Assembly (NCBI RefSeq): GCF_026162365.1
Contig: NZ_JAOANW010000005.1
Span: 310,001 to 374,000 of the forward strand
Reading direction: 5' to 3'
DNA: 64,000 bases
Origin: Nitratireductor luteus
GTDB lineage: Bacteria; Pseudomonadota; Alphaproteobacteria; Rhizobiales; Rhizobiaceae
The notes under the pieces were generated by a model, which did no database searches, was not told where the DNA came from, and saw nothing but the letters and a program-made list of their open reading frames with translations. How positions within the stretch are numbered: position 1 is the first letter of the stretch; every line of letters begins with the position of its first letter. This document shows, in pieces, positions 1 through 64,000 of this stretch. A program made the translations under genes and the position numbers.

Positions 1-1260
1 ATGTTCGCCATGGTGGCCTTGTTTGCGCTGGGGGTGCCAATCGCCATCGCCATTGCCGCTGCCTCCATGGGCGGTATCGCCTTTTTCACCCCGCTGCCGC
101 TGCTGGTGGCTGCGCAGAAGCTGATGACCTCCATCGACTCCTTTCCGCTGATGGCCGTGCCCTTCTTCATCCTGGCGGGTAATCTGATGGAACAGGCAGG
201 CATCTCGGCACGGCTCGTCGAGTTCGCCAAGACGCTCGTGGGGGGCGTGCAGGGCGGGCTCGCCTGCTCCTGCGTGCTCACCTGCATGATCTTCGCGTCG
301 GTCTCCGGCTCGTCGGTGGCAACGACCTTCGCCATCGGCGCCATTCTCATCCCGGCGATGACCCGCCATGGCTATCCCACGAGCTTCGCCGCCGCGTTGC
401 AGGCGACTTCCGCCGAACTGGGCGTGATCATACCGCCGTCGATCCCGCTGATCCTATACGGCGTCAGCGCCGAGGTTTCGATCGGTTCACTCTTCGTGGC
501 CGGCATCGGTCCGGGCGTGCTGATTGCAGGCGCGCTGATGCTGTTCGTGTATCTTTACTGCCGGGCGAAGGGCTGGGGCGCGAACGACCATGTGGACCGC
601 CTGAGTTTTTTGACGGCGCTGCGTCAGGCTTTTCTGGCGCTTCTCATGCCGGTGATCATCGTCGGCGGGATCTATCGCGGCATCTTCACCCCTACGGAGG
701 CGTCAGTGGTCGCGGTGTTCTACGCGCTGCTGCTCGGCGTCTTCATCTACCGCACGATCGGCTGGAACGACCTGCTTCAGGTGCTGCACCGATCGGTCAT
801 CTCGTCGACCATCATCATGTTCATTATCGCAGCCGCCGGCCTGTTCTCGTTTCTGGTGACCCGGGCAGGTGTACCGGCCGCGGTCGGCGAGTGGATCGCC
901 GGCCACGTGGAAAGCAAGGTCGCCTTCCTGATCGCGGTCAATTTGTTCCTGTTCGCGGTGGGCATGTTCATCGAGACGTCGGCGGCGATCATCGTGTTGG
1001 CGCCCATATTGGCCCCGGTAGCCGCTCTGTTCGGGGTCGATCTTATTCATTTCGGGCTTATCATGGTGGTCAATCTGGCGCTCGGCATGATCACGCCGCC
1101 GCTGGGCGTCAATCTGTTCGCGGCCTGCCAGGTGGCCAATCTGCCGCTGCAAAAGGTGGTGCCCAAGCTCGTTCCTTTCGTTGCGGTATGTCTTGCCTGT
1201 CTGATGGTCATCACATATTTGCCGCAGATTTCCGTGGGTCTGCTTCCGTATCTGAATTAG
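1..1260 (+). CDS. TRAP transporter large permease (DctM family), possibly 5'-truncated
   Basis: Large membrane subunit of a tripartite ATP-independent periplasmic (TRAP) transporter, which imports organic acids such as dicarboxylates or sugar acids using an ion gradient together with a periplasmic binding protein and a small DctQ subunit. The 419 visible residues are almost entirely hydrophobic helices; the DctM-typical GSSVATT stretch lies near residue 103 and a conserved MITPPLGVNLF segment lies near residue 363. DctM proteins are usually about 425-430 residues, so the ATG at base 1 may be internal and a few N-terminal residues may lie outside the window. The DctQ and binding-protein genes would be expected just upstream. 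The substrate cannot be read from the sequence. Confidence 0.9.
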   Translation: MFAMVALFALGVPIAIAIAAASMGGIAFFTPLPLLVAAQKLMTSIDSFPLMAVPFFILAGNLMEQAGISARLVEFAKTLVGGVQGGLACSCVLTCMIFASVSGSSVATTFAIGAILIPAMTRHGYPTSFAAALQATSAELGVIIPPSIPLILYGVSAEVSIGSLFVAGIGPGVLIAGALMLFVYLYCRAKGWGANDHVDRLSFLTALRQAFLALLMPVIIVGGIYRGIFTPTEASVVAVFYALLLGVFIYRTIGWNDLLQVLHRSVISSTIIMFIIAAAGLFSFLVTRAGVPAAVGEWIAGHVESKVAFLIAVNLFLFAVGMFIETSAAIIVLAPILAPVAALFGVDLIHFGLIMVVNLALGMITPPLGVNLFAACQVANLPLQKVVPKLVPFVAVCLACLMVITYLPQISVGLLPYLN

Positions 1261-1293
1261 GCCCCATCTGAATTAGGCCCCATCTGAATTAGG
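1251..1293. repeat. 16-bp tandem repeat spanning the dctM stop codon
   Basis: The unit TCTGAATTAGGCCCCA occurs twice in full (1251-1266, 1267-1282) and a third time in part (1283-1293). The first copy contains the last codons and the TAG stop of the TRAP permease, so the duplication has multiplied the end of the gene into the 43-bp gap before the next one. It looks like a recent slippage duplication. Confidence 0.9.
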
Positions 1294-1303
1294 AACGCGC
1301 AGG

Positions 1304-2119
1304 ATGAGTTTACCCAACGCCTACGCCACCCTCGTCACCAACGCCGATTATGCCACGGGCGCGTTGGCGCTGGTGCGCTCGCTGCGGCTTTCAGGAACGG
1401 CGGCGGACATCGTCGTGATGCATACCGGCGGCGTGGCGGAAAGAGCGCTCGAACCCCTGGCAGCGCTCGGCGCACAACTGCGAAGGGCCGAACTTCTGCC
1501 TACCTCCAATGCGTTCAACGAGCGTCACCAGCGGGCGAAGCTGCACGCCGACGCGCCCTTCACCAAGGGCAACAAGCCGGCCTTCCACACGCCGCTGGAT
1601 AATTTCGCAAAGCTGCGCCTGTGGCAGATGACGGAATATGAGCGGGTGGTGTTCATCGATGCCGACGCCATCGTCATCCGCAATATCGACCGGCTGTTCA
1701 GCTATCCGGAATTCTCCGCCGCGCCCAATGTCTATGAGAGCCTTGCCGATTTCCACCGGCTCAATTCCGGCGTGTTCGTCGCAAGGCCATCGTCGGCCAC
1801 TTTCGAGGCGATGCTCGCCATGCTCGATGCGCCCGATGCCTATTGGCGGCGGACGGACCAGACATTCCTTCAGGCGTTCTTTCCTGCATGGCACGGCCTG
1901 CCGGTGTTTTTCAACATGCTGCAATATGTGTGGTTCAACCTGCCCGAGCTTTGGGATTGGAGGTCTGTGTCGGTGGTGCACTACCAGTACGAAAAGCCCT
2001 GGGAAAAGGATCATCCGAAGCGGGTCGAGCTCCGGCCGCTGATCGATCTGTGGCGCGCCTACTATACGGGCGAGGGTGTGCCCGACGTCGACGCGCTGGC
2101 CAATCCGACAGGTTCCTGA
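1304..2119 (+). CDS. glycosyltransferase family 8 protein (glycogenin/LgtC-like)
   Basis: A nucleotide-sugar-dependent retaining glycosyltransferase of the GT8 fold, 271 residues. The N-terminus (MSLPNAYATLVTNADY) matches the beta-strand start of this family, and the metal-binding DXD motif is DAD at residues 119-121 within VVFIDADAIVIRN. A later NSGVF segment matches the family's acceptor-side motif. There is no signal peptide or membrane segment, so it should be cytoplasmic or peripheral. Its TGA overlaps the ATG of the following SDR gene by one base, implying translational coupling. GT8 members make glycogen primers, LPS sugars or galactinol; the acceptor here is unknown. Confidence 0.85.
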   Translation: MSLPNAYATLVTNADYATGALALVRSLRLSGTAADIVVMHTGGVAERALEPLAALGAQLRRAELLPTSNAFNERHQRAKLHADAPFTKGNKPAFHTPLDNFAKLRLWQMTEYERVVFIDADAIVIRNIDRLFSYPEFSAAPNVYESLADFHRLNSGVFVARPSSATFEAMLAMLDAPDAYWRRTDQTFLQAFFPAWHGLPVFFNMLQYVWFNLPELWDWRSVSVVHYQYEKPWEKDHPKRVELRPLIDLWRAYYTGEGVPDVDALANPTGS

Positions 2120-3006
2120 TGGCTGCGCCGCGCAGCATCGTCACCGGGGGAACCGGCTATGTCGGCCGGTTCATCGTGGAAGCCTTCTTGCGCGCCGGCC
2201 ATGAGGTTACGGTGATGGGGCGCCGGCCGCCAGCGGAGGGGTTTTTCTCGCGTGCCATCGCATTCGTCCCGCTGGACCTGAAGCACTCCGCGATCGACCG
2301 CACGGCTTTTGCGCGTGCCGATTTCCTGGTTCATGGCGCCTTCGACCACGAGCCCGGCAAATATCGGGGCGGCGAGGGGGACGATCCGGCCGGCTTTCGG
2401 CGGCGCAATCTCGATGGGAGCCTGGCGCTGTTCGATGCGGCGCGTGCGGCAGGGGTCTCACGCACGGTGTTCCTTTCCAGCCGCGCCGTCTATGGCCCTC
2501 GGACGGCCGGTGTCCGGCTGGCCGAGACGGATCCGGCACGACCCGACACGCTCTATGGTGAGATCAAGCTCGAAGCGGAAACAGCGCTGAGGACAATCGG
2601 TGGTGTGAGCTTGCGTGTCACCGGCGTCTATGGTCCCGCCGGTGTCGGAAAGACACATAAGTGGGCAGGACTGTTTCGCGATTATCTCGGCGGCAAACCG
2701 ATATCGCCGCACGTGGGGACCGAAGTTCATGGCGACGATGTCGCCGCCGCAGTGCTGCTGGTTCTGGAGGTCGGTGCCGCTGAGGCCGAAGGGGAAATCT
2801 TCAACGTCTCGGACATCGTGGTTGACCGCCGCGACCTGCTTGCAATCGTGCAGAGGCAGGCGGGTTGTCAGCATCAGCTACCGGAGGCCGCAGATGTGTC
2901 ATCCGTGAACGCAATGGAAACCGCGAAGCTTCAAAGCCTTGGCTGGAGGCCTGGCGGGGCGGCGCTGCTAGAGAAAACCGTTCCGGCCCTTGTCTTCACA
3001 GATTGA
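2119..3006 (+). CDS. NAD(P)-dependent extended SDR (epimerase/dehydratase family)
   Basis: A 295-residue extended short-chain dehydrogenase/reductase of the nucleotide-sugar epimerase type. The Rossmann motif TGGTGYVG is at residues 9-16 and the catalytic Tyr-Lys pair is Y146/K150 (YGEIK). An open frame extends far upstream, but the ATG at 2119 is chosen because it overlaps the upstream stop (TGATG) and places the nucleotide-binding motif at the N-terminus. Coupling to a GT8 glycosyltransferase suggests that the pair makes and transfers an activated sugar, but this is inference. Confidence 0.85.
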   Translation: MAAPRSIVTGGTGYVGRFIVEAFLRAGHEVTVMGRRPPAEGFFSRAIAFVPLDLKHSAIDRTAFARADFLVHGAFDHEPGKYRGGEGDDPAGFRRRNLDGSLALFDAARAAGVSRTVFLSSRAVYGPRTAGVRLAETDPARPDTLYGEIKLEAETALRTIGGVSLRVTGVYGPAGVGKTHKWAGLFRDYLGGKPISPHVGTEVHGDDVAAAVLLVLEVGAAEAEGEIFNVSDIVVDRRDLLAIVQRQAGCQHQLPEAADVSSVNAMETAKLQSLGWRPGGAALLEKTVPALVFTD

Positions 3007-3139
3007 TTCAAGGAGTTCCTGGAATGATTCCGTCTATCTGTGCAAATCCTTGAAACTGCGTGATTTATGCAGAGCGCAACGTTGACCCAGACGGTGCCGG
3101 GGGATACCGGATAAGCTCGATAATGATGCGAGGCAGCCC

Positions 3140-3532
3140 ATGCCGGAAATTACCGCGGGTCCAGATGGTGAACTGACGCTACGCACGCAGGCCATGCCTG
3201 GCGATGCCAATGCCGCGGGCGATATTTTCGGTGGCTGGGTCATGGCGCAGATGGACCTTGCGAGCGGCATTCGCGCGGCCGAACGCGCCCGCGGGCGCGT
3301 CGTTACCGCAGCCGTCAAGGAGATGGCCTTCGCAAAGCCGGTGAAGATCGGCGATACTCTGTGCGTCTATACGCGTGTGGATAGCGTGGGGCGCACTTCA
3401 ATCAAGCTCAAGGTCGAGGCTTGGTCGCAACGCTATCTTTCCCAGGAAATGGAAATGGTGACTCACGCGGATTTCATCATGGTGGCTCTCGATGCTACCG
3501 GCAAGCCGATGCCGGTGCCGCCGGAGGTTTAG
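3140..3532 (+). CDS. yciA: acyl-CoA thioesterase, YciA-like hotdog protein
   Basis: Hydrolyses acyl-CoA to free acid and CoA in the cytoplasm. At 130 residues it has the single-hotdog length of YciA, and it carries the family signature GDANAAGDIFGGWVMAQMD at residues 20-38, containing the catalytic aspartate and the helix-capping glycines. The C-terminal half (KVEAWSQ, FIMVALD) also matches YciA-type enzymes. It stands alone, preceded by a 133-bp gap and followed by a convergent membrane-protein gene. Confidence 0.88.
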   Translation: MPEITAGPDGELTLRTQAMPGDANAAGDIFGGWVMAQMDLASGIRAAERARGRVVTAAVKEMAFAKPVKIGDTLCVYTRVDSVGRTSIKLKVEAWSQRYLSQEMEMVTHADFIMVALDATGKPMPVPPEV

Positions 3533-3591
3533 CTGCCCCGGACATTTTACCATTTCACGGAAGCGGTAATGTGATCCAACTATTTGATTTC

Positions 3592-3640
3592 ACGCATTCC
3601 GGTCGGAAAACCCGTTTCCGCTTTCCTGAAAATTCTCTAA
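3592..3640. repeat. dispersed palindromic repeat, family R1 (copy a)
   Basis: The core here (CATTCCGGTCGGAAAACCC, then GTTTCCGCTTTCCTGAAAATT) aligns with 61258-61309, where the ends form a clean inverted repeat AATTCCGG...CCGGAATT followed by GCTCTAG. The copy here ends in TCTCTAA, and the complementary strand of this end supplies the TAG stop codon of the neighbouring minus-strand gene at 3637. Elements of this kind are common between genes in Rhizobiales. Confidence 0.7.
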
Positions 3641-4935
3641 CGAGCTTCCGTCTGCCCGCCCCGGGACGCGATCACCTGGTCGATGCGACGGCCGTCCATA
3701 TCCACGACTTCGAAACGCCAGTTCTCGATGTCGACCTTATTGCCGATCTTCGGCAGTTCCTGGAAATGTGTCAGAAGGAAGCCGGCGAGCGTCGAATAGC
3801 TGCGTTCAGGTGGCAGTCTGATGCTCAGATGGTCGGCCATTTCGTCGGCAGGCATCATGCCGGGGAGCAGCCATGAGCCGTCCTCTCGCTGAATGATGTC
3901 GAGTTCTCCTTCTTCCGCATCCGCGCGGAAGACACCGGCGATGGCCTCCAATATGTCTGCCGGCGTGACGACACCCTCGAAAGTGCCGAACTCGTCGTGC
4001 ACAAGGACCATGGGCACTTCTGCTTCGCGCAGGAGCGTCAGCACGTCGAGGGCCGGCGTGTTGTCATGCACCAAGGGGGCGGGATGAACGCGGTCTGCGA
4101 TGTCGAGGCCTTTTCCCTCGATATCGGCGATGGAGATGTCGCGGATTCTGATCACCCCCGTCAACGCATTCATCGAGCCCTTGCCCGCCGGCAGGAGTGA
4201 GTGATCGGTTCGGCGAAGCATATCGACGATGGTTTCTTCGTCGACCGTCAGGTCTATCCAGTCGACCTCACCACGTGGAGTCATGATCGCACGCGCCTTG
4301 CGGTCGGCAAGGCGCATGACGCCCGTGATCATGCGCCGTTCACCGCTCTCGATCGTACCGGCGTGCTCGGCCTCGGCGATCAATGTGCGGATTTCCTCGT
4401 CTGTGACATGACGAGAAGGTTGGGAGTTTTGCCCCAGCAGCGTCAGCACCGTGCGCCCCGAGATGTCGAGCAGCCAGACGAGCGGCATCGCGATGCGCGC
4501 AATCCAGACCATAATCGGCGCGACCCTGACCGCGATGCCATCCGCATTCTTGAGCGCGATCTGCTTGGGCACCAACTCGCCTATGATCAGCGAGACATAG
4601 GTAATCAGCGCGACGACGATGCCTATGCCGGCTGGATTGGCAATGGACGGAGGCACGCCTAGCGTAGCGAGCGTATCCGACAGCCTGACGCCCAGCGTGG
4701 CGCCGGAGAACGCGCCGGAAAGAACGCCGACGAGCGTGATACCTATCTGGACTGTCGAGAGGAAACGCCCGGGATCGGATGACAGCGCGATGGCGCGGGA
4801 AGCGCCACGTTCGCCCTTGTCGCGCCTGGCCTTCAATCGGGCCGGGCGGGCGGAGACGACCGCCAGCTCCGACATGGCCATGAAGCCATTGAAGAGGATC
4901 AGGATGAAAAGGATCGTCAGTTCGACAGCAATCAT
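3637..4935 (-). CDS. hemolysin-family CNNM/CBS/CorC_HlyC membrane protein
   Basis: Integral membrane protein of 432 residues with the order CNNM (DUF21) transmembrane domain (about residues 1-185), a CBS pair (about 205-330) and a C-terminal CorC_HlyC domain (about 345-425). The N-terminus (ELTILFILILFNGFMAMSELAVV) and the LIIGELVPKQIALKNAD segment are diagnostic of the CNNM domain. Relatives (CorC, MpfA, TlyC) are linked to magnesium or cobalt efflux and are often misnamed hemolysins. The CBS pair probably binds an adenine nucleotide. It is monocistronic, and its stop codon lies in a dispersed repeat. Confidence 0.9.
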   Translation of the reverse strand: MIAVELTILFILILFNGFMAMSELAVVSARPARLKARRDKGERGASRAIALSSDPGRFLSTVQIGITLVGVLSGAFSGATLGVRLSDTLATLGVPPSIANPAGIGIVVALITYVSLIIGELVPKQIALKNADGIAVRVAPIMVWIARIAMPLVWLLDISGRTVLTLLGQNSQPSRHVTDEEIRTLIAEAEHAGTIESGERRMITGVMRLADRKARAIMTPRGEVDWIDLTVDEETIVDMLRRTDHSLLPAGKGSMNALTGVIRIRDISIADIEGKGLDIADRVHPAPLVHDNTPALDVLTLLREAEVPMVLVHDEFGTFEGVVTPADILEAIAGVFRADAEEGELDIIQREDGSWLLPGMMPADEMADHLSIRLPPERSYSTLAGFLLTHFQELPKIGNKVDIENWRFEVVDMDGRRIDQVIASRGGQTEAR

Positions 4936-4989
4936 GTCTGCTGTTTACCGTACGGAGCGGGAAACTGAAATCGCTTTTCGCGCGAATGC

Positions 4990-5814
4990 TTATCTGCAGG
5001 CGCGATAGCCGTTGCGGCGGTCCTTTATGTCGAAGTGGAAGTGGTCCTTATGGTCGGCGTCGTAGCCGGGGCCGAGGACGGTGGTGAAGTAGCCGCAGCC
5101 TTGCGCGCGCACCTTGTTGAGCAGGCTCTTCTGCCGGAAGGCGAAGAAGCCGGGGCGGCGGACGTCGATATTGTTGCCGTTCTTCAGGGTGATGCTCATG
5201 ATATCGAGGGCGTTGCCCTTTGAATGCTCCGAGGCGACGCTCGTCCCCCGGATGCGACGGCAGGAATAGCTTGAGCCCTGATGTATGGTGGCGATGCCGG
5301 AGAGATAACGTGTGCGCGCGGCGGGAGCGAGTTCGTTCCGCGTCCAGCGGGCGACCGTCAGTACCATGTCGCAAGTGAGCGTGGCGGCAGGCTTCATCTC
5401 AATGCCGCCCGACAGGCCGCTCACTTCCACTGGATAATCGATACGGCAGGCGCCGCCATCGTCGATGGGGGCAAGATCCCGGAACTCCACGCCAAGTCGC
5501 TTGAGCTGCCGGCGGCACGACACCTCGTCAACGGGCATGACCGCCGACGGGCTTTGCGGAAGCATCACGCGCGGATAGCTCATCATCATGGGATTGGAGG
5601 GGACCAGGTTCTGCAGCCCGCTGCCGCCTATGGCCGCGGTGTGCGTGCCAACATCGACGTTCGGGCGCATCACCGTGTCCACCGAACAGGAGGAAATCAG
5701 CAGGAGACCCGCCAGCACGCCGGCTGCCCGCGTGAGCGGGCCACCAGGTGCGAGGCTTCGCAAGGAACGCCTGAACTGAAACACGCTCTTCCCCCTGTCG
5801 GACAGCACCGGCAT
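4990..5814 (-). CDS. extensin-like family lipoprotein (Extensin-like_C, probable M15-like fold)
   Basis: A 274-residue secreted protein. The N-terminus has a basic stretch, a hydrophobic core and a lipobox (L39 I S S C43), so it should be a lipoprotein. The C-terminal Extensin-like_C domain (PF06904) covers about residues 98-274, with SEHSKGNALDI (H197, D204) and DHKDHFHFD (H258, H260). These resemble the SxHxxGxAxD and HxH zinc motifs of VanY/MepA peptidases, which suggests a cell-wall peptidase; no member's activity is assumed here. The name comes from weak similarity to plant extensins and says nothing about function. A paralogue lies directly upstream on the same strand. Confidence 0.85.
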   Translation of the reverse strand: MPVLSDRGKSVFQFRRSLRSLAPGGPLTRAAGVLAGLLLISSCSVDTVMRPNVDVGTHTAAIGGSGLQNLVPSNPMMMSYPRVMLPQSPSAVMPVDEVSCRRQLKRLGVEFRDLAPIDDGGACRIDYPVEVSGLSGGIEMKPAATLTCDMVLTVARWTRNELAPAARTRYLSGIATIHQGSSYSCRRIRGTSVASEHSKGNALDIMSITLKNGNNIDVRRPGFFAFRQKSLLNKVRAQGCGYFTTVLGPGYDADHKDHFHFDIKDRRNGYRACR

Positions 5815-5933
5815 CTTCCGCCCGCCTCTGCGGAAAGATCCGCAAGTGGTCGAAACGGAACAATCCTGCCGTATAAGGGTAAAGGAAAGCTGTGCGCGGC
5901 GGTTAAGAGCTGTGGCGGAAATATGCTTCTAGA

Positions 5934-6656
5934 CTAGCGGCAATAGGCGCCGCCCCGCCGCCGTTTCATGTCCAGATGGAAATGATCGGCATGATCGGCG
6001 TCGGTTCCGGGGCCGAGCACGGTCGTGAACAAGCCGCAGGCGGCCGCGCGGAGCGCGTCGAGAAACTGCGCCTCAGGACTGTCGGCATCTTCGTATTCGC
6101 GAACGACGACGCGCCTCCCGTCGGCGAGCGTCAGGCTCGCAATATCCAATGCGTTTCCGAAGGCGTGCTGGGAGAGGTTTTCCGTGCCTCGCCGGACCCG
6201 GCATATATAGGCGGAAGCGTGGTTCACGGCCTCGATCCGCGACTTGAAGTGGGTTTCGGCAGCCTTCTGGCCGGCCCGTTGGACAAGCTGCGCGGCCGCA
6301 CGCGCCGTAGGGCAATTCATGACGCCGGTCGGGTGCAGCGCCATTGCCGGGCCCAGCGCGGTGACGTGGATCGGGTGGGGCAGGCTGCAGCCGCCTTCCA
6401 CCTCGACCGCCTCCGCATCGGAGAAGGAAACGCCCAGGCGTTGAAGGTCGCGCCGGCAGGCCTTTTCGTCACCGGGCAGGGCGGGCGGCGACTTTTCCTC
6501 CAGAGGCATGGTTGTCTTTACGGGCGGATCGGCCTGTACACGAAACAGCGGTATCGGGGCCTTGTCGGGGAGACCGACATCTCCGGTTCCCGCATGCCCG
6601 ATGGTGGCGGGCAGAAAGAGAAGCGGCAGCATCAGCGAGAGTCGATATGTGAACAT
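5934..6656 (-). CDS. extensin-like family secreted protein (paralogue of the next gene)
   Basis: A 240-residue second copy of the Extensin-like_C family. The domain shows SQHAFGNALDI and ADHADHFHLDM, matching the neighbour's putative zinc-site motifs. The start at 6656 is preferred over one at 6701 because it gives a signal peptide (MFTYRLSLMLPLLFLPATIGHAG) with a likely cleavage after HAG. Unlike its neighbour it has no lipobox, so one copy may be free in the periplasm and the other lipid-anchored. Cysteines are kept at equivalent places, suggesting disulfides. It lies 119 bp before the paralogue on the same strand. Confidence 0.83.
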   Translation of the reverse strand: MFTYRLSLMLPLLFLPATIGHAGTGDVGLPDKAPIPLFRVQADPPVKTTMPLEEKSPPALPGDEKACRRDLQRLGVSFSDAEAVEVEGGCSLPHPIHVTALGPAMALHPTGVMNCPTARAAAQLVQRAGQKAAETHFKSRIEAVNHASAYICRVRRGTENLSQHAFGNALDIASLTLADGRRVVVREYEDADSPEAQFLDALRAAACGLFTTVLGPGTDADHADHFHLDMKRRRGGAYCR

Positions 6657-6711
6657 GGCCGGTTGGCAATCCCTGGCTGCAATCTCTTCTTTGCAAACCA
6701 TTTCAGATTGA

Positions 6712-7137
6712 TCAAGCGCCCAGTTCTTCGAGGCCTTCTTCCAGCCAGTCGCTCAGCATGGGCATGCTTAGGAGATAGCCCGCCAACCTCTGGTTGACCC
6801 GCTGCTGCGCGCCCGTCACCGCTTCGTTCCATTCCTGGCGGTCGTAGTCGCCTCGGCCAATCCAGGCGATGGCGAGAAGTTCCGCTGCTTCATCGACATT
6901 GAGGTCGGCGACAAGTTCCCGGAACTCCTCCTCGGTCAGGTTTTCCTCTTCTTCTTCCTGCAGGCCGTCATGGCTGTGGGCATCGGTGGCCTGGTCGGAG
7001 AACTCGATCTCGTGTTCGTGGCCGCTGTCGTAGTCATCATTGACGGCGGCGGAGAAGGCGCGTGCCTTGGCGGCGAGCATGCGCACCGTGTCGGGACTGA
7101 TCGAAAAATCCCAGATCTTTTCTTTCCTTGTCTTCAT
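6712..7137 (-). CDS. DUF3775 domain-containing protein
   Basis: A 141-residue cytoplasmic protein whose sequence (WDFSISPDTVRMLAAKARAF at the start, LTEEEFRELVADLNVDEAAELLAIAWIGRGDY in the centre) matches DUF3775, a family widespread in Alphaproteobacteria and without a known function. An acidic, histidine-rich linker with a run of five Glu (about residues 47-67) joins the N-terminal and central parts. It reads in the same direction as the two extensin-like genes, with a 55-bp gap to the first, so cotranscription is possible. Confidence 0.85.
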   Translation of the reverse strand: MKTRKEKIWDFSISPDTVRMLAAKARAFSAAVNDDYDSGHEHEIEFSDQATDAHSHDGLQEEEEENLTEEEFRELVADLNVDEAAELLAIAWIGRGDYDRQEWNEAVTGAQQRVNQRLAGYLLSMPMLSDWLEEGLEELGA

Positions 7138-7207
7138 CGCGCGCTCGCTCTTTCGATGCCGGCATCATAGCTGAAAACAGGAGGCCTGCCAGCAGGTTGC
7201 ATGTGGC

Positions 7208-8098
7208 CTAGCCAGCCGGCTGGCGTGGCCGGCGCAGGGCCGGGACGATCTCGACCATGAGAATGGCCGAGAAGATCAAGACGCAGCCTGCAAACCCTGA
7301 CGCGGGGAGCTGTTCGGAGAGGAAGACCGCGGCAAACAATGCGGCAAAGACCGCTTCGGTCGACAGGAAGATAGCGGCCTGGGGGGCGGTCGTGTAGCGC
7401 TGGCCGATCACCTGCAGGGTGAAGGCGATGCCGCCGGAGAATATGCCGGCATAGAGGATTTCAGGTGCGGCCAGCCTGATCGCCGTCATATCGACGGGTT
7501 CGAATGCGAAGGCCAGGGCCAGCGCGATAATGGCGGTGACTGCAAACTGCGTGACCGCCAATGTCACGGGACGGCCCGTTCCGGCGGCGCTACGCTGGAT
7601 GAAGATCACCTGGAGCGCCCAGAAAGCCGCGCACAAGATGGTGAGCCAGTCGCCTATGCGCAACGCCACGGCGCCCCCGCCAGAGAGCAGCCAGATGCCC
7701 GCGAGCGCGCAGAGCGTTGCCGGCCAGACGATGCGGTGCGGCCATTGGCGGAAAAGGATCACACCGAAGAAGGGCACCATCACCACGTACAGGCCGGTGA
7801 GGAACCCTGAATTGGTGACGGTCGTGGTCAGCAGGCCTACCTGCTGGGAGGTCATGCCGCCGAACAGCAGGACGCCGATCATGAGAAAGGCTCGCCATTG
7901 ATGCGCGGCAAGGGGCTCGGCCGCATTGCGGCTTTCACGCAGGGCGAAAGGCAGCATCGCCAGGCCCGCAACGGCGAAACGCAGGCCGATGAAGAGAAGC
8001 GGACCGATTGCCTCCATGGCCGTGGACTGGGCAACGAAGCCCATGCCCCACATGGCACCAGCGGTTAACAGCAGGAGATTGGCCTGGATACGGGTCAT
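7208..8098 (-). CDS. EamA/DMT-family transporter
   Basis: Drug/metabolite transporter superfamily permease of 296 residues, with about ten hydrophobic segments arranged as two EamA repeats. The start MTRIQANLLLLTAGAMWGMGFVAQS is typical of the first EamA helix. Such permeases commonly export amino acids or metabolites; the substrate cannot be inferred. It stands alone. A 7-bp hairpin (8165-8182) lies in the 116-bp gap upstream, after the end of the sugar dehydrogenase gene. Confidence 0.88.
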   Translation of the reverse strand: MTRIQANLLLLTAGAMWGMGFVAQSTAMEAIGPLLFIGLRFAVAGLAMLPFALRESRNAAEPLAAHQWRAFLMIGVLLFGGMTSQQVGLLTTTVTNSGFLTGLYVVMVPFFGVILFRQWPHRIVWPATLCALAGIWLLSGGGAVALRIGDWLTILCAAFWALQVIFIQRSAAGTGRPVTLAVTQFAVTAIIALALAFAFEPVDMTAIRLAAPEILYAGIFSGGIAFTLQVIGQRYTTAPQAAIFLSTEAVFAALFAAVFLSEQLPASGFAGCVLIFSAILMVEIVPALRRPRQPAG

Positions 8099-8214
8099 GA
8101 CTTCTCACGCGGATGAACGGGCAATTTTCAGGCGAACGCCGTAGCAGGCCGGCATCCGCGCGCAAACGGGCAGACGCCCGTTGCCTGCTGGGCCAGAAGC
8201 GAGCGTGTCACGAT

Positions 8215-9345
8215 TTATTCGGCGCGTGAGATACGGATGATCTGGCCGTTGTCCTCGTCGGTCAGCAGCCAGATAGAGCCATCGGGAGCCACATTCACGT
8301 CGCGAATGCGGCCGAAGGCTCCCTCGAACAGACGCTCCTCGCCAACAATGCTGCCTTCACCGTCCCGGTCGAGGCGGGCGACGAGTTGGAAGCTCAGCGC
8401 GCCTACGAGAAAATCGCCCTGCCATTCGGGGAACATCGTGCCGGTATAGACGGCCATTCCGGAGGGGGCGATGGAGGGGTCCCAGTAATATTCGGGCTGT
8501 TCGTAGCCTGGCGCCTCCGTGCCCCTGCCGATCGGCAGGCCGGAATAGTGCCGGCCGTAGGAAATGACGGGCCAGCCGTAGTTCTTGCCGGCTTCCGGCC
8601 GGTTCACCTCGTCGCCGCCGCGTGCGCCATGCTCGACGATCCACAGCGCGTCAGTGACCGGATCCCAGACGGCGCCTTGCGGATTGCGGTGGCCGATGGA
8701 CCAGATTTCAGGCGCCGCGCCTTCCTGACCGACGAAGGGGTTGTCCTCCGGCACACCGCCGTCGGGCAATATACGAAGGACCGATCCTGCATGGTCGCCG
8801 GCAACCTGCGCGCGATCCGGCTCGCCGCGCTCGCCGATGGTGAAGAATAGCGTTCCGTCGGGCGCGGGAACGATGCGCGACCCGAAATGCTGGCCGACTC
8901 CGGTCTTGCGATTCATCGAGAAGATGGTCTCGACGCTATCGAGGGCGGGCGGTTCGCCTTCGCGCACCAATCGGGCGCGCGCGATCGCCGTGCCGGCGCC
9001 ATCCGGACCGGGCTCCGAATAGGAGAGAAAGATCGTGTCGTTTGTCTCGAAATCGGGGGAGACCCTTACGTCCAGCAATCCGCCCTGACCGAAACTCGCG
9101 ACTTCCGGCACGCCCGTGATGGGCCCCGACAGCTTGCCATCGGAGAAAAGCCGCATGGTGCCGGAGCGTTCAGTCACCAATGCCGCGCCATTCGGAAGGA
9201 AATCGAGGCCCCAGGGATGGTCGAGGCCTTCGGCCAGCACTTCGGCCCTGAGTTTGACACCCTCCGCTTCGAAAATCTGGGCACTGGCGCCGATAGGCGC
9301 TGCCACCAGAATCGCGGCGGCGGTGGTGAGAGCAAGGTTTCTCAT
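8215..9345 (-). CDS. PQQ-dependent sugar dehydrogenase (soluble GSDH/YliI family)
   Basis: Periplasmic six-bladed beta-propeller quinoprotein that oxidises aldose sugars with pyrroloquinoline quinone. The start at 9345 is chosen over 9405 because it gives a clean signal peptide (MRNLALTTAAAILVAAPIGASAQ) behind a GGAGA ribosome site; the mature protein is about 350 residues. Family signatures include LDHPWGLDFLPNG, GQGGLLDVRVSPDF, IGHRNPQGA and EHGARGGDEVN. No pqq biosynthesis genes are in the window, so cofactor supply is unknown. Confidence 0.88.
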   Translation of the reverse strand: MRNLALTTAAAILVAAPIGASAQIFEAEGVKLRAEVLAEGLDHPWGLDFLPNGAALVTERSGTMRLFSDGKLSGPITGVPEVASFGQGGLLDVRVSPDFETNDTIFLSYSEPGPDGAGTAIARARLVREGEPPALDSVETIFSMNRKTGVGQHFGSRIVPAPDGTLFFTIGERGEPDRAQVAGDHAGSVLRILPDGGVPEDNPFVGQEGAAPEIWSIGHRNPQGAVWDPVTDALWIVEHGARGGDEVNRPEAGKNYGWPVISYGRHYSGLPIGRGTEAPGYEQPEYYWDPSIAPSGMAVYTGTMFPEWQGDFLVGALSFQLVARLDRDGEGSIVGEERLFEGAFGRIRDVNVAPDGSIWLLTDEDNGQIIRISRAE

Positions 9346-9541
9346 CTTGATGTCTCCGGTTCCTGTGGAACTTCCCCTCATGCGCACATAAGGTCGAGAC
9401 GGCATAGCGCCAAGGCTGTAGGGCGAACTGCCACGCCTGTTCTGGCCTGCGCGAACCGTCTCATTTTGCCGGCTCCATGGTGTCCGCCTTTTTCATCCTG
9501 TGTCCGCTTCAAAAAAAGTGGTGAAAATTATAGCGGGATTG

Positions 9542-9547
9542 CTATAT
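9542..9547 (+). promoter_or_regulatory. candidate greA promoter -10 box (CTATAT)
   Basis: CTATAT matches the -10 preferred by the housekeeping sigma factor of Rhizobiales. It overlaps one arm of the palindrome TATAGC-GGGATT-GCTATA (9529-9546), which could be an operator. The -35 is poor. The predicted start (about 9553) lies 134 bp before the greA ATG, so greA would have a long leader. The only neighbouring gene on the left is on the other strand, so a plus-strand promoter in this 341-bp gap (9346-9686) must serve greA or a leader RNA. Confidence 0.4.
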
Positions 9548-9566
9548 TCGGAGGGACTCGTACGAG

Positions 9567-9606
9567 ACGGTTCCGTGGCCTGTGGCTGTCGGACCGTTTT
9601 CTTTTT
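9567..9606 (+). terminator. Rho-independent terminator inside the greA leader (candidate attenuator)
   Basis: An 8-bp stem with a single bulged T (9567-9575 ACGGTTCCG pairing with 9590-9597 CGGACCGT) is followed at once by TTTTCTTTTT. A short palindrome CTCGTACGAG (9557-9566) precedes it. No plus-strand gene ends here, since the left neighbour is divergent, so the terminator can only act on a transcript started in the greA leader. The rest of the 9346-9686 gap shows nothing else recognisable. Confidence 0.65.
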
Positions 9607-9686
9607 GTACCCTTGGAACAGCCGTCGGCCTCAGCAGTATCGCGGCCGGGGGCAGGGCAATCTTCTGCTTTGGGAAGGTGAATGAG

Positions 9687-10160
9687 ATGAATAAGGTCCC
9701 GATGACCCTGGGCGGATTTGCTTCGCTGAAGGAGGAACTGCGCTGGCGACAGCAGGAAGAGCGGCCGCGCATCATCGAGGCAATCGCGGAAGCGCGCGCT
9801 CATGGCGACCTTTCGGAGAACGCCGAATATCACGCCGCCAAGGAGGCCCAAAGCCTGAACGAAGGGCGCGTCGGCGAACTGGAAGACCTGATCGCACGCG
9901 CCGAAGTCATCGACGTGACGAAACTGTCGGGCGATACGGTAAAGTTCGGCGCGACCGTGGTCCTCGTCGACGAGGATACGGAAGAAGAAAAGACCTACCA
10001 GATCGTCGGCGACCAGGAAGCCGATGTGAAGAACGGGCGCATTTCGATCTCCTCGCCTATCGCGCGCGCACTGATCGGCAAGGGCGCGGGCGATACCATC
10101 GAGGTCAACGCGCCCGGTGGCGCTCGGGGCTATGAGGTCCTGCGGGTCCAATACGGCTGA
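9687..10160 (+). CDS. greA: transcription elongation factor GreA
   Basis: Rescues backtracked RNA polymerase by stimulating cleavage of the transcript 3' end. It is 157 residues, the standard GreA length: an N-terminal coiled-coil (about 1-75) with the tip acidic residues in [17 protein letters not shown], then a C-terminal FKBP-like domain ending in [13 protein letters not shown]. The ATG at 9687 follows GGGAAGG and gives the expected N-terminus ([10 protein letters not shown]); upstream in-frame codons are not family-like. The gene heads the LPS core locus, as in Sinorhizobium, 8 bp before the next start. Confidence 0.97.
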
Positions 10161-10168
10161 GCCGGGCC

Positions 10169-11254
10169 ATGGGGGCGCATGAGCGGAAGGGTGGGGGCCT
10201 TTCCCGCCCGGCCGTGCGCCAGGTCGAGATCGTCGCTCCCAATTTCAAGCGCCGGCTTTCCGGCGTGACCAGCACCATCGTGCAACTGGTTCCGCTGCAG
10301 GCGCAATCCGTCTGCATTGCAACGCTGGGACCGGGGCTGCCCGAGACGCTGCCCCGGCTTGCATGGCGGCAGGTACCGGGGCTGCTGCGCCGGCCGCAAG
10401 GCAGGCCCTTCCGCATATGGCATGCGCGCCGCAATATCGAGATGCTGGCCGGGGTGCTGCTGCGCGACGTGCTGCGCGCTCCAGTGCGTCTTGTCTTCAC
10501 CTCGGCGGCACAGCGCCGCCACAAGCCGTTCACGCGCTGGCTGATCCGCCGGATGGATCGCGTGGTGGCGACAAACACCCGCTCCGGCTCCTACCTGGAA
10601 GTGCCGCACCGCGTGGTCATGCACGGCATCGACATCACGCGCTTTCATCCGCCGGCCGGACCTGAAGACCGGTGGCAGGCGGCCGGATTGCCGGGAAAAT
10701 ACGGGATCGGCTGTTTCGGCCGGATTCGCCACCAGAAGGGCACGGATATTTTCGTCGACGTGATGATCGGGCTGCTGCCGCGCTATCCTGATTGGACGGC
10801 GGTGATCCTTGGCCGGGTGACGGCGGAAAACCGAGCCTTTGCCGATAGCCTTCAACGAAAGATCGAGGAGGCGGGCCTTGGCAAGCGCATCCTCTTTCTC
10901 GGCGAAGTGCCGGATGTCAAACCGTGGTACCGGCGGATAAGCCTGTGTGTGGCGTCGTCGCGCAACGAAGGCTTTGGGCTGACACCGCTGGAGGCCATGG
11001 CGTCGTCGACCGCGACCGTCGCGAGCGACGCGGGCGCCTATGCCGAACTGATCGTGCCGGGCAAGACCGGTGCGGTCACGCCGGCCGGCGATGCCGGAGC
11101 GCTGGCGCGGGCGATCGAGCCCTATCTGGCAGACCCGGCGATGGCCGAGCGGCACGGGGCGGCGGGGCTGGCGCATGTGCGCGGCAGCTTCGGCCTCGAA
11201 AACGAGGCGGCGAGCCTGCGCGCGGTCTATGAAGAGCTTTGGAGCGGGCAATGA
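10169..11254 (+). CDS. lpsB: LPS core glycosyltransferase LpsB/LpcC (GT4 family)
   Basis: Adds a core sugar (mannose in the characterised LpcC enzymes) to the Kdo region of lipopolysaccharide on the cytoplasmic face. It is 361 residues with a GT-B fold. The stretch [22 protein letters not shown] near the N-terminus and [21 protein letters not shown] in the middle are characteristic of rhizobial LpsB. The C-terminal donor site shows the E-x7-E pattern in [15 protein letters not shown]. It lies 8 bp after greA and overlaps the next gene by 4 bp (ATGA). Position beside greA matches the Sinorhizobium lps cluster. Confidence 0.9.
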
Positions 11255-12186
11255 GCCGCGCCCTCATCATTGCGCGCGACAATGCCTATGGCTTGACGCA
11301 GGATACCGCGATCCTCAAGGGGGCGCTGGAGGGCGCGGGGCTCGAGGTCGCCACGGCGACGCCGAAGCAGCGCGGCTTTCTGGACCGCATTCTCGGGCGG
11401 AGGAAGGCCGACATCGCCTTCCACATGGAACGGGTTTTCCCGGCCTGGATCGGCGGCGCGGGAACGAATATCCTGGTGCCCAACCAGGAGCGCTTTCCGC
11501 GCAGGCATCTGCGCCGCCTGAAGCTCATCGACCAGGTCTGGGCCAAGTCGCGGCACGCGGAGGCGATTTTCGCGGGGCTCGGGGTTCCCACGGAATATTG
11601 CGGCTTCGCCTCGCCGGACCGCTATCTCCCCGAAGTGGAGAAGGATTGGGACACATTCTTCCACCTTGCCGGCGGCAGCACGCTCAAGGGCACCGAGGAC
11701 ATCCTGACCCTGTGGCGGCGGCATCCCGAATGGCCGCAACTCGTGCTCGTGCAGAAAGCGGACAATGCGCCCGCGACCGTGCCGCCGAATGTCCGCCTTA
11801 TTTCTGGCTATACAGACGACGATGAATTAAGGCTTCTGCAGAACCGCTGCGGCATCCATTTGTGTCCGTCGCGCGCCGAGGGATGGGGGCACTACATCCT
11901 GGAGGCGATGTCCTGCGCGGCTGTGACCATCACAACCGACGCACCGCCGATGAACGAGCATGTGAGTGCGGAAACGGGGGTGCTTGTTGCATGGGACCGG
12001 AAGGAGCCTCGGCATCTGGGGGAGAATTACTTTATAGATTCCAGTCTGCTTGAGAAGAATATTGACCGGCTCCTTGGGCTAGGAAAGAATGTAAAGCAGG
12101 AGTTGGGTTTGCATGCAAGACGGTCATTCATAAGAGTTTATGAGGTCTATAAAAATCATGTCGGGCGGCTTGTAAGGAAATTGTAG
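11251..12186 (+). CDS. glycosyltransferase, LPS core locus (GT4-like, LpsE/LpsD position)
   Basis: A 311-residue glycosyltransferase. A GT-B C-terminal domain with [16 protein letters not shown] carries the E-x7-E donor motif. The ATG at 11251 overlaps the lpsB stop (ATGA) behind GGAGCGGGCA and is preferred to one at 11239. It occupies the place of lpsE/lpsD in the Sinorhizobium lps cluster, but I cannot assign orthology. The last 60 codons change abruptly in base use: the region 12001-12300 is about 42% G+C by count, against about 67% in a sampled row near 11400, so the 3' end appears to belong to an imported segment. Confidence 0.85.
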
Positions 12187-12229
12187 GATAATATTGATCT
12201 ATTCAGTGGACGGAATAAAGGGCGATTGC

Positions 12230-13111
12230 ATGAGTAGTTCTAAGTGGCCTTGGGGAAAGCTCCAAAAATTATACAGAAAGATTAACAGTATACCGAGGAG
12301 GTACCGTCCAAGGCTATGTGTGTATGTGGGCGACGGGATTGTCCTGACTGAAACGATCTTCAAGCGATTAATTTACGTTGATGGGAAAGATATCTCATTA
12401 TCGCCACATATAATGCGAACAGGACAGTGGGAGGAATGGGTCGCAACCTTCTACCGACGGGAACTCAAGTCCGGAGATGTTGTAGTAGATATAGGTGCGA
12501 ACTGCGGCTATCTGACATTGCTGGCCGCTGACCTCATTGGCCACTCCGGCTACGTACTAGCCTTTGAGCCCCAGGAGAAACTCGCTCGTCTCATCAGAAA
12601 TAGTGCGGCTGTCAACGGATTCCAGCCGCGTGTGAGCGTTGTGACTTCTGCTGTGGGCGAATCGGAGGGTCGTGCCAGACTTGGACATATCGGTGACTAC
12701 CGTGGTTCGAGTTCTCTAGTTCCGGGGTTTGGTGAGGGGGATAGCAACGAAGTCGAGGTTGTGGCACTCGATACGGCGCTTTCGAGCATTTCCAAGAGGA
12801 TCGACCGTGAACTGACCCCGGCCTTCATAAAGGTCGACGTTGAGGGTTTCGAGTATTACGTGTGGAAAGGCATGCAGCGCCTCGTAAACAGCCATCGCGG
12901 GCCGCTGACAATCCTTCTAGAATTCACACCTGATCGGTATATCGATCAAGGACAAGATCCTGATGCGTTTCTGGCCGAACTGTCGAGCGCAGGATTCTCA
13001 TTGAGCGTTCTCGATCCGCACAGTGCAATGGAGCGTCCACTGGTTGCGCGAACGGTTGCCGAGGCATGCCCGCCTGGCCAGTATCTTGATCTCATTGCGC
13101 GGAGATCATAG
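12230..13111 (+). CDS. FkbM family methyltransferase
   Basis: SAM-dependent methyltransferase of the FkbM family, 293 residues, of a type often found in polysaccharide loci where it O-methylates sugars. Motif I is VVDIGANCGYLTLLAADLIG, preceded by the family's GQWEEWVATFYRRELKSGDVV region; later FIKVDVEGFEYYVWKGM matches FkbM motif III. The ATG at 12230 follows AAAGGG; a TTG at 12194 has no ribosome site. The first third is AT-rich (rows 12181-12300 are 38-40% G+C) with rare codons for this genome such as ATA and AGA, pointing to transfer. Confidence 0.88.
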   Translation: MSSSKWPWGKLQKLYRKINSIPRRYRPRLCVYVGDGIVLTETIFKRLIYVDGKDISLSPHIMRTGQWEEWVATFYRRELKSGDVVVDIGANCGYLTLLAADLIGHSGYVLAFEPQEKLARLIRNSAAVNGFQPRVSVVTSAVGESEGRARLGHIGDYRGSSSLVPGFGEGDSNEVEVVALDTALSSISKRIDRELTPAFIKVDVEGFEYYVWKGMQRLVNSHRGPLTILLEFTPDRYIDQGQDPDAFLAELSSAGFSLSVLDPHSAMERPLVARTVAEACPPGQYLDLIARRS

Positions 13112-13146
13112 GGGCTAAACGCCATTGCTGCTCTGTCAGGAGGCAC

Positions 13147-14619
13147 ATGAAAAAGCACTGGATCGACACGACGGGCGTCATTCGCTGGGGTGCGCAGCCA
13201 CCCACCGGTATTCAAAGGGTTGAGCTGACCATTTGCAGCGCTGCGCTCGGTCGTGAGGATGTCGGTCTCGTCGCGCTGGACGGCGTGGCAGGGAGATACC
13301 GGCAGCTTTCCCGCCGCGACCGCGACTTCCTCAAGTATATCGCAAGCGGTCGGTGGGCGGGAGAGAATGCAGGCTACTTGAAGCGTCTTTGCTCTGCGTT
13401 CAAATATTTGGACGTTCAGTTCAACTATCAGGATAATGAAACGTCGCGGCGCCTTGCGCAGGCCGTTCTGGCCAACGGCCCGCGTAAAGGACTTGGATAT
13501 GGCGTTGTCAAAACGCTGATCCGGCTTGTGCAGTGGCTATATCTCGGCGGCCGGGGGTTGATCTCGGTCGGACGGGAAATCCTGAGGCGCCTAGCTGGAG
13601 AGCCTGGGAACACTTTTGCCCCGGGTTCGGTTCTGCTCGTCTCGCATGAGGTGAACCGGCATAGGCAGCTCGACGGCGCGCTGTCAAAATCGGCCCTGTC
13701 GCCCGTGCATCTCGTGCACGACCTTATTCCGGTGCTGCAGCCGGAACTCACTACCGAGCGGTTCACGGCTTCGATGAAGGGCTTCTTTCACCGCATTCTC
13801 ACGCGCCCCGAGCCCGTTATCGCGGTGTCTCAGGCGACGCGGGACGAGCTGTTGCGGTGGGATGCGACGACTGTGAAGGCTGGGTATCCTTTCAGCATCA
13901 AGGTCTGCCCGCTTGGTTCGGCGCTGGTTTCCACCGATGCAGTGACCGAGCCGGTTCCCGGGCTGGCTGGCAAGCGTTTTGCTCTTTACTGCTCGACCTT
14001 CGAGAAGCGCAAGAACCACGCGTTCCTGGTCAAGGTTTGGGCGCATCTGGCCCGGACGGTGGATGCCGATCTGCTGCCGGACCTCGTCCTCGTGGGGCGG
14101 CGAGGTAACGCCACGCCAGCCGTCGAGGCTGCGCTTGCCGAGGCGCCGGAGCTTGAGGGGCGGGTGCATATCATGTCGGGTATCAGCGACAAGCAGCTCA
14201 ACTGGCTCTACGGGAACGCCACGCTCGGCCTCTTCCCATCCAGCGCGGAAGGGTGGGGGCTTGGGGTTTCGGAGTGCATGGCTAACGGGCTGCCCACGGT
14301 CATCGCCGATGTGCCGGCGCTCCGGGAGGCGGCGCAGGAGCTGATGCCTACGCTGCCGATTCTGGATTTCGACGCATGGGCGGAAACGCTGCGCGGGCTC
14401 ATCGAGGAGCCGGAGCGCCTTGACGCGCTGCGCCGCGTGGTAACCGAACGCTACGACAGGGGGTCGCCCGAGGGCTTCGGCGGCTGTGTGCTCGACTATC
14501 TGGAACTGCTTGCGCGCGAAGGGCTCGATGCGGCGCGGCTCCCGGACGCGGGCGAGGATCCGGGCATGAAGCGGCGTCAGGCGGGGTCGATGGCAACCAG
14601 TCCCTCGTCCTTGACCTGA
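13147..14619 (+). CDS. glycosyltransferase family 4 protein
   Basis: A long 490-residue GT4 enzyme, 35 bp after the FkbM gene. The N-terminal acceptor half starts KHWIDTTGVIRWGAQPPTGIQRVE, a feature of family members that act on surface polysaccharides. The C-terminal donor domain has FALYCSTFEKRKNH, LVLVGRRG and SSAEGWGLGVSECMANGLP with the E-x7-E motif. Base composition is back to the genome norm. It probably completes the variable part of the LPS core or an attached oligosaccharide. Its last 43 bp overlap the end of lrp tail to tail. Confidence 0.87.
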   Translation: MKKHWIDTTGVIRWGAQPPTGIQRVELTICSAALGREDVGLVALDGVAGRYRQLSRRDRDFLKYIASGRWAGENAGYLKRLCSAFKYLDVQFNYQDNETSRRLAQAVLANGPRKGLGYGVVKTLIRLVQWLYLGGRGLISVGREILRRLAGEPGNTFAPGSVLLVSHEVNRHRQLDGALSKSALSPVHLVHDLIPVLQPELTTERFTASMKGFFHRILTRPEPVIAVSQATRDELLRWDATTVKAGYPFSIKVCPLGSALVSTDAVTEPVPGLAGKRFALYCSTFEKRKNHAFLVKVWAHLARTVDADLLPDLVLVGRRGNATPAVEAALAEAPELEGRVHIMSGISDKQLNWLYGNATLGLFPSSAEGWGLGVSECMANGLPTVIADVPALREAAQELMPTLPILDFDAWAETLRGLIEEPERLDALRRVVTERYDRGSPEGFGGCVLDYLELLAREGLDAARLPDAGEDPGMKRRQAGSMATSPSSLT

Positions 14620-15056
14620 CGGATGGTAAGCGCCGTGCGAACGGTGTCGACATTGGGCGCAGAGGTCAGTTCCTCGATGACGAAGGTCTGAAAGGTACCG
14701 AGATCGGTTGCCACGCAGTGAAGCAGGAAGTCCGAGTCGCCGGAGACCATCCAGGCGCGGCGGACGATGGGCCATGTGCGGGAGCGCTCGGCGAAGGTGC
14801 GCAGTTCCACCTCCGATTGATGATGGAGGCCGACAAGGCAGAACGCGACCACGTCGAAACCCAGGGCAGGGCTGTTGAGAAGCGCGCGGTAGCCTTTGAT
14901 GATGCCGTTTTCCTCCAACCGCTTGACGCGGCGCAGGCAGGGCGGCGCCGAGATGCCGACACGCCGCGATAATTCGACATTGGTGATGCGGCCGTCCTTC
15001 TGGAGTTCGCGGAGGATCTTCCAGTCGATGGCGTCGAGGTCGGCCTTCAGCGGCAT
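14577..15056 (-). CDS. lrp: Lrp/AsnC family transcriptional regulator
   Basis: Leucine-responsive regulator type, 159 residues: an N-terminal winged helix-turn-helix (LDAIDWKILRELQKDGRITNVELSRRVGISAPPCLRRVKRLEE, about residues 6-48) and a C-terminal ligand-binding RAM domain. The start at 15056 (MPLKADLD) is behind AAGGG and gives the family length; an open frame continues 195 bp upstream without family similarity. It lies between the lps genes and a divergent trxB, as in Sinorhizobium, where a paralogue in this place is called lrp3. The target genes are not known. Confidence 0.93.
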   Translation of the reverse strand: MPLKADLDAIDWKILRELQKDGRITNVELSRRVGISAPPCLRRVKRLEENGIIKGYRALLNSPALGFDVVAFCLVGLHHQSEVELRTFAERSRTWPIVRRAWMVSGDSDFLLHCVATDLGTFQTFVIEELTSAPNVDTVRTALTIRQVKDEGLVAIDPA

Positions 15057-15165
15057 TTTTTGCCCTTTTCTACGCGGCTTGCGCACGAATCTGTCGCATG
15101 TTTGAAATAAAACTACAGCAAGGTGAGGCCAAGTCCAAGGGCGCAGATGCGCTAAGGGAGCGTCG

Positions 15166-15263
15166 GGTGTCCATTCGAACGCACGAAGGATGCGCTGCTC
15201 CCTTATTTGCCAGTATTTAGGCGAACGCCAGGTGATGCCACCTGTCAGCAAAATGCTATAGCC
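15166..15263. repeat. dispersed repeat, family R2 (copy a), in the lrp-trxB gap
   Basis: A 98-bp sequence with a second copy at 54079-54183. The last 43 bp (15221-15263 versus 54141-54183) are 37/43 identical and align without gaps; they include the palindrome CAGGTGA..CACCTG and end GCAAAATGCTATAGCC. The upstream part keeps the pattern CGCAC.AAGGA.GC. It sits in the 353-bp divergent gap 15057-15409, whose remainder should hold the lrp and trxB promoters; no strong boxes were recognised. Confidence 0.75.
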
Positions 15264-15409
15264 GTTCTTTCGGGCGCTTCGTTCGCGAAAATGCCGGCCT
15301 GCAACCGATGTAGCTGTTGGAAAACCGTTCTTCGCCTTGCACGCGGGTATATGGAATACTTAGATCAGGATGATTTCGCGGACCGTCCGCATCGAGGAAA
15401 GGAATACTC

Positions 15410-16384
15410 ATGACCAGCCGCCACGCGCCCGTTCTCATCATTGGCTCGGGGCCGGCCGGCTATACCGCGGCAATCTATGCCGCGCGTGCCATGCTGAAGC
15501 CGGTGCTCGTCGCCGGTCTCGAGCAGGGCGGCCAGCTGATGATCACCACCGATGTGGAAAACTATCCGGGCTTTGCCGATCCCGTGCAGGGGCCATGGTT
15601 GATGGAGCAGATGCGCGCGCAGGCGGAGAATGTCGGCACGGACATCGTCAACGATATCATCGTCGATGCGGACATCTCCATGCGGCCCTTCCGGCTGACC
15701 GGCGATTCGGGCACGGTCTATACCTGCGACGCGCTGGTGATCGCGACGGGGGCCAAGGCGAAGTGGCTGGGTATTCCCTCGGAACAGACTTTCATGGGCT
15801 TCGGCGTTTCGGCCTGTGCCACTTGTGACGGATTCTTCTACCGCGGCAAGGACGTGGTGGTCGTTGGCGGCGGCAACACGGCGGTGGAGGAGGCGCTGTA
15901 CCTGGCCAATCTTGCAAGGAAGGTGACAGTCATTCACCGCCGCGACGAATTCCGTGCCGAGCGCATCCTTCAGGAGCGCCTTCTGGCGCGGGAGAATGTC
16001 GAGGTCCTGTGGGATATGGTGGTGGACGAGATCGTCGGCGATCCAGCCAAGCCGCCGCTGCCGCCGTCCGTCAACGGCATCCGCGTGCGGAATGTAAAGA
16101 CGGGAACGGTGAGCGACCTGTCGGTCGACGGCGTGTTCGTCGCGATCGGTCATGCACCGGCGATCGAATTATTTGAGGGTAAGCTGAAGCAGAAGCCAAA
16201 TGGCTATCTGTGGACCGAGCCCAATTCCACGCGTACGGATGTGCCTGGTGTTTTTGCCGCCGGAGACGTGACGGACGATATCTATCGCCAGGCGGTCACG
16301 GCGGCAGGCCTTGGGTGCATGGCTGCCCTTGAGGCGGAGAAATACCTGGCAGGATTGGAGGCGCACCGCGAAGCAGCGGAATAG
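15410..16384 (+). CDS. trxB: thioredoxin-disulfide reductase
   Basis: FAD enzyme that reduces thioredoxin with NADPH, supplying electrons for ribonucleotide reductase and protein repair. It is 324 residues. The N-terminal FAD site is IIGSGPAGYTAAIYAARA (residues 6-23), the redox-active pair is CATC (about 139-142), the NADPH motif is GGGNTAVEEALYLA, and GVFAAGDVTD is the second FAD motif. A GAGGAAAGG ribosome site lies upstream. The gene is divergent from lrp and is followed by an lsrB-like regulator; both fit the rhizobial arrangement that links redox control with LPS genes. Confidence 0.97.
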   Translation: MTSRHAPVLIIGSGPAGYTAAIYAARAMLKPVLVAGLEQGGQLMITTDVENYPGFADPVQGPWLMEQMRAQAENVGTDIVNDIIVDADISMRPFRLTGDSGTVYTCDALVIATGAKAKWLGIPSEQTFMGFGVSACATCDGFFYRGKDVVVVGGGNTAVEEALYLANLARKVTVIHRRDEFRAERILQERLLARENVEVLWDMVVDEIVGDPAKPPLPPSVNGIRVRNVKTGTVSDLSVDGVFVAIGHAPAIELFEGKLKQKPNGYLWTEPNSTRTDVPGVFAAGDVTDDIYRQAVTAAGLGCMAALEAEKYLAGLEAHREAAE

Positions 16385-16518
16385 GCATTACGGCCCACCG
16401 GCGTGCCCTAAGGTCGCATTGACACGAGGGGCTGGCCTGGTGCCAATCAGACAAGCGCTGCTGAGGCAGAGCCAAAAGAACGGTTGCACGCCCAAAACAT
16501 AACGAGGGGAACAAGGCG

Positions 16519-17409
16519 TTGGACTGGGACAAATTACGTGTGTTCCACGCGGCCGCCGCCGCGGGATCCTTTACCCATGCGGCTGAAACGCTGCATCTTT
16601 CGCAGTCTGCCATCTCGCGCCAGGTCAGCGCGCTGGAGCAGGAGGTGGGCGTTCCCCTGTTCCACAGGCATGCGCGGGGCCTTGTTCTGACCGAGCAGGG
16701 CGAAATCCTCTACAATGCCGCCCACGAAGTGCTGATGAAGCTTGAAAGCGTGAAGGTTCGCCTGTCCGAGACGAAGGACAGGCCCTCGGGCATGCTCAAG
16801 GTTTCGACCACGGTGGGCCTTGGCACCGGCTGGCTCACCGAGCGGCTGCCCGAGTTCGGGGATCTTTATCCCGACATCCAGCTTCAGCTCATCCTCGACA
16901 ATGAGGAACTGGACCTGACGATGCGTCAGGCCGATTGCGCGATCCGCATGCGCCAGCCGCAGCAGCCGGACCTCATCCAGCGCAAGCTGTTCACCGTGCA
17001 TTTCCATCTCTACGCGTCACCCGGCTATGTGAACCGCCACGGCAAGCCGGCCTCCATCGACGATCTCGACCGGCATCGGATCGTGACTTTCGGCGAGGCG
17101 GTGCCCGCCCATCTCAGCGATATGAACTGGCTGGAGGCGGCAGGCCGGCCGGAAGGCGTGAAACGCGCCGTTGCGCTGCAGATCAACAACATCCTGTCGA
17201 TCAAATTGGCCGTCCAGCGCGGCGCGGGAATCGCCATGCTCCCCGATTACGTCGTGGGCAAGGAGAGCGGTCTCGTACAGTTGTTGCCGGAAACGGCGGT
17301 GCCGTCGTTCGATACCTATTTCTGCTATCCCGATACGATGAAGCATCAGGCGAAATTGCAGGTTTTCCGTGATTTCCTGATTTCGAAATCGCGCGGCTGG
17401 ACCTTTTGA
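16519..17409 (+). CDS. lsrB: LysR family regulator, LsrB-like, TTG start
   Basis: LysR-type regulator, 296 residues: N-terminal helix-turn-helix (GSFTHAAETLHLSQSAISRQVSALEQ) and a C-terminal periplasmic-binding-like effector domain. Translation appears to start at TTG (16519) after AGGGGA, because the conserved N-terminus DWDKLRVFHA begins there and no ATG is available. In Sinorhizobium, LsrB sits next to trxB and lrp/lps genes and controls LPS and glutathione/oxidative stress genes; the same position supports this name. Two cysteines (C140, C269) might serve redox sensing, which is inference. Confidence 0.82.
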   Translation: MDWDKLRVFHAAAAAGSFTHAAETLHLSQSAISRQVSALEQEVGVPLFHRHARGLVLTEQGEILYNAAHEVLMKLESVKVRLSETKDRPSGMLKVSTTVGLGTGWLTERLPEFGDLYPDIQLQLILDNEELDLTMRQADCAIRMRQPQQPDLIQRKLFTVHFHLYASPGYVNRHGKPASIDDLDRHRIVTFGEAVPAHLSDMNWLEAAGRPEGVKRAVALQINNILSIKLAVQRGAGIAMLPDYVVGKESGLVQLLPETAVPSFDTYFCYPDTMKHQAKLQVFRDFLISKSRGWTF

Positions 17410-17467
17410 GGGTACATAGACTGTTCACCTATGCAAAAGTGCATGGGTGCAATGCAAAAGCTGGTGG

Positions 17468-17496
17468 TTGTTATTTGGGCATCAAATGCCCATATC
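17468..17496 (+). promoter_or_regulatory. candidate promoter of the small RNA
   Basis: TTGTTA (17468-17473) and CATATC (17491-17496) are spaced by 17 bp, a weak but correctly spaced match to a housekeeping promoter. The expected start, about 7 bp downstream, falls at the first base of the small RNA's 5' hairpin. Confidence 0.4.
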
Positions 17497-17501
17497 TTGA
17501 T

Positions 17502-17615
17502 CATTCACAGGGGCGTTCTCCTCCCATTTGCCCCCGTGAATGTTCCCCTCTGGAGGTTTCGCCTTAACAGGCACTTCCAAATTTTAAGCCGGATCTTTCG
17601 ATCCGGCTTTTTTTT
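17502..17615 (+). ncRNA. small RNA with CUCCUCCC loop, alpha-r14/cuckoo-like
   Basis: A predicted RNA of about 114 nt with three hairpins. Hairpin 1: CATTCAC-A-GGGGC (17502-17514) pairs with GCCCC-C-GTGAATG (17530-17542), one mismatch, leaving a 15-nt loop that contains CTCCTCCC (17518-17525). Hairpin 2: GGAGGT (17552-17557) pairs with ACTTCC (17573-17578) with an inner GCCT/AGGC stem. Hairpin 3 is a Rho-independent terminator. An exposed CUCCUCCC is complementary to Shine-Dalgarno sequences and is the hallmark of the rhizobial alpha-r14 (cuckoo) RNAs that repress translation of transport and motility mRNAs. It lies between lsrB and convergent wrbA with no coding potential. Confidence 0.75.
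17588..17615 (+). terminator. Rho-independent terminator of the small RNA
   Basis: Perfect 8-bp stem GCCGGATC/GATCCGGC (17588-17595 and 17600-17607) with loop TTTC, followed by eight T. It ends the small RNA and would also stop read-through from lsrB. On the other strand it may help end wrbA transcripts. Confidence 0.93.
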
Positions 17616-17635
17616 GGCCGAGTGGCCGGTGACGG

Positions 17636-18283
17636 TCAACCATTCAGCCCTGCAAGCTGAGTTTTCTGCTGGGCTGGCTGTGTCAGATCAGTCCCTCGTA
17701 TCCCGGTGGCAATGCGGGCCACATGCGCTCCCTGAAAGCGGGCGCCCTCCAGTTCGTTGGCGCTTGGGCGGCGGTCCCCGCCAGCTTCATCGCTGGCGAT
17801 GGTGGTGGCGCCATAGGGGGAGCCGCCGGTTATCTCGTCCATTCTGGCCTGGCCCTTGAAGGTGTAAGGAAGCCCGACTACCACCATGCCCAAATGCATG
17901 AGCGAAGCCTGCATGGAAAGCAGCGTGTGCTCCTGGCCCCCGTGCTGGCTGCCGCTGGAGGTGAAAACACTGCCGATGCGCCCGACCAGGGCATCTTCCG
18001 CCCATAGGCCGCTCAACTGGTCGAGAAAATCTTTCATCGGCGCTGCCATGTTGCCGAAGCGCGTGGGTGTGCCGAAGACGATTGCGTCGTAGCCTGGCAG
18101 TTCGTCGGGCGTCGCGATTGGAATCTCGCCGTCTCGCTCGCCCGGCGCCTTGCGCGCCGCAAGTTCGGGGATGCGCTTCAGGATGACGTCGGCGCGGGCT
18201 TCCCGCACACCTTCGGCGACGGCCCCGGCCATTTCGGTAATGTGGCCGTAGGCGGAATAGTAGAGCACGAGTATGCGGGTCAT
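17636..18283 (-). CDS. wrbA: NAD(P)H:quinone oxidoreductase WrbA
   Basis: Flavodoxin-fold FMN enzyme that reduces quinones by two electrons, avoiding semiquinone radicals. It is 215 residues (typical for WrbA with a short C-terminal extension). The FMN phosphate loop is [12 protein letters not shown] near the N-terminus; [17 protein letters not shown] and [11 protein letters not shown] are family signatures. The start at 18283 is behind AGGAG and overlaps the stop of the upstream EamA gene by 4 bp, so the two are translationally coupled and share the MarR-controlled promoter region. Confidence 0.95.
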
Positions 18284-19212
18284 GAGGCGGCTCCTGTACT
18301 GGGCGTTGGTTTCTGGGTTGCCGGCAGGGGCAGTTCCTGCCGGTGGACGGGTGTGGAGGATACGGCGCGGCGCTGGGCGGTCTGAGCCAGCCAGACCGAG
18401 GCCAGAACGACTGCCATTCCGGCCAATTGGGGCGGGGTCAGGTGCTGGCCGAGGATTGCCCAGCCGAGGACCACAGCGGTGAGCGGGCTCAGGAACCCCA
18501 GCGGGGCCACAGCAGATGGCTCCAGCCTGGATATGCCGCGGAACCAGAGGAAATAGGTAAAAGCGGCGCCGATGAGGCCGAGATAGGCGAAGCCGGCAAT
18601 GTTGGCGCCCGTAAGGGCGGGCAGGGGCGGTTCGAGAAAGAGCGCGGCGGGCAGGAGCAGGATGCCACCGGCGGTCAATTGCCAAGAGGCGAAGGTAAGC
18701 GAGGAAACAGGCGGCTGCCAGCGACGGCTCAGCACCGTGCCTGCGGCCATGGACAACGCGCCGAAGAGGCCGGCCAGAATGCCCACGGGGTCGAGTGCCG
18801 CCTGCGGGGTGAGAATGAGCAGGGCCACGCCTGCCATGCCGGCGACGGCGGCGACGACGGCAAGCAAACGTATCGGCGCGCCGATGAGCAGCCGGGCGAG
18901 GAAAATGACCACCAGAGGCTGGATCGCACCGACGGTAGCGGCCACCCCGCCCGGCAGGCGGTAGGCGGTGATGAACAGCATCCACCAGAAGATCGTGAAG
19001 TTGAGCCCGCCGAGCACAAAAGCGCGGGCCCACCATACGCCGTGCGGGAGTTGCCGCATGATTGCGAGCAGCAGCAGGCCCGCGGGCAGGGCGCGCAGCA
19101 TGGCGACCGTCAGCGGATAGCCGTCGGGCAGGAACTCCGTCGTCACCAGATAGGTGCTGCCCCAGATGGCGGGGGCGATAGCGGTCAGGAGAAGGTCTGT
19201 GTGCCTGGACAT
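18280..19212 (-). CDS. EamA/DMT-family transporter
   Basis: A 310-residue permease of the drug/metabolite transporter superfamily with two EamA repeats (start [33 protein letters not shown], a YdcZ/RhtA-like opening). It is the first gene of an operon with wrbA and is divergent from a marR gene; the shared gap contains two operator-like palindromes. The association suggests export of a quinone, phenolic or similar electrophile that WrbA also handles; this is inference from context. Confidence 0.87.
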
Positions 19213-19226
19213 GGCGTCACCTCGAA

Positions 19227-19273
19227 ATTATCTTGACCTCAAGATAATGCCATTTGTCTTGACGTCAAGATAA
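19227..19273. promoter_or_regulatory. paired MarR operators between the EamA-wrbA operon and marR
   Basis: Two inverted repeats of the form TTATCTTGA-NN-TCAAGATAA. Site 1 (19227-19248) is a perfect 22-bp palindrome ATTATCTTGACC... mirrored; site 2 (19254-19273) has one mismatch. Their centres are 26 bp apart. They fill most of the 80-bp divergent gap and cover likely -35 sequences (TTGACC, TTGACG), which fits repression of both directions by the adjacent MarR protein. Confidence 0.8.
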
Positions 19274-19292
19274 TATTTGGGGATGATGCGGC

Positions 19293-19784
19293 ATGGATCA
19301 TGTCGACGGCATTCTGAAACAATGGAACAGGGAGCGGCCGGACCTCGACGTCGGTCCCATGGGGCTCATCGGCCGCATCAGCCGTATCTATGGCTACCTC
19401 ATGCGGGAGATGAGCGAAACCTTTGCCAAGCATGGGCTGAACCGTGCCAGTTTCGACGTTCTCGCTACCTTGCGGCGTTCGGGGCCGCCCTACGCGCTCA
19501 GCCCCGGCGATCTGCTGGCGGCCACGATGGTGACCTCGGGCACCATGACCAATCGCATCGATCAGCTTGAAAAGGCGGGCCTAGTGGCCCGCGCGCATAA
19601 TCCCGACGACCGGCGCAGCATGAGGATTTCGCTGACGCAGAAGGGGCGGGAGGTGATCGACGCCGCCGTCACCGACCACGTGGCCACGCAGGCTCGGCTG
19701 ACGGCGATGCTGTCGGAAGAAGAGCGCAAGGCGCTGGACGGAATGCTGGGGCGCTATCTGTCGCGGATCGAGGGGGAGGGGTAG
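19293..19784 (+). CDS. MarR family transcriptional regulator
   Basis: A 163-residue winged helix regulator. The DNA-binding region includes FDVLATLRRSGPPYALSPGDLLAATMVTSGTMTNRIDQLEKAGLV, and the wing is ARAHNPDDRRSMRISLT, the MarR DxRS/R motif. Dimerisation helices flank it. The divergent EamA-wrbA operon and the two palindromes in the gap suggest that it represses both itself and that operon until a small aromatic or quinone ligand binds. Confidence 0.92.
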   Translation: MDHVDGILKQWNRERPDLDVGPMGLIGRISRIYGYLMREMSETFAKHGLNRASFDVLATLRRSGPPYALSPGDLLAATMVTSGTMTNRIDQLEKAGLVARAHNPDDRRSMRISLTQKGREVIDAAVTDHVATQARLTAMLSEEERKALDGMLGRYLSRIEGEG

Positions 19785-19867
19785 AGGGTTGCGGTTTGGG
19801 TCGTCGTTTCGCCGAAATTCAGTAGACGACACAAGTGTCGGCACTGCCCCTCATCCGCTTGCCGATA

Positions 19868-19893
19868 CCTTCTCCCCGTGAACGGGGAGAAGG
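19868..19893. repeat. palindromic intergenic repeat acting as a convergent hairpin
   Basis: CCTTCTCCCCGT (19868-19879) and ACGGGGAGAAGG (19882-19893) form a perfect 12-bp stem. With the preceding CCCCTCATCCGCTTGCCGATA it matches a repeat type common between convergent genes in Rhizobium and Mesorhizobium. It lies between the ends of marR and msrP and may serve as a terminator in both directions. Confidence 0.7.
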
Positions 19894-19907
19894 AGGGTAG
19901 CCGCCGC

Positions 19908-20864
19908 TCACATAAACAGCTTTTCGCCCTCCAGCCCTTCGTAGAGCCCGGCTACCTCGCCTCCATAGCCGTTGTAGATCACCGTCGGCACATCTTCATT
20001 GGTGCCTAGCACGCGCTCCATGGCCTGGCTCCAGCGCGGATGGGGCACTTCGGGGTTCACGTTTGCCCAGAAGCCGTATTCGTTTGCCGCGATCTGCTCC
20101 CAGAAGCTCCTAGGGCGTTCGTCGGTAAACGTGATCTTCGTGATCGACTTGATGGATTTGAAGCCGTATTTCCAGGGGAGAGCCAGGCGCAGGGGCGCGC
20201 CGAACTGGTTTGCCAGCGGCTTGCCGTAGACGCCGGTGACCATGAAGGCAAGGTCGTTGCGCGCCTCGGCCATGGTGACGCCTTCGACATAAGGCCAAGG
20301 ATACCAGACCTGCTTCTGCCCGCTGGCCATGGCGGGATCGTGGAAGGTTTCGAAACGTACGTAGCGCGCCGAGGAAAGGGGCTTGGCGTGATCGACCAGC
20401 GCGGCCAGCGGAAAGCCGGTCCACGGCACGGTCATGGACCATGCCTCGACGCAGCGGTGGCGGTAAAGCCGCTCCTCCAGCGGAAACTTTTTCTCCAGAT
20501 CATCGAAGGCGATGGTCATGGGCTCTTCGACCATGCCATCGATTTCGATGTCCCACGGGTCGGTCACCAGCGCTTCGGCCGCCTTGTATATCTGCTTATG
20601 GGAGCCGAACTCGTAGAAATTGTTGTAACGCGAACTGATGTCTTCCGGCGTGAGATCGCGCTCGATCCTGTAGGCGTCGTTGCGGCTGGCCGGGTAGAGC
20701 CCGCCGTCCTGTCCGCGGGCCGGCTTGGTGGCTGCAGCAGTGGCGAGCGCGAGGCCCGCGAAGCCCATACCTTGCAGGATGCTCCTGCGATTCAGGAACA
20801 CCTCCTCGGGCGTGGCTTGTGCCTCGGGGACGGCCCAGCGGGGCTTGCGGTGGTAGACGGGCAT
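19908..20864 (-). CDS. msrP: protein-methionine-sulfoxide reductase catalytic subunit MsrP (YedY)
   Basis: Periplasmic molybdopterin enzyme that repairs oxidised methionines in envelope proteins. It is 318 residues with a Tat signal (NRRSILQGMGFAGLALATAA, about residues 25-44); the molybdenum-ligand cysteine lies in YRHRCVEAWSMTVPWTGFPL. The start at 20864 is preferred because a GGAGG site lies just before it. The partner haem membrane protein MsrQ is normally encoded next to it, but no msrQ is present on either side here. Confidence 0.95.
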   Translation of the reverse strand: MPVYHRKPRWAVPEAQATPEEVFLNRRSILQGMGFAGLALATAAATKPARGQDGGLYPASRNDAYRIERDLTPEDISSRYNNFYEFGSHKQIYKAAEALVTDPWDIEIDGMVEEPMTIAFDDLEKKFPLEERLYRHRCVEAWSMTVPWTGFPLAALVDHAKPLSSARYVRFETFHDPAMASGQKQVWYPWPYVEGVTMAEARNDLAFMVTGVYGKPLANQFGAPLRLALPWKYGFKSIKSITKITFTDERPRSFWEQIAANEYGFWANVNPEVPHPRWSQAMERVLGTNEDVPTVIYNGYGGEVAGLYEGLEGEKLFM

Positions 20865-20963
20865 TAGAACCTCCATGGCGTTCGCGCCGAAGGTAGCGCG
20901 TGCGGGCTATAGCACCAATCACAAGCGATCAATTTTACGCGTTCGCGACCCGTCTCCGCCTTG

Positions 20964-22997
20964 CTAAGCCGCCTTTCCCTTCCCGTTCATCGCTTCCTCG
21001 GCCTGGCGGCCCGTCAGTTCCGCCATATGGTCGAAACGCGCCTCGTAGCTTGCCGCGCCGGCGGTGGCCGAGCGCAGCTCGATGATCAGATTGGCGATTT
21101 CGGCTTGCGGCATCATGGCTTCGACGACGTCCCAGCCGTTCCAGCCCACGCGCGTGTCGAAGCCCAGGATCTGGCCTCGTCGCTGCGACAGGATCGCAGT
21201 CACTCGCGCCGTAGCGTCAGACGGGGTCGCCACCTCGACCTTCAGAATGGGCTCGAGCAGCACCGGCTGGCACTGGGGAAGTCCTTCCTTCATGGCAAGG
21301 CGCGCAGCCAGCTGGAAGGCCATATCGGACGAATCGACCGAATGATAGGAACCCTCGGCCAGATTGACCGCGATGTCGACTACCGGAAAACCGAGCGGTC
21401 CCTTCTTGAGCGCCTCGCGCACGCCGGTCTCGACCGAGGGAATATATTGCTTCGGTACCACGCCGCCGGTGATCGTCTCGGTGAACTCGAAGCCTGCCCC
21501 GCGCGGCAGCGGCTTTATGTCGAGGACGACATCGCCATATTGCCCATGCCCGCCGGACTGCTTCTTGTGACGGCCGCGCTGGGTCACGGATTTGCGGATG
21601 GTTTCGCGGTAGGGGATGGAGGGCGTGTCCGTGTCGACGGCGATCTGGAACTTGCCTTCCAGCCGCTCGCGCGCCACCCGCAGGTGCATTTCGCCCTGGC
21701 CGCCCAGGATGGTCTCGCCGCTCTCCTGGTTCTGGTCGACGACGAGGGAGGGATCCTCCTCCGTCAGTTTCTGCAGCGCAGCCGACAGCTTCACCTCGTC
21801 CTTGCGGTCGCGCGGGCGCAGCGAGGCGGTGTGGACGGGCTGCGGGATGGCGATGGAGGCGAGCGTCGGCGAGGCATCTTTCGCCGTGGTCAGCGTGGCG
21901 CCGGTGCGCGCCTCGTCGAGTTTTCCGAGGGCGATCGTGTCGCCTTCACCGGCCTTCTGCACCTTCTTCTGCTCCCTGCCCAGAAGTGTGTACAGGCCCG
22001 ATACTTTGCCCGCGCCCGGAAGTTCCGTACCGTCGGCAATTGCGCCGGAGAGGACCCGGGCGACCGAGATCTTGCCGCCATGGCCGGTGTGCAGCGTTTT
22101 CATGACCTGCAGCACCGTTTCCCCTTCGGCATGGAGGCCAAGACGCTTGCGCGTTTCGGTGACGTCGGGCACATCGTGGCGGATCGCCTTGAGCAGGCGC
22201 AGGATGCCGTTGCCCTTCTCCGCCGCGCCGATCAGCACGGGCGTTACCGAGCCGGCACGCAGGTCGGCCGCCAGATCGTCGAAAATCGCGTCGCGGGGAG
22301 GCTCGATCTCTTCAAGAAGCTGCTCCATGAGCTGATCGTCATGATCGGCCAAGGTCTCCAGCATGGAGAAGCGGGCTTCGACCTCGCGCGCTCTGTCGTC
22401 GTCCGGGATGGGCTGGATTTCGCTCGGCGCATGCTCGCGGTAGATATAGGCGCGCTCCATCGCCAGATCGATCGAGCCGATGACGATACCGTTCTTGCGC
22501 AGCGGTATCTGGCGCAGAAGCAGCGGGACGGAGCTGACGGCCTGCAGCTCCTTCAGCGTCTCGCGCACGCCGGCGTCGCTCTTGTCCATCTTGTTGAGGA
22601 AAAGCATTCGCGGGATGCCCAGTTCGTCGAGCCGCTGCAAAATGACCTGAAGCGCAGGCAATTTCTTGTCGGCGGCATCGACCACCACGACCGCCGCATC
22701 GGCCGCCGTCAGAACGGGTTCGGCGTCGAAGCTGAATTCAACCGAACCGGGACAGTCGACGAGCGTGAGGCTTTCGTCCAGGAAATCGCATGTCGCGAAG
22801 CACGCCTCGATGCTCATCCCGTGCGCCCGGGCTTCGGGCGAAGGATCTCCTATCTGGTGCGTGCCGGACGAATGCTTTGCTATGGCTCCTGTACGGGCCA
22901 GAGTGGCTTCGAAAAGCGTGGTCTTTCCACTTGCGAAGGGGCCAAGAATAGCGATGCATTTCGGCCCCGTCTGCCTTCCGCCTGCTCGTTCTCCCAT
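20964..22997 (-). CDS. elongation factor G-like protein (EF-G paralogue)
   Basis: A 677-residue translational GTPase paralogue with domains II-V of EF-G (VLSGAIADGTEL, LGGQGEMHLRV, RGRHKKQSGGHGQYGDV, and a C-terminal domain V). The G domain has P-loop GPFASGKT (about 19-26), DCPG and NKMD, but switch I lacks the canonical GTTTMD and RGITI: it reads GDPSPEARAHGMSIE. Similar proteins accompany a canonical fusA in many Alphaproteobacteria, so this is not the housekeeping translocase. A role in ribosome recycling or stress is possible; function unknown. It is followed by msrP on the same strand, 99 bp away. Confidence 0.87.
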   Translation of the reverse strand: MGERAGGRQTGPKCIAILGPFASGKTTLFEATLARTGAIAKHSSGTHQIGDPSPEARAHGMSIEACFATCDFLDESLTLVDCPGSVEFSFDAEPVLTAADAAVVVVDAADKKLPALQVILQRLDELGIPRMLFLNKMDKSDAGVRETLKELQAVSSVPLLLRQIPLRKNGIVIGSIDLAMERAYIYREHAPSEIQPIPDDDRAREVEARFSMLETLADHDDQLMEQLLEEIEPPRDAIFDDLAADLRAGSVTPVLIGAAEKGNGILRLLKAIRHDVPDVTETRKRLGLHAEGETVLQVMKTLHTGHGGKISVARVLSGAIADGTELPGAGKVSGLYTLLGREQKKVQKAGEGDTIALGKLDEARTGATLTTAKDASPTLASIAIPQPVHTASLRPRDRKDEVKLSAALQKLTEEDPSLVVDQNQESGETILGGQGEMHLRVARERLEGKFQIAVDTDTPSIPYRETIRKSVTQRGRHKKQSGGHGQYGDVVLDIKPLPRGAGFEFTETITGGVVPKQYIPSVETGVREALKKGPLGFPVVDIAVNLAEGSYHSVDSSDMAFQLAARLAMKEGLPQCQPVLLEPILKVEVATPSDATARVTAILSQRRGQILGFDTRVGWNGWDVVEAMMPQAEIANLIIELRSATAGAASYEARFDHMAELTGRQAEEAMNGKGKAA

Positions 22998-23218
22998 GAA
23001 ACCGACCTCCTCTCACGCAACGCTCCCCAGCGGGATGCGCTTTTGGCGACCATGAGCGGCGGCCGGCCGTGCGGCCGTCGCGCGGTTGCGGCACCGGGCG
23101 TCGGTTGCAAACAGATGGGTATCGGCTCCCATTTTCCCGGCCCGAACAGCACCGTTCTTCTTCCAGAAAGCATCGTCACACGGCTTTCCCTTTTGGGCAA
23201 GTGGCTGACGGCAGCGGA

Positions 23219-24751
23219 TCAGGCGGAACGAGCGAGAGCAGCGGGCGCGCTGTGCGGGACAGCGACGGCGAGCGATGTGGCGGCGGGCCTGCCGAGCAGA
23301 AATCCCTGGAAGCGGTTGCAGCCGGCTGCCCGCGCCAGTTCGAACTCGCTCTCCGTTTCGATGCCTTCGGCGATGATGGTCAAGCCCTGGATACGCGCGA
23401 TCTGGGTGAGCGCGGAGACGAAGACCTGTGCAATGCCGTCTCCAGCGAGGTCGCGGATATAGCTGCGATCGATCTTGATCGCATCGATAGGCAAGGTCTT
23501 GATGTAGTTGAAGCCGCAGTGACCGGTGCCGAAATCATCGAGCGCGATGTGGAAGCCCATGGCCCTGAGGCGGGTAATGCGGCTGATGATCTCGGGCGTG
23601 GCAGCGGTGGCCACCGTCTCAGTGATTTCCAGAATGAATCGGCTGGCGCTGTTGCCGGTTTCGTGCAGGACCCGCCGCAGCATCTGCACGAGACCATCGC
23701 GCTTCAACTGTTCGCCTGAAACGTTGATGCTGATGCGGCAATCGGGGAACTTTTCGGCATCGCGGCAGGCGCGCTGGAAGACCCACTCGCCCAGTATGTC
23801 GATCAGGCTGGAGCGTTCGGCCACCGGGATGAAGTCGGCCGGTGAGATCATTCCGCGGACCGGGTGGCGCCAGCGTACAAGACCCTCGACGGCGAACACG
23901 GAGCGGTCTGCATTGGTCACCGGCTGGTAGTGCAGCTCCAACTCGTTGAGGTAGATTGCCGCACGCAGTTCGCGCTCCATGAAGCGGCGCTGGCGCTTTT
24001 CCGAAAGCATCTCCGCGTCGAAGACGGTGGCTCGGCCGCGCCCGGCGCTCTTGCTTTCATAAAGCGCCAGATCGGCAAGCTGCATCAGCTGCTTGGCGTT
24101 GCTCGCGTGCTCTGGCGCCATTGCGATGCCGATCGAGGCGCTGAGCGGAATCGTATGCCCTTCTTGAAGCCGGCCTTCGGCGAGCATCGCAATCAGCTTC
24201 GCAGCGCGACGACGGCAGCGGCCCAAATCATTGCCATGCATGAGTATTGCAAATTCGTCGCCACCAAGCCTGCCGACGATACAGTCTGGAAAACAGCGGC
24301 CTATGCACATGACCAGATGCGAGAGCACGGCGTCGCCGCAATGATGGCCGAAACTGTCGTTGAGCTGTTTGAAGTGGTCGAGATCGACCATCAGGAGCAG
24401 CACCTGGCGAGGTTTCGAAAGCGTGCCGACGGCGGCATTCAATTCCGCCAGGAAGCGCCCGCGCATTAGAGCGCCGGTCAGGATATCCGTTTCCGAGCGC
24501 CTGCGGTGTTCCGCCTCGACATGGTCTGCGTGACGCAGCCGGCCCGTTACACGGCGCTTCAGATAATCGAGGAGAACCGAGCCGGTGGCGATGAGGGAAA
24601 CGCAAAGCAACAGAAGCCAGCCCTGCGCGGAGCTGTCCGGCGGCACCCGATGCCATGCCAGCGCGGTCGCTGCCATCGCAAGCACTAATAGAGTCTGAAC
24701 GCCAATATACACCGGCCCGCCATGACTGCGGATCGTTTTAAGAATGCTCAT
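23219..24751 (-). CDS. bifunctional GGDEF/EAL membrane protein (c-di-GMP turnover)
   Basis: A 510-residue protein: two N-terminal membrane helices (about 15-65), a GGDEF domain (motif GRLGGDEFAIL intact) and a C-terminal EAL domain. EAL metal and catalytic residues appear present: E in VEGLVRW, N in INVSGEQL, E in EITET, DD in LDDFGTG, K in IKIDRSY and E in AEGIE. The four residues at the usual I-site place before GGDEF are not RxxD, so product inhibition through it is unlikely. Start 24751 gives a short cytoplasmic N-terminus after a GGGGGA site. No sensory domain besides the helices is visible. Confidence 0.9.
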   Translation of the reverse strand: MSILKTIRSHGGPVYIGVQTLLVLAMAATALAWHRVPPDSSAQGWLLLLCVSLIATGSVLLDYLKRRVTGRLRHADHVEAEHRRRSETDILTGALMRGRFLAELNAAVGTLSKPRQVLLLMVDLDHFKQLNDSFGHHCGDAVLSHLVMCIGRCFPDCIVGRLGGDEFAILMHGNDLGRCRRRAAKLIAMLAEGRLQEGHTIPLSASIGIAMAPEHASNAKQLMQLADLALYESKSAGRGRATVFDAEMLSEKRQRRFMERELRAAIYLNELELHYQPVTNADRSVFAVEGLVRWRHPVRGMISPADFIPVAERSSLIDILGEWVFQRACRDAEKFPDCRISINVSGEQLKRDGLVQMLRRVLHETGNSASRFILEITETVATAATPEIISRITRLRAMGFHIALDDFGTGHCGFNYIKTLPIDAIKIDRSYIRDLAGDGIAQVFVSALTQIARIQGLTIIAEGIETESEFELARAAGCNRFQGFLLGRPAATSLAVAVPHSAPAALARSA

Positions 24752-24870
24752 CCCTGTCCCCCAAACCGTCCCGGCGCAGAGAACAGGGTGAAGGATTAAT
24801 ACCGGGTGAAAAAAATGCTGCACTGCAGGAGAACGACCGCAGCATCGAGGGCCGTCCTGGAGTCCGGACG

Positions 24871-24893
24871 GGCCAGGCTCTGAGAGCCTGACC
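24871..24893 (-). terminator. hairpin after aspC (possible terminator)
   Basis: GGCCAGGCTC (24871-24880) and GAGCCTGACC (24884-24893) form a 10-bp stem with one wobble pair and a 3-nt loop, 11 bp past the stop codon of the aminotransferase on its coding strand. There is no T-run, so it may be an mRNA 3'-end stabiliser or part of a weak terminator before the GGDEF-EAL gene. Confidence 0.45.
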
Positions 24894-24903
24894 CATTGTC
24901 GCA

Positions 24904-26211
<1,308 letters not shown>

Positions 26212-26313
26212 TCATGCCGCTGAACATATAAATCCAGTGCCTTCCGATTAACGCCAGATAAAGCGTTGGGTGCGAGATTGCGGGCTTCGGATGAACGCTT
26301 GCAGGTTTATATT

Positions 26314-27246
26314 GTGTCACGCGGCGTAGGATTGGCCCAGATTACACGGCAGGACGATGGTGCCGCCATCGGCGTATGGGGCCTCCATACGCTGAGAAGC
26401 GCCTTCCAGCCGATTTTCGCCTTTGAAGAAGGGCGGCTGGTCGCGGCGGCCTATGAAGGGCTCCTGCGCCCTTTCCGCGACGGCGCTCCTGTAGGGGCGG
26501 GGGCCTTCTTCTCCTCTATACCGGCGGCCGATCGCAATCAGGTGGAAACGCTCGCGCGCGCGCTGCATTTTCTCAATGCGCAGTGCCTGGATGAGACCGC
26601 GCTTCTCTTCGTCAATTTCGATCCCAGCCATTTCGACGGGGCGGGGGCGGTCGACGGCGCGCTTGAGGATATCCGGCTTGTGCTCGATGAAGCGGAGATC
26701 CAGCCGTCACGCATCATGTGCGAGATCACCGAGCAGAAGCTCCACACCGAAAGCGAGCTCCTGCGTTTTGTCCGCCACCTGCGGGAATTCGGCTACCAGG
26801 TTGCCGTGGACGATTATGGCGCGGAGGATTCCGACATGCGCCGTATCCTCGATCTGAAACCGGATGTGGTGAAGTTCGACGGGCTCTGGGTCAACCAGCT
26901 GATGGAAACGGAGCCCGGCCGCAGCCTTCTGTTCGAAATGGTTCGCCGGTTCCGGGGGATGGGCATTCGCACGGTGTTCGAGGGAATAGAAGAGGGCTGG
27001 CAGCTCGAATTCGCCGAAACGGCCGGCGTGAACATGGTGCAGGGCTTCGTCCTTGCCCGCCCGGAACTGGCGCCGGCGCGGTTCGAACTGTTCCGCCGCG
27101 ACAGGCCGGACGGACAGGCCGCCGCGACCTCGGCTTCCTCAATGGTCGTTGGCCCAATGCCTGCCGGATCGCCGGCGGAGACACGGGCCGTGCCGCCGCC
27201 GCGCCAGCGGCGGCAGAAATATGCATTTGGAAAGCGAGTACATTGA
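26314..27246 (+). CDS. EAL domain protein (putative c-di-GMP phosphodiesterase)
   Basis: A stand-alone EAL protein of about 310 residues with no sensor or membrane region. Key residues are kept: E in AYEGLLRP, N in FVNFDPS, E in MCEITEQ, DD in VDDYGAED, K in VVKFDG and E in FEGIEE, so hydrolysis is possible. The C-terminal 50 residues are a Pro/Ala/Arg-rich tail. The start is uncertain: GTG at 26314 follows AGG at a good distance, but the frame is open back to a TTG at 26266. It is followed 2 bp later by a degenerate EAL paralogue. Confidence 0.82.
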   Translation: MSRGVGLAQITRQDDGAAIGVWGLHTLRSAFQPIFAFEEGRLVAAAYEGLLRPFRDGAPVGAGAFFSSIPAADRNQVETLARALHFLNAQCLDETALLFVNFDPSHFDGAGAVDGALEDIRLVLDEAEIQPSRIMCEITEQKLHTESELLRFVRHLREFGYQVAVDDYGAEDSDMRRILDLKPDVVKFDGLWVNQLMETEPGRSLLFEMVRRFRGMGIRTVFEGIEEGWQLEFAETAGVNMVQGFVLARPELAPARFELFRRDRPDGQAAATSASSMVVGPMPAGSPAETRAVPPPRQRRQKYAFGKRVH

Positions 27247-27248
27247 GC

Positions 27249-28112
27249 ATGAGCGCCTCTCATTCCCGTCTTCGGCGCGTTCTCGATGCAACACTCATAG
27301 ATGAGGTCGGCATCGAAACGGGCCTTTACGGCCGGTTCCACATTCGCACGACCTACCAGCCTATCATGCGCAACGATGGCGAATGGCTGGAGCCCTGCGG
27401 GATCGACGGCCAGGCGCGCCCGTTTCGCGAGGGCAGGGCGGTGGGCGCGCGAACCTTTTTCGACGAAGCTCCCGATGAGGACAGGCCTTTCGTCGAAACC
27501 CTCTGCCGGTCTTTGCACCTGGGCAACTATATCAATGTGGGCGTTGACGGGCTCGACCTCTACTTCAGCTCCGATCCCTACGAAGAGGGGGATGTCGGCA
27601 TTCTGGTACGGCAAGTCGAGGCGGCGCTGCGCCAATATGAGGGGATGGGCGTTGAGCCCGGCACGCTGGTCTGCAAGGTCGCCTTCGCCCAGGATACGGG
27701 AATATTGCGCGAGCTTGGCACTGAGATGCGCCGGCTGGGCGTGGCGATAGCGGTTGACGATTTCGGGATGACGCAGTCGACGCTGGAGCGGATGAGAGCG
27801 CTCGACCCGGAGATCGTGAAGTTCGATGGCGAGTGGTTTCGACGCATTTCCGACGCGGCCACCGCCGTCCGTCTTCTCGCATTGCTGGTCAATGCCTTGC
27901 AGCGCGAAGGGCGCAAGGTGCTGATCGAGGGCATCGAGACAAGCCAGCAGCTCCGCGCGGCCCTGGAAACGGGGGCAGACTATCTGCAAGGCTATCTTCT
28001 CGGGATGCCCAGCTTCGCCGGTACTCTGTTCGACACGCGCGCGCTTTCCGTAGAGCAGCTTATCATGCCGGAAGGCAATGTCGTGCCGCTGTTCGACCAA
28101 CGCGGCCGGTGA
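27249..28112 (+). CDS. degenerate EAL domain protein, paralogue of the upstream gene
   Basis: A 287-residue EAL-like protein beginning 2 bp after the stop of the previous gene. It aligns with its neighbour along the length (RPFREGRAVGARTFF, VDDFG, EIVKFDGEWF, IEGIET) but has lost several metal ligands: the EGL position reads DGQ, the asparagine site reads YFSSDP, and MCEITE reads VCKVAF. It is therefore likely inactive as a phosphodiesterase and could bind c-di-GMP or regulate the active partner. The ATG at 27249 is the only reasonable start. Confidence 0.8.
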   Translation: MSASHSRLRRVLDATLIDEVGIETGLYGRFHIRTTYQPIMRNDGEWLEPCGIDGQARPFREGRAVGARTFFDEAPDEDRPFVETLCRSLHLGNYINVGVDGLDLYFSSDPYEEGDVGILVRQVEAALRQYEGMGVEPGTLVCKVAFAQDTGILRELGTEMRRLGVAIAVDDFGMTQSTLERMRALDPEIVKFDGEWFRRISDAATAVRLLALLVNALQREGRKVLIEGIETSQQLRAALETGADYLQGYLLGMPSFAGTLFDTRALSVEQLIMPEGNVVPLFDQRGR

Positions 28113-28215
28113 GGCTCATCTGTCAACGCCGTTGATGGTTTGTTGAAAAACAATTCATTCGCATCGAACCTTCCGTGTCGATACAGCATCGGCTTTGGAT
28201 TGGAAGGGCAGCACG

Positions 28216-28827
28216 ATGAAACTCTACGGGATGACCGACAGCGGCAACTGCTACAAGCCGCGCCTTGTCATGGCAATGCTCGACATCCCCTACGAGCATG
28301 TCGAAACCAGTTCGCGCGACGGGACGACGCGGAGGCCCGACTATCTGGCCAAGAACGCCAATGGCAAGGTGCCGCTGCTCGAACTGGATGACGGGCGCTG
28401 CATCGCCGAGTCCAACGCCATCCTGCTGTATCTTGCCGAGGGGACACGGCTGTTACCCGAGGAACGTTACGAGCGGGCGCTTGTCTATCAGTGGCTGTTC
28501 TTCGAGCAGTATAGCCACGAACCCCATGTGGCGGTGCGACGCTCCCTGTTGAAATATCCCGAGCGAGCGAAGCTTGCGACGCCAGAGCGCCTTTCCGAAA
28601 CGCTGGAAGGCGGCAACAGGGCGCTGGATGTCATGGAGCGGCAGCTCGAGCGATCACCATTCCTTGCGGGTGCGGCCATGAGCGTGGCCGACATCTCGCT
28701 CTATGCCTATACGCATGACGCGAGCGGGGGCGGATTTGACTTGTCGGCGTTTCCCGCCGTTTCGCGCTGGCTCAAGCAGGTCGAGGACGATCCCGGCTAT
28801 GTGCCGATGGAGCCGCGTCGAGCCTGA
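28216..28827 (+). CDS. glutathione S-transferase family protein
   Basis: A 203-residue cytosolic GST: N-terminal thioredoxin-like domain (MKLYGMTDSGNCYKPRLVMAMLDIPYE, with the ESNAIL glutathione-binding motif at about residues 63-68) and C-terminal helical domain with the ADISLYAYTH N-capping motif. The start at 28216 follows GGAAGGG. Bacterial GSTs of this kind conjugate or reduce electrophiles; the substrate is unknown. Confidence 0.9.
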   Translation: MKLYGMTDSGNCYKPRLVMAMLDIPYEHVETSSRDGTTRRPDYLAKNANGKVPLLELDDGRCIAESNAILLYLAEGTRLLPEERYERALVYQWLFFEQYSHEPHVAVRRSLLKYPERAKLATPERLSETLEGGNRALDVMERQLERSPFLAGAAMSVADISLYAYTHDASGGGFDLSAFPAVSRWLKQVEDDPGYVPMEPRRA

Positions 28828-28847
28828 TTGCCGCGGTTGCCGGTGCC

Positions 28848-29078
28848 TTATGCCACTGCGCGTATGGGCTGCGGAGGCGCTTGCCTCTGCGTTCGAAGCG
28901 CCCGTCTGTTCTCGAATACGGCGTTCAAGGCGTCCATATCGACATAAAATCTGCGTGTAAGCTCGATCGCGATCTGATCTTCGCTAAGGTCTCTGGCCGC
29001 AAGCATGTCGACAATCAGCGTCAATTCCGCCTGTTCCGTGAGGCGCGATTTGATACCGTCTCCGCGGATCGGATGCAT
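28848..29078 (-). CDS. small hypothetical protein (76 aa)
   Basis: Not recognised. A 76-residue helical, mixed-charge protein with the central segment LIVDMLAARDLSEDQIAIELTRRFYVDMDALNAVF, which looks like two amphipathic helices forming a small three-helix domain. The ATG follows AGGGGGAAAA, a strong ribosome site, and codon use is normal for the genome, so it is probably expressed. It is convergent with the GST gene 20 bp away. No cysteines, signal peptide or membrane segment. Confidence 0.6.
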   Translation of the reverse strand: MHPIRGDGIKSRLTEQAELTLIVDMLAARDLSEDQIAIELTRRFYVDMDALNAVFENRRALRTQRQAPPQPIRAVA

Positions 29079-29261
29079 TTTTCCCCCTGTCCCTGCCGGT
29101 CGGCCGGATAGTCGGCTCGATCGTCAGCAGATATCCCTTGCCGAAAACGCGGCGGAACAACCCGAAAACTGGGAAAACAACTGTCAGTGGCAGCTACTGG
29201 AGCGAATCACCTCCACCGATTATGCCTGTCAGGCAAGTGCAATCAAGGGCTTATGCACCGA

Positions 29262-29807
29262 TCAGAAAGCGAAACTTTCCTGGGCAGGGTCGGACGCGGG
29301 CGGACGGGCGCGCTCTAGGGCCAGCATCCTTTGCTTGGTAAGAACGCCGCCGGGGGCGGAGAAACCGCCCAGCTTGCCGCCGGCGGCGAGCACGCGGTGG
29401 CAGGGGACGATGAGCGGCACGGGATTGCGCCCCATCGCAACGCCGGTTTCACGGCTGGCCGTCGGAAAGCCTGCCCGCGCGGCTAGCCCGCCATAGGTGG
29501 TGGTCTCGCCGTAGCGAAGCGCCCGGGCGGCCGTGTAGATGGCCCGGTTGAAGGGCGGCATCTGGCCGAGATCGAGCGGAACTTCCGAGAAATCTTCCCG
29601 TTCGCCCTCGAAATAGCGCTGCATTTTCGTGACGATTTGGCCGGCCAGCGCATCAGGCGCCTCCTCGGCCGCGTTCGGCGCCTTCGCGGTGATGCCGCGC
29701 CGCGCCTCGTTTTCGCTTGTGGACGGCAGTACGGTTCGAGCGACGCCGGCATCGCTCCAGGCGAGCCCGCACCAGCCGAAGGCGGTTTTGAATATGTGAC
29801 AGCGCAT
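29262..29807 (-). CDS. ogt: methylated-DNA--protein-cysteine methyltransferase
   Basis: Suicide repair enzyme that takes the methyl group from O6-methylguanine onto its own cysteine. It is 181 residues: a variable N-terminal RNase H-like part and a C-terminal winged helix with the acceptor PCHRVLAAGGKLGGF. The RNA/DNA finger YGETTTYGGLAARAG and the asparagine hinge NPVPLIVPCHR are present. The start follows GGAGAG. Ada-type zinc and regulatory domains are absent, so it is the stand-alone Ogt type. The 183-bp gap on the side of the small gene holds nothing recognisable. Confidence 0.92.
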   Translation of the reverse strand: MRCHIFKTAFGWCGLAWSDAGVARTVLPSTSENEARRGITAKAPNAAEEAPDALAGQIVTKMQRYFEGEREDFSEVPLDLGQMPPFNRAIYTAARALRYGETTTYGGLAARAGFPTASRETGVAMGRNPVPLIVPCHRVLAAGGKLGGFSAPGGVLTKQRMLALERARPPASDPAQESFAF

Positions 29808-29941
29808 CTATCTCTCCGAGAATCGAAAAATAACACGGTTCTGCTTCGGAACATAGTATGAACATCTTCCCGACGGGATTGTTATTGATGCGATGTTCCG
29901 GCTCATGTATTGAAAGCGCGGGTGGATGGGGTCCCGTAACA

Positions 29942-30574
29942 ATGAGGCGGCAAGCCGTGCCTTCGCGATCTACCCGGATTCTGTTTTTCTCCTTTGCAAT
30001 GATTGCTGCCGGGCTGGCGCTCGGCGGGTGTGTCGCGCCTGAAGCCGCATCGGTGGCTGCCGACAGAAACAGGGAGCTTGCTGCCAACAGCCTGGTCGCC
30101 GAGCAGGAAGCCGAGATCGAGGAAGGTTCCTTCGCCGGCGCCTATGCGGCTGAACCGCCAAAGGCAGCGGCGCTGACAGCCCTGGAAACCGGCGGCACCA
30201 TAACGCCCGTGGCTGCTGGCAGTGCCGAGCTCGATGCGCTGATTGCCCGCTATGCCGCCTATTATGAAGTGCCTGAAAGGCTGGTGAGGCGGGTCGTGAA
30301 GCGAGAGAGCAATTTCAACCCGGCGGCGCGCAACCGCATCTATTGGGGCCTGATGCAGATCCGCCACGATACGGCGCAGACGATGGGCTACCGCGGGCCG
30401 GCCAGCGGCCTGCTCGACGCCGAGACCAACCTCAAATACGCCGTCAAATATCTGCGCGGAGCTTACCTGACGGCCGGCGGCAATGAGGACCAGGCGGTGC
30501 GGTTTTATGCGAGCGGCTATTACTACGACGCGAAGCGCAGGGGACTGCTGAGGGAGACCGGGCTTAGAAGCTGA
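29942..30574 (+). CDS. lytic transglycosylase lipoprotein (SLT domain)
   Basis: Cleaves the glycan strands of peptidoglycan with formation of anhydromuramic acid. It is about 210 residues from the ATG at 29942: basic N-terminus, hydrophobic core and lipobox ALGGC (C30), a linker, then an SLT/goose-lysozyme domain with the catalytic Glu in KRESNFNPAARN (E122), followed by GLMQIRHDTAQTMGY. The frame is open to 29858, but the later start gives a proper lipoprotein signal. It is divergent from ogt. Confidence 0.87.
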   Translation: MRRQAVPSRSTRILFFSFAMIAAGLALGGCVAPEAASVAADRNRELAANSLVAEQEAEIEEGSFAGAYAAEPPKAAALTALETGGTITPVAAGSAELDALIARYAAYYEVPERLVRRVVKRESNFNPAARNRIYWGLMQIRHDTAQTMGYRGPASGLLDAETNLKYAVKYLRGAYLTAGGNEDQAVRFYASGYYYDAKRRGLLRETGLRS

Positions 30575-30593
30575 ACCGAGCCACATTAACTTT

Positions 30594-30621
30594 CCTGCCC
30601 TCCACGTTCGGAGGTGGCAGG
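30594..30621 (+). terminator. hairpin after the transglycosylase gene
   Basis: CCTGCC-CTCC pairs with GGAG-GT-GGCAGG (two-base bulge), giving a ten-pair stem 20 bp past the stop codon. It is followed by AGGGTTCTCTTTA, a poor T-run, so this is a weak terminator candidate. Confidence 0.5.
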
Positions 30622-30747
30622 AGGGTTCTCTTTACGGGCATTGGCTGCCTTTAAAACAACTGCAGAGTTGTGTATGGCTTCGCGCTGTCGGATCTGACCG
30701 GCCCAATTCGTCTTCCAGACGTCGATGCACCATCGGAGGGTTCTGCA

Positions 30748-31758
30748 ATGAATGACGCCACGCCGGTCGGCATGCCCGTCCGCGCCGGAGAAGCAGCGAC
30801 GCTTGCCATTTCAGTGCGCGGGCTGGTCAAGCATTTCGGCGATGTGAAGGCGGTGGACGGGATCGACCTCGACGTGCCGCGCGGCATGATCTTTGCCGTA
30901 CTGGGGCCGAATGGCGCCGGCAAGACGACGCTTATCCGCATCCTGGCGACGCTGACCGCGCCGGATGCCGGTTCGGCCACGATCATGGACCATGATCTGG
31001 TCAGCGCGCCGCAGGCTGTGCGCGGCGCCATCGCCATGACCGGGCAGTTCGCCTCGCTGGACGAGGATTTGACGGGACGCGAGAACCTGATCATGCTCGC
31101 CCGGCTCTGGGGCTTTGCCGGCAGGCGGGCGAAGGACCGCGCCGACGAGCTGCTTGCCGCCTTCGATCTTTCGGATGCGGCCAGGAAGCAGGTCAAATCC
31201 TATTCCGGCGGCATGCGGCGGAGGCTCGACATTGCCGCCTCGCTGATCGTGACGCCGGGGGTTCTGTTCCTCGATGAGCCGACCACGGGGCTCGACCCGA
31301 AGGCCAGACAGGGCGTGTGGCGGATGATCCGGCAGCTTGCGCATTCGGGCGTCACCATACTGCTGACCACGCAATATCTCGAGGAGGCGGACCAGCTTGC
31401 CGCGCGCATCGCCGTCATCGATCACGGACGCAAGATTGCGGAAGGGACCAGCCGCGAATTGAAGTCGGCCATCGGCTCCGGCTTCCTGCATGTGGCGGTG
31501 GCCGACCCGGCACGGCTGGACGAGGCGGAGGCGATCCTGGAGATGCGGCTTGGCGGCACGGTGCAGCGCAGCCCGGAGGGCGCGCAGCTTTCCATCGTGG
31601 CCGGGTCGCCCAAGGCCGCCAACGAGGCGCTGGCGGCGCTGATCGCGGCCGGGATAGAGCTCGCCGATTTCTCCATGGGCTCGCCCAGCCTCGACGAAGT
31701 GTTCTTCGCGCTCACTGGCCAGCCACTGGATGAGGACGAGAAGGAGGACGCGCAGTGA
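30748..31758 (+). CDS. ABC transporter ATP-binding protein, DrrA-like
   Basis: ATPase of a two-gene ABC-2 exporter of the daunorubicin-resistance type. It is 336 residues from the ATG at 30748 behind GGAGGG. Walker A is GPNGAGKTT, the signature is YSGGMRRRLD, Walker B is VLFLDEPTTGLDP, and the C-terminal DrrA-specific extension ends in MGSPSLDEVFFALTG. It overlaps the permease gene by 4 bp (GTGA). Drug, lipid or polyketide export is typical for the family; the substrate is unknown. Confidence 0.93.
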   Translation: MNDATPVGMPVRAGEAATLAISVRGLVKHFGDVKAVDGIDLDVPRGMIFAVLGPNGAGKTTLIRILATLTAPDAGSATIMDHDLVSAPQAVRGAIAMTGQFASLDEDLTGRENLIMLARLWGFAGRRAKDRADELLAAFDLSDAARKQVKSYSGGMRRRLDIAASLIVTPGVLFLDEPTTGLDPKARQGVWRMIRQLAHSGVTILLTTQYLEEADQLAARIAVIDHGRKIAEGTSRELKSAIGSGFLHVAVADPARLDEAEAILEMRLGGTVQRSPEGAQLSIVAGSPKAANEALAALIAAGIELADFSMGSPSLDEVFFALTGQPLDEDEKEDAQ

Positions 31759-32564
31759 GCACGACCAATATCAGCCCCGCGACGCTCTCCAACATCGCGC
31801 GCCCGCCGCAGCCTTCCGCCTTTTCGAACGCGCTGGTGTTCGGCTGGCGGGCGGTGCTGAAGTTCAAGCATGTGCCGGAGCAGCTTTTCGACCTCATCAT
31901 GACGCCGCTCATGTTCACGCTGCTGTTCACCTTCGTGTTCGGCGGCGCGCTGGCGGGCTCGACGAGCGACTATCTGCAATTCTTCCTGCCGGGCATCCTG
32001 GTGCAGACCGTGGTCTTCAATTCGGTCTATTCGGGCATGGGCCTTTCCACGGACCTGTCGAAAGGGCTGTTCGAGCGCTTCCGCTCGCTGCCCATCTGGT
32101 CCTTGGCACCCTTTGCCGGGCTGATGGTGGGCGACGTGCTGCGCCACATCATCGCCGGGCTGATCATTCTCGGCGTCGGGCTGGCTCTGGGCTACCGGCC
32201 GGAGGCCGGCCTTGTGGGGGTGGTCGCCTCCTTCGCGCTTCTTATCGCTATCGGGTTCGGCGTGGGCTGGATATTCATCGTGCTCGGCCTTTTGATCCGC
32301 ACGCCGATGACGGTGATGACCATCGGCTTCACCTTCATCTTCCCGCTGGTCTTCGCCTCCAACATCATGGTGCGGCCCGAGACCATGCCGGGCTGGCTTG
32401 AGGCCTTCGTCGTGCGCAACCCGGTCTCGCACATGACGACGGCGCTGCGCGGGCTGATGGCCGGCGAGGCGACGAGCGGGCAGGTGCTTCTGGCCCTTGC
32501 CGCGCCCGCGCTGCTTACGCTCGTGCTGGCGCCGGTGGTGCTGTGGCTTTACCGGCGTAACTGA
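31755..32564 (+). CDS. ABC transporter permease, DrrB-like (ABC-2 type)
   Basis: Membrane partner of the preceding ATPase: 269 residues with six hydrophobic segments and the ABC-2 motifs LFTFVFGGALAGSTSDYLQFFLPGILVQT and the NPVSHMTTALRGLM segment near the end. Translation begins at GTG, overlapping the upstream TGA by four bases after GGAGGACGCA, so it is coupled to the ATPase. Together they form a complete efflux pump. Confidence 0.93.
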   Translation: MSTTNISPATLSNIARPPQPSAFSNALVFGWRAVLKFKHVPEQLFDLIMTPLMFTLLFTFVFGGALAGSTSDYLQFFLPGILVQTVVFNSVYSGMGLSTDLSKGLFERFRSLPIWSLAPFAGLMVGDVLRHIIAGLIILGVGLALGYRPEAGLVGVVASFALLIAIGFGVGWIFIVLGLLIRTPMTVMTIGFTFIFPLVFASNIMVRPETMPGWLEAFVVRNPVSHMTTALRGLMAGEATSGQVLLALAAPALLTLVLAPVVLWLYRRN

Positions 32565-32573
32565 ACGCTCTTC

Positions 32574-32602
32574 ACCGGGCGCGGCGTGGAACCGCGCCCG
32601 GT
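32574..32602. terminator. convergent hairpin between the permease and cupin genes
   Basis: ACCGGGCGCGG (32574-32584) and CCGCGCCCGGT (32592-32602) form a perfect 11-bp GC-rich stem with a 7-nt loop midway between two converging genes. No T-run follows on the plus strand. Confidence 0.6.
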
Positions 32603-32612
32603 CGAGTTGTCT

Positions 32613-33059
32613 CTACTTTTCGGGCTGTGGCACGAGGTCGAAACCGTCGTCCTGATACTGGAAAAGCAGGCAGTCGGTGCCGGCTACGCAGCCGCTGAAA
32701 TGGTTCAGCTTGCCCGGCAGATCGTAGAACGAGCCTGCCGGATATTCCGTGCGCTTGCCGTCGACGACCGCATAGAACGTGCCCTGCATGACCACGGTCG
32801 GGATGGACTGCGTGTGGTAGTGGAACGGATTGTCCTTGCCGGCGGGGAACATGACGAAGGCTTCGTAGGGGCCTTTGCCGGTGAGATCGCCGCGCACATT
32901 GGCGTATTTGATGCCGCCGGTTTTGGGAATTTCGATCCAGCTCAGTTCGGAAGCCGGGTAGGATACGATGCCCTCGTTCATGCCGGCATCCTGGGCGGAA
33001 GCGGCGGAGGCAAACAGCACTGCTGCAAGCGGTAGGGCGATCCTGGCGAATGTCTTCAT
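32613..33059 (-). CDS. periplasmic cupin-domain protein (DUF4437-like)
   Basis: A 148-residue exported protein: signal peptide MKTFARIALPLAAVLFASAASAQ, then a single cupin barrel with FHYHTQSIPTVVMQGTFYAVVDG, whose histidines are the usual metal ligands, and the second motif around GSFYDLPGKLNHFSGC. Two cysteines near the end may form a disulfide. The activity is unknown. It shares its direction with the isochorismatase-family gene upstream (64 bp), and could form an operon with it. Confidence 0.82.
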   Translation of the reverse strand: MKTFARIALPLAAVLFASAASAQDAGMNEGIVSYPASELSWIEIPKTGGIKYANVRGDLTGKGPYEAFVMFPAGKDNPFHYHTQSIPTVVMQGTFYAVVDGKRTEYPAGSFYDLPGKLNHFSGCVAGTDCLLFQYQDDGFDLVPQPEK

Positions 33060-33123
33060 CTTGAAACTCCTTTGCGATCAAATGGGTAGGTGCTGAAAAG
33101 GCTTGCGGTCGGTCTTGGCGGCC

Positions 33124-33735
33124 TCAGGCGTGAGGCAGAGCCAGGATTTCGTCGGTGCCGAGCACGTCGGCGAAAGTATCGGCCAGCGTCACGAGGGACG
33201 CCTGGTGCAGCGCATCGTGTGAGACCGTCGCGCCGCTCGGGCCGGTGATGTCGCGGGTGGCGCAGGCGTCGTGTGCGACGATGACGTCGTAGCCGAGCGG
33301 CACGGCATCCCGCGCGGCGCCTGAAACGCAGGCATGGGTCATCAGGCCGGTTATGATGAGGGTCTTGATGCCCTCGGCTTTCAGTTGCTTGTCGATATCC
33401 GTGGTCGGGAAGACGCTGACGGAAGATTTCCGCACCACTTCATGACCCGCCGAGGGGGCGATGTCGGGGTGGAAGCCGACCGTCTCGCCATCCTCCGCGA
33501 AGATCGGGGCGCCGGCGGGCGTGACGTGCTGTACATGGTAAACGGGCATGCCGGTCTCGTCCGCCATGGCGATGAGGCGCCTGGCATTGGCGAGCGCCTC
33601 TGTGCCGTCGGGGATCGGCATCCTGCCGGTGAAATACTCGTTCTGGAAGTCGATCACCAGCAGCGCTGTGCTTGCGGGGTCTATGCTCCGTGGCGCTGTG
33701 GCGCCGGCTATCGTCCTGATCGTGGGGTTACTCAT
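33124..33735 (-). CDS. isochorismatase-family cysteine hydrolase
   Basis: A 203-residue hydrolase of the isochorismatase/nicotinamidase fold. The catalytic triad is D (ALLVIDFQNEYF), K (VVRKSSVSVF) and C (GLMTHACVSGAARDA). ATG at 33735 lies behind AGGAG at 5 bp. Family members split amide, ether or ureido bonds in small molecules; the substrate is unknown. A GlxA-type regulator is divergent from it, an arrangement usual for this family. Confidence 0.9.
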   Translation of the reverse strand: MSNPTIRTIAGATAPRSIDPASTALLVIDFQNEYFTGRMPIPDGTEALANARRLIAMADETGMPVYHVQHVTPAGAPIFAEDGETVGFHPDIAPSAGHEVVRKSSVSVFPTTDIDKQLKAEGIKTLIITGLMTHACVSGAARDAVPLGYDVIVAHDACATRDITGPSGATVSHDALHQASLVTLADTFADVLGTDEILALPHA

Positions 33736-33873
33736 GAGCACTCCTTTCGCGCTGTGTCGATAGATACGTAAACAAGAGGTCTTTGACTATTCATCTTGTA
33801 ATCACCGGCAGACTGGTTTACCTCGCGCTCTTTCACAAGTGTCCCAAATGACAAAAGGCGATGGGATTGGGCC

Positions 33874-34863
33874 ATGTTGCAGAAGAAAGCTGTGCACCGC
33901 GTCGCGGTGGTCGCGTTCGAGGGAATCAGCCCGTTTCACCTGTCGGTGCCCTGTATGGTGTTCGGGGACGATCTGGCCCGGCTCGGCGCGCCGCGCTACG
34001 ACCTGACGGTGTGCGCGGAACGGCCCGGAAGCATCGCCACGCTTTCGGGGTTCTCGCTCGATGTGCCGAACGATCTGTCGGCGCTGCGGGAGGCGGACAC
34101 GGTGATCGTTCCCGCCTGGGCCGATCCCGACACGCCACCTTCGCCGGAACTGGTCGATGCCCTCTGCGCGGCGCATGCGCGGGGCGCGCGGATGGTAGGC
34201 CTGTGCCTCGGCGCCTTCGTGCTGGCGGAGGCGGGGCTTCTGAACGGCCGCACCGCCTCCACTCATTGGGTCTGGGCCGACGATTTCGCCGCCCGTTTTC
34301 CCGCCGTCAGGCTGGATCGCGACGTGCTCTACGTGGACGAGGGGGACATGCTGACATCGGCCGGTACGGCGGCGGCCATCGATTGCTGCCTGCATCTCCT
34401 GCGCCGCGACCACGGCGCCGAGATCGCCAACAAGGTGGCGCGCCGCATGGTGGTGGCACCGCACCGCAGCGGCGGCCAAGCGCAGTATATCGAGCAGCCG
34501 CTGCCGAAGGCCGAGGGCGGCGATAGGCTGGCGAGCACGCTGGAATGGGCGGCGGCAAACCTGAAGGAACCGCTCTGCCTGGACCTTCTGGCCGAGCGCG
34601 CCGCCATGAGCCGTCGCAATTTCTCCCGCCGCTTCCGCAAGGCGACCGGCGTTACCGTGTCGCAATGGATCCTGATGCAGCGCCTGGCGCTGGCGCAGCG
34701 GCTTCTGGAAACCACCGACCGCAAAATGGAAGCGGTCGCCGAAGCCGTGGGCTTCGGCTCGGCGGTGACGCTGCGGCAGCAATTCTCGGCGGCATTTTCG
34801 GTTTCGCCGATGGCGTATCGGCGGCAGTTTCGGGAGCGGGGTGAGGGGGTAGGCGGTGGGTAA
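33874..34863 (+). CDS. GlxA-family regulator (DJ-1/PfpI + AraC HTH)
   Basis: A 329-residue transcriptional regulator: N-terminal DJ-1/PfpI-like domain (about 10-190; nucleophile-elbow analogue GLCLGAFVLAEAG) and C-terminal AraC/XylS DNA-binding domain (about 220-320; ERAAMSRRNFSRRFRKATGVTVSQWILMQRL and a second HTH). It is divergent from the isochorismatase-family gene with a 138-bp gap, suggesting that it controls it. Relatives such as FtrA sense amides, quaternary amines or other metabolites. Confidence 0.88.
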   Translation: MLQKKAVHRVAVVAFEGISPFHLSVPCMVFGDDLARLGAPRYDLTVCAERPGSIATLSGFSLDVPNDLSALREADTVIVPAWADPDTPPSPELVDALCAAHARGARMVGLCLGAFVLAEAGLLNGRTASTHWVWADDFAARFPAVRLDRDVLYVDEGDMLTSAGTAAAIDCCLHLLRRDHGAEIANKVARRMVVAPHRSGGQAQYIEQPLPKAEGGDRLASTLEWAAANLKEPLCLDLLAERAAMSRRNFSRRFRKATGVTVSQWILMQRLALAQRLLETTDRKMEAVAEAVGFGSAVTLRQQFSAAFSVSPMAYRRQFRERGEGVGGG

Positions 34864-34877
34864 ACGGGCCTTGCCGG

Positions 34878-35231
34878 TTACTTGCCCATCGCTTCGTGCA
34901 GGATCGTCAGGCAGAGGCCGTCGATGTTCTTCACCACCTCGTCGTTCCAGAAGCGCAGGGTCTTGAAGCCTTGGGTCTCGAAGTGCCTGTCGCGTTGGAG
35001 ATCGCGTGTGGATTCCGAGTGCTGGCCGCCATCCACCTCGACGATCAGGCGTGCGTCGAAGCAGACGAAGTCGAGGATGTAGCCGTCGAGCGGGACCTGA
35101 CGCTTGAACTTCAGGCCTTCGAGTTGCTTGTTGCGCAGCGCCTGCCATAGAAGGTTTTCGGCGAGCGTCGCATCAGCGCGCATGGTGCGGGCGAAGGTGC
35201 GGTGGGGCGGCGGGATTGGCTGGCGTGGCAT
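34878..35231 (-). CDS. DUF559 domain protein (Vsr-like endonuclease fold)
   Basis: A 117-residue protein of the DUF559/MTES_1575 type, related to very-short-patch repair endonucleases. The core reads RADATLAENLLWQALRNKQLEGLKFKRQVPLDGYILDFVCFDARLIVEVDGGQH, which contains the PD-(D/E)xK-like residues D and ExD. Its real role is unknown; such genes are numerous and often lie near repeats. It ends 15 bp after the convergent GlxA gene and begins 10 bp from the repeat element. Confidence 0.88.
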   Translation of the reverse strand: MPRQPIPPPHRTFARTMRADATLAENLLWQALRNKQLEGLKFKRQVPLDGYILDFVCFDARLIVEVDGGQHSESTRDLQRDRHFETQGFKTLRFWNDEVVKNIDGLCLTILHEAMGK

Positions 35232-35241
35232 AGCGGTTTAT

Positions 35242-35475
35242 CCCCCTCTCTTGCGATTTCTAACACTTAGCCTCCGCTTCGCTCCAGCTAAGATGTTGAA
35301 ATCGCTTTCTCCCCCACCAAGGGGGAGATAACACCGGCCGCGTTGTCCCGGCAAACCACCGGCGTCAACGTTTAGCGGCAACATAGATGCCGGCCATATT
35401 CTCCCCCTTGGCGGGGGAGAAAGCAATTTCTTGGGTTTGGCGAAGCCAAGCCCCTAGAAATTGCAAGAGAGGGGG
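35242..35475. repeat. 234-bp MITE-like element with 21-bp terminal inverted repeats (family R3, copy a)
   Basis: Left end CCCCCTCTCTTGCGATTTCTA (35242-35262) and right end 35455-35475 are inverted copies with one mismatch. Inside, each arm forms its own hairpins: CTTAGC..GCTAAG on the left, TTTGGC..GCCAAG on the right, and CTCCCCC..GGGGGAG on both sides. A second copy, interrupted by another repeat, lies at 53875-54215. The element fills most of the 315-bp gap between the DUF559 gene and the end of carB; no coding sequence is seen in it. Confidence 0.8.
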
Positions 35476-35546
35476 CGACTACGTCGAGGTCGGGGAAACG
35501 GTGATGGCGTCGGCGCACGAATGGTTGAATCGCACCGCCTAGTGCC

Positions 35547-39041
<3,495 letters not shown>

Positions 39042-39234
39042 GGGAGTTCCGTTCGTGCTGCCGCAGGCCGCCTCGCGCATGAGCGGACGGGCCAAGCGGA
39101 AATTGTGAGGCTAGGCGGGCCTTATAGGCAATGGAACGGGCGGACGGAACCCCGAAAATGCAGGGTTCCACGGCCAATCGGCGGAAGGGACGGCAGCATC
39201 CGGAGGTTGGCCCGGCCGAGGACAGGGTTCCAAC

Positions 39235-39906
39235 TCAGGGGCTGAGCGGCGAGGACAGCTTGCGGTCGGCCTCGGCAATTTCCTCCACCACGCGGGCAAC
39301 GCTCTGGCGCGCAGCGATGCGCCGATACCAGGCGGCGAGGCCGGGAAAGGCGTCGAGGCGCGGGCCGTTCGTCCTGACGGCGTAGTGGATCGTCATGAAC
39401 ATGCCGATGTCGGCCACGGTGAAGACGCCGCAGAAATAGTCCCGCGTGCCGAGCTGTTCTTCAAGCCGGTTGTAGTGGCTGAGTATGCCTTTCTCGCCGC
39501 GCTGGCCTTCCTCCTGCCGCGCCTTCTGGCGCCCGGCGTCGGCAAGCGGCGGCTCGGTGCGATAAAGCAGGCGGCGAACGTCGGCGAACAGGATTTCGTC
39601 GGCATTGAGCTCGACCAGGCGGCAGCGGGCCTTTCCCCCGGGATCGGCGGGATAAAGGGGAGGAGCCGGATAGGCATCCTCGAGATATTCGAGGATGACG
39701 GTTGAATCGAAGATCGTCAGGTCTCCGTCGACCAGCACCGGCACCTGGCCCTTGGGATTGGCGGCGGCGACGGCAGGGTGCTTTGGCCTGTAGCCTTCGT
39801 CTTGCGTGAAGGCGACCTCGATGCGCTCGAAGCCGATGTTCTTTTCATAAAGCGCGATCTCCACCTTGCGCGAGAAAAGGCTGAGGGGTCCCGAATAAAG
39901 CCGCAT
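39235..39906 (-). CDS. glutathione S-transferase family protein
   Basis: A 223-residue GST: thioredoxin-like N-terminal domain starting MRLYSGPLSLFSRKVEIALYEK, with FDSTVILEYLED as the glutathione gamma-glutamyl contact region, and a helical C-terminal domain with FTVADIGMFMT. It differs considerably from the GST at 28216. It is alone between carB and a divergent MATE gene. Confidence 0.9.
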   Translation of the reverse strand: MRLYSGPLSLFSRKVEIALYEKNIGFERIEVAFTQDEGYRPKHPAVAAANPKGQVPVLVDGDLTIFDSTVILEYLEDAYPAPPLYPADPGGKARCRLVELNADEILFADVRRLLYRTEPPLADAGRQKARQEEGQRGEKGILSHYNRLEEQLGTRDYFCGVFTVADIGMFMTIHYAVRTNGPRLDAFPGLAAWYRRIAARQSVARVVEEIAEADRKLSSPLSP

Positions 39907-40184
39907 GTGTTTCCTCTAGATTCAAAATCCGTGCGGCAGAACAATAAGAGAACGTTTGGGGCAATACAATGAGGGGATGTGGCGCTCCTGTCATTGCCAG
40001 ACGGTGGAGTTTCGTGAACAGACTGGCGAAGGGACGATCTCGCTCCGGCATTGGTATTCCCACATCTGCCGATCTTGAGCGGAACCCGCGATCTTGCTAT
40101 CCATATCCTCGGTAAGCTGCCCCGCAGCTCCTTATCCTGAGGGGTTCGCGGCCTGTGGTCACCAGCTCTCAGGGTGACCGTGCG

Positions 40185-41531
40185 ATGCACGGTGATCCTA
40201 TGACTGGCAAGACCAAACCACCGCACACCGGCTGGACAATTGTCCAGTCCATTTTGCGTCCGGCCCTCCCGATCGCGAGCTTCTACCTCACCGAGATTCT
40301 CGTCGGCCTCACCGACCTTGCGGTGGTGGGCGCACTCGGCACTGCGCCGCTCGCGGCCGTCGGTCTGGGCAAGACCGTTCTGCTTTCCTTCCTGACCATT
40401 GGCTTCGCGGTGCTGTCGGCGGGAACAGTGTTCATGGCCGAAGGCCCCTCGCCACGACGCTGCGGAGAAGTGTTCGCCGCCTGTCTGCTGGTCACGCTGC
40501 CGTTTGCGGCGGTCGCGCTTGCCATCGGGGTGGAAAGTGGGCGGATGCTTGCATGGGGCGGCTATGAACCGGATCTCGCAACGCTCTACGAAGCCTATAC
40601 CGGAATCCTCGCTTGGGCGATTGCGCCCGCCATGATCTTCGCTGCACTGAAAAACGTGCTGAATGCCGTAGAACGCACTCAAGTTATCTTCTGGCTCTCG
40701 GCAGGTATCGTTCTCGGCAATCTTGCAGGCAGCATCGTCCTCGTTCACGGCTTCGGCACATGGTCGGGTCTCGGCGTTGCCGGGGCAGCTTGGGCGACGG
40801 TGGTCGTCAATCTCGGGGCTGCCGGTATTCTTGCAATTTATTGTTTCAGCCGGGGCTTGCTCACTTTTGTGCGGTTGCGCACCATGGCTGTGTTGCAGTG
40901 GGCCGGTGCGGTGCTCAGGCTTGGATGGGCGGCGGGCGGCCAGCAGGGGCTGGAGAGCGTGCTGTTCGTAGCGGTTCTCTTCGCTCTTGGCATATACTCG
41001 GCAGACTGGCTTGCTGCCGGCACGGTTGTTTTCGCTGTAATGGAGCTGAACTTTGCGTTGAACAGCGCGCTTGGGGAGGTGCTCGCCGCACGCCTCGCAC
41101 GGCTGCGGGCGCTGGAACGCCGATGCGAAGCACGGCGTCTCTTTCGCATTGCCGTCGTTTTAAGCGGCGGGTCGGCTGCAGCATTCGCGCTGCTTGTCGC
41201 CATCTTCGCAGACGGTGCCGTCGCGATCTTCGCCACACAGGAGATCGCACCGGCAACCGTTTCCCTGATGCGATCGCTTTTGCGCTGGACAGCACCCTTG
41301 TTCGTCCTCGATGCTTGGCAACTCCTTTTCGTCCACGCGCTCCGTGGTCTCAGAAGGACGGTGATGCCGATGATCGCAAGCGCAAGTTGTTATGGGGCGA
41401 TAGGTCTCGGCGGCGGGCTCCTGCTGGCTGAGCCATTCGGCCTCGGTGCCCCCGGCATTTGGACAGGTTTCTGCTTGGGCCTCGCTGCTGCTGCGAGCAT
41501 TCTGTGGCTGATGACGCAGCGCGCCACTTGA
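40185..41531 (+). CDS. MATE family efflux transporter
   Basis: Multidrug/toxin extrusion pump of about 448 residues with 12 hydrophobic segments in two six-helix halves (start LPIASFYLTEILVGLTDLAVVGALGTAPLAAVGLGKT, as in NorM/DinF-like proteins). It would export cationic compounds with sodium or proton import. The start is uncertain: ATG 40185 follows AGGGTG, ATG 40200 follows GGTGA, and an upstream GTG at 40155 is also in frame. The 278-bp gap before it contains no recognised element. Confidence 0.88.
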   Translation: MHGDPMTGKTKPPHTGWTIVQSILRPALPIASFYLTEILVGLTDLAVVGALGTAPLAAVGLGKTVLLSFLTIGFAVLSAGTVFMAEGPSPRRCGEVFAACLLVTLPFAAVALAIGVESGRMLAWGGYEPDLATLYEAYTGILAWAIAPAMIFAALKNVLNAVERTQVIFWLSAGIVLGNLAGSIVLVHGFGTWSGLGVAGAAWATVVVNLGAAGILAIYCFSRGLLTFVRLRTMAVLQWAGAVLRLGWAAGGQQGLESVLFVAVLFALGIYSADWLAAGTVVFAVMELNFALNSALGEVLAARLARLRALERRCEARRLFRIAVVLSGGSAAAFALLVAIFADGAVAIFATQEIAPATVSLMRSLLRWTAPLFVLDAWQLLFVHALRGLRRTVMPMIASASCYGAIGLGGGLLLAEPFGLGAPGIWTGFCLGLAAAASILWLMTQRAT

Positions 41532-41741
41532 CTAGCCAACAGGCCGCATTGAGGCTTCCACCCTGCATTGCAGTGTGATGCACTTTGGCGGAACCTTCGC
41601 CTCGTCCGCAGTCAAGACTCCCTGCAAGCTGGTCGCGCGACAGAATTGATTTCAAATGGCGGGGCGATGTTCTAATCTGCCGCAACGGGGGCCCGGCCGC
41701 ATTGTTGCCGTTCAGCACCGGTCGAAAGGATGCGAGGAAGC

Positions 41742-42662
41742 ATGCGCTGGAAGGGTCGTCGTCAAAGCAGCAATATCGAGGATCGGCGCGGGCAGGGCGG
41801 CGGGATGTTTCCCGGCGGGTTCGGGCGCGGGGGCGGGCCGCGCATACGCCTTCCCGCAGGCCGGGCCGGACGCGCCGGCGGCGGCGGATTGTCGGGGATC
41901 ATCCTTCTCGTGGTTCTCTTCTTCGTGTTGCGGGCTTGCGGCATCGATCCGCTCGAGATGCTCGCGGGCGGGCCAACCGGCGGGCAGGTGACGCAGCAGA
42001 CGGCGCCCACGTCCTCCGGTGCCAGCGACGAGATGACCCAGTTCGTCAGCGTGGTTCTGGCCGAGACGGAGGATGTGTGGAACGGCATCTTCGAGGCTCA
42101 GGGCCTGAACTATGAGGAGCCTTCCTTGGTGCTGTTCGGCGGACAGGTGCGCTCGGCCTGCGGCTCGGCGTCCTCGGCCAGCGGACCGTTCTATTGCCCC
42201 GGCGACAAGAAGGTCTATCTCGATACCAGCTTCTTCGACCAGCTCGCCCGCCAATTCGGCGCTGCCGGCGATTTTGCCCAAGCCTATGTCATAGCCCACG
42301 AGGTTGGGCACCATGTTCAGAATATCACCGGCATCCTGCCGCGCTTCAACGAGATGCGCCAGCGCATGAGCCAGGTGGAGGCCAATGAAATGTCCGTGCG
42401 TGTCGAGCTGCAGGCCGATTGCTTCGCCGGCATATGGGCGCGTTATACCGCGCAGAAGGGGCTGCTGGAGGAAGGCGACATCGAGGAGGCGCTGAACGCG
42501 GCCAACCAGATCGGCGACGATACGCTGCAGCGGCGCACCCAGGGCTATGTGGTGCCCGACAGTTTCAACCACGGTACGTCGGAGCAACGGCGCACGTGGT
42601 TTACGCGGGGGCTCAAGAACGGGCGGCTGACCGACTGCGATACGTTCAACGAACCGGTTTGA
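41742..42662 (+). CDS. neutral zinc metallopeptidase (YpfJ family)
   Basis: A 306-residue membrane-anchored metalloprotease-like protein. A Gly/Arg-rich N-terminus (about 1-45) is followed by one membrane helix (GLSGIILLVVLFFVLRACGI) and a C-terminal domain with the zinc motif HEVGHH and a downstream ADCFAGIWA segment. The start at 41742 is chosen because the GAGGA site lies between it and an earlier ATG. The substrate is unknown. Confidence 0.9.
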   Translation: MRWKGRRQSSNIEDRRGQGGGMFPGGFGRGGGPRIRLPAGRAGRAGGGGLSGIILLVVLFFVLRACGIDPLEMLAGGPTGGQVTQQTAPTSSGASDEMTQFVSVVLAETEDVWNGIFEAQGLNYEEPSLVLFGGQVRSACGSASSASGPFYCPGDKKVYLDTSFFDQLARQFGAAGDFAQAYVIAHEVGHHVQNITGILPRFNEMRQRMSQVEANEMSVRVELQADCFAGIWARYTAQKGLLEEGDIEEALNAANQIGDDTLQRRTQGYVVPDSFNHGTSEQRRTWFTRGLKNGRLTDCDTFNEPV

Positions 42663-42713
42663 ACGATGTTGAGGGGACGCCCGCCCGGCCCACGTTGAAA
42701 GGCCCGATGGCTC

Positions 42714-43223
42714 ATGATCAGGATCGGTACGATTTTTGCGCTGGCGGTTGCGGCAGCCGGCGGTATCGCCACGTCACAGGCACCGGAGTTCGCCCAGCAA
42801 TACCGGCAGAGGCTCGGCGGGGCGCTGGATGAAATGGCACAGGTGGTGGCGGATTTCGACGCGGATGCGGCCAGGAACGGCCTGCAGCGGGAGGAAGCGC
42901 TTGCGGCCTACGATGCCGCAGGGGAGCCTTTCCTCGCGGACCGAAGCCGCTCGATGCGCCGCGCCGTCGATCGTTTCGAGCATCTGAGCGCGCAGGCGCG
43001 CCGCTTCGAGACGATGCCGGCTGTCCTGCGCCCGGTGATCCTCGTGACGGGGCCGGACTCAAAGGTGGCCGGGAGCGCCTGGAACGATTTCGAGCCCGCC
43101 GTGTCGGTGACGCCGCACGGCCTTATCTGGACCGCCGCCGGCGCCTTGGGTGGTTTCGGGGCGGCGCGGCTGATCGCCCTGCCGTTTCGGCGGGGACGGC
43201 GCGCGATCGTAAGGGGTCGGTGA
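42714..43223 (+). CDS. DUF2937 family protein
   Basis: A 169-residue protein with an N-terminal hydrophobic segment (FALAVAAAGGIATSQAPEFAQQYRQRLGGALDE) and a C-terminal one (GLIWTAAGALGGFGAARLIALPF) that together match DUF2937, a family of small inner-membrane proteins from Proteobacteria. The middle is helical and exposed. Function unknown. It follows the metallopeptidase gene by 51 bp in the same direction. Confidence 0.83.
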   Translation: MIRIGTIFALAVAAAGGIATSQAPEFAQQYRQRLGGALDEMAQVVADFDADAARNGLQREEALAAYDAAGEPFLADRSRSMRRAVDRFEHLSAQARRFETMPAVLRPVILVTGPDSKVAGSAWNDFEPAVSVTPHGLIWTAAGALGGFGAARLIALPFRRGRRAIVRGR

Positions 43224-43311
43224 AAAGATCGTTGCAAATTGAACTGTTGCACTTAAACGCGCTTTAAGCCGCTGCCGCTATGGTGCCCGATCGAACGGGA
43301 GAGGCGGGGCC

Positions 43312-44970
43312 ATGAAACTTTCGAAGACGAGAATGCTGCGGGATACCGTTTGCGCCTTCGGGCGCGACCGCGCGGGCAATTTCGGAATGCTTGCCGCACT
43401 GCTTTCGCTGCCGTTGCTCGGTGCGGTCGGGCTGGCCATCGACTATAGCACCATGAGCCGGACGCGCGTGCAACTGCAGCAGGCGGTCGATGCCGCCGTG
43501 CTGGCCGTTGCCCAGCGCGGGGCGGACATATCCAAGAGCGAAGCCCGGCGGATCGCCGAGAATTATATGTCCGGCAATTTGGCCGGGATCTACCGGAACC
43601 TGGATGTGTCGCGGGAAGGAACACGCGTGACGCTCAAGGCGGAGACCGACGCGTCGCTGGCCTTCGGGGGGCTGTTCGGGCTCACCAACCAGCCCATCAA
43701 CGCCATCGCCAGCGCCGACATCGCCTATTCGACCTACGAGGTCGCGCTTGTGCTCGATACGACCGGGTCCATGCGCGGCGGCAAGCTGCAGTCGATGAAG
43801 GATGCGGTGATCGGCCTGGTCGACGACCTCTCCGGACAGGTGAGCGACCCGGAGCGCCTGAAATTCGCGCTCGTTCCGTTCTCGAGCTTCGTGAATGTCG
43901 GCCCGCAATACGGACCGAAATTCGACGATAAAGGCAAGATCATCAAGGGAACCGGGGCGGAATGGCTGGATTTGCACGGTAAAGCGGACACTCCGCAGGT
44001 GGAATTGAGCAAGAATGTGAGCCGATTCGAGCTGTTTCATCAATTGGGGCAGGAGTGGAAAGGCTGCGTGGAAACGCGCTATCCTTCGAAGAAGGGTGAC
44101 CACGACGTGGCCGACACGCCAGCGGACAAGAGCGACAAGAACAGCTACTTCGTGCCAGCTTTCGCCATCGACGAGCCGGACGACATCAATTGGGGCGGCA
44201 GGCCTGTCTACACCAACAGCTATCTGCAATCGCCCGCCGACCCGCTGAGCAAGGATCCGGAGCACAAGGAAGGCAAGCTCAAGAAATACGGCATTACAAA
44301 TGCCGCCGAGATCGCGGCGGGCACTAGCACTGAGACCGGCGACGGCGCGCCTGCCGCGGGGGTCGAATATGGACCGGTCCCTGGCCCGAAGAATTTCTCC
44401 AGAGGCAAGGGCCCGAACAATAATTGCTTCGCCCAGCCCATCATACCGCTTTCGAACAGCTATGCAGGTATCAAGTCCAAGGTGAGGGCGTTCGAGGCCA
44501 ACGGCAATACCAACATTATGGAGGGTGTGGCCTGGGGATTCCGGGTGCTATCGCCGGGCGAACCGTTCTCGCAGGGCAAGGACGACAAGAACGATCCGCG
44601 GATCGAGAAGATCATGGTGGTGCTGTCGGACGGTGCGAATGTGTTCGGCAATCGCGGTGTCAAACTCGGCTCTTCCTATTCCAGCTTCGGATATCTGGTG
44701 GACGGGCGGCTGGGCATTTCGGCCGGAGGGGCCAAGGCCACCAATACGAAGATGAACGAAAAGACCCTACAGGCATGCCAGAACGCCAAGGATGAGGGTA
44801 TAGAGGTCTACACGATCCGGCTGGAGGAACCGGACGTGGCCACCGGCATGATGCTGCAGGAATGCGCCTCGTCGCCGGGACACTTCTTCGATGCGCCATC
44901 GCGCAGCCAACTCGACGCGGTCTTCGAGAAGATCGGCGACGGTATCGTGAAGCTCCGCATTTCTTCTTAG
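43312..44970 (+). CDS. TadG-like pilus assembly protein with von Willebrand factor A domain
   Basis: A 552-residue envelope protein. The N-terminus (RDRAGNFGMLAALLSLPLLGAVGLAIDYSTMSRTRVQLQQAVDAAVLAVAQ) is the TadE/TadG-type membrane segment; from about residue 140 a vWA domain begins with the MIDAS motif DTTGSM, and its second half is around IMVVLSDGAN. A long Lys/Gly-rich insert separates the halves. TadG-like proteins belong to Flp/Tad pilus secretion, but no other tad gene is present here. It is preceded by GGGAGAGG and followed by a terminator. Confidence 0.88.
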   Translation: MKLSKTRMLRDTVCAFGRDRAGNFGMLAALLSLPLLGAVGLAIDYSTMSRTRVQLQQAVDAAVLAVAQRGADISKSEARRIAENYMSGNLAGIYRNLDVSREGTRVTLKAETDASLAFGGLFGLTNQPINAIASADIAYSTYEVALVLDTTGSMRGGKLQSMKDAVIGLVDDLSGQVSDPERLKFALVPFSSFVNVGPQYGPKFDDKGKIIKGTGAEWLDLHGKADTPQVELSKNVSRFELFHQLGQEWKGCVETRYPSKKGDHDVADTPADKSDKNSYFVPAFAIDEPDDINWGGRPVYTNSYLQSPADPLSKDPEHKEGKLKKYGITNAAEIAAGTSTETGDGAPAAGVEYGPVPGPKNFSRGKGPNNNCFAQPIIPLSNSYAGIKSKVRAFEANGNTNIMEGVAWGFRVLSPGEPFSQGKDDKNDPRIEKIMVVLSDGANVFGNRGVKLGSSYSSFGYLVDGRLGISAGGAKATNTKMNEKTLQACQNAKDEGIEVYTIRLEEPDVATGMMLQECASSPGHFFDAPSRSQLDAVFEKIGDGIVKLRISS

Positions 44971-44993
44971 CCCGGCTGATCCTGGGGGCGGGC

Positions 44994-45019
44994 AGGGCGG
45001 TCCATCGGGCCGCCCTTTT
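44994..45019 (+). terminator. Rho-independent terminator after the TadG-like gene
   Basis: AGGGCGGTCC (44994-45003) pairs with GGGCCGCCCT (45007-45016), ten pairs including one wobble, with a 3-nt loop and TTTT. It lies between the ends of converging genes and may act for carA too. Confidence 0.85.
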
Positions 45020-45026
45020 GCTTGGG

Positions 45027-46229
45027 TCAGCGTTCGGCCAGCGCTGGTTCGCCGTGCTTCCGGCGGATCAGATTTGCAAAGCGGCGGAACAGGTAGTGGG
45101 AATCCTGCGGGCCCGGAGAGGCCTCAGGATGATGCTGCACCGAGAAGACCGGGCGTCCGATCAGCGTGATGCCGCAATTGGTGCCGTCGAACAGCGATAC
45201 GTGTGTCTCCTCAACGCCTTCGGGCAGGCTGTCGCCGTCGACCGCGAAGCCGTGGTTCATGGAAACGATCTCCACCTTGCCGGTGGTGAAGTCCTTGACC
45301 GGGTGGTTGGCGCCATGGTGGCCCTGGTGCATCTTGAGTGTCCTGGCGCCCAGCGCCAGCGCGAGCATCTGATGGCCGAGGCAGATGCCGAAGATGGGAA
45401 TGTCCGTCTCCAAGAGTTCCCGGATGATCGGTACGGCATATTCGCCGGTGGCCTCGGGGTCGCCCGGACCGTTGGAAAGAAAGATGCCGTCAGGCTCCAA
45501 GGCCACGATGTCGGCGGCCGGCGTGGTGGCGGGTACGACCGTGACCTTGGCGCCAAGGCTTGCCAGAAGGCGCAGGATATTGCGTTTCACGCCGTAATCG
45601 ATGGCGGCGATGTGGATCTTTTCATCGTCCAAAGTGCCGTAGCCTTCGTCCCACACCCATGGCGTTTGCGTCCAGGTGCTGCTTTGGCCGGAGGTGACTT
45701 CGCGGGCGAGATCGAGCCCGAGGAGGCCGGTCCAACTGGCGGCCCGGGCCTTGAGTGCCTCGATATCGAAACGGCCGTCCGGTTCATGGGCGATCACGGC
45801 GTTGGCCGCGCCTTTTTCGCGCAGCAGCGCGGTGAGGGCGCGGGTGTCGACACCGGCCATGGCGACGATGCCGCGGCGCTTCAGCCATGTATCCAGATGG
45901 TCGACGGAGCGGTAGCTGGACGGATCGGTAACCTCGGCGCGGAAGATCGCGCCGACGGCACCGGCGCGGGCAGCCGGATTGAGGTCTTCGACGTCCTCTT
46001 CATTGGCGCCGACATTGCCGATATGCGGAAATGTGAAGGTAACGATCTGGCCGGCATAGGAGGGATCCGTGAGGATCTCCTGATAGCCCGTCAATGCGGT
46101 GTTGAAGCAGACTTCGGCGACAGCCTCGCCGGTGGCGCCCAGCCCGCGGCCTTCGAGGACCGTGCCGTCGGCAAGAACGAGCAATGCTGTCGGCTTGATC
46201 TCGTTCCAGGGGGCGATGCTGGTCACCAT
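45027..46229 (-). CDS. carA: carbamoyl-phosphate synthase small subunit
   Basis: Glutamine amidotransferase subunit that releases ammonia for CarB. It is 400 residues: N-terminal CPSase_sm domain (PTALLVLADGTVLEGRGLGA, FNTALTGYQEILTDPSYAGQ) and a C-terminal class I GATase domain with the nucleophile in FGICLGHQML and the His-Glu of HHPEASPGP. The start at 46229 follows GGAGAGAAG. It is monocistronic and separate from carB, as in other Rhizobiales. Confidence 0.97.
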   Translation of the reverse strand: MVTSIAPWNEIKPTALLVLADGTVLEGRGLGATGEAVAEVCFNTALTGYQEILTDPSYAGQIVTFTFPHIGNVGANEEDVEDLNPAARAGAVGAIFRAEVTDPSSYRSVDHLDTWLKRRGIVAMAGVDTRALTALLREKGAANAVIAHEPDGRFDIEALKARAASWTGLLGLDLAREVTSGQSSTWTQTPWVWDEGYGTLDDEKIHIAAIDYGVKRNILRLLASLGAKVTVVPATTPAADIVALEPDGIFLSNGPGDPEATGEYAVPIIRELLETDIPIFGICLGHQMLALALGARTLKMHQGHHGANHPVKDFTTGKVEIVSMNHGFAVDGDSLPEGVEETHVSLFDGTNCGITLIGRPVFSVQHHPEASPGPQDSHYLFRRFANLIRRKHGEPALAER

Positions 46230-46637
46230 TCTTCTTCTCTCCATCATTCGGCCGGAAACGCTTCCAGCGCGTCCTTTAGGGCGCACAAAGGACACTGTAA
46301 ACTACTGAATCCGAGCATCGCGCTTTGCCAAAATCGATTCCGAGTTTCGAACTGGTGCCGTAGCCGGGGGACTTGAATTCCCATCCTGCTTGCGCCATAT
46401 GGCGCGGCGGATCACAACGGGCGACGGCGAAAGGCCGCGCGGTACCCGCTCAAGGCCGTGATTTAATGTCCATGCAGGGCACGGACAATAGACAAAGGCA
46501 AACTGGCGGTCAATTGATCGGCCTGAAACGGGCTGCAATAACTTACCCAACGAATCCAGTGGCTTAACGATGAAGAAACGGTTTGCGCCGGCCCGATGTC
46601 GGCGCTATGTTCGCAAATGCGACAGGAGATGAATGCC
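46230..46637. other. 408-bp divergent gap between carA and yqeY
   Basis: Contains at 46267-46300 a partial match to the R2 repeat (CGCGTCCTTTAGGGCGCACAAAGGAC resembling 54086-54112), next to a GCAAAATCG-like sequence (46325-46345). The rest must hold the promoters of carA and yqeY, but no clear -35/-10 pair, riboswitch or attenuator could be recognised. Confidence 0.5.
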
Positions 46638-47087
46638 ATGCGCGAGAAAATCGCTCAGGCGCTGAATGACGCTCTGACCAAGAACGACAAGCGCCGGATT
46701 TCGACGCTTCGCCTTATCCAGACGGCCATCAAGGACCGCGACGTGGCCAACCGCAGCGCCGGCAAGGATCCGGTGACCGATGACGAGATTCTGGAAGTGC
46801 TCGTCCGCATGGTGAAGCAGCGCAAGGAATCGGCCAAGGGCTTCGAGGAAGGCAATCGTCTCGAACTCGCCGAGCAGGAGCGCGAGGAAATCGCGATCAT
46901 CGCCGAATTCATGCCCAAGCCGCTAGGCGAGGACGATATGAAGAAGGCCTGCGAGGAAGTGGTCCACGAAGTGGGCGCCGGCGGCCTGCGCGACATGGGC
47001 CGCTGCATGAATGCGCTGAAGGAGAAATTTCCTGGACGCATGGATATCGGCAAGGCGAGCGGCATCGTCAAGGACATGCTGCGATAA
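46638..47087 (+). CDS. GatB/YqeY domain-containing protein
   Basis: A 149-residue all-helical protein of the YqeY family, homologous to the C-terminal tRNA-binding part of GatB. The sequence MREKIAQALNDALTKNDKRRISTLRLIQTAIKDRD and the late MDIGKASGIVKDML are characteristic. It may assist tRNA-dependent amidation, but its precise role is not established. ATG 46638 is 9 bp after AGGAG. In many Alphaproteobacteria, as here, it lies between carA and dnaG. Confidence 0.93.
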   Translation: MREKIAQALNDALTKNDKRRISTLRLIQTAIKDRDVANRSAGKDPVTDDEILEVLVRMVKQRKESAKGFEEGNRLELAEQEREEIAIIAEFMPKPLGEDDMKKACEEVVHEVGAGGLRDMGRCMNALKEKFPGRMDIGKASGIVKDMLR

Positions 47088-47124
47088 GGACCGAGCCTGG
47101 GCCTCGGATAATCATGGTTGAGGA

Positions 47125-47150
47125 AAGCCGGCCCGGGCGGGTCGGCTTTT
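47125..47150 (+). terminator. Rho-independent terminator after yqeY
   Basis: AAGCCGGCCC (47125-47134) pairs with GGGTCGGCTT (47139-47148) including one wobble, loop GGGC, ending in TTTT. It separates yqeY from dnaG, which thus needs its own promoter in 47151-47277. Confidence 0.8.
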
Positions 47151-47277
47151 GCATTCTGGAAGAAGCCGCCGCCACATGAAGGGCCGGCGCCTGTGAATAG
47201 CGGTGAGGAAGGCAAGCTGGCGCTCGCGGGACGGCGGAATTGTGCTTATATGCTCGATTGACAGAGAGCCGGACACC

Positions 47278-49200
47278 ATGCGCTTCCCACCCTCGTTCCT
47301 CGATGAAATTCGCGACCGCGTGCCGATTTCGCAGGTTGTGGGTACGCGGGTGACCTTCGACAAGCGCAAGACCAATGCGGCGCGCGGCGACTACTGGGCG
47401 TGCTGTCCGTTCCATGGCGAGAATACGCCGAGCTTTCATTGCGAGGACAAGAAGGGCCGCTATCACTGTTTCGGTTGCGGCGTTTCGGGCGATCATTTCA
47501 AGTTTCTGAGCGAACTCGACGGGCTGAGCTTTCCCGAAGCCGTCGAGCGCGTGGCCGAGATGGCCGGCGTGCCCATGCCTGCCCGCGATCCGGAGGCGGA
47601 AAAGCGGGAAAAGCAGCGGGCGAGTCTGACCGACGTCATGGACATGGCAGCGCGCTTCTTCGAGGAAAGGCTGCATGGCCCGGAAGGGGCGGAGGCACGG
47701 GCCTATCTGCGCGGACGAGGTCTTTCCAGCGCGACGCAGCAGAGCTTCCGCCTTGGCTTTGCGCCCGACAGCCGCAACGCGCTGAAGGAGCACCTTGCCG
47801 GCAAGGGCATCACGAGGGAACAGATGGAGGCCTGCGGTCTTGTCTATAGCGGGCCGGACATACCCGTCTCCTACGACCGGTTTCGCGGCCGCATCATGTT
47901 TCCCATCGAGGATACGCGAGGCCGGGTGATCGCCTTTGGCGGACGGGCGCTGTCGGCCAATATTCCCGCCAAATATCTCAACTCGCCGGACACGGAGCTC
48001 TTCCACAAGGGCAATGTGCTCTACAATCATGCGCGCGCACGCCGTGCCACGGCGAAGGGCGAGAGCGTGATTGCCGTCGAAGGCTACATGGATGTGATCG
48101 CGCTTGCGCAGGCGGGTGTGGAGAACGTCGTCGCCCCGCTCGGGACGGCGCTGACGGAAAACCAGCTTGAGCTGCTTTGGCGGATACATGGTGAGCCGGT
48201 CCTGTGTTTCGACGGGGATAGCGCAGGCCTGCGCGCGGCATGGCGGGCGGCGGACATGGCGCTGCCCATGGTGCAGGCGGGGCGCACGCTGCAATTTGCG
48301 CTGCTGCCCGAGGGCAAGGACCCCGACGATCTGGTGCGCGAGGAAGGCCGAGCTGCAGTCGACGCGCTGATTTCGCAGGCCCGACCGATGGCCGACCTGA
48401 TCTGGACACGCGAAACCTCGGGCAAGGTGTTCGACACGCCCGAGCGGCGGGCCGAGCTCGAAAAGGCGCTACGCGAACTCACCGGCCGCATCCGCGACGA
48501 GAATGTGCGCCGCCATTACGCACAGGACATGCGTGAGCGGGTGATCAGCTTTTTCGGCGCGGACCAGAGCCGACGCGGGCGGGGCGACAACTTACGCAAG
48601 GACGGGCAGCAGGGGCGGGGACGGCCGGGCGCGGCCTCCGGCCGGCTGGCCGTTTCGGAAAGCCTGGCGCGTTCGGGCATGGTTCGCGCGGCGACGGGCG
48701 GCACCACGCTCAGGGAGGCGACGATCGTCGTGGCTCTGATCAACCACCCGGTGCTGCTGGACGAGCACTTCGACAAAGCGGAGAGGCTGACGCTGACGAG
48801 CCCGGACATGGCCCGGCTGCGCAGTGCGCTTTTCGACGCTATGGCCCATGGCGCTGCGCATGAGGCGGCGGCCGTGCGCGAGGCGTTGACCGCGGCCGGT
48901 TTCGGCGAAGCGTTGGAGAAAGCGGAGGCGCTGGTGCGGCGTGCGCGGCAATGGCCGGCGCTGGCGGATGCAGCGCTCGAAGACGCGCGCGAAGCGTTTC
49001 TGCAGGCCTTGCACTTGCACGTTTCAAGCGGCTCTCTACATAAGGAGCTCAAAGCGGCGGAACTCGCGCTCGCCGACGACCCGACGGAAGAAAACTATCG
49101 GCACCTCGTGGAGATCCAGGCTGAACTCAGGAATATACAAGCGACCGAAGCGCTCATCGAAGGCTTTGGGCTTCTTTCCGGTCGCGCTAGCCAATCTTGA
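47278..49200 (+). CDS. dnaG: DNA primase
   Basis: Synthesises RNA primers at the replication fork. It is 640 residues: N-terminal CHC2 zinc domain (C43..H46 and C64..C67 in CCPFHGENTPSF and YHCFGCG), a TOPRIM core with EGYMDVIALAQ and CFDGDSAG, and a C-terminal DnaB-interaction region. The ATG at 47278 gives the conserved start RFPPSFLDEIRDRVPISQVVG. It is followed by rpoD, the remains of the classic macromolecular synthesis order without rpsU. Confidence 0.97.
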   Translation: MRFPPSFLDEIRDRVPISQVVGTRVTFDKRKTNAARGDYWACCPFHGENTPSFHCEDKKGRYHCFGCGVSGDHFKFLSELDGLSFPEAVERVAEMAGVPMPARDPEAEKREKQRASLTDVMDMAARFFEERLHGPEGAEARAYLRGRGLSSATQQSFRLGFAPDSRNALKEHLAGKGITREQMEACGLVYSGPDIPVSYDRFRGRIMFPIEDTRGRVIAFGGRALSANIPAKYLNSPDTELFHKGNVLYNHARARRATAKGESVIAVEGYMDVIALAQAGVENVVAPLGTALTENQLELLWRIHGEPVLCFDGDSAGLRAAWRAADMALPMVQAGRTLQFALLPEGKDPDDLVREEGRAAVDALISQARPMADLIWTRETSGKVFDTPERRAELEKALRELTGRIRDENVRRHYAQDMRERVISFFGADQSRRGRGDNLRKDGQQGRGRPGAASGRLAVSESLARSGMVRAATGGTTLREATIVVALINHPVLLDEHFDKAERLTLTSPDMARLRSALFDAMAHGAAHEAAAVREALTAAGFGEALEKAEALVRRARQWPALADAALEDAREAFLQALHLHVSSGSLHKELKAAELALADDPTEENYRHLVEIQAELRNIQATEALIEGFGLLSGRASQS

Positions 49201-49530
49201 GCAGGGTTTCCCGTTTATGGCGGCAATCGGAACCGAATTGCCAGCAAAAGACCGGCTGATTCGCTTTTTTGGAGCGAATCATGGCACAGGCGCTTGACCT
49301 TGGCGGCAATTGCAGGAATCAGGATCGATTCGACAGGGTGTGGACCGAATCCGGCTGTAAGTGTGTAAATGTAGAATGCGCGACGGCGAAGTGCGGGGAA
49401 ACCCGCATTCGATGTCAGGGTTAATCGGGCTTTAACGCAGCGGCGGATAGAGCCTCGGACATCGCGCAAAAGCATCGGCATGATTCGGTGAGCAGGATGC
49501 CGCCAGCGTGCCGGTTGGAGAAAGCAAAGC
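49201..49530. other. 330-bp gap between dnaG and rpoD with a perfect hairpin
   Basis: TGATTCGCT (49257-49265) and AGCGAATCA (49273-49281) form a perfect 9-bp stem with loop TTTTTGG, 57 bp after dnaG. Since the T-run is in the loop, it is not a standard terminator; it may be a small palindromic repeat. The remaining 250 bp, with an AT-rich part at 49350-49375 (TGTAAGTGTGTAAATGTAGAAT), probably hold the rpoD promoter. Confidence 0.5.
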
Positions 49531-51531
<2,001 letters not shown>

Positions 51532-51555
51532 AATGTCTTGGAACAGAATGACAAG

Positions 51556-51586
51556 GAGCCCCGCATCGTCGGGGCTCTTTATTTTT
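51556..51586 (+). terminator. Rho-independent terminator of rpoD
   Basis: GAGCCCCG (51556-51563) pairs perfectly with CGGGGCTC (51570-51577), loop CATCGT, followed by TTTATTTTT. It overlaps the last codons of the convergent tetR gene by 8 bp. Confidence 0.93.
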
Positions 51587-52157
51587 GCAGGCCCTTTATC
51601 ACAGCGCCAAGCACTGCCATCTGATCCCGTAGATCGCCTCCATCGATCAGCGCGAGGACGGCGCGGTCGAACATCGCCCCCAGCGCTACCGTGAGCGCGT
51701 CGAGAGGCAGGGGCTTCAATGCTCCGGCGTTCATTGCCGCTTCCAACCCCTCCCGAAGCGTCCGGTTGCCGTGGGCGTCGTCGATCTCATCCATGCGCGC
51801 ACGGCCAAGAACGGAGGGACCGTCCAGGAGCAGGAGGCGGGCGCGGCCTTGCTGCTGCATGACGCTCAGATACGCCTCGCCGCCGGTCAGCAACGCGCTC
51901 ACGGCATCAAGAGTCATGGGCACGGCCTGCTCGATCTCGGCGGCGACGGCCGCCGCCTCGGTCTCGACGACGGCCGCGAACAGGGCCTGCTTGTCGGGAA
52001 AGTGATGATAGAGCGCGCCCCTGGTGAGGTCGGCCGTGGCAACGATTTCGGGTGTGCCGGTATCGGCATAGCCTTTCGACACAAAAAGGGCGCGGCCGGC
52101 TTCGAGCAGGCGGGCGCGGGTCGTCTCCGTCCGCTCGCGATTGGTTTTCCGTTGCAT
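51579..52157 (-). CDS. TetR/AcrR family transcriptional regulator
   Basis: A 192-residue repressor: N-terminal helix-turn-helix (TRARLLEAGRALFVSKGYADTGTPEIVATADLTRGALYHHFPDKQALFAAV, about residues 12-62) and an all-helical ligand-binding domain. The start at 52157 is inferred from the family N-terminus. It is divergent from a VOC gene with a 66-bp gap that contains operator-like repeats, so it probably represses both. The ligand is unknown. Confidence 0.92.
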   Translation of the reverse strand: MQRKTNRERTETTRARLLEAGRALFVSKGYADTGTPEIVATADLTRGALYHHFPDKQALFAAVVETEAAAVAAEIEQAVPMTLDAVSALLTGGEAYLSVMQQQGRARLLLLDGPSVLGRARMDEIDDAHGNRTLREGLEAAMNAGALKPLPLDALTVALGAMFDRAVLALIDGGDLRDQMAVLGAVIKGLQK

Positions 52158-52193
52158 ACATGCAGCCTGTATGTTAATTAAAGATACATGCAG
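52156..52193. promoter_or_regulatory. candidate TetR operators
   Basis: ATACATGCAG occurs twice in the same direction (52156-52165, 52184-52193), 28 bp apart. Around the first copy, ACATGCA-GCC-TGTATGT (52158-52174) is a near-perfect palindrome (6 of 7 pairs); the second reads ACATGCAGTATGT. They lie in the gap between tetR and the VOC gene and partly overlap the tetR start codon. Confidence 0.6.
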
Positions 52194-52223
52194 TATGTTT
52201 CTTTTGCCAAAGGATGCCAAGCC

Positions 52224-52634
52224 ATGAAGATCACCAGCTATTATCCGGTTATCATGACCGAGAACGTATCGGGGACCGCCGCTTTCTACATGGCGCATTT
52301 TCGGTTCCGGCCGGTGTTCGAGAGCGATTGGTACGTGCATCTGCAGTCGAGCGAGGACCAAAGCGTCAATCTGGCTGTTCTCGACGGCGACCATGAAACA
52401 GTTCCGGAGGTGGCGCGAGGCCGGGTTTCGGGACTCATACTGAACTTCGAGGTCGAAGACGTGGAGGCCGAATATGAGCGGGCGAGGGGAGCCGGGCTGC
52501 CCGTTTTGCAGACATTGCGCGATGAGGATTTCGGCCAGCGCCATTTCATAACACGGGACCCGAACGGAGTGCTGATCGACGTCATCAAGCCGATCGAGCC
52601 CAGTGCGGAGTTCATGAAGCAGTATATGCCTTGA
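52224..52634 (+). CDS. VOC family protein (glyoxalase/bleomycin resistance superfamily)
   Basis: A 136-residue protein of the vicinal-oxygen-chelate fold: two beta-alpha-beta-beta-beta modules, with [31 protein letters not shown] at the start and [18 protein letters not shown] at the end. Start 52224 follows AAAGGA. It is controlled, by position, by the divergent TetR gene. VOC proteins are metal enzymes or drug-binding proteins; no specific activity can be given. Confidence 0.87.
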
Positions 52635-52766
52635 GGTCGGAGCGGCTGTCGGCGGCATCTTGCGATGCCCGTGCGGCAGGCGCATAGTTGATGGCGGCGG
52701 TGGGGTAACAGGTCCGGCGCCTAGCGGGTTGTTCCGCTTGTGTCACGGCGCCGGGGGAGGTGTGAC

Positions 52767-53060
52767 GTGACGACATATATCATGCTGGTGAACTGGACAG
52801 ACCAAGGCGTGAAAAACGTGCGCGAGTCGCCGAAGCGGCTCGACACCGCCAAGGCCCTGCTCGAGGAGATGGGCGGTGCGTTCAAGGCCGTCTATCTGAC
52901 CATGGGCGACTGCGACTTGGTGGCTGTGTGCGAAGCGCCGGACGATGCAGTTGCGGCGCGGTTCGCGCTGACGCTAAGTGCCGGCGGGAACGTGCGTACG
53001 CGCACGCTCAAGGCGTTCCCTGAGGCCGCCTATCGCGAGATCATCAAGTCACTTGGTTGA
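52767..53060 (+). CDS. GYD domain-containing protein
   Basis: A 97-residue protein of the GYD family (PF08734): the start TTYIMLVNWTDQGVKNVRESPKR and the central YLTMGDCDLVAVCEAPDDAVAARFAL match well. It has a ferredoxin-like dimeric fold; function unknown. Translation appears to start at GTG 52767 behind GGGGGAGG. It precedes yjbQ by 29 bp and may share its transcript. Confidence 0.87.
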   Translation: MTTYIMLVNWTDQGVKNVRESPKRLDTAKALLEEMGGAFKAVYLTMGDCDLVAVCEAPDDAVAARFALTLSAGGNVRTRTLKAFPEAAYREIIKSLG

Positions 53061-53089
53061 GGGCTACGCTTGACAGGCGCGGCCTGCCG

Positions 53090-53524
53090 ATGCGCCACCG
53101 AGATATGCGGCAGACTGTCCTGACTGTTTCGACTTCCGGTCCCGGTCTTTACGAGATTACCGGCCGGGCGGCTCAGTTTGTGCGGGAAAGCGGTGTGGAA
53201 ACGGCACTGCTGACGGTTTTCGTGCGCCACACATCCTGTTCGCTCATCATACAGGAGAACGCCGATCCGGACGTGAAGCGCGACCTCCACGTATTCTTCC
53301 GGCGGCTGGTTCCTCCCTCTGACGATGCGTCCATGGATTGGGTTGTCCACTGCACCGAGGGTCCCGACGATATGCCGGCGCATATCAAGGCCGCGCTCAC
53401 GGAGACCTCCATCGGCATTCCCGTTGCGGATGGCCGCTTGATGCTGGGTATCTGGCAGGGCATTTATCTCTTCGAGCACCGCGACGCGCCGCATCGGCGT
53501 GAAATCGTGCTACATTTGAGCTGA
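53090..53524 (+). CDS. YjbQ family protein (UPF0047, secondary thiamine-phosphate synthase)
   Basis: A 144-residue protein of the YjbQ/UPF0047 family, trimeric with a metal site. The diagnostic segments are LTVFVRHTSCSLIIQENADPDV and the histidine-containing VVHCTEGPDDMPAHIKAAL, plus GIWQGIYLFEHRD at the C-terminus. E. coli YjbQ has weak thiamine phosphate synthase activity; the physiological role is not settled. ATG 53090 or 53105 could be the start. Confidence 0.9.
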   Translation: MRHRDMRQTVLTVSTSGPGLYEITGRAAQFVRESGVETALLTVFVRHTSCSLIIQENADPDVKRDLHVFFRRLVPPSDDASMDWVVHCTEGPDDMPAHIKAALTETSIGIPVADGRLMLGIWQGIYLFEHRDAPHRREIVLHLS

Positions 53525-53558
53525 GGCACGCCGGACCGGAAACATCAATGGAGGCAGC

Positions 53559-53840
53559 ATGTCATTTCTAAAGCGTCTGTTTGGCGGCGGCGATGCAAGT
53601 GAGACCAGCGAAACGGTTGGCGAACCGGTGGAGCACAAGGGTTTCACCATCCGCGCTACGCCGTTTCGCACGGGTAGCGAGTTCCAGACCTGCGGCGTGG
53701 TTTCCAAGGAGATCGACGGGGAAGTGAAGGAGCATCGCTTCATCCGCGCCGACCGTTTCCCAAGCGCGGAACTTGCAGCAGAGCAAGCCCTGCGCAAGGG
53801 CAAGCAAATGGTGGACGAGCAAGGGGCGTCGATCTTTTAA
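53559..53840 (+). CDS. HlyU family protein
   Basis: A 93-residue protein matching the alphaproteobacterial HlyU family (PF10115): SFLKRLFGGG at the start, VEHKGFTIRATPFRTGSEFQTCGVVSKEIDG in the centre and HRFIRADRFPSAELAAEQALRKGKQMVDEQG at the end. Despite the name it has no helix-turn-helix and is unrelated to the Vibrio ArsR-type HlyU; its role is unknown. It follows yjbQ by 34 bp. Confidence 0.87.
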   Translation: MSFLKRLFGGGDASETSETVGEPVEHKGFTIRATPFRTGSEFQTCGVVSKEIDGEVKEHRFIRADRFPSAELAAEQALRKGKQMVDEQGASIF

Positions 53841-53981
53841 GGTTTATTGCGAATTGTCGCTCAGATGGCGCCGGCCTCCTCTCTAGCAATTTCCAACGCT
53901 TAGCTTCCGCTTCGCCCCAGCTAAATGTTGAAATTGCTTTCTCCCCTGGCGAGAGGAGATAGGTGCCGGTGCAAACGCCCT

Positions 53982-54017
53982 TTGCCAATCGCCAGCGGCT
54001 TGCCAATCGCCAGCGGC
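53982..54017. repeat. 18-bp tandem duplication inside the R3 element
   Basis: TTGCCAATCGCCAGCGGC occurs twice without spacing (53982-53999, 54000-54017). It lies in the centre of the R3 copy, between its two arms. Confidence 0.9.
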
Positions 54018-54078
54018 AGTGATCGCGCAGTCCCCTATCTCTCCCGGGCGGAGGAGGAAAGCAAATTCTTGGGCTTAG

Positions 54079-54183
54079 AGCGCCGTGCGTCCTTTTGGAC
54101 GCACAAAGGACGCTCTATTTCTTTGTTTTTCCGCATTTATGCGGACGTCAGGTGATTTCACCTGACTGCAAAATGCTATAGCC
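54079..54183. repeat. R2 repeat (copy b) nested inside R3
   Basis: Begins AGCGCCGTGCGTCC with the hairpin GTGCGTCC-TTTT-GGACGCAC (54085-54104) and ends GCAAAATGCTATAGCC; the last 43 bp match 15221-15263 at 37 positions. It separates the two parts of the right arm of the surrounding R3 element, whose short stem CTTAG/CTAAG borders it. Confidence 0.75.
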
Positions 54184-54258
54184 AAACTAAGTCTTTAGAA
54201 TCTGCAAGTCAGGAGCGTTCCTTGCTTGGCCGCTCCCTCGCCGCTGGGCCGGAGAGGA

Positions 54259-54699
54259 TCAGCCAGCTTGCGCGACGATCTCGACCAGTTCCACGTCGAA
54301 GACCAGGTCGTGGCCGGCGAGGGGGTGGTTGGCGTCCACGGTGACTTCCTGATCGTTCATGTCAACCACGGTCAGCGGAATCTGGCGGCCCTCGGGGGTC
54401 GTTGCCTGCAGGCTCGCGCCGAGCTTCAGGTCGAGGTCCGGCGGAAAAGCGTCGCGCGGCACGCTCTGGATCTGGCGCTCGTCGCGCGGGCCGTAGGCCT
54501 CGTCCGCCGGGATCGTCACGGTGGATTTCTCACCGACATTCATGCCCTCGATCTGCTTTTCCAGTCCGGGGATGATCTGACCGCCGCCGACCTGGAATTC
54601 CAGCGGGTCCCTGCCCGCGGAGGAATCGAATTCGGTGCCGTCTTCCAGCTTACCGGTATAGTGAACGCGTACGACGTCGCCGCTCTTTGCCTCGCTCAT
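54259..54699 (-). CDS. FKBP-type peptidyl-prolyl cis-trans isomerase (SlyD-like)
   Basis: Speeds up proline isomerisation during protein folding and acts as a chaperone. It is 146 residues: FKBP halves (VVRVHYTGKLEDGTEFDSSAGRDPLEFQVGGGQIIPGLEKQIEGMNVGE and VDANHPLAGHDLVFDVELVEI) around an insert-in-flap domain (about 70-120), as in SlyD. There is no signal peptide, so it is cytoplasmic. The metal-binding His-rich tail of E. coli SlyD is missing. Confidence 0.93.
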   Translation of the reverse strand: MSEAKSGDVVRVHYTGKLEDGTEFDSSAGRDPLEFQVGGGQIIPGLEKQIEGMNVGEKSTVTIPADEAYGPRDERQIQSVPRDAFPPDLDLKLGASLQATTPEGRQIPLTVVDMNDQEVTVDANHPLAGHDLVFDVELVEIVAQAG

Positions 54700-54881
54700 A
54701 TGATGTTCTCAATCGTTCCTGGGGTGAATGTCGGGCGTGCAGCTCATGCGCGCGCCATCGAACCTCCGCTCGCAGGCGGATGTTGGCTGAGGGTAGGGCA
54801 TGAGGCAGCGATGTAAACCCGCCGGAGCCGATTTTTTTGAGGAGCCGCCGCGCCGGGAGGAAGGGCGCGGCGGAGGGAGAC

Positions 54882-55295
54882 CTACTTGCCTACCAGCGCC
54901 CACAAGACGCCAAAGGGATCGCGAAGCGTCGCGTAGCGGTCACCCCAGAACATTTTCTGCAAGGGCAGTTCGACCGTCATGCCCTCGGTGTTGGACACGC
55001 GTTCCCACCAGGCATCGATGTCATCGACAATGAGATGCATGGTGAAGCCCTGCGGCTTCTCGAATGCATGGCCATGCTCGGGGTAGAAGTCTGACAGCAT
55101 GACGGAGCTGCCGTTGACGTAGAGATGCACATGCATGGTGCGCCCCTTCTCGTCGGGCGGATAGGCGAAGACCTGCTCCGCCCCGAAGGCCTTCGCGTAG
55201 AACTCGGCCGCCTTGGCGGCGCCGTCGACGGATAGATAGGCGACGACGCCCCCCTTGGTTTCCGGCACTTCCTGGGTTTGTTCCATGGCCGACAT
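54882..55295 (-). CDS. PhnB-like VOC family protein
   Basis: A 137-residue protein of the glyoxalase/bleomycin-resistance superfamily, PhnB/3-demethylubiquinone-methyltransferase-like group: VVAYLSVDGAAKAAEFYAKAFGAEQVF at the start, HVHLYVNGSSVMLSDFYPE in the middle and LQKMFWGDRYATLRDPFGVLWAL at the end. Such proteins are typical members of ECF41/ECF42 sigma-factor neighbourhoods. A TGTCGG-N17-CGTC promoter stands 52 bp before its start. Confidence 0.87.
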   Translation of the reverse strand: MSAMEQTQEVPETKGGVVAYLSVDGAAKAAEFYAKAFGAEQVFAYPPDEKGRTMHVHLYVNGSSVMLSDFYPEHGHAFEKPQGFTMHLIVDDIDAWWERVSNTEGMTVELPLQKMFWGDRYATLRDPFGVLWALVGK

Positions 55296-55346
55296 TGCTG
55301 GTTCCTTTCATGGCAGGTTCCGACCGTATCCACCGGTCCTGATCAA

Positions 55347-55373
55347 GACGCACACGTTTGAAGGAATCCGACA
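55347..55373 (-). promoter_or_regulatory. ECF42-type promoter P3 (before the PhnB-like gene)
   Basis: Read on the minus strand: TGTCGG (55368-55373), a 17-bp spacer, CGTC (55347-55350). It is identical in boxes and spacing to P1 and P2 and lies in the 95-bp gap between the MFS gene and the PhnB-like gene. Confidence 0.75.
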
Positions 55374-55390
55374 GGCGCCGGAATTTCTTT

Positions 55391-56938
55391 TCATTCCGCA
55401 GCAGCGGCCGCGCCCCTGTCCGGACTTCCCTTGAGGCGGAATATGCGCGCTATGAGGAGCGCGGTGGCGATGGCGATGAGCGCGGCGGCGACGGAGGCGG
55501 CGACCAGGCCGCTGGTGAACGCCGCCCGCGCCGTATCGATCAGCACGGCTGCCGGTCCGGCAGGCAGTTCGGCCGCGACGGCGACCGCGCCGCCCAGCGT
55601 GTCGCGCGCCGCCTCGGTCAGCGGGCCGGGTACGCCCGGCAGCGCATCGGCGTTCATCGTGCTGCGGTAGACAGCCGTGACCAGGCTGCCGAGCACGGCA
55701 ATCCCCAGTGCGCCGCCCAGTTCCGCGCTGGTTTCTGACATGGCCGAAGCGGCGCCCGCGCGCTCCGGCGGCGCACTGCCGACGATGAGATCGGTGGTCA
55801 GGGTGAAGACGGGGGCGAGGCCTAGCGCGAACACCGTGAATGCCAGCACAATCATTACAAGATCGGCCGCAAGCGCGGCCCAGGCCAAAGCCGCAAAGCC
55901 GATCGCAGCGATCAGGAGACCTCCGACCATGACGGTGGCCGGTTGCATCCTTGCCGTCAGGGCCGAGGTCATCATTGAGCCGGCGATGAAGGCGAGGCTG
56001 GACGGTAGCGACCAGATGCCGGCTTCAAGCGGGGTGAGCCCCAGCACCAGTTGCAGATATTGGGCGATGAAGAGGAAGGCTCCGAAGGCGATGAACAGGC
56101 TCAGGAGATTCGTCGCGAGCGCAGCGTTGAAGGCTGGCTTGCGGAACAGGCTGACGTCGATCATCGGGTCGGTAAGCCGCTTCTGCCGGCGGAAGAAGAC
56201 CACGCCGAGGCAAAGACCGGCCAGTGTGAAGACGAGCGGAACGAGACCTGCCCCATGCTCGGCCAGATGCTTGATGCCGTAGATGACGGCAAGGACTGCC
56301 GATAGCGAAAGGGCGGCGCTGAGGATATCGAGCCTGCCCGCCTTTTCATCGCGGAATTCCGGCAGCAGGAAGGGCGCGACGGCCAGAAGCAGGAGCATCA
56401 CCGGCACGGCGATCAGGAAAACCGATCCCCACCAGAAGGAAGCCAGGAGAACTCCGCCGACCAAAGGGCCGATGGCCGCGCCTGCGGAATAGCTGGAAAT
56501 CCAGATGCCGATGGCGAAGGTGCGCTCCTTCGGGTCGTGGAACATGTTGCGCAGCAGCGAAAGGGTCGACGGTGCGAGCGTGGCTGCGGCCACGCCGAGA
56601 ATGGCGCGGGCAGCGATGAGCATCTCCGCGCTGGTGGCGAAGGCCGCGAAGACAGAGGCGGCGCCGAAGGCGGTGGCGCCGATGAGCAGGAGCTTGCGCC
56701 GGCCTATCCGATCGCCGAGCGTGCCCATGACGATGAGGGAGCCGGCTACGAGGAAACCATAGATGTCGACAATCCAGAGGAGCTGAGAGCTCGTCGGTTT
56801 CAGATCGGCGCTGAGCGCGGGTATCGCCAGATTCAGGACTGTCATGTCCATCGAATAGAGCAGGCAGGGCAGGGCCAGGACGGCCAGACCGATCCATTCG
56901 CGCCGGCCCGCGCGCGGTGCTTCGTGAGCGTGGTTCAT
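55391..56938 (-). CDS. MFS transporter, DHA2 family (QacA/SmvA-like)
   Basis: Proton-driven multidrug efflux pump, 515 residues with 14 predicted helices. GRREWIGLAVLALPCLLYSMDMTVLNLAIPAL at the start and GDRIGRRKLLLIG (motif A) near residue 80 are typical of DHA2 proteins such as QacA and SmvA. The start at 56938 follows GGAAGGA; the open frame runs 90 bp further without family similarity. It lies in the ECF42 module, downstream of the DUF899 gene by 138 bp, so it may provide the module's export step. Confidence 0.9.
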   Translation of the reverse strand: MNHAHEAPRAGRREWIGLAVLALPCLLYSMDMTVLNLAIPALSADLKPTSSQLLWIVDIYGFLVAGSLIVMGTLGDRIGRRKLLLIGATAFGAASVFAAFATSAEMLIAARAILGVAAATLAPSTLSLLRNMFHDPKERTFAIGIWISSYSAGAAIGPLVGGVLLASFWWGSVFLIAVPVMLLLLAVAPFLLPEFRDEKAGRLDILSAALSLSAVLAVIYGIKHLAEHGAGLVPLVFTLAGLCLGVVFFRRQKRLTDPMIDVSLFRKPAFNAALATNLLSLFIAFGAFLFIAQYLQLVLGLTPLEAGIWSLPSSLAFIAGSMMTSALTARMQPATVMVGGLLIAAIGFAALAWAALAADLVMIVLAFTVFALGLAPVFTLTTDLIVGSAPPERAGAASAMSETSAELGGALGIAVLGSLVTAVYRSTMNADALPGVPGPLTEAARDTLGGAVAVAAELPAGPAAVLIDTARAAFTSGLVAASVAAALIAIATALLIARIFRLKGSPDRGAAAAAE

Positions 56939-57076
56939 CACAAGATCCTTCCAGAGACGCTGCCGACCAGGGATGGCCGTGCGGACACGTCGAATATCGT
57001 GGAGTGGCCGCCGGCGAAGCAAGCGCATGCCGGCGACCCGTATCGCTTATGGCACAGGCCTCCTGCCAGCACTCTG

Positions 57077-57793
57077 TCAGGAAGCTGCCTTCTGCAGAGC
57101 CGGATACTCGTCGTGACGGTGCACCCAGTCGAGCGGGGTCTTCTCGTCGCGGCCGATCGGCGTCAGGTCGAGATACATCAATGCGCCCAGCAGTTCCTCG
57201 CCGCCGCGCGCGTAGGTGGAATAGGTATGGAACACGGCGCCGTCGCGGTCTTTGTAGAAGACGCTAAGGCCCGGAAGGTCGTCGATGCCGGGATCCTTGA
57301 TGACCTCGTAGTTGTAGATCGCCTTGCCTTGCTCCAGGTCCTGCTTCCGAAAGGCGACGTTGAAATCATAGTTGAAATCACTGTCGCCGGACGAGACCCA
57401 GGGGAAAGACCAGCCCATACGCTTTCGATAGGCTTCGATCCTGGCGATCGGCGCGCGGGACACCGCGACGAAGGTGACGTCCTTGTGCAGGAAGTGCTGG
57501 CGCGCGCCGTCGACATGGTCGGCTTCGAAGGAGCAGCCGGGGCAGCCGGCATTCCAGTCCGGCGCAAACATGAAATGCTGGACGATGAGCTGGCTGCGGC
57601 CATCGAACAGTTCGGCGAGCGTCTTGCGGCCTTGCGGCGTGTCGAAGACGTATTCCTTGTTGATCTTCACCCAGGGCAGGCCGCGGCGCTCGGCAGCTAT
57701 CTCGTCGCGCAGGCGGGAAGCCTGCTTCTCCCTGCTCAGCAATTCCTTGCGGGCGATAAGCCATTCTTCTCGGGAAACGGTCTTGTTCTGCAT
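57077..57793 (-). CDS. DUF899 family thioredoxin-like protein
   Basis: A 238-residue protein of the DUF899 family, a thioredoxin-fold group sometimes called predicted dithiol-disulfide oxidoreductases. The redox-like motif is APDWNAGCPGCSFEADHVDGA (CPGC), and LPGLSVFYKDRDGAVFHTYSTYARGGEELLGALMYLDLTPIGRDE is highly characteristic. Substrate unknown. It is a common companion of ECF sigma factors with YciI proteins. A promoter-like TGTAGG-N18-CGTC precedes it. Confidence 0.9.
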   Translation of the reverse strand: MQNKTVSREEWLIARKELLSREKQASRLRDEIAAERRGLPWVKINKEYVFDTPQGRKTLAELFDGRSQLIVQHFMFAPDWNAGCPGCSFEADHVDGARQHFLHKDVTFVAVSRAPIARIEAYRKRMGWSFPWVSSGDSDFNYDFNVAFRKQDLEQGKAIYNYEVIKDPGIDDLPGLSVFYKDRDGAVFHTYSTYARGGEELLGALMYLDLTPIGRDEKTPLDWVHRHDEYPALQKAAS

Positions 57794-57840
57794 TTTCCTT
57801 CTCCTTTCACTGCAAGCGTCGCCTGATGCGACTGCCGGAG

Positions 57841-57868
57841 GACGTGCGGCGGGAGTGCGGGTCCTACA
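57841..57868 (-). promoter_or_regulatory. weak ECF42-type promoter P4 (before the DUF899 gene)
   Basis: On the minus strand TGTAGG (57863-57868), 18-bp spacer, CGTC (57841-57844). It differs from P1-P3 by one base in the -35 box and one base in spacing, and lies 48 bp before the DUF899 ATG. Confidence 0.4.
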
Positions 57869-57893
57869 TTTTCAGGTTCGCTTTTTGGTCTTA

Positions 57894-58250
57894 TCAGTCG
57901 ACCTCGATATCGTGGGTCGCGCGGACTTCGATCGTGCCGTAGCCGACCATGGGCACCTTGGAGGCAAGGGCGATGGCTTCCTCCCGGTCCTTCGCCTCGA
58001 TCAGAAGGAAGCCCAGCAATTGTTCCTTGGATTCGGCGAAGGGACCATCGGTACTGACAATCTTGCCGCCGCGCGTGCGCAGGCAGGTCGCCCGGGAAAC
58101 CGATTCCAAGGCGTCGGAGGCGATCAAATGGCCGACTTGTTCCAGGACCTTGTCATAGGCGATGGAATCGCGGTCGAGCTTCCGCCTTTCGTCTTCCGGT
58201 AGAGCCTCGATTGCCGTTCCATCGCCGTAGACGAGACATACATACCGCAT
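57894..58250 (-). CDS. YciI/DGPF family protein (second copy)
   Basis: A 118-residue YCII-related protein with the DGPF motif (STDGPFAESKEQLLGFLLIEAKDREEAIALASKVP). It has a ferredoxin-like fold; a His-Asp pair of YciI hydrolases is not clearly kept. It is the second DGPF protein flanking the ECF42-type sigma factor and has its own TGTCGG-N17-CGTC promoter 34 bp before the start. Its role may be signalling to the sigma factor or a reaction on a reactive compound. Confidence 0.9.
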   Translation of the reverse strand: MRYVCLVYGDGTAIEALPEDERRKLDRDSIAYDKVLEQVGHLIASDALESVSRATCLRTRGGKIVSTDGPFAESKEQLLGFLLIEAKDREEAIALASKVPMVGYGTIEVRATHDIEVD

Positions 58251-58283
58251 GGGTGCCTCCCTGGTTTCCGTCTGCGGCCAGAG

Positions 58284-58310
58284 GACGGATGGCGGCAGGC
58301 TTATCCGACA
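58284..58310 (-). promoter_or_regulatory. ECF42-type promoter P2 (before the second YciI gene)
   Basis: On the minus strand: TGTCGG (58305-58310), 17-bp spacer, CGTC (58284-58287). Boxes and spacing equal those of P1 and P3. It lies in the 99-bp gap after the sigma factor gene. Confidence 0.75.
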
Positions 58311-58349
58311 TTTCTCGTTTGCAAACTGCCATTGCCAACCCCACAGCGG

Positions 58350-59615
58350 CTAACCGGCCTCCTGTCTTTTCGAGCCGTCGCCGGTCAGCCGGTCGATATG
58401 CTGCCGGATATGGGTTGCCTCGGCTGGTGTGCGGGCCAACGATATGGCCTTGTCGAAAGAGATGCGGGCGTCGTTTCCCCGGCCAAGCTCCATGAGCAGC
58501 GCGCCGCGCAGTCCGTGGAAGTAAAAGTAGTTCGACAGCCTTTCCTCAAGCGGTTCGACAAGTTCGAGCGCGGGGGCCGCCCCATGGGCCTTGAAGACGG
58601 CGACGGCGCGGTTGAGCGTGACGACCGGGGACGGCTGGAGGCGCTCGAGCATGCGGTAGAGCAGTTCGATCTCCTGCCAGTCCGTGTCCTTCGGAGCCTT
58701 GGCGTGGGCATGAAGAGCGGCGATGGCGGCCTGGATCTGATAGGGACCGGGCTCGCGGTGGCGCATCGCCTTGTCGACCAAGGCGATGCCCTCGGCGATG
58801 AAATTGCTGTTCCACAGGGAGCGGTCCTGATCCTCCAGAAGGACGATCTGGCCATCTTCATCGAGGCGCGCAGGGGTGCGCGCATGGTTGAGGAGCATAA
58901 GGGCCAGAAGCCCCATGATCTCCGGCTCGGTCGGGAAAAGCCGCAGCAGGAGGCGGGCAAGGCGGATGGCCTCGTCGCATAGCTGCGTCTTGATGTGCGC
59001 CTCGCCGCCGCTGGCCGAATAGCCCTCGTTGAAGACGAGATAGATCATGGCGGCCACCGCGCCCAAGCGTTCGGCGCGTTCGGCCGGGCCCGGCGTGGCG
59101 TAGGGGATATTGGCATCGGCAACGCGGCGCTTGGCGCGGGTGATGCGTTGTTCCACCGCTTTTTCATTGGCGAGGAAGGCGCTGGCGATCTCGCGCACGG
59201 AAAGGCCCGAGACGATGCGCAAGGCGAGCGCGATCTGCTGGGTGGCGGGAAGGTCAGGGTGGCAGCAGATGAACATGAGGCGCAGAATGTCGTCGCGGTA
59301 ATGGGCGTCGTCCAGCCGCTCGGCCATGCCTGCCTCCGCGTCGTCGAGGTCTGACAGGACGTCGTCGGACGGGAGCTGCGTGTTGCGCGCATCGCGGCGC
59401 ACGGCGTCGAGGGCGGCGTTGCGCCCGACGAAGATGAGCCACGCGGCCGGATCGCGCGGCGGGCCCTTTTCGGGCCAGTTCTTCATGGCGCGCAGGCAGG
59501 CCTCCTGGAAGGCTTCTTCGGCCCGGTCGAGATCACGGAAATAGCGCAGCAGCGCGGCCATGGCCTGGGGGCGGGCCGCCGCGAGCGCTTTCTCGATCCA
59601 GGCAATATCGTTCAT
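58350..59615 (-). CDS. ECF42-type RNA polymerase sigma factor with C-terminal extension
   Basis: A 421-residue sigma factor of the group ECF42 (DUF6596 proteins). Sigma region 2 lies at about residues 10-80 (RDLDRAEEAFQEACLRAMKNWP), region 4 at about 110-165 (LALRIVSGLSVREIASAFLANEKAVEQRITRAKRRV), and the long TPR-like C-terminal extension of about 230 residues contains the group's DQDRSLWN motif. ECF42 factors have no anti-sigma factor; the extension controls activity. It overlaps the upstream YciI gene by 4 bp, so both share promoter P1, which matches the ECF42 consensus and implies autoregulation. Confidence 0.92.
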   Translation of the reverse strand: MNDIAWIEKALAAARPQAMAALLRYFRDLDRAEEAFQEACLRAMKNWPEKGPPRDPAAWLIFVGRNAALDAVRRDARNTQLPSDDVLSDLDDAEAGMAERLDDAHYRDDILRLMFICCHPDLPATQQIALALRIVSGLSVREIASAFLANEKAVEQRITRAKRRVADANIPYATPGPAERAERLGAVAAMIYLVFNEGYSASGGEAHIKTQLCDEAIRLARLLLRLFPTEPEIMGLLALMLLNHARTPARLDEDGQIVLLEDQDRSLWNSNFIAEGIALVDKAMRHREPGPYQIQAAIAALHAHAKAPKDTDWQEIELLYRMLERLQPSPVVTLNRAVAVFKAHGAAPALELVEPLEERLSNYFYFHGLRGALLMELGRGNDARISFDKAISLARTPAEATHIRQHIDRLTGDGSKRQEAG

Positions 59616-59998
59616 CCGGCAAGCTCTATTTTTTCGGGCAATTCGCCCGTGTTGAAAATGCGCAAGGGGCGAATTTCGAAGGTGCAGGATTCGCCCTCCT
59701 TCATCCGCTTGGCGAAGTCGATCACTTCTTCCAAGTTCCTGCAGTCGACGATGTAGAAGCCAAGGAGCTGTTCCTTGGTCTCAGCGAACGGCCCGTCGAT
59801 GACGATCTGCTCGTTGCCCGATGCGCGAATGGTGGTGGCTGCGGTGGTGGGCACGAGACGGATGGAGGGGCCCATTCGACCCTCGTCCACGAGGGCCTGC
59901 TGGACCTTCTGACGCTTTGCCAGGACCGCATCGTCCTCTTCCTTGGTCCAGGATTCGACGACGTCCTCGTCATGGTAGCAAAGGATAGCGTAGAGCAT
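59612..59998 (-). CDS. YciI/DGPF family protein coupled to the sigma factor
   Basis: A 128-residue YCII-related protein: MLYAILCYHDEDVVESW at the start and VIDGPFAETKEQLLGFYIVDCRNLEEVIDFAKRMK with the DGPF motif. The start at 59998 lies behind AGGAG and 27 bp after promoter P1; its stop overlaps the start of the sigma factor gene (ATGA). Fixed pairing of DGPF proteins with ECF42 factors is a known genomic pattern. Confidence 0.92.
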   Translation of the reverse strand: MLYAILCYHDEDVVESWTKEEDDAVLAKRQKVQQALVDEGRMGPSIRLVPTTAATTIRASGNEQIVIDGPFAETKEQLLGFYIVDCRNLEEVIDFAKRMKEGESCTFEIRPLRIFNTGELPEKIELAG

Positions 59999-60024
59999 TG
60001 CTGCAATTCTCCTGTCGTTTGAAA

Positions 60025-60051
60025 GACGGGTGAGCATGCCCTATTCCGACA
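60025..60051 (-). promoter_or_regulatory. ECF42-type promoter P1 (YciI-sigma operon)
   Basis: On the minus strand: TGTCGG (60046-60051), 17-bp spacer, CGTC (60025-60028). The published ECF42 promoter has TGTCGA at -35 and CGA/TC at -10, as far as I recall, so this is a near-consensus match. It lies in the 150-bp gap to divergent pyrC. Confidence 0.78.
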
Positions 60052-60148
60052 GGGGTGGTCGAGATAGTTGTTGGAGCCATTCAGGGAACAATGAAGGTTC
60101 GATGAAACTCGAAACCGGAAAGATGTTGCGCGCGGGGCGAATCCCGTT

Positions 60149-61213
60149 ATGTCTCTCATACCCATGAAGACGCTGACCATACGAAAGCCCGACGACTGGC
60201 ACCTGCATCTGCGCGACGGCGCCGTGCTGGAGGCTGTCGCGCCGCATTCAGCCGCACATTTCGGCCGTGCCATCATCATGCCCAATCTCGTGCCGCCCGT
60301 GGTGACAGCCCGGGACGCGGCGGCCTATCGGGAGCGGATATTGGCGGCGCTGCCGGCCGGGAGCGGCTTTCAGCCGCTGATGACGCTCTACCTCACCGAA
60401 ACCACGCAAGCCGATGATGTTGAATCGGCTTTTGCCGATGGGCTCGTCCATGCGGTGAAGCTTTATCCGGCCGGCGCCACGACCAATTCACAGAGCGGCG
60501 TGCGGGATGTCGGGAAGGTCATGCCCGTTCTGGAGCGCATGGCGCATATCGGCCTACCCCTGTGCGTGCACGGGGAAGTAACCGACCCGGCGATCGACAT
60601 TTTCGACCGCGAGGCCGTGTTCATCGAACGCGTGCTGGCGCCGTTGCGGGAGCGGCTGCCGGAACTGAAGATCGTGATGGAGCACATCACGACGAAGGAC
60701 GGCGTCGAGTTTGCGCGGGCGCAGGACGAGCGCGTCGGCGCGACGATCACCACCCATCACCTGATCATCAACCGCAATGCCATTCTGGCCGGCGGCATCC
60801 GTCCGCATTACTACTGCCTGCCGGTCGCCAAGCGCGAGACGCACAGGCAGGCGCTACGGCAGGCAGCGACCTCAGGCGAGAAGCGGTTTTTCCTCGGCAC
60901 CGATTCTGCGCCGCATGTCGACAAGCTGAAGGAAACCGCCTGCGGCTGCGCCGGCATCTTCACCGCGCCCAACACCATGGCCTGCCTTGCCCATGTATTC
61001 GAGGAGGAGGGAGCACTTGACCGGCTGGAGGGCTTTGCCTCGCTCCACGGGCCTGCCTTTTACGGCTTGCCGGCCAATGAGCAGCGCTTGACGCTGGAGC
61101 GGCAGGATACGCCGATCGAGATGCCGAGAAGCATCGAAGCGGGCGGCGAGACCATCACGGTTTTCGACCCCATATTTCCCATCCACTGGAAAGTGGTGGA
61201 GAATGCTTCCTAG
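60149..61213 (+). CDS. pyrC: dihydroorotase (class II)
   Basis: Third enzyme of pyrimidine synthesis: closes carbamoyl aspartate to dihydroorotate. It is 354 residues, a zinc amidohydrolase barrel: HxH motif in [10 protein letters not shown], the carboxylated lysine in [17 protein letters not shown], metal histidines in CVHGE and TTHHLI, and the catalytic Asp in GTDSAPH. The first ATG (60149) or one 15 bp later could be the start. pyrE follows by 119 bp, so the two successive-pathway genes are adjacent. Confidence 0.97.
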
Positions 61214-61257
61214 GCGCGCCCAATGCTGGTAGCGAAGGGCGTTTGCCTTTTTATTTT

Positions 61258-61309
61258 GCGCAATTCCGGACGAAAGACCGGTTTCCGCTTTTCCCGGAAT
61301 TGCTCTAGA
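61258..61309. repeat. dispersed palindromic repeat, family R1 (copy b)
   Basis: AATTCCGGACGAAAGACCGG (61262-61281) with GTTTCCGCTTTTCCCGGAATT (61281-61301) forms an inverted repeat with ends AATTCCGG/CCGGAATT, followed by GCTCTAGAG. It matches 3592-3640 in order and content. It lies between pyrC and pyrE. Confidence 0.78.
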
Positions 61310-61332
61310 GACGCCCAGCAGAGAGCCAGCCC

Positions 61333-62037
61333 ATGTTCGCCAATACCTTCCCCGACAAGGCACTGATCGCCGAGACAGTCGCCAAGATGCTTCTGGAAAT
61401 CAAGGCGGTGCATTTCAGGGCAGACAAGCCGTTCACCTTTACCTCCGGTATCGCGAGCCCCGTCTATATCGATTGCCGCAAGCTGATCTCCTATCCGCGC
61501 ATCCGCTCGGCGGTGATCGATTTCGGCGCGTCGGTGATCTTGCGGCAGGCGGGGTTCGAGCAGTTCGACGCGGTTGCGGGCGGCGAGACAGCGGGCATAC
61601 CGTTCGCGGCGTGGCTCGCCGACCGGCTGGGCCTGCCGATGCTTTATGTGCGCAAGAAGCCGAAGGGTTTCGGCCGCGACGCCCAGATAGAGGGCAATCT
61701 GGCCGAGGGCGCGCGGGTGCTGCTTGTGGAGGACCTGACGACCGACGGAGGCAGCAAGCTGAAATTCGCCGAGGCAGTCGGCAGGGCTGGGGCGACCGTC
61801 ACCGATACGTTCGCGGTGTTCTATTACGACATCTTTCCCGACACGCCCAAGCGCCTGGAGGCGGCGGGCATGCGGCTGCACCATCTCACGACTTGGTGGG
61901 ACATATTGGCGGTGTGCCGCAAGGAGGGGCGCTTCGACGCGCAGACGCTGGCTCAGGTGGAGAGTTTTCTTGGCGACCCGTTGAAGTGGTCGGCCGCTCA
62001 TGGCGGAGTTTCGGAGTTGAAGGCCGGCACTAGTTGA
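61333..62037 (+). CDS. pyrE: orotate phosphoribosyltransferase
   Basis: Joins orotate and PRPP to form OMP, the fifth step of pyrimidine synthesis. It is 234 residues, a type I PRTase: [25 protein letters not shown] near the N-terminus and the PRPP loop [32 protein letters not shown] is the flexible catalytic loop with its conserved lysines. It follows pyrC after a repeat element. Confidence 0.96.
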
Positions 62038-62118
62038 CGTTGACGTAAAAGTTGCTCTAACGTGCGTAGAGGTTCTGCAAGCCCAAGCGGGGCCTGCGCA
62101 GATACTGGAGGACGTGGC

Positions 62119-62997
62119 ATGTCGCGCAATGTCTCGCTCAGGGGCAAAACACTGTTCATCTCCGGCGGCAGCCGCGGCATCGGCCTGGCAATCGCGCTGC
62201 GTGCTGCGCGCGACGGCGCCAATGTGACGATCGCGGCCAAGACGGCGGAGCCGCATCCCAAGCTGCCGGGCACAATCCACACGGCCGCTGCCGACATCGA
62301 GGCAGCGGGCGGCAAGGCGCTTCCCGTATTGTGCGACATTCGCCACGAGGAGGAGGTGGCCGACGCCGTCGCAGCGACCGTCGAAGTCTTCGGCGGCATC
62401 GATATCTGCATCAACAATGCCAGCGCCATTCAGCTCACGGGCACGCTGGCGACCGACATGAAGCGCTACGACCTGATGCATCAGGTCAATACGCGCGGCA
62501 CATTCCTCGTTTCCAAAACCTGCATTCCGCATCTGAAGAAGGCGGATAATCCGCATATTCTCAATCTTGCGCCGCCGCTCGATATGAAGGCCAAATGGTT
62601 CAAGAACCACGTGGCCTACACCATGGCAAAGTTCGGCATGTCGATGTGCACGCTGGGCATGAGCGCTGAGTTCGCCCGCGACGGGATCGCCGTCAATTCG
62701 CTGTGGCCGCTGACGGCGATCGACACCGCCGCGGTGCGCAATCTCCTGGGTGGGGAGGCGATGGCCAGCATCAGCCGCTCGCCAGAGGTCATGGCCGATG
62801 CGGCCCACGCGATCCTGACGCGCCTTTCGCGCGAATGCACCGGAAATTTCTTCATCGATGAGTTGGTGCTGCGTGAGGAGGGCGTGACGGATTTCTCGAA
62901 ATACGCGCCGGGCGTCGAGGGGGCGCTGGCCGGAGATTTCTTCGTTCCTGACGAGGTTTTCGAAAAGACCGATACGAAAGTGAATGTGATCGGCTAG
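62119..62997 (+). CDS. SDR family oxidoreductase (HSDL2-like)
   Basis: A 292-residue classical-type short-chain dehydrogenase: cofactor motif SGGSRGIG (about 15-22), NNAS in ICINNASAIQ, and the YTMAK active site in HVAYTMAKFGMS, with the serine position apparently replaced (NLAPPLD), as in the hydroxysteroid dehydrogenase-like 2 group. Start 62119 follows TGGAGG. The C-terminal part contains EGALAGDFFVPDEVF, usual in this group. Substrate unknown, probably an acyl or fatty-acid derivative. Confidence 0.88.
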   Translation: MSRNVSLRGKTLFISGGSRGIGLAIALRAARDGANVTIAAKTAEPHPKLPGTIHTAAADIEAAGGKALPVLCDIRHEEEVADAVAATVEVFGGIDICINNASAIQLTGTLATDMKRYDLMHQVNTRGTFLVSKTCIPHLKKADNPHILNLAPPLDMKAKWFKNHVAYTMAKFGMSMCTLGMSAEFARDGIAVNSLWPLTAIDTAAVRNLLGGEAMASISRSPEVMADAAHAILTRLSRECTGNFFIDELVLREEGVTDFSKYAPGVEGALAGDFFVPDEVFEKTDTKVNVIG

Positions 62998-63213
62998 CTG
63001 CGCGTCTCTGGATCTCCGCTGACCCAACGCGCTTTTCCCCCAGTAATGCGTACATTGAAATTTCCACCTGAAACCACCGTTGCTGGCGGTGGTGCGGCAC
63101 TGCTTATTCAACGATCCACGGAAAGCCGGGATGCATTTCAATTCCCGTGTTGCGCTCGTGCGCAATTGCAGCCAGTATGACGATAATGGATACATTAATC
63201 GGGAGGGGATTGA

Positions 63214-64000
63214 ATGGCACCAGTGATGTTTCGGGATGTCCGCAAGTCGTTCGGACAGGTCGAAGTTCTGCATGGTGTCACGGTCGACATCGAGGAGGGA
63301 CAGTTCGTCGTCCTCGTCGGCCCATCGGGCTGCGGCAAGTCCACGCTCCTGCGCATGCTGGCGGGTCTCGAGCACATTACTTCCGGCGATATCCTGATCG
63401 GCGACAGGGTGGTGAACAAGCTGCCGCCCAAGGATCGCGACATCGCGATGGTTTTCCAGAATTACGCGCTCTATCCGCATATCACCGTAGCGGAGAACAT
63501 GGGGTTCTCGCTCAAGCTGAAGGGAGCGCCGCGCAGCGAGATCGAGGCGAAGGTGCGGCCGGCGGCAGAGATACTCGGCCTTACCCAACTACTCGGCCGC
63601 TATCCGCGCCAGCTTTCCGGCGGGCAAAGGCAGCGCGTGGCGATGGGGCGCGCGATCGTGCGCGATCCGCAGGTATTTCTCTTCGATGAGCCGTTGTCGA
63701 ACCTCGACGCCAAGCTTCGCGTTTCGATGCGCTCCGAGATCAAGAACCTGCACCAGAGGCTCAAGACGACGACGGTCTATGTGACGCACGACCAGATCGA
63801 GGCGATGACGATGGCTGACAAGATCGTCGTCATGCATGACGGCATTGTTGAACAGGTGGGGGCGCCGCTGGATCTTTACGACCGCCCCAACAATCTGTTC
63901 GTCGCCGGCTTCATAGGTTCGCCCGCCATGAACATGGTGACCGGCAAGCTCGACCCGGACAATCGGGCCTATTTTGTCAGCGGAGACGGGCAGCGGCTGA
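63214..64000 (+). CDS. ABC transporter ATP-binding protein, UgpC/MalK type (3' end outside window)
   Basis: ATPase of a sugar or glycerol-3-phosphate type ABC importer; 262 residues are visible and the frame is open at base 64000. Walker A is GPSGCGKST (about 37-45), the Q-loop is [10 protein letters not shown], the signature is [19 protein letters not shown], Walker B is [11 protein letters not shown], and the switch is [21 protein letters not shown]-terminal regulatory TOBE domain has just begun. ATG 63214 is behind GGGAGGGG. The preceding 216-bp gap (62998-63213) shows no recognised element. Permease and binding-protein genes should follow outside the window. Confidence 0.93.

Follow-up and report, generated by a model that had tools for sequence, protein, structure and literature searches.

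Genes and features of the locus

The window, a stretch of 64 000 nucleotides from the soil-type bacterium Nitratireductor luteus, carries on its minus strand a gene pair for a YciI/DGPF protein and an ECF42-type sigma factor, a second YciI gene and genes for a DUF899 protein, a DHA2-type drug exporter and a VOC protein, and on its plus strand a DrrAB-type exporter operon (Table 1). ECF42 factors are widespread and end in a long C-terminal extension, some 200 residues that carry tetratricopeptide repeats. The sigma factor encoded here matches Sigma70_r2 (2.1e-12) and Sigma70_r4_2 (9.7e-10) and continues for approximately 240 residues past region 4 in an extension that matches DUF6596 (4.5e-38) and, at 24.5 bits and under the cut-off of 27, TPR_2. 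Furthermore, it is 68.5 % identical over 98 % to the sigma factor of Sinorhizobium meliloti Ak57 that lies at the rpoE10 locus, beside the published SMc01151 promoter, and RpoE10 is assigned to ECF42 in PMC6180224. The sigma regions and the identity together support the ECF42 assignment made in a first-pass annotation of this DNA. The YciI gene lies directly upstream of the sigma gene with a 4-base overlap, an arrangement that recurs in 71 of 80 loci surrounding related sigma genes; YciI–sigma fusions occur in none of these 80 loci, and no anti-sigma family was found among the Pfam-scanned genes, a part of the reading frames, at 54.2–61.2 kb. The closest solved structure to this YciI protein is 1s7i (PA1349). 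The DHA2-type exporter matches the NCBIfam family qepA at 1e-169, but its 565 bits are under the cut-off of 1075.

Table 1. Genes and presumed promoter sites of the window (positions within the window; G014 is a sister genome)
Feature	Position	Strand	Remarks
Promoter 1, TGTCGG-N17-CGTC then TT	60025..60051	-	G at presumed start 60016; score 37.0, highest of the window; same position in G014
YciI/DGPF protein 1, 128 aa	59612..59998	-	Pfam YCII 1.6e-20; stop overlaps sigma start (ATGA)
ECF42-type sigma factor, 421 aa	58350..59615	-	Region 2, region 4, DUF6596, weak TPR match
Promoter 2, then CT	58284..58310	-	G at presumed start 58275; score 23.8; same position in G014
YciI/DGPF protein 2, 118 aa	57894..58250	-	Pfam YCII 9.9e-21
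Weak, degenerate promoter-like site ahead of DUF899, TGTAGG-N18-CGTC	57841..57868	-	Score 9.6; kept in G014
DUF899, thioredoxin-like protein, 238 aa	57077..57793	-	Pfam DUF899 7.6e-95
DHA2-type MFS drug exporter, QepA/LfrA-like, 515 aa	55391..56938	-	Pfam MFS_1
Promoter 3, then TT	55347..55373	-	G at presumed start 55338; score 22.9; same position in G014
VOC/PhnB-like protein, 137 aa	54882..55295	-	Pfam Glyoxalase 4.1e-16; PhnB-like relatives with solved structures
Promoter 4, then TT	30686..30712	+	G at presumed start 30721; score 25.9, second-highest in the window; retained in G014
DrrA-type ABC exporter ATPase, 336 aa	30748..31758	+	Start 35 bp past promoter 4; TIGR01188 drrA 355.5 bits, above the 312.45 cut-off
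ABC-2 type permease, DrrB-like	31755..32564	+	Overlaps ATPase gene; Pfam ABC2_membrane 7.2e-25; DrrB-family matches under cut-off

Motif sites in the window

A pattern search recovered all three minus-strand occurrences of TGTCGG-N17-CGTC that the first-pass annotation had reported (promoters 1 to 3), with CGTC-to-ATG gaps of 26, 33 and 51 bases that fit the 27–52 bp given there under its counting convention. The spacers, described as unrelated, are so among the three sites, but that of the YciI–sigma promoter resembles the spacers of close relatives, with GGCAT in many. Two further exact matches, absent from that annotation, are promoter 4 and a site at 2084–2110 on the minus strand. The three minus-strand sites are not chance; the exact motif is expected 0.22 times per shuffled window, and five or more matches arose in 0 of 100 shuffles. 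A position-weight scan built on 139 sites from related loci, none of them from the window and some from its own genus, scored promoters 1 to 4 at 22.9–37.0, against 2.2 for the next-best site in the window and 11.9 for the best across three shuffled windows. The match at 2084–2110 scores -3.1, sits within open reading frames and was rejected as a promoter. The evidence supports the three sites being promoters of one kind.

In its extended form the signal reads TGTCGG-N17-CGTC(C/T)T and includes a purine at the presumed transcription start: CGTC is followed by C or T in 97 % and then by T in 99 %, and the +35 position is a purine in 136 of 139 sites. In two S. meliloti promoters of PMC6180224 (Table 1 of that paper), the last printed base falls on this +35 position, and by our own reading that base is the mapped start. 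The main text of the start-site map in PMC3616915 has no passage on these promoters.

The motif and its sigma subfamily across genomes

The first-pass annotation had proposed counting the motif, with spacers of 16 to 18, across the whole genome and measuring its enrichment upstream of genes. The count came to 147 versus 59 for the reversed control, so that the motif is enriched and yet, in its bare form, not specific; with N17 there were 21 matches versus 11, approximately a twofold enrichment. Bare counts in the genome proved too noisy to define a regulon, and position relative to a Shine-Dalgarno sequence and ATG, together with flanking bases, was added. The enrichment upstream of genes is plain in the 80 related loci (1.51 Mb), the sites of which, given the kinship of the loci, are not independent: the exact motif occurs 165 times, versus 0–23 times for 15 altered motifs, and 144 of the 165 stand 5–100 bp upstream of a start that has a Shine-Dalgarno sequence, versus 0–5 for the altered motifs. 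The gene caller used was crude, and 46 of these 165 also lie within a reading frame that it called. Spacers of 16 and 18 were tested as general forms in the same loci and rejected. Across 16 genomes of the genus, motif, Shine-Dalgarno sequence and ATG together gave 104 matches (99 distinct sites, 2 to 14 matches per genome) versus 2 for the reversed control. Some of these genus sites are false, because 8 of 73 are without the C/T-T after CGTC, seven gave no reading frame of at least 60 aa, and one first gene encodes a terminase domain.

Among 121 genomes of the order, the CGTC(C/T)T form of the motif, a filter chosen, like the identity classes, after seeing the data, is present in 18 of the 21 genomes with the sigma subfamily, three of four intermediate genomes, none of the 25 with only distant paralogues and one of the 71 without a sigma match (Fisher 3.7e-17 for subfamily genomes versus the last two classes combined). 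The three subfamily genomes in which no CGTC(C/T)T match was found are G065, G068 and G086. Without the C/T-T filter, the corresponding figures are 20/21, 4/4, 4/25 and 19/71. These distributions support the view that the motif belongs to the subfamily of the ECF42-type sigma, and sequence comparison establishes the motif itself, the exactness of its spacing, its placement upstream of genes and its link to the subfamily.

The ECF42 motif of Streptomyces venezuelae is reportedly TGTCGA / CGA(T)C, the form that the first-pass annotation had given for ECF42 factors. It is not that of the sigma studied here, the motif of which is TGTCGG-N17-CGTC(C/T)T; the S. venezuelae-type form, as TGTCGA-N17-CGAC, instead precedes a second, paralogous YciI–sigma pair in this genome. 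Across the order, TGTCGA-N17-CGAC is not a specific marker of the paralogue, with matches in 53 of the 121 genomes, many of them via one recurring coding stretch.

Comparison with known ECF42 systems

The promoter signal is mostly known already, the same motif being present at the RpoE10 promoters of S. meliloti, a related root-nodule bacterium, as given in PMC6180224. The SMc01151 promoter string published there was found letter for letter (39/39) in S. meliloti Ak57, before YciI and sigma, and two other RpoE10-induced operons carry TGTCGG-N17-CGTC; the RpoE10 regulon of that paper comprises SMc01151-rpoE10, SMc01149-SMc01148 and SMb20475-SMb20474. Shared with this system, as far as it is described there, are the orthologous sigma, the YciI–sigma order with its 4-base overlap, the TGTCGG-N17-CGTC promoters, and glyoxalase-like and ligand-binding (SRPBCC) targets. 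Unlike the RpoE10 regulon in that description, the one predicted here would include two drug exporters (DHA2 and DrrAB), DUF899, DUF1428, RibD_C and a second YciI. The S. venezuelae ECF42 factors Sven_0747, Sven_4377 and Sven_7131 share the C-terminal extension and the YCII partner genes, according to PMC8999054, and ECF-10 (PP4553) of Pseudomonas putida, also of the ECF42 group, is tied to stress and antibiotics in PMC4613276 and PMC8999054.

Proposed mechanism and alternatives

We consider it highly likely that the ECF42-type sigma, with its translationally coupled YciI, reads TGTCGG-N17-CGTC(C/T)T and starts four or more transcripts within the window as well as others elsewhere. RNA polymerase carrying this sigma would read the motif and begin transcription at the purine nine bases past CGTC, giving rise to transcripts for YciI–sigma, for the second YciI with DUF899 and the DHA2 pump, for the VOC protein and for the DrrAB exporter. 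Sigma activity may be controlled through the C-terminal extension, with YciI as the partner.

That this sigma recognizes the motif in this organism is something we infer, and other readers of the sites can be imagined. A repressor or activator might in principle bind a pair of short, rigidly spaced blocks as its operator; however, the blocks are neither an inverted nor a direct repeat, their spacing fits a -35/-10 layout, a conserved purine stands at the start position of S. meliloti transcripts, and genomes with the sigma gene tend to be those with the site, all of which makes operators very improbable. Such genomes can hold many ECF sigmas, and the pairing of sigma and site here is a sequence-based prediction, so that a different ECF sigma might read the sites with the neighbouring ECF42 gene as one target among others. 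This we judge very unlikely, since the motif accompanies this sigma subfamily but not the distant paralogues within ECF42, the genome's other ECF42 pair has a different motif, and S. meliloti operons with TGTCGG-N17-CGTC respond to RpoE10 in PMC6180224.

The description of the regulon as autoregulated is only partly upheld. In the one direct test found, overexpression of RpoE10 in S. meliloti gave no rise of SMc01151, its own operon (PMC6180224, where a 5′ end is also mapped within the motif); the sigma might accordingly not regulate itself, the motif before YciI–sigma being weak or in use solely upon activation and the operon being transcribed mainly from another promoter. Against this stand the exact motif upstream of 69 of the 80 YciI–sigma operons and the make-up of the other 11 (six with a one-base difference, one with N18, one with a two-base difference and three not judgeable or without a site), the S. 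meliloti site itself, which keeps every conserved feature including A at +35, and the rank of the YciI–sigma promoter as the top-scoring site in the window. We regard the absence of self-regulation as rather unlikely, and control of its own operon by the sigma, as judged from these promoter sequences, as likely.

Extent and possible purpose of the regulon

Three sites had been taken to outline the regulon; with the fourth in the window and more elsewhere in the genome, it is dispersed and not a single local module. Beyond the window the motif precedes a DUF1428 gene and a RibD_C (dihydrofolate-reductase-like) gene, which would be further targets of the sigma, as perhaps would a second MFS exporter: the site C43:225031-225057, 57 bp before a Bcr/CflA-like MFS gene, is a possible addition. 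Several other N17 matches in the genome lie inside reading frames and were discarded as promoters. DUF899 and the DHA2 pump, listed as members in the first-pass annotation, would belong only if transcription from the promoter of the second YciI gene runs on into them, as is presumed; the site before DUF899 is degenerate and none was seen in the gap upstream of the pump by the position-weight scan. The DUF899 site has the best minus-strand N18 score, but another N18 site reaches 8.9; among the genus loci L048–L062, the exact motif precedes DUF899 in three of the five in which DUF899 was found.

As to purpose, toxic small molecules may be bound, altered and exported by the products of the regulon. 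The suggestion of defence against a toxic compound stays conjectural, and the P. putida ECF-10 knockout, reportedly more antibiotic resistant (PMC4613276), counts against a plain protective role. The target list, with its drug exporters and small-molecule enzymes, hints at a possible ECF42 signal and names genes to test, and the locus lends itself well to the question of whether YciI, coupled to the sigma, acts as a sensor. With an exact promoter code and a base-level start, genome sequence by itself also suffices to read the regulon in dozens of species.

We tentatively suggest, as an idea that may well prove wrong, that the genus regulon is genome-scattered and quickly reshuffled, ligand-binding or -modifying proteins (AHSA1, DUF1428, VOC, DoxX, RibD_C, YCII, GST) and drug exporters being recruited singly by acquiring the rigid 17-bp-spaced promoter, and that the cell has a pair of ECF42 switches, one using the promoter code TGTCGG/CGTC(C/T)T and the other TGTCGA/CGAC, the likely sensor of each being the YciI that belongs to it. 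The 66 first genes found after the motif across the genus encode AHSA1 (10), DUF1428 (7), DrrA-type ABC (7), alpha/beta hydrolase (6), DoxX (6), 3-dmu-9_3-mt (4), Glyoxalase (4), RibD_C (3), YCII (2), GST (2) and other proteins, and a DrrA-like first gene stands behind the motif in seven other genomes of the genus.

The promoter motif and its placement before genes

The first-pass annotation had located TGTCGG-N17-CGTC at three places; all three coordinates are right, and the two blocks are separated by exactly 17 bp at each. Two more exact matches occur in the window, one of them promoter-like (Table) and the other, at 2084-2110 (-), rejected as a promoter because it lies within coding DNA. 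When a weight matrix built from 139 sites in related loci was scanned over the window, the four promoter-like sites scored 37.0, 25.9, 23.8 and 22.9, the next best position scored 2.2, and the top score in three shuffled windows was 11.9. The bare motif is frequent across the whole N. luteus genome (21 matches vs 11 for the reversed control), and a test of enrichment upstream of genes was therefore needed. That enrichment, proposed earlier as a check, is found in relatives. Among 80 sampled loci, each containing a sigma-gene relative (66-82 % identical), 144 of 165 exact motifs sit 5-100 bp ahead of a start with a Shine-Dalgarno sequence, whereas 15 altered forms (spacing of 14, 15, 16, 18, 20 or 23; reversed; single base changes in either block) gave 0-23 matches each, with 0-5 so placed. 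A combined search for motif, Shine-Dalgarno and ATG in 16 genus genomes gave 104 matches (99 distinct sites) vs 2 for the reversed control. The loci, like the genomes, are related by descent, so their counts are non-independent trials.

Promoter-like sites and related features of N. luteus (C, contigs of its genome, G000; L128, a fetched locus)
Feature	Position	Strand	Detail
Site before YciI-sigma	60051-60025	-	window
Site before second YciI	58310-58284	-	window
Site before VOC gene	55373-55347	-	window
Fourth promoter-like site	30686-30712	+	window; 35 bp upstream of ATG, ABC exporter gene
DUF1428 gene	site C40:305581-305607		gene 28 bp after site; outside window
RibD_C gene	site C12:302283-302309		gene 37 bp after site; outside window
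MFS exporter (possible member)	site C43:225057-225031		gene 57 bp after site; outside window
Second YciI-ECF42 pair	L128 6162-7768 (C41, about 360161-361767)		sigma frame 6524-7768, YciI 6162-6527

Link to the sigma subfamily and to RpoE10

A search of 121 genomes of the order for the sigma and for the same three-part pattern (motif, Shine-Dalgarno, ATG) gave pattern matches in 20/21 genomes whose sigma shares 60 % identity or more (mean 3.52), 4/4 with one at 50-53 %, 4/25 with only 32-47 % paralogues (mean 0.20) and 19/71 without a sigma match at 1e-50 (mean 0.32). Requiring C/T and then T after CGTC, a feature taken from related loci, left 18/21, 3/4, 0/25 and 1/71, respectively (Fisher 3.7e-17, first class vs last two, with phylogeny ignored and classes defined after data inspection); the first-class genomes lacking a filtered match are G065, G068 and G086.

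The available text of PMC6180224 assigns RpoE10 of S. meliloti to ECF42, reports that it induces the operons SMc01149-SMc01148 and SMb20475-SMb20474, and gives promoter strings for both as well as for SMc01151-rpoE10; all three count out as TGTCGG-N17-CGTC. Strain Ak57 of S. meliloti carries the SMc01151 (39/39) and SMc01149 (38/39) strings around a YciI-sigma pair; the sigma there shares 68.5 % identity with that of N. luteus, and the window finding is therefore the RpoE10 system in another genus. In two printed strings (PMC6180224) the final base falls 35 bases from the initial T of TGTCGG, and the base at that position, which we read as the transcription start, is a purine in 136/139 related sites and in 58/65 genus sites with C/T-T. 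In the S. meliloti record CP090106.1 (3.7 Mb, labelled plasmid pSymB), dnaA adjoins the sigma locus, so the record looks like a mislabelled chromosome.

The earlier observation is confirmed and its interpretation partly supported, the system being ordinary in kind and largely known already; what is added is a dispersed, genus-wide regulon, with a fourth window site and a base-level promoter code. The literature searched, mostly outside subscription papers, contained no description of a regulon of this kind for the genus.

Probable autoregulation and proposed mechanism

Autoregulation of the sigma operon, as first proposed, is likely but unproven. In its favour, the exact motif precedes 69/80 YciI-sigma operons; six loci deviate by one base (L075, L076, L092, L100, L108, L112), L074 has 18 bp spacing, L127 differs at two bases, L054 is cut by a contig end, and among the 80 loci no upstream motif was seen in L113 and L122. 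Against it, SMc01151 was not raised by RpoE10 overexpression in S. meliloti, and a 5' end was mapped inside the motif, according to the available text of PMC6180224; that end may be processed or a different one. The SMc01151 promoter in Ak57 (L208 3579-3605) has every conserved feature, including A at +35.

In N. luteus the stop codon of YciI and the start codon of the sigma gene share the sequence ATGA, and a four-base overlap is kept in 71/80 loci, which suggests that the two proteins are made in matched amounts. In reviews, the C-terminal extension of ECF42 factors has been proposed to hold a partner-binding TPR domain, and the YCII protein to be involved (PMC8999054, PMC9023288, available text). 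Since the regulon targets would act on small molecules by binding, altering or exporting them, the signal is probably a toxic compound or a product of one; the raised antibiotic resistance reported for a P. putida ECF42 knockout (PMC4613276, available text) does not fit a simple protective role.

Predicted regulon members

The three sites do not outline the whole regulon: a fourth precedes DrrAB and more lie elsewhere in the genome. Judged from sequence, the window would contribute four transcripts: YciI-sigma, YciI2-DUF899-DHA2 pump, VOC and DrrAB. Upstream of DUF899 the sole candidate is a degenerate N18 site, which the sister genome retains, and the motif and matrix scans of the window revealed no site belonging to the DHA2 pump itself. 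Close to the cluster (52188-53060, +), and lacking the promoter motif, are a second VOC protein and a GYD-domain protein.

Genus-wide, the first gene was obtained for 66/73 fetched sites. Pfam counts, from 25 of 35 families listed, were AHSA1, 10; DUF1428 and DrrA-type ABC, 7 each; alpha/beta hydrolase and DoxX, 6 each; 3-dmu-9_3-mt and Glyoxalase, 4 each; RibD_C, 3; YCII and GST, 2 each; and DUF899, SnoaL, DJ-1 and GyrI-like among the single members. C/T-T is absent from 8/73 sites. At least one site is false, its first gene being a terminase domain.

A second YciI-ECF42 pair with its own motif

N. luteus has another YciI-sigma pair, its sigma 45 % identical (C41:360550-361770); the genome search shows a stop within the match, yet an open 414-aa frame reads from GTG. 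Upstream lies TGTCGA-N17-CGAC; nowhere else in this genome is that pattern followed by Shine-Dalgarno and ATG. As a marker of the second pair across the order, this pattern was rejected as non-specific. One conserved coding stretch matches it in many genomes of the order, a warning against motif counts made without gene context.
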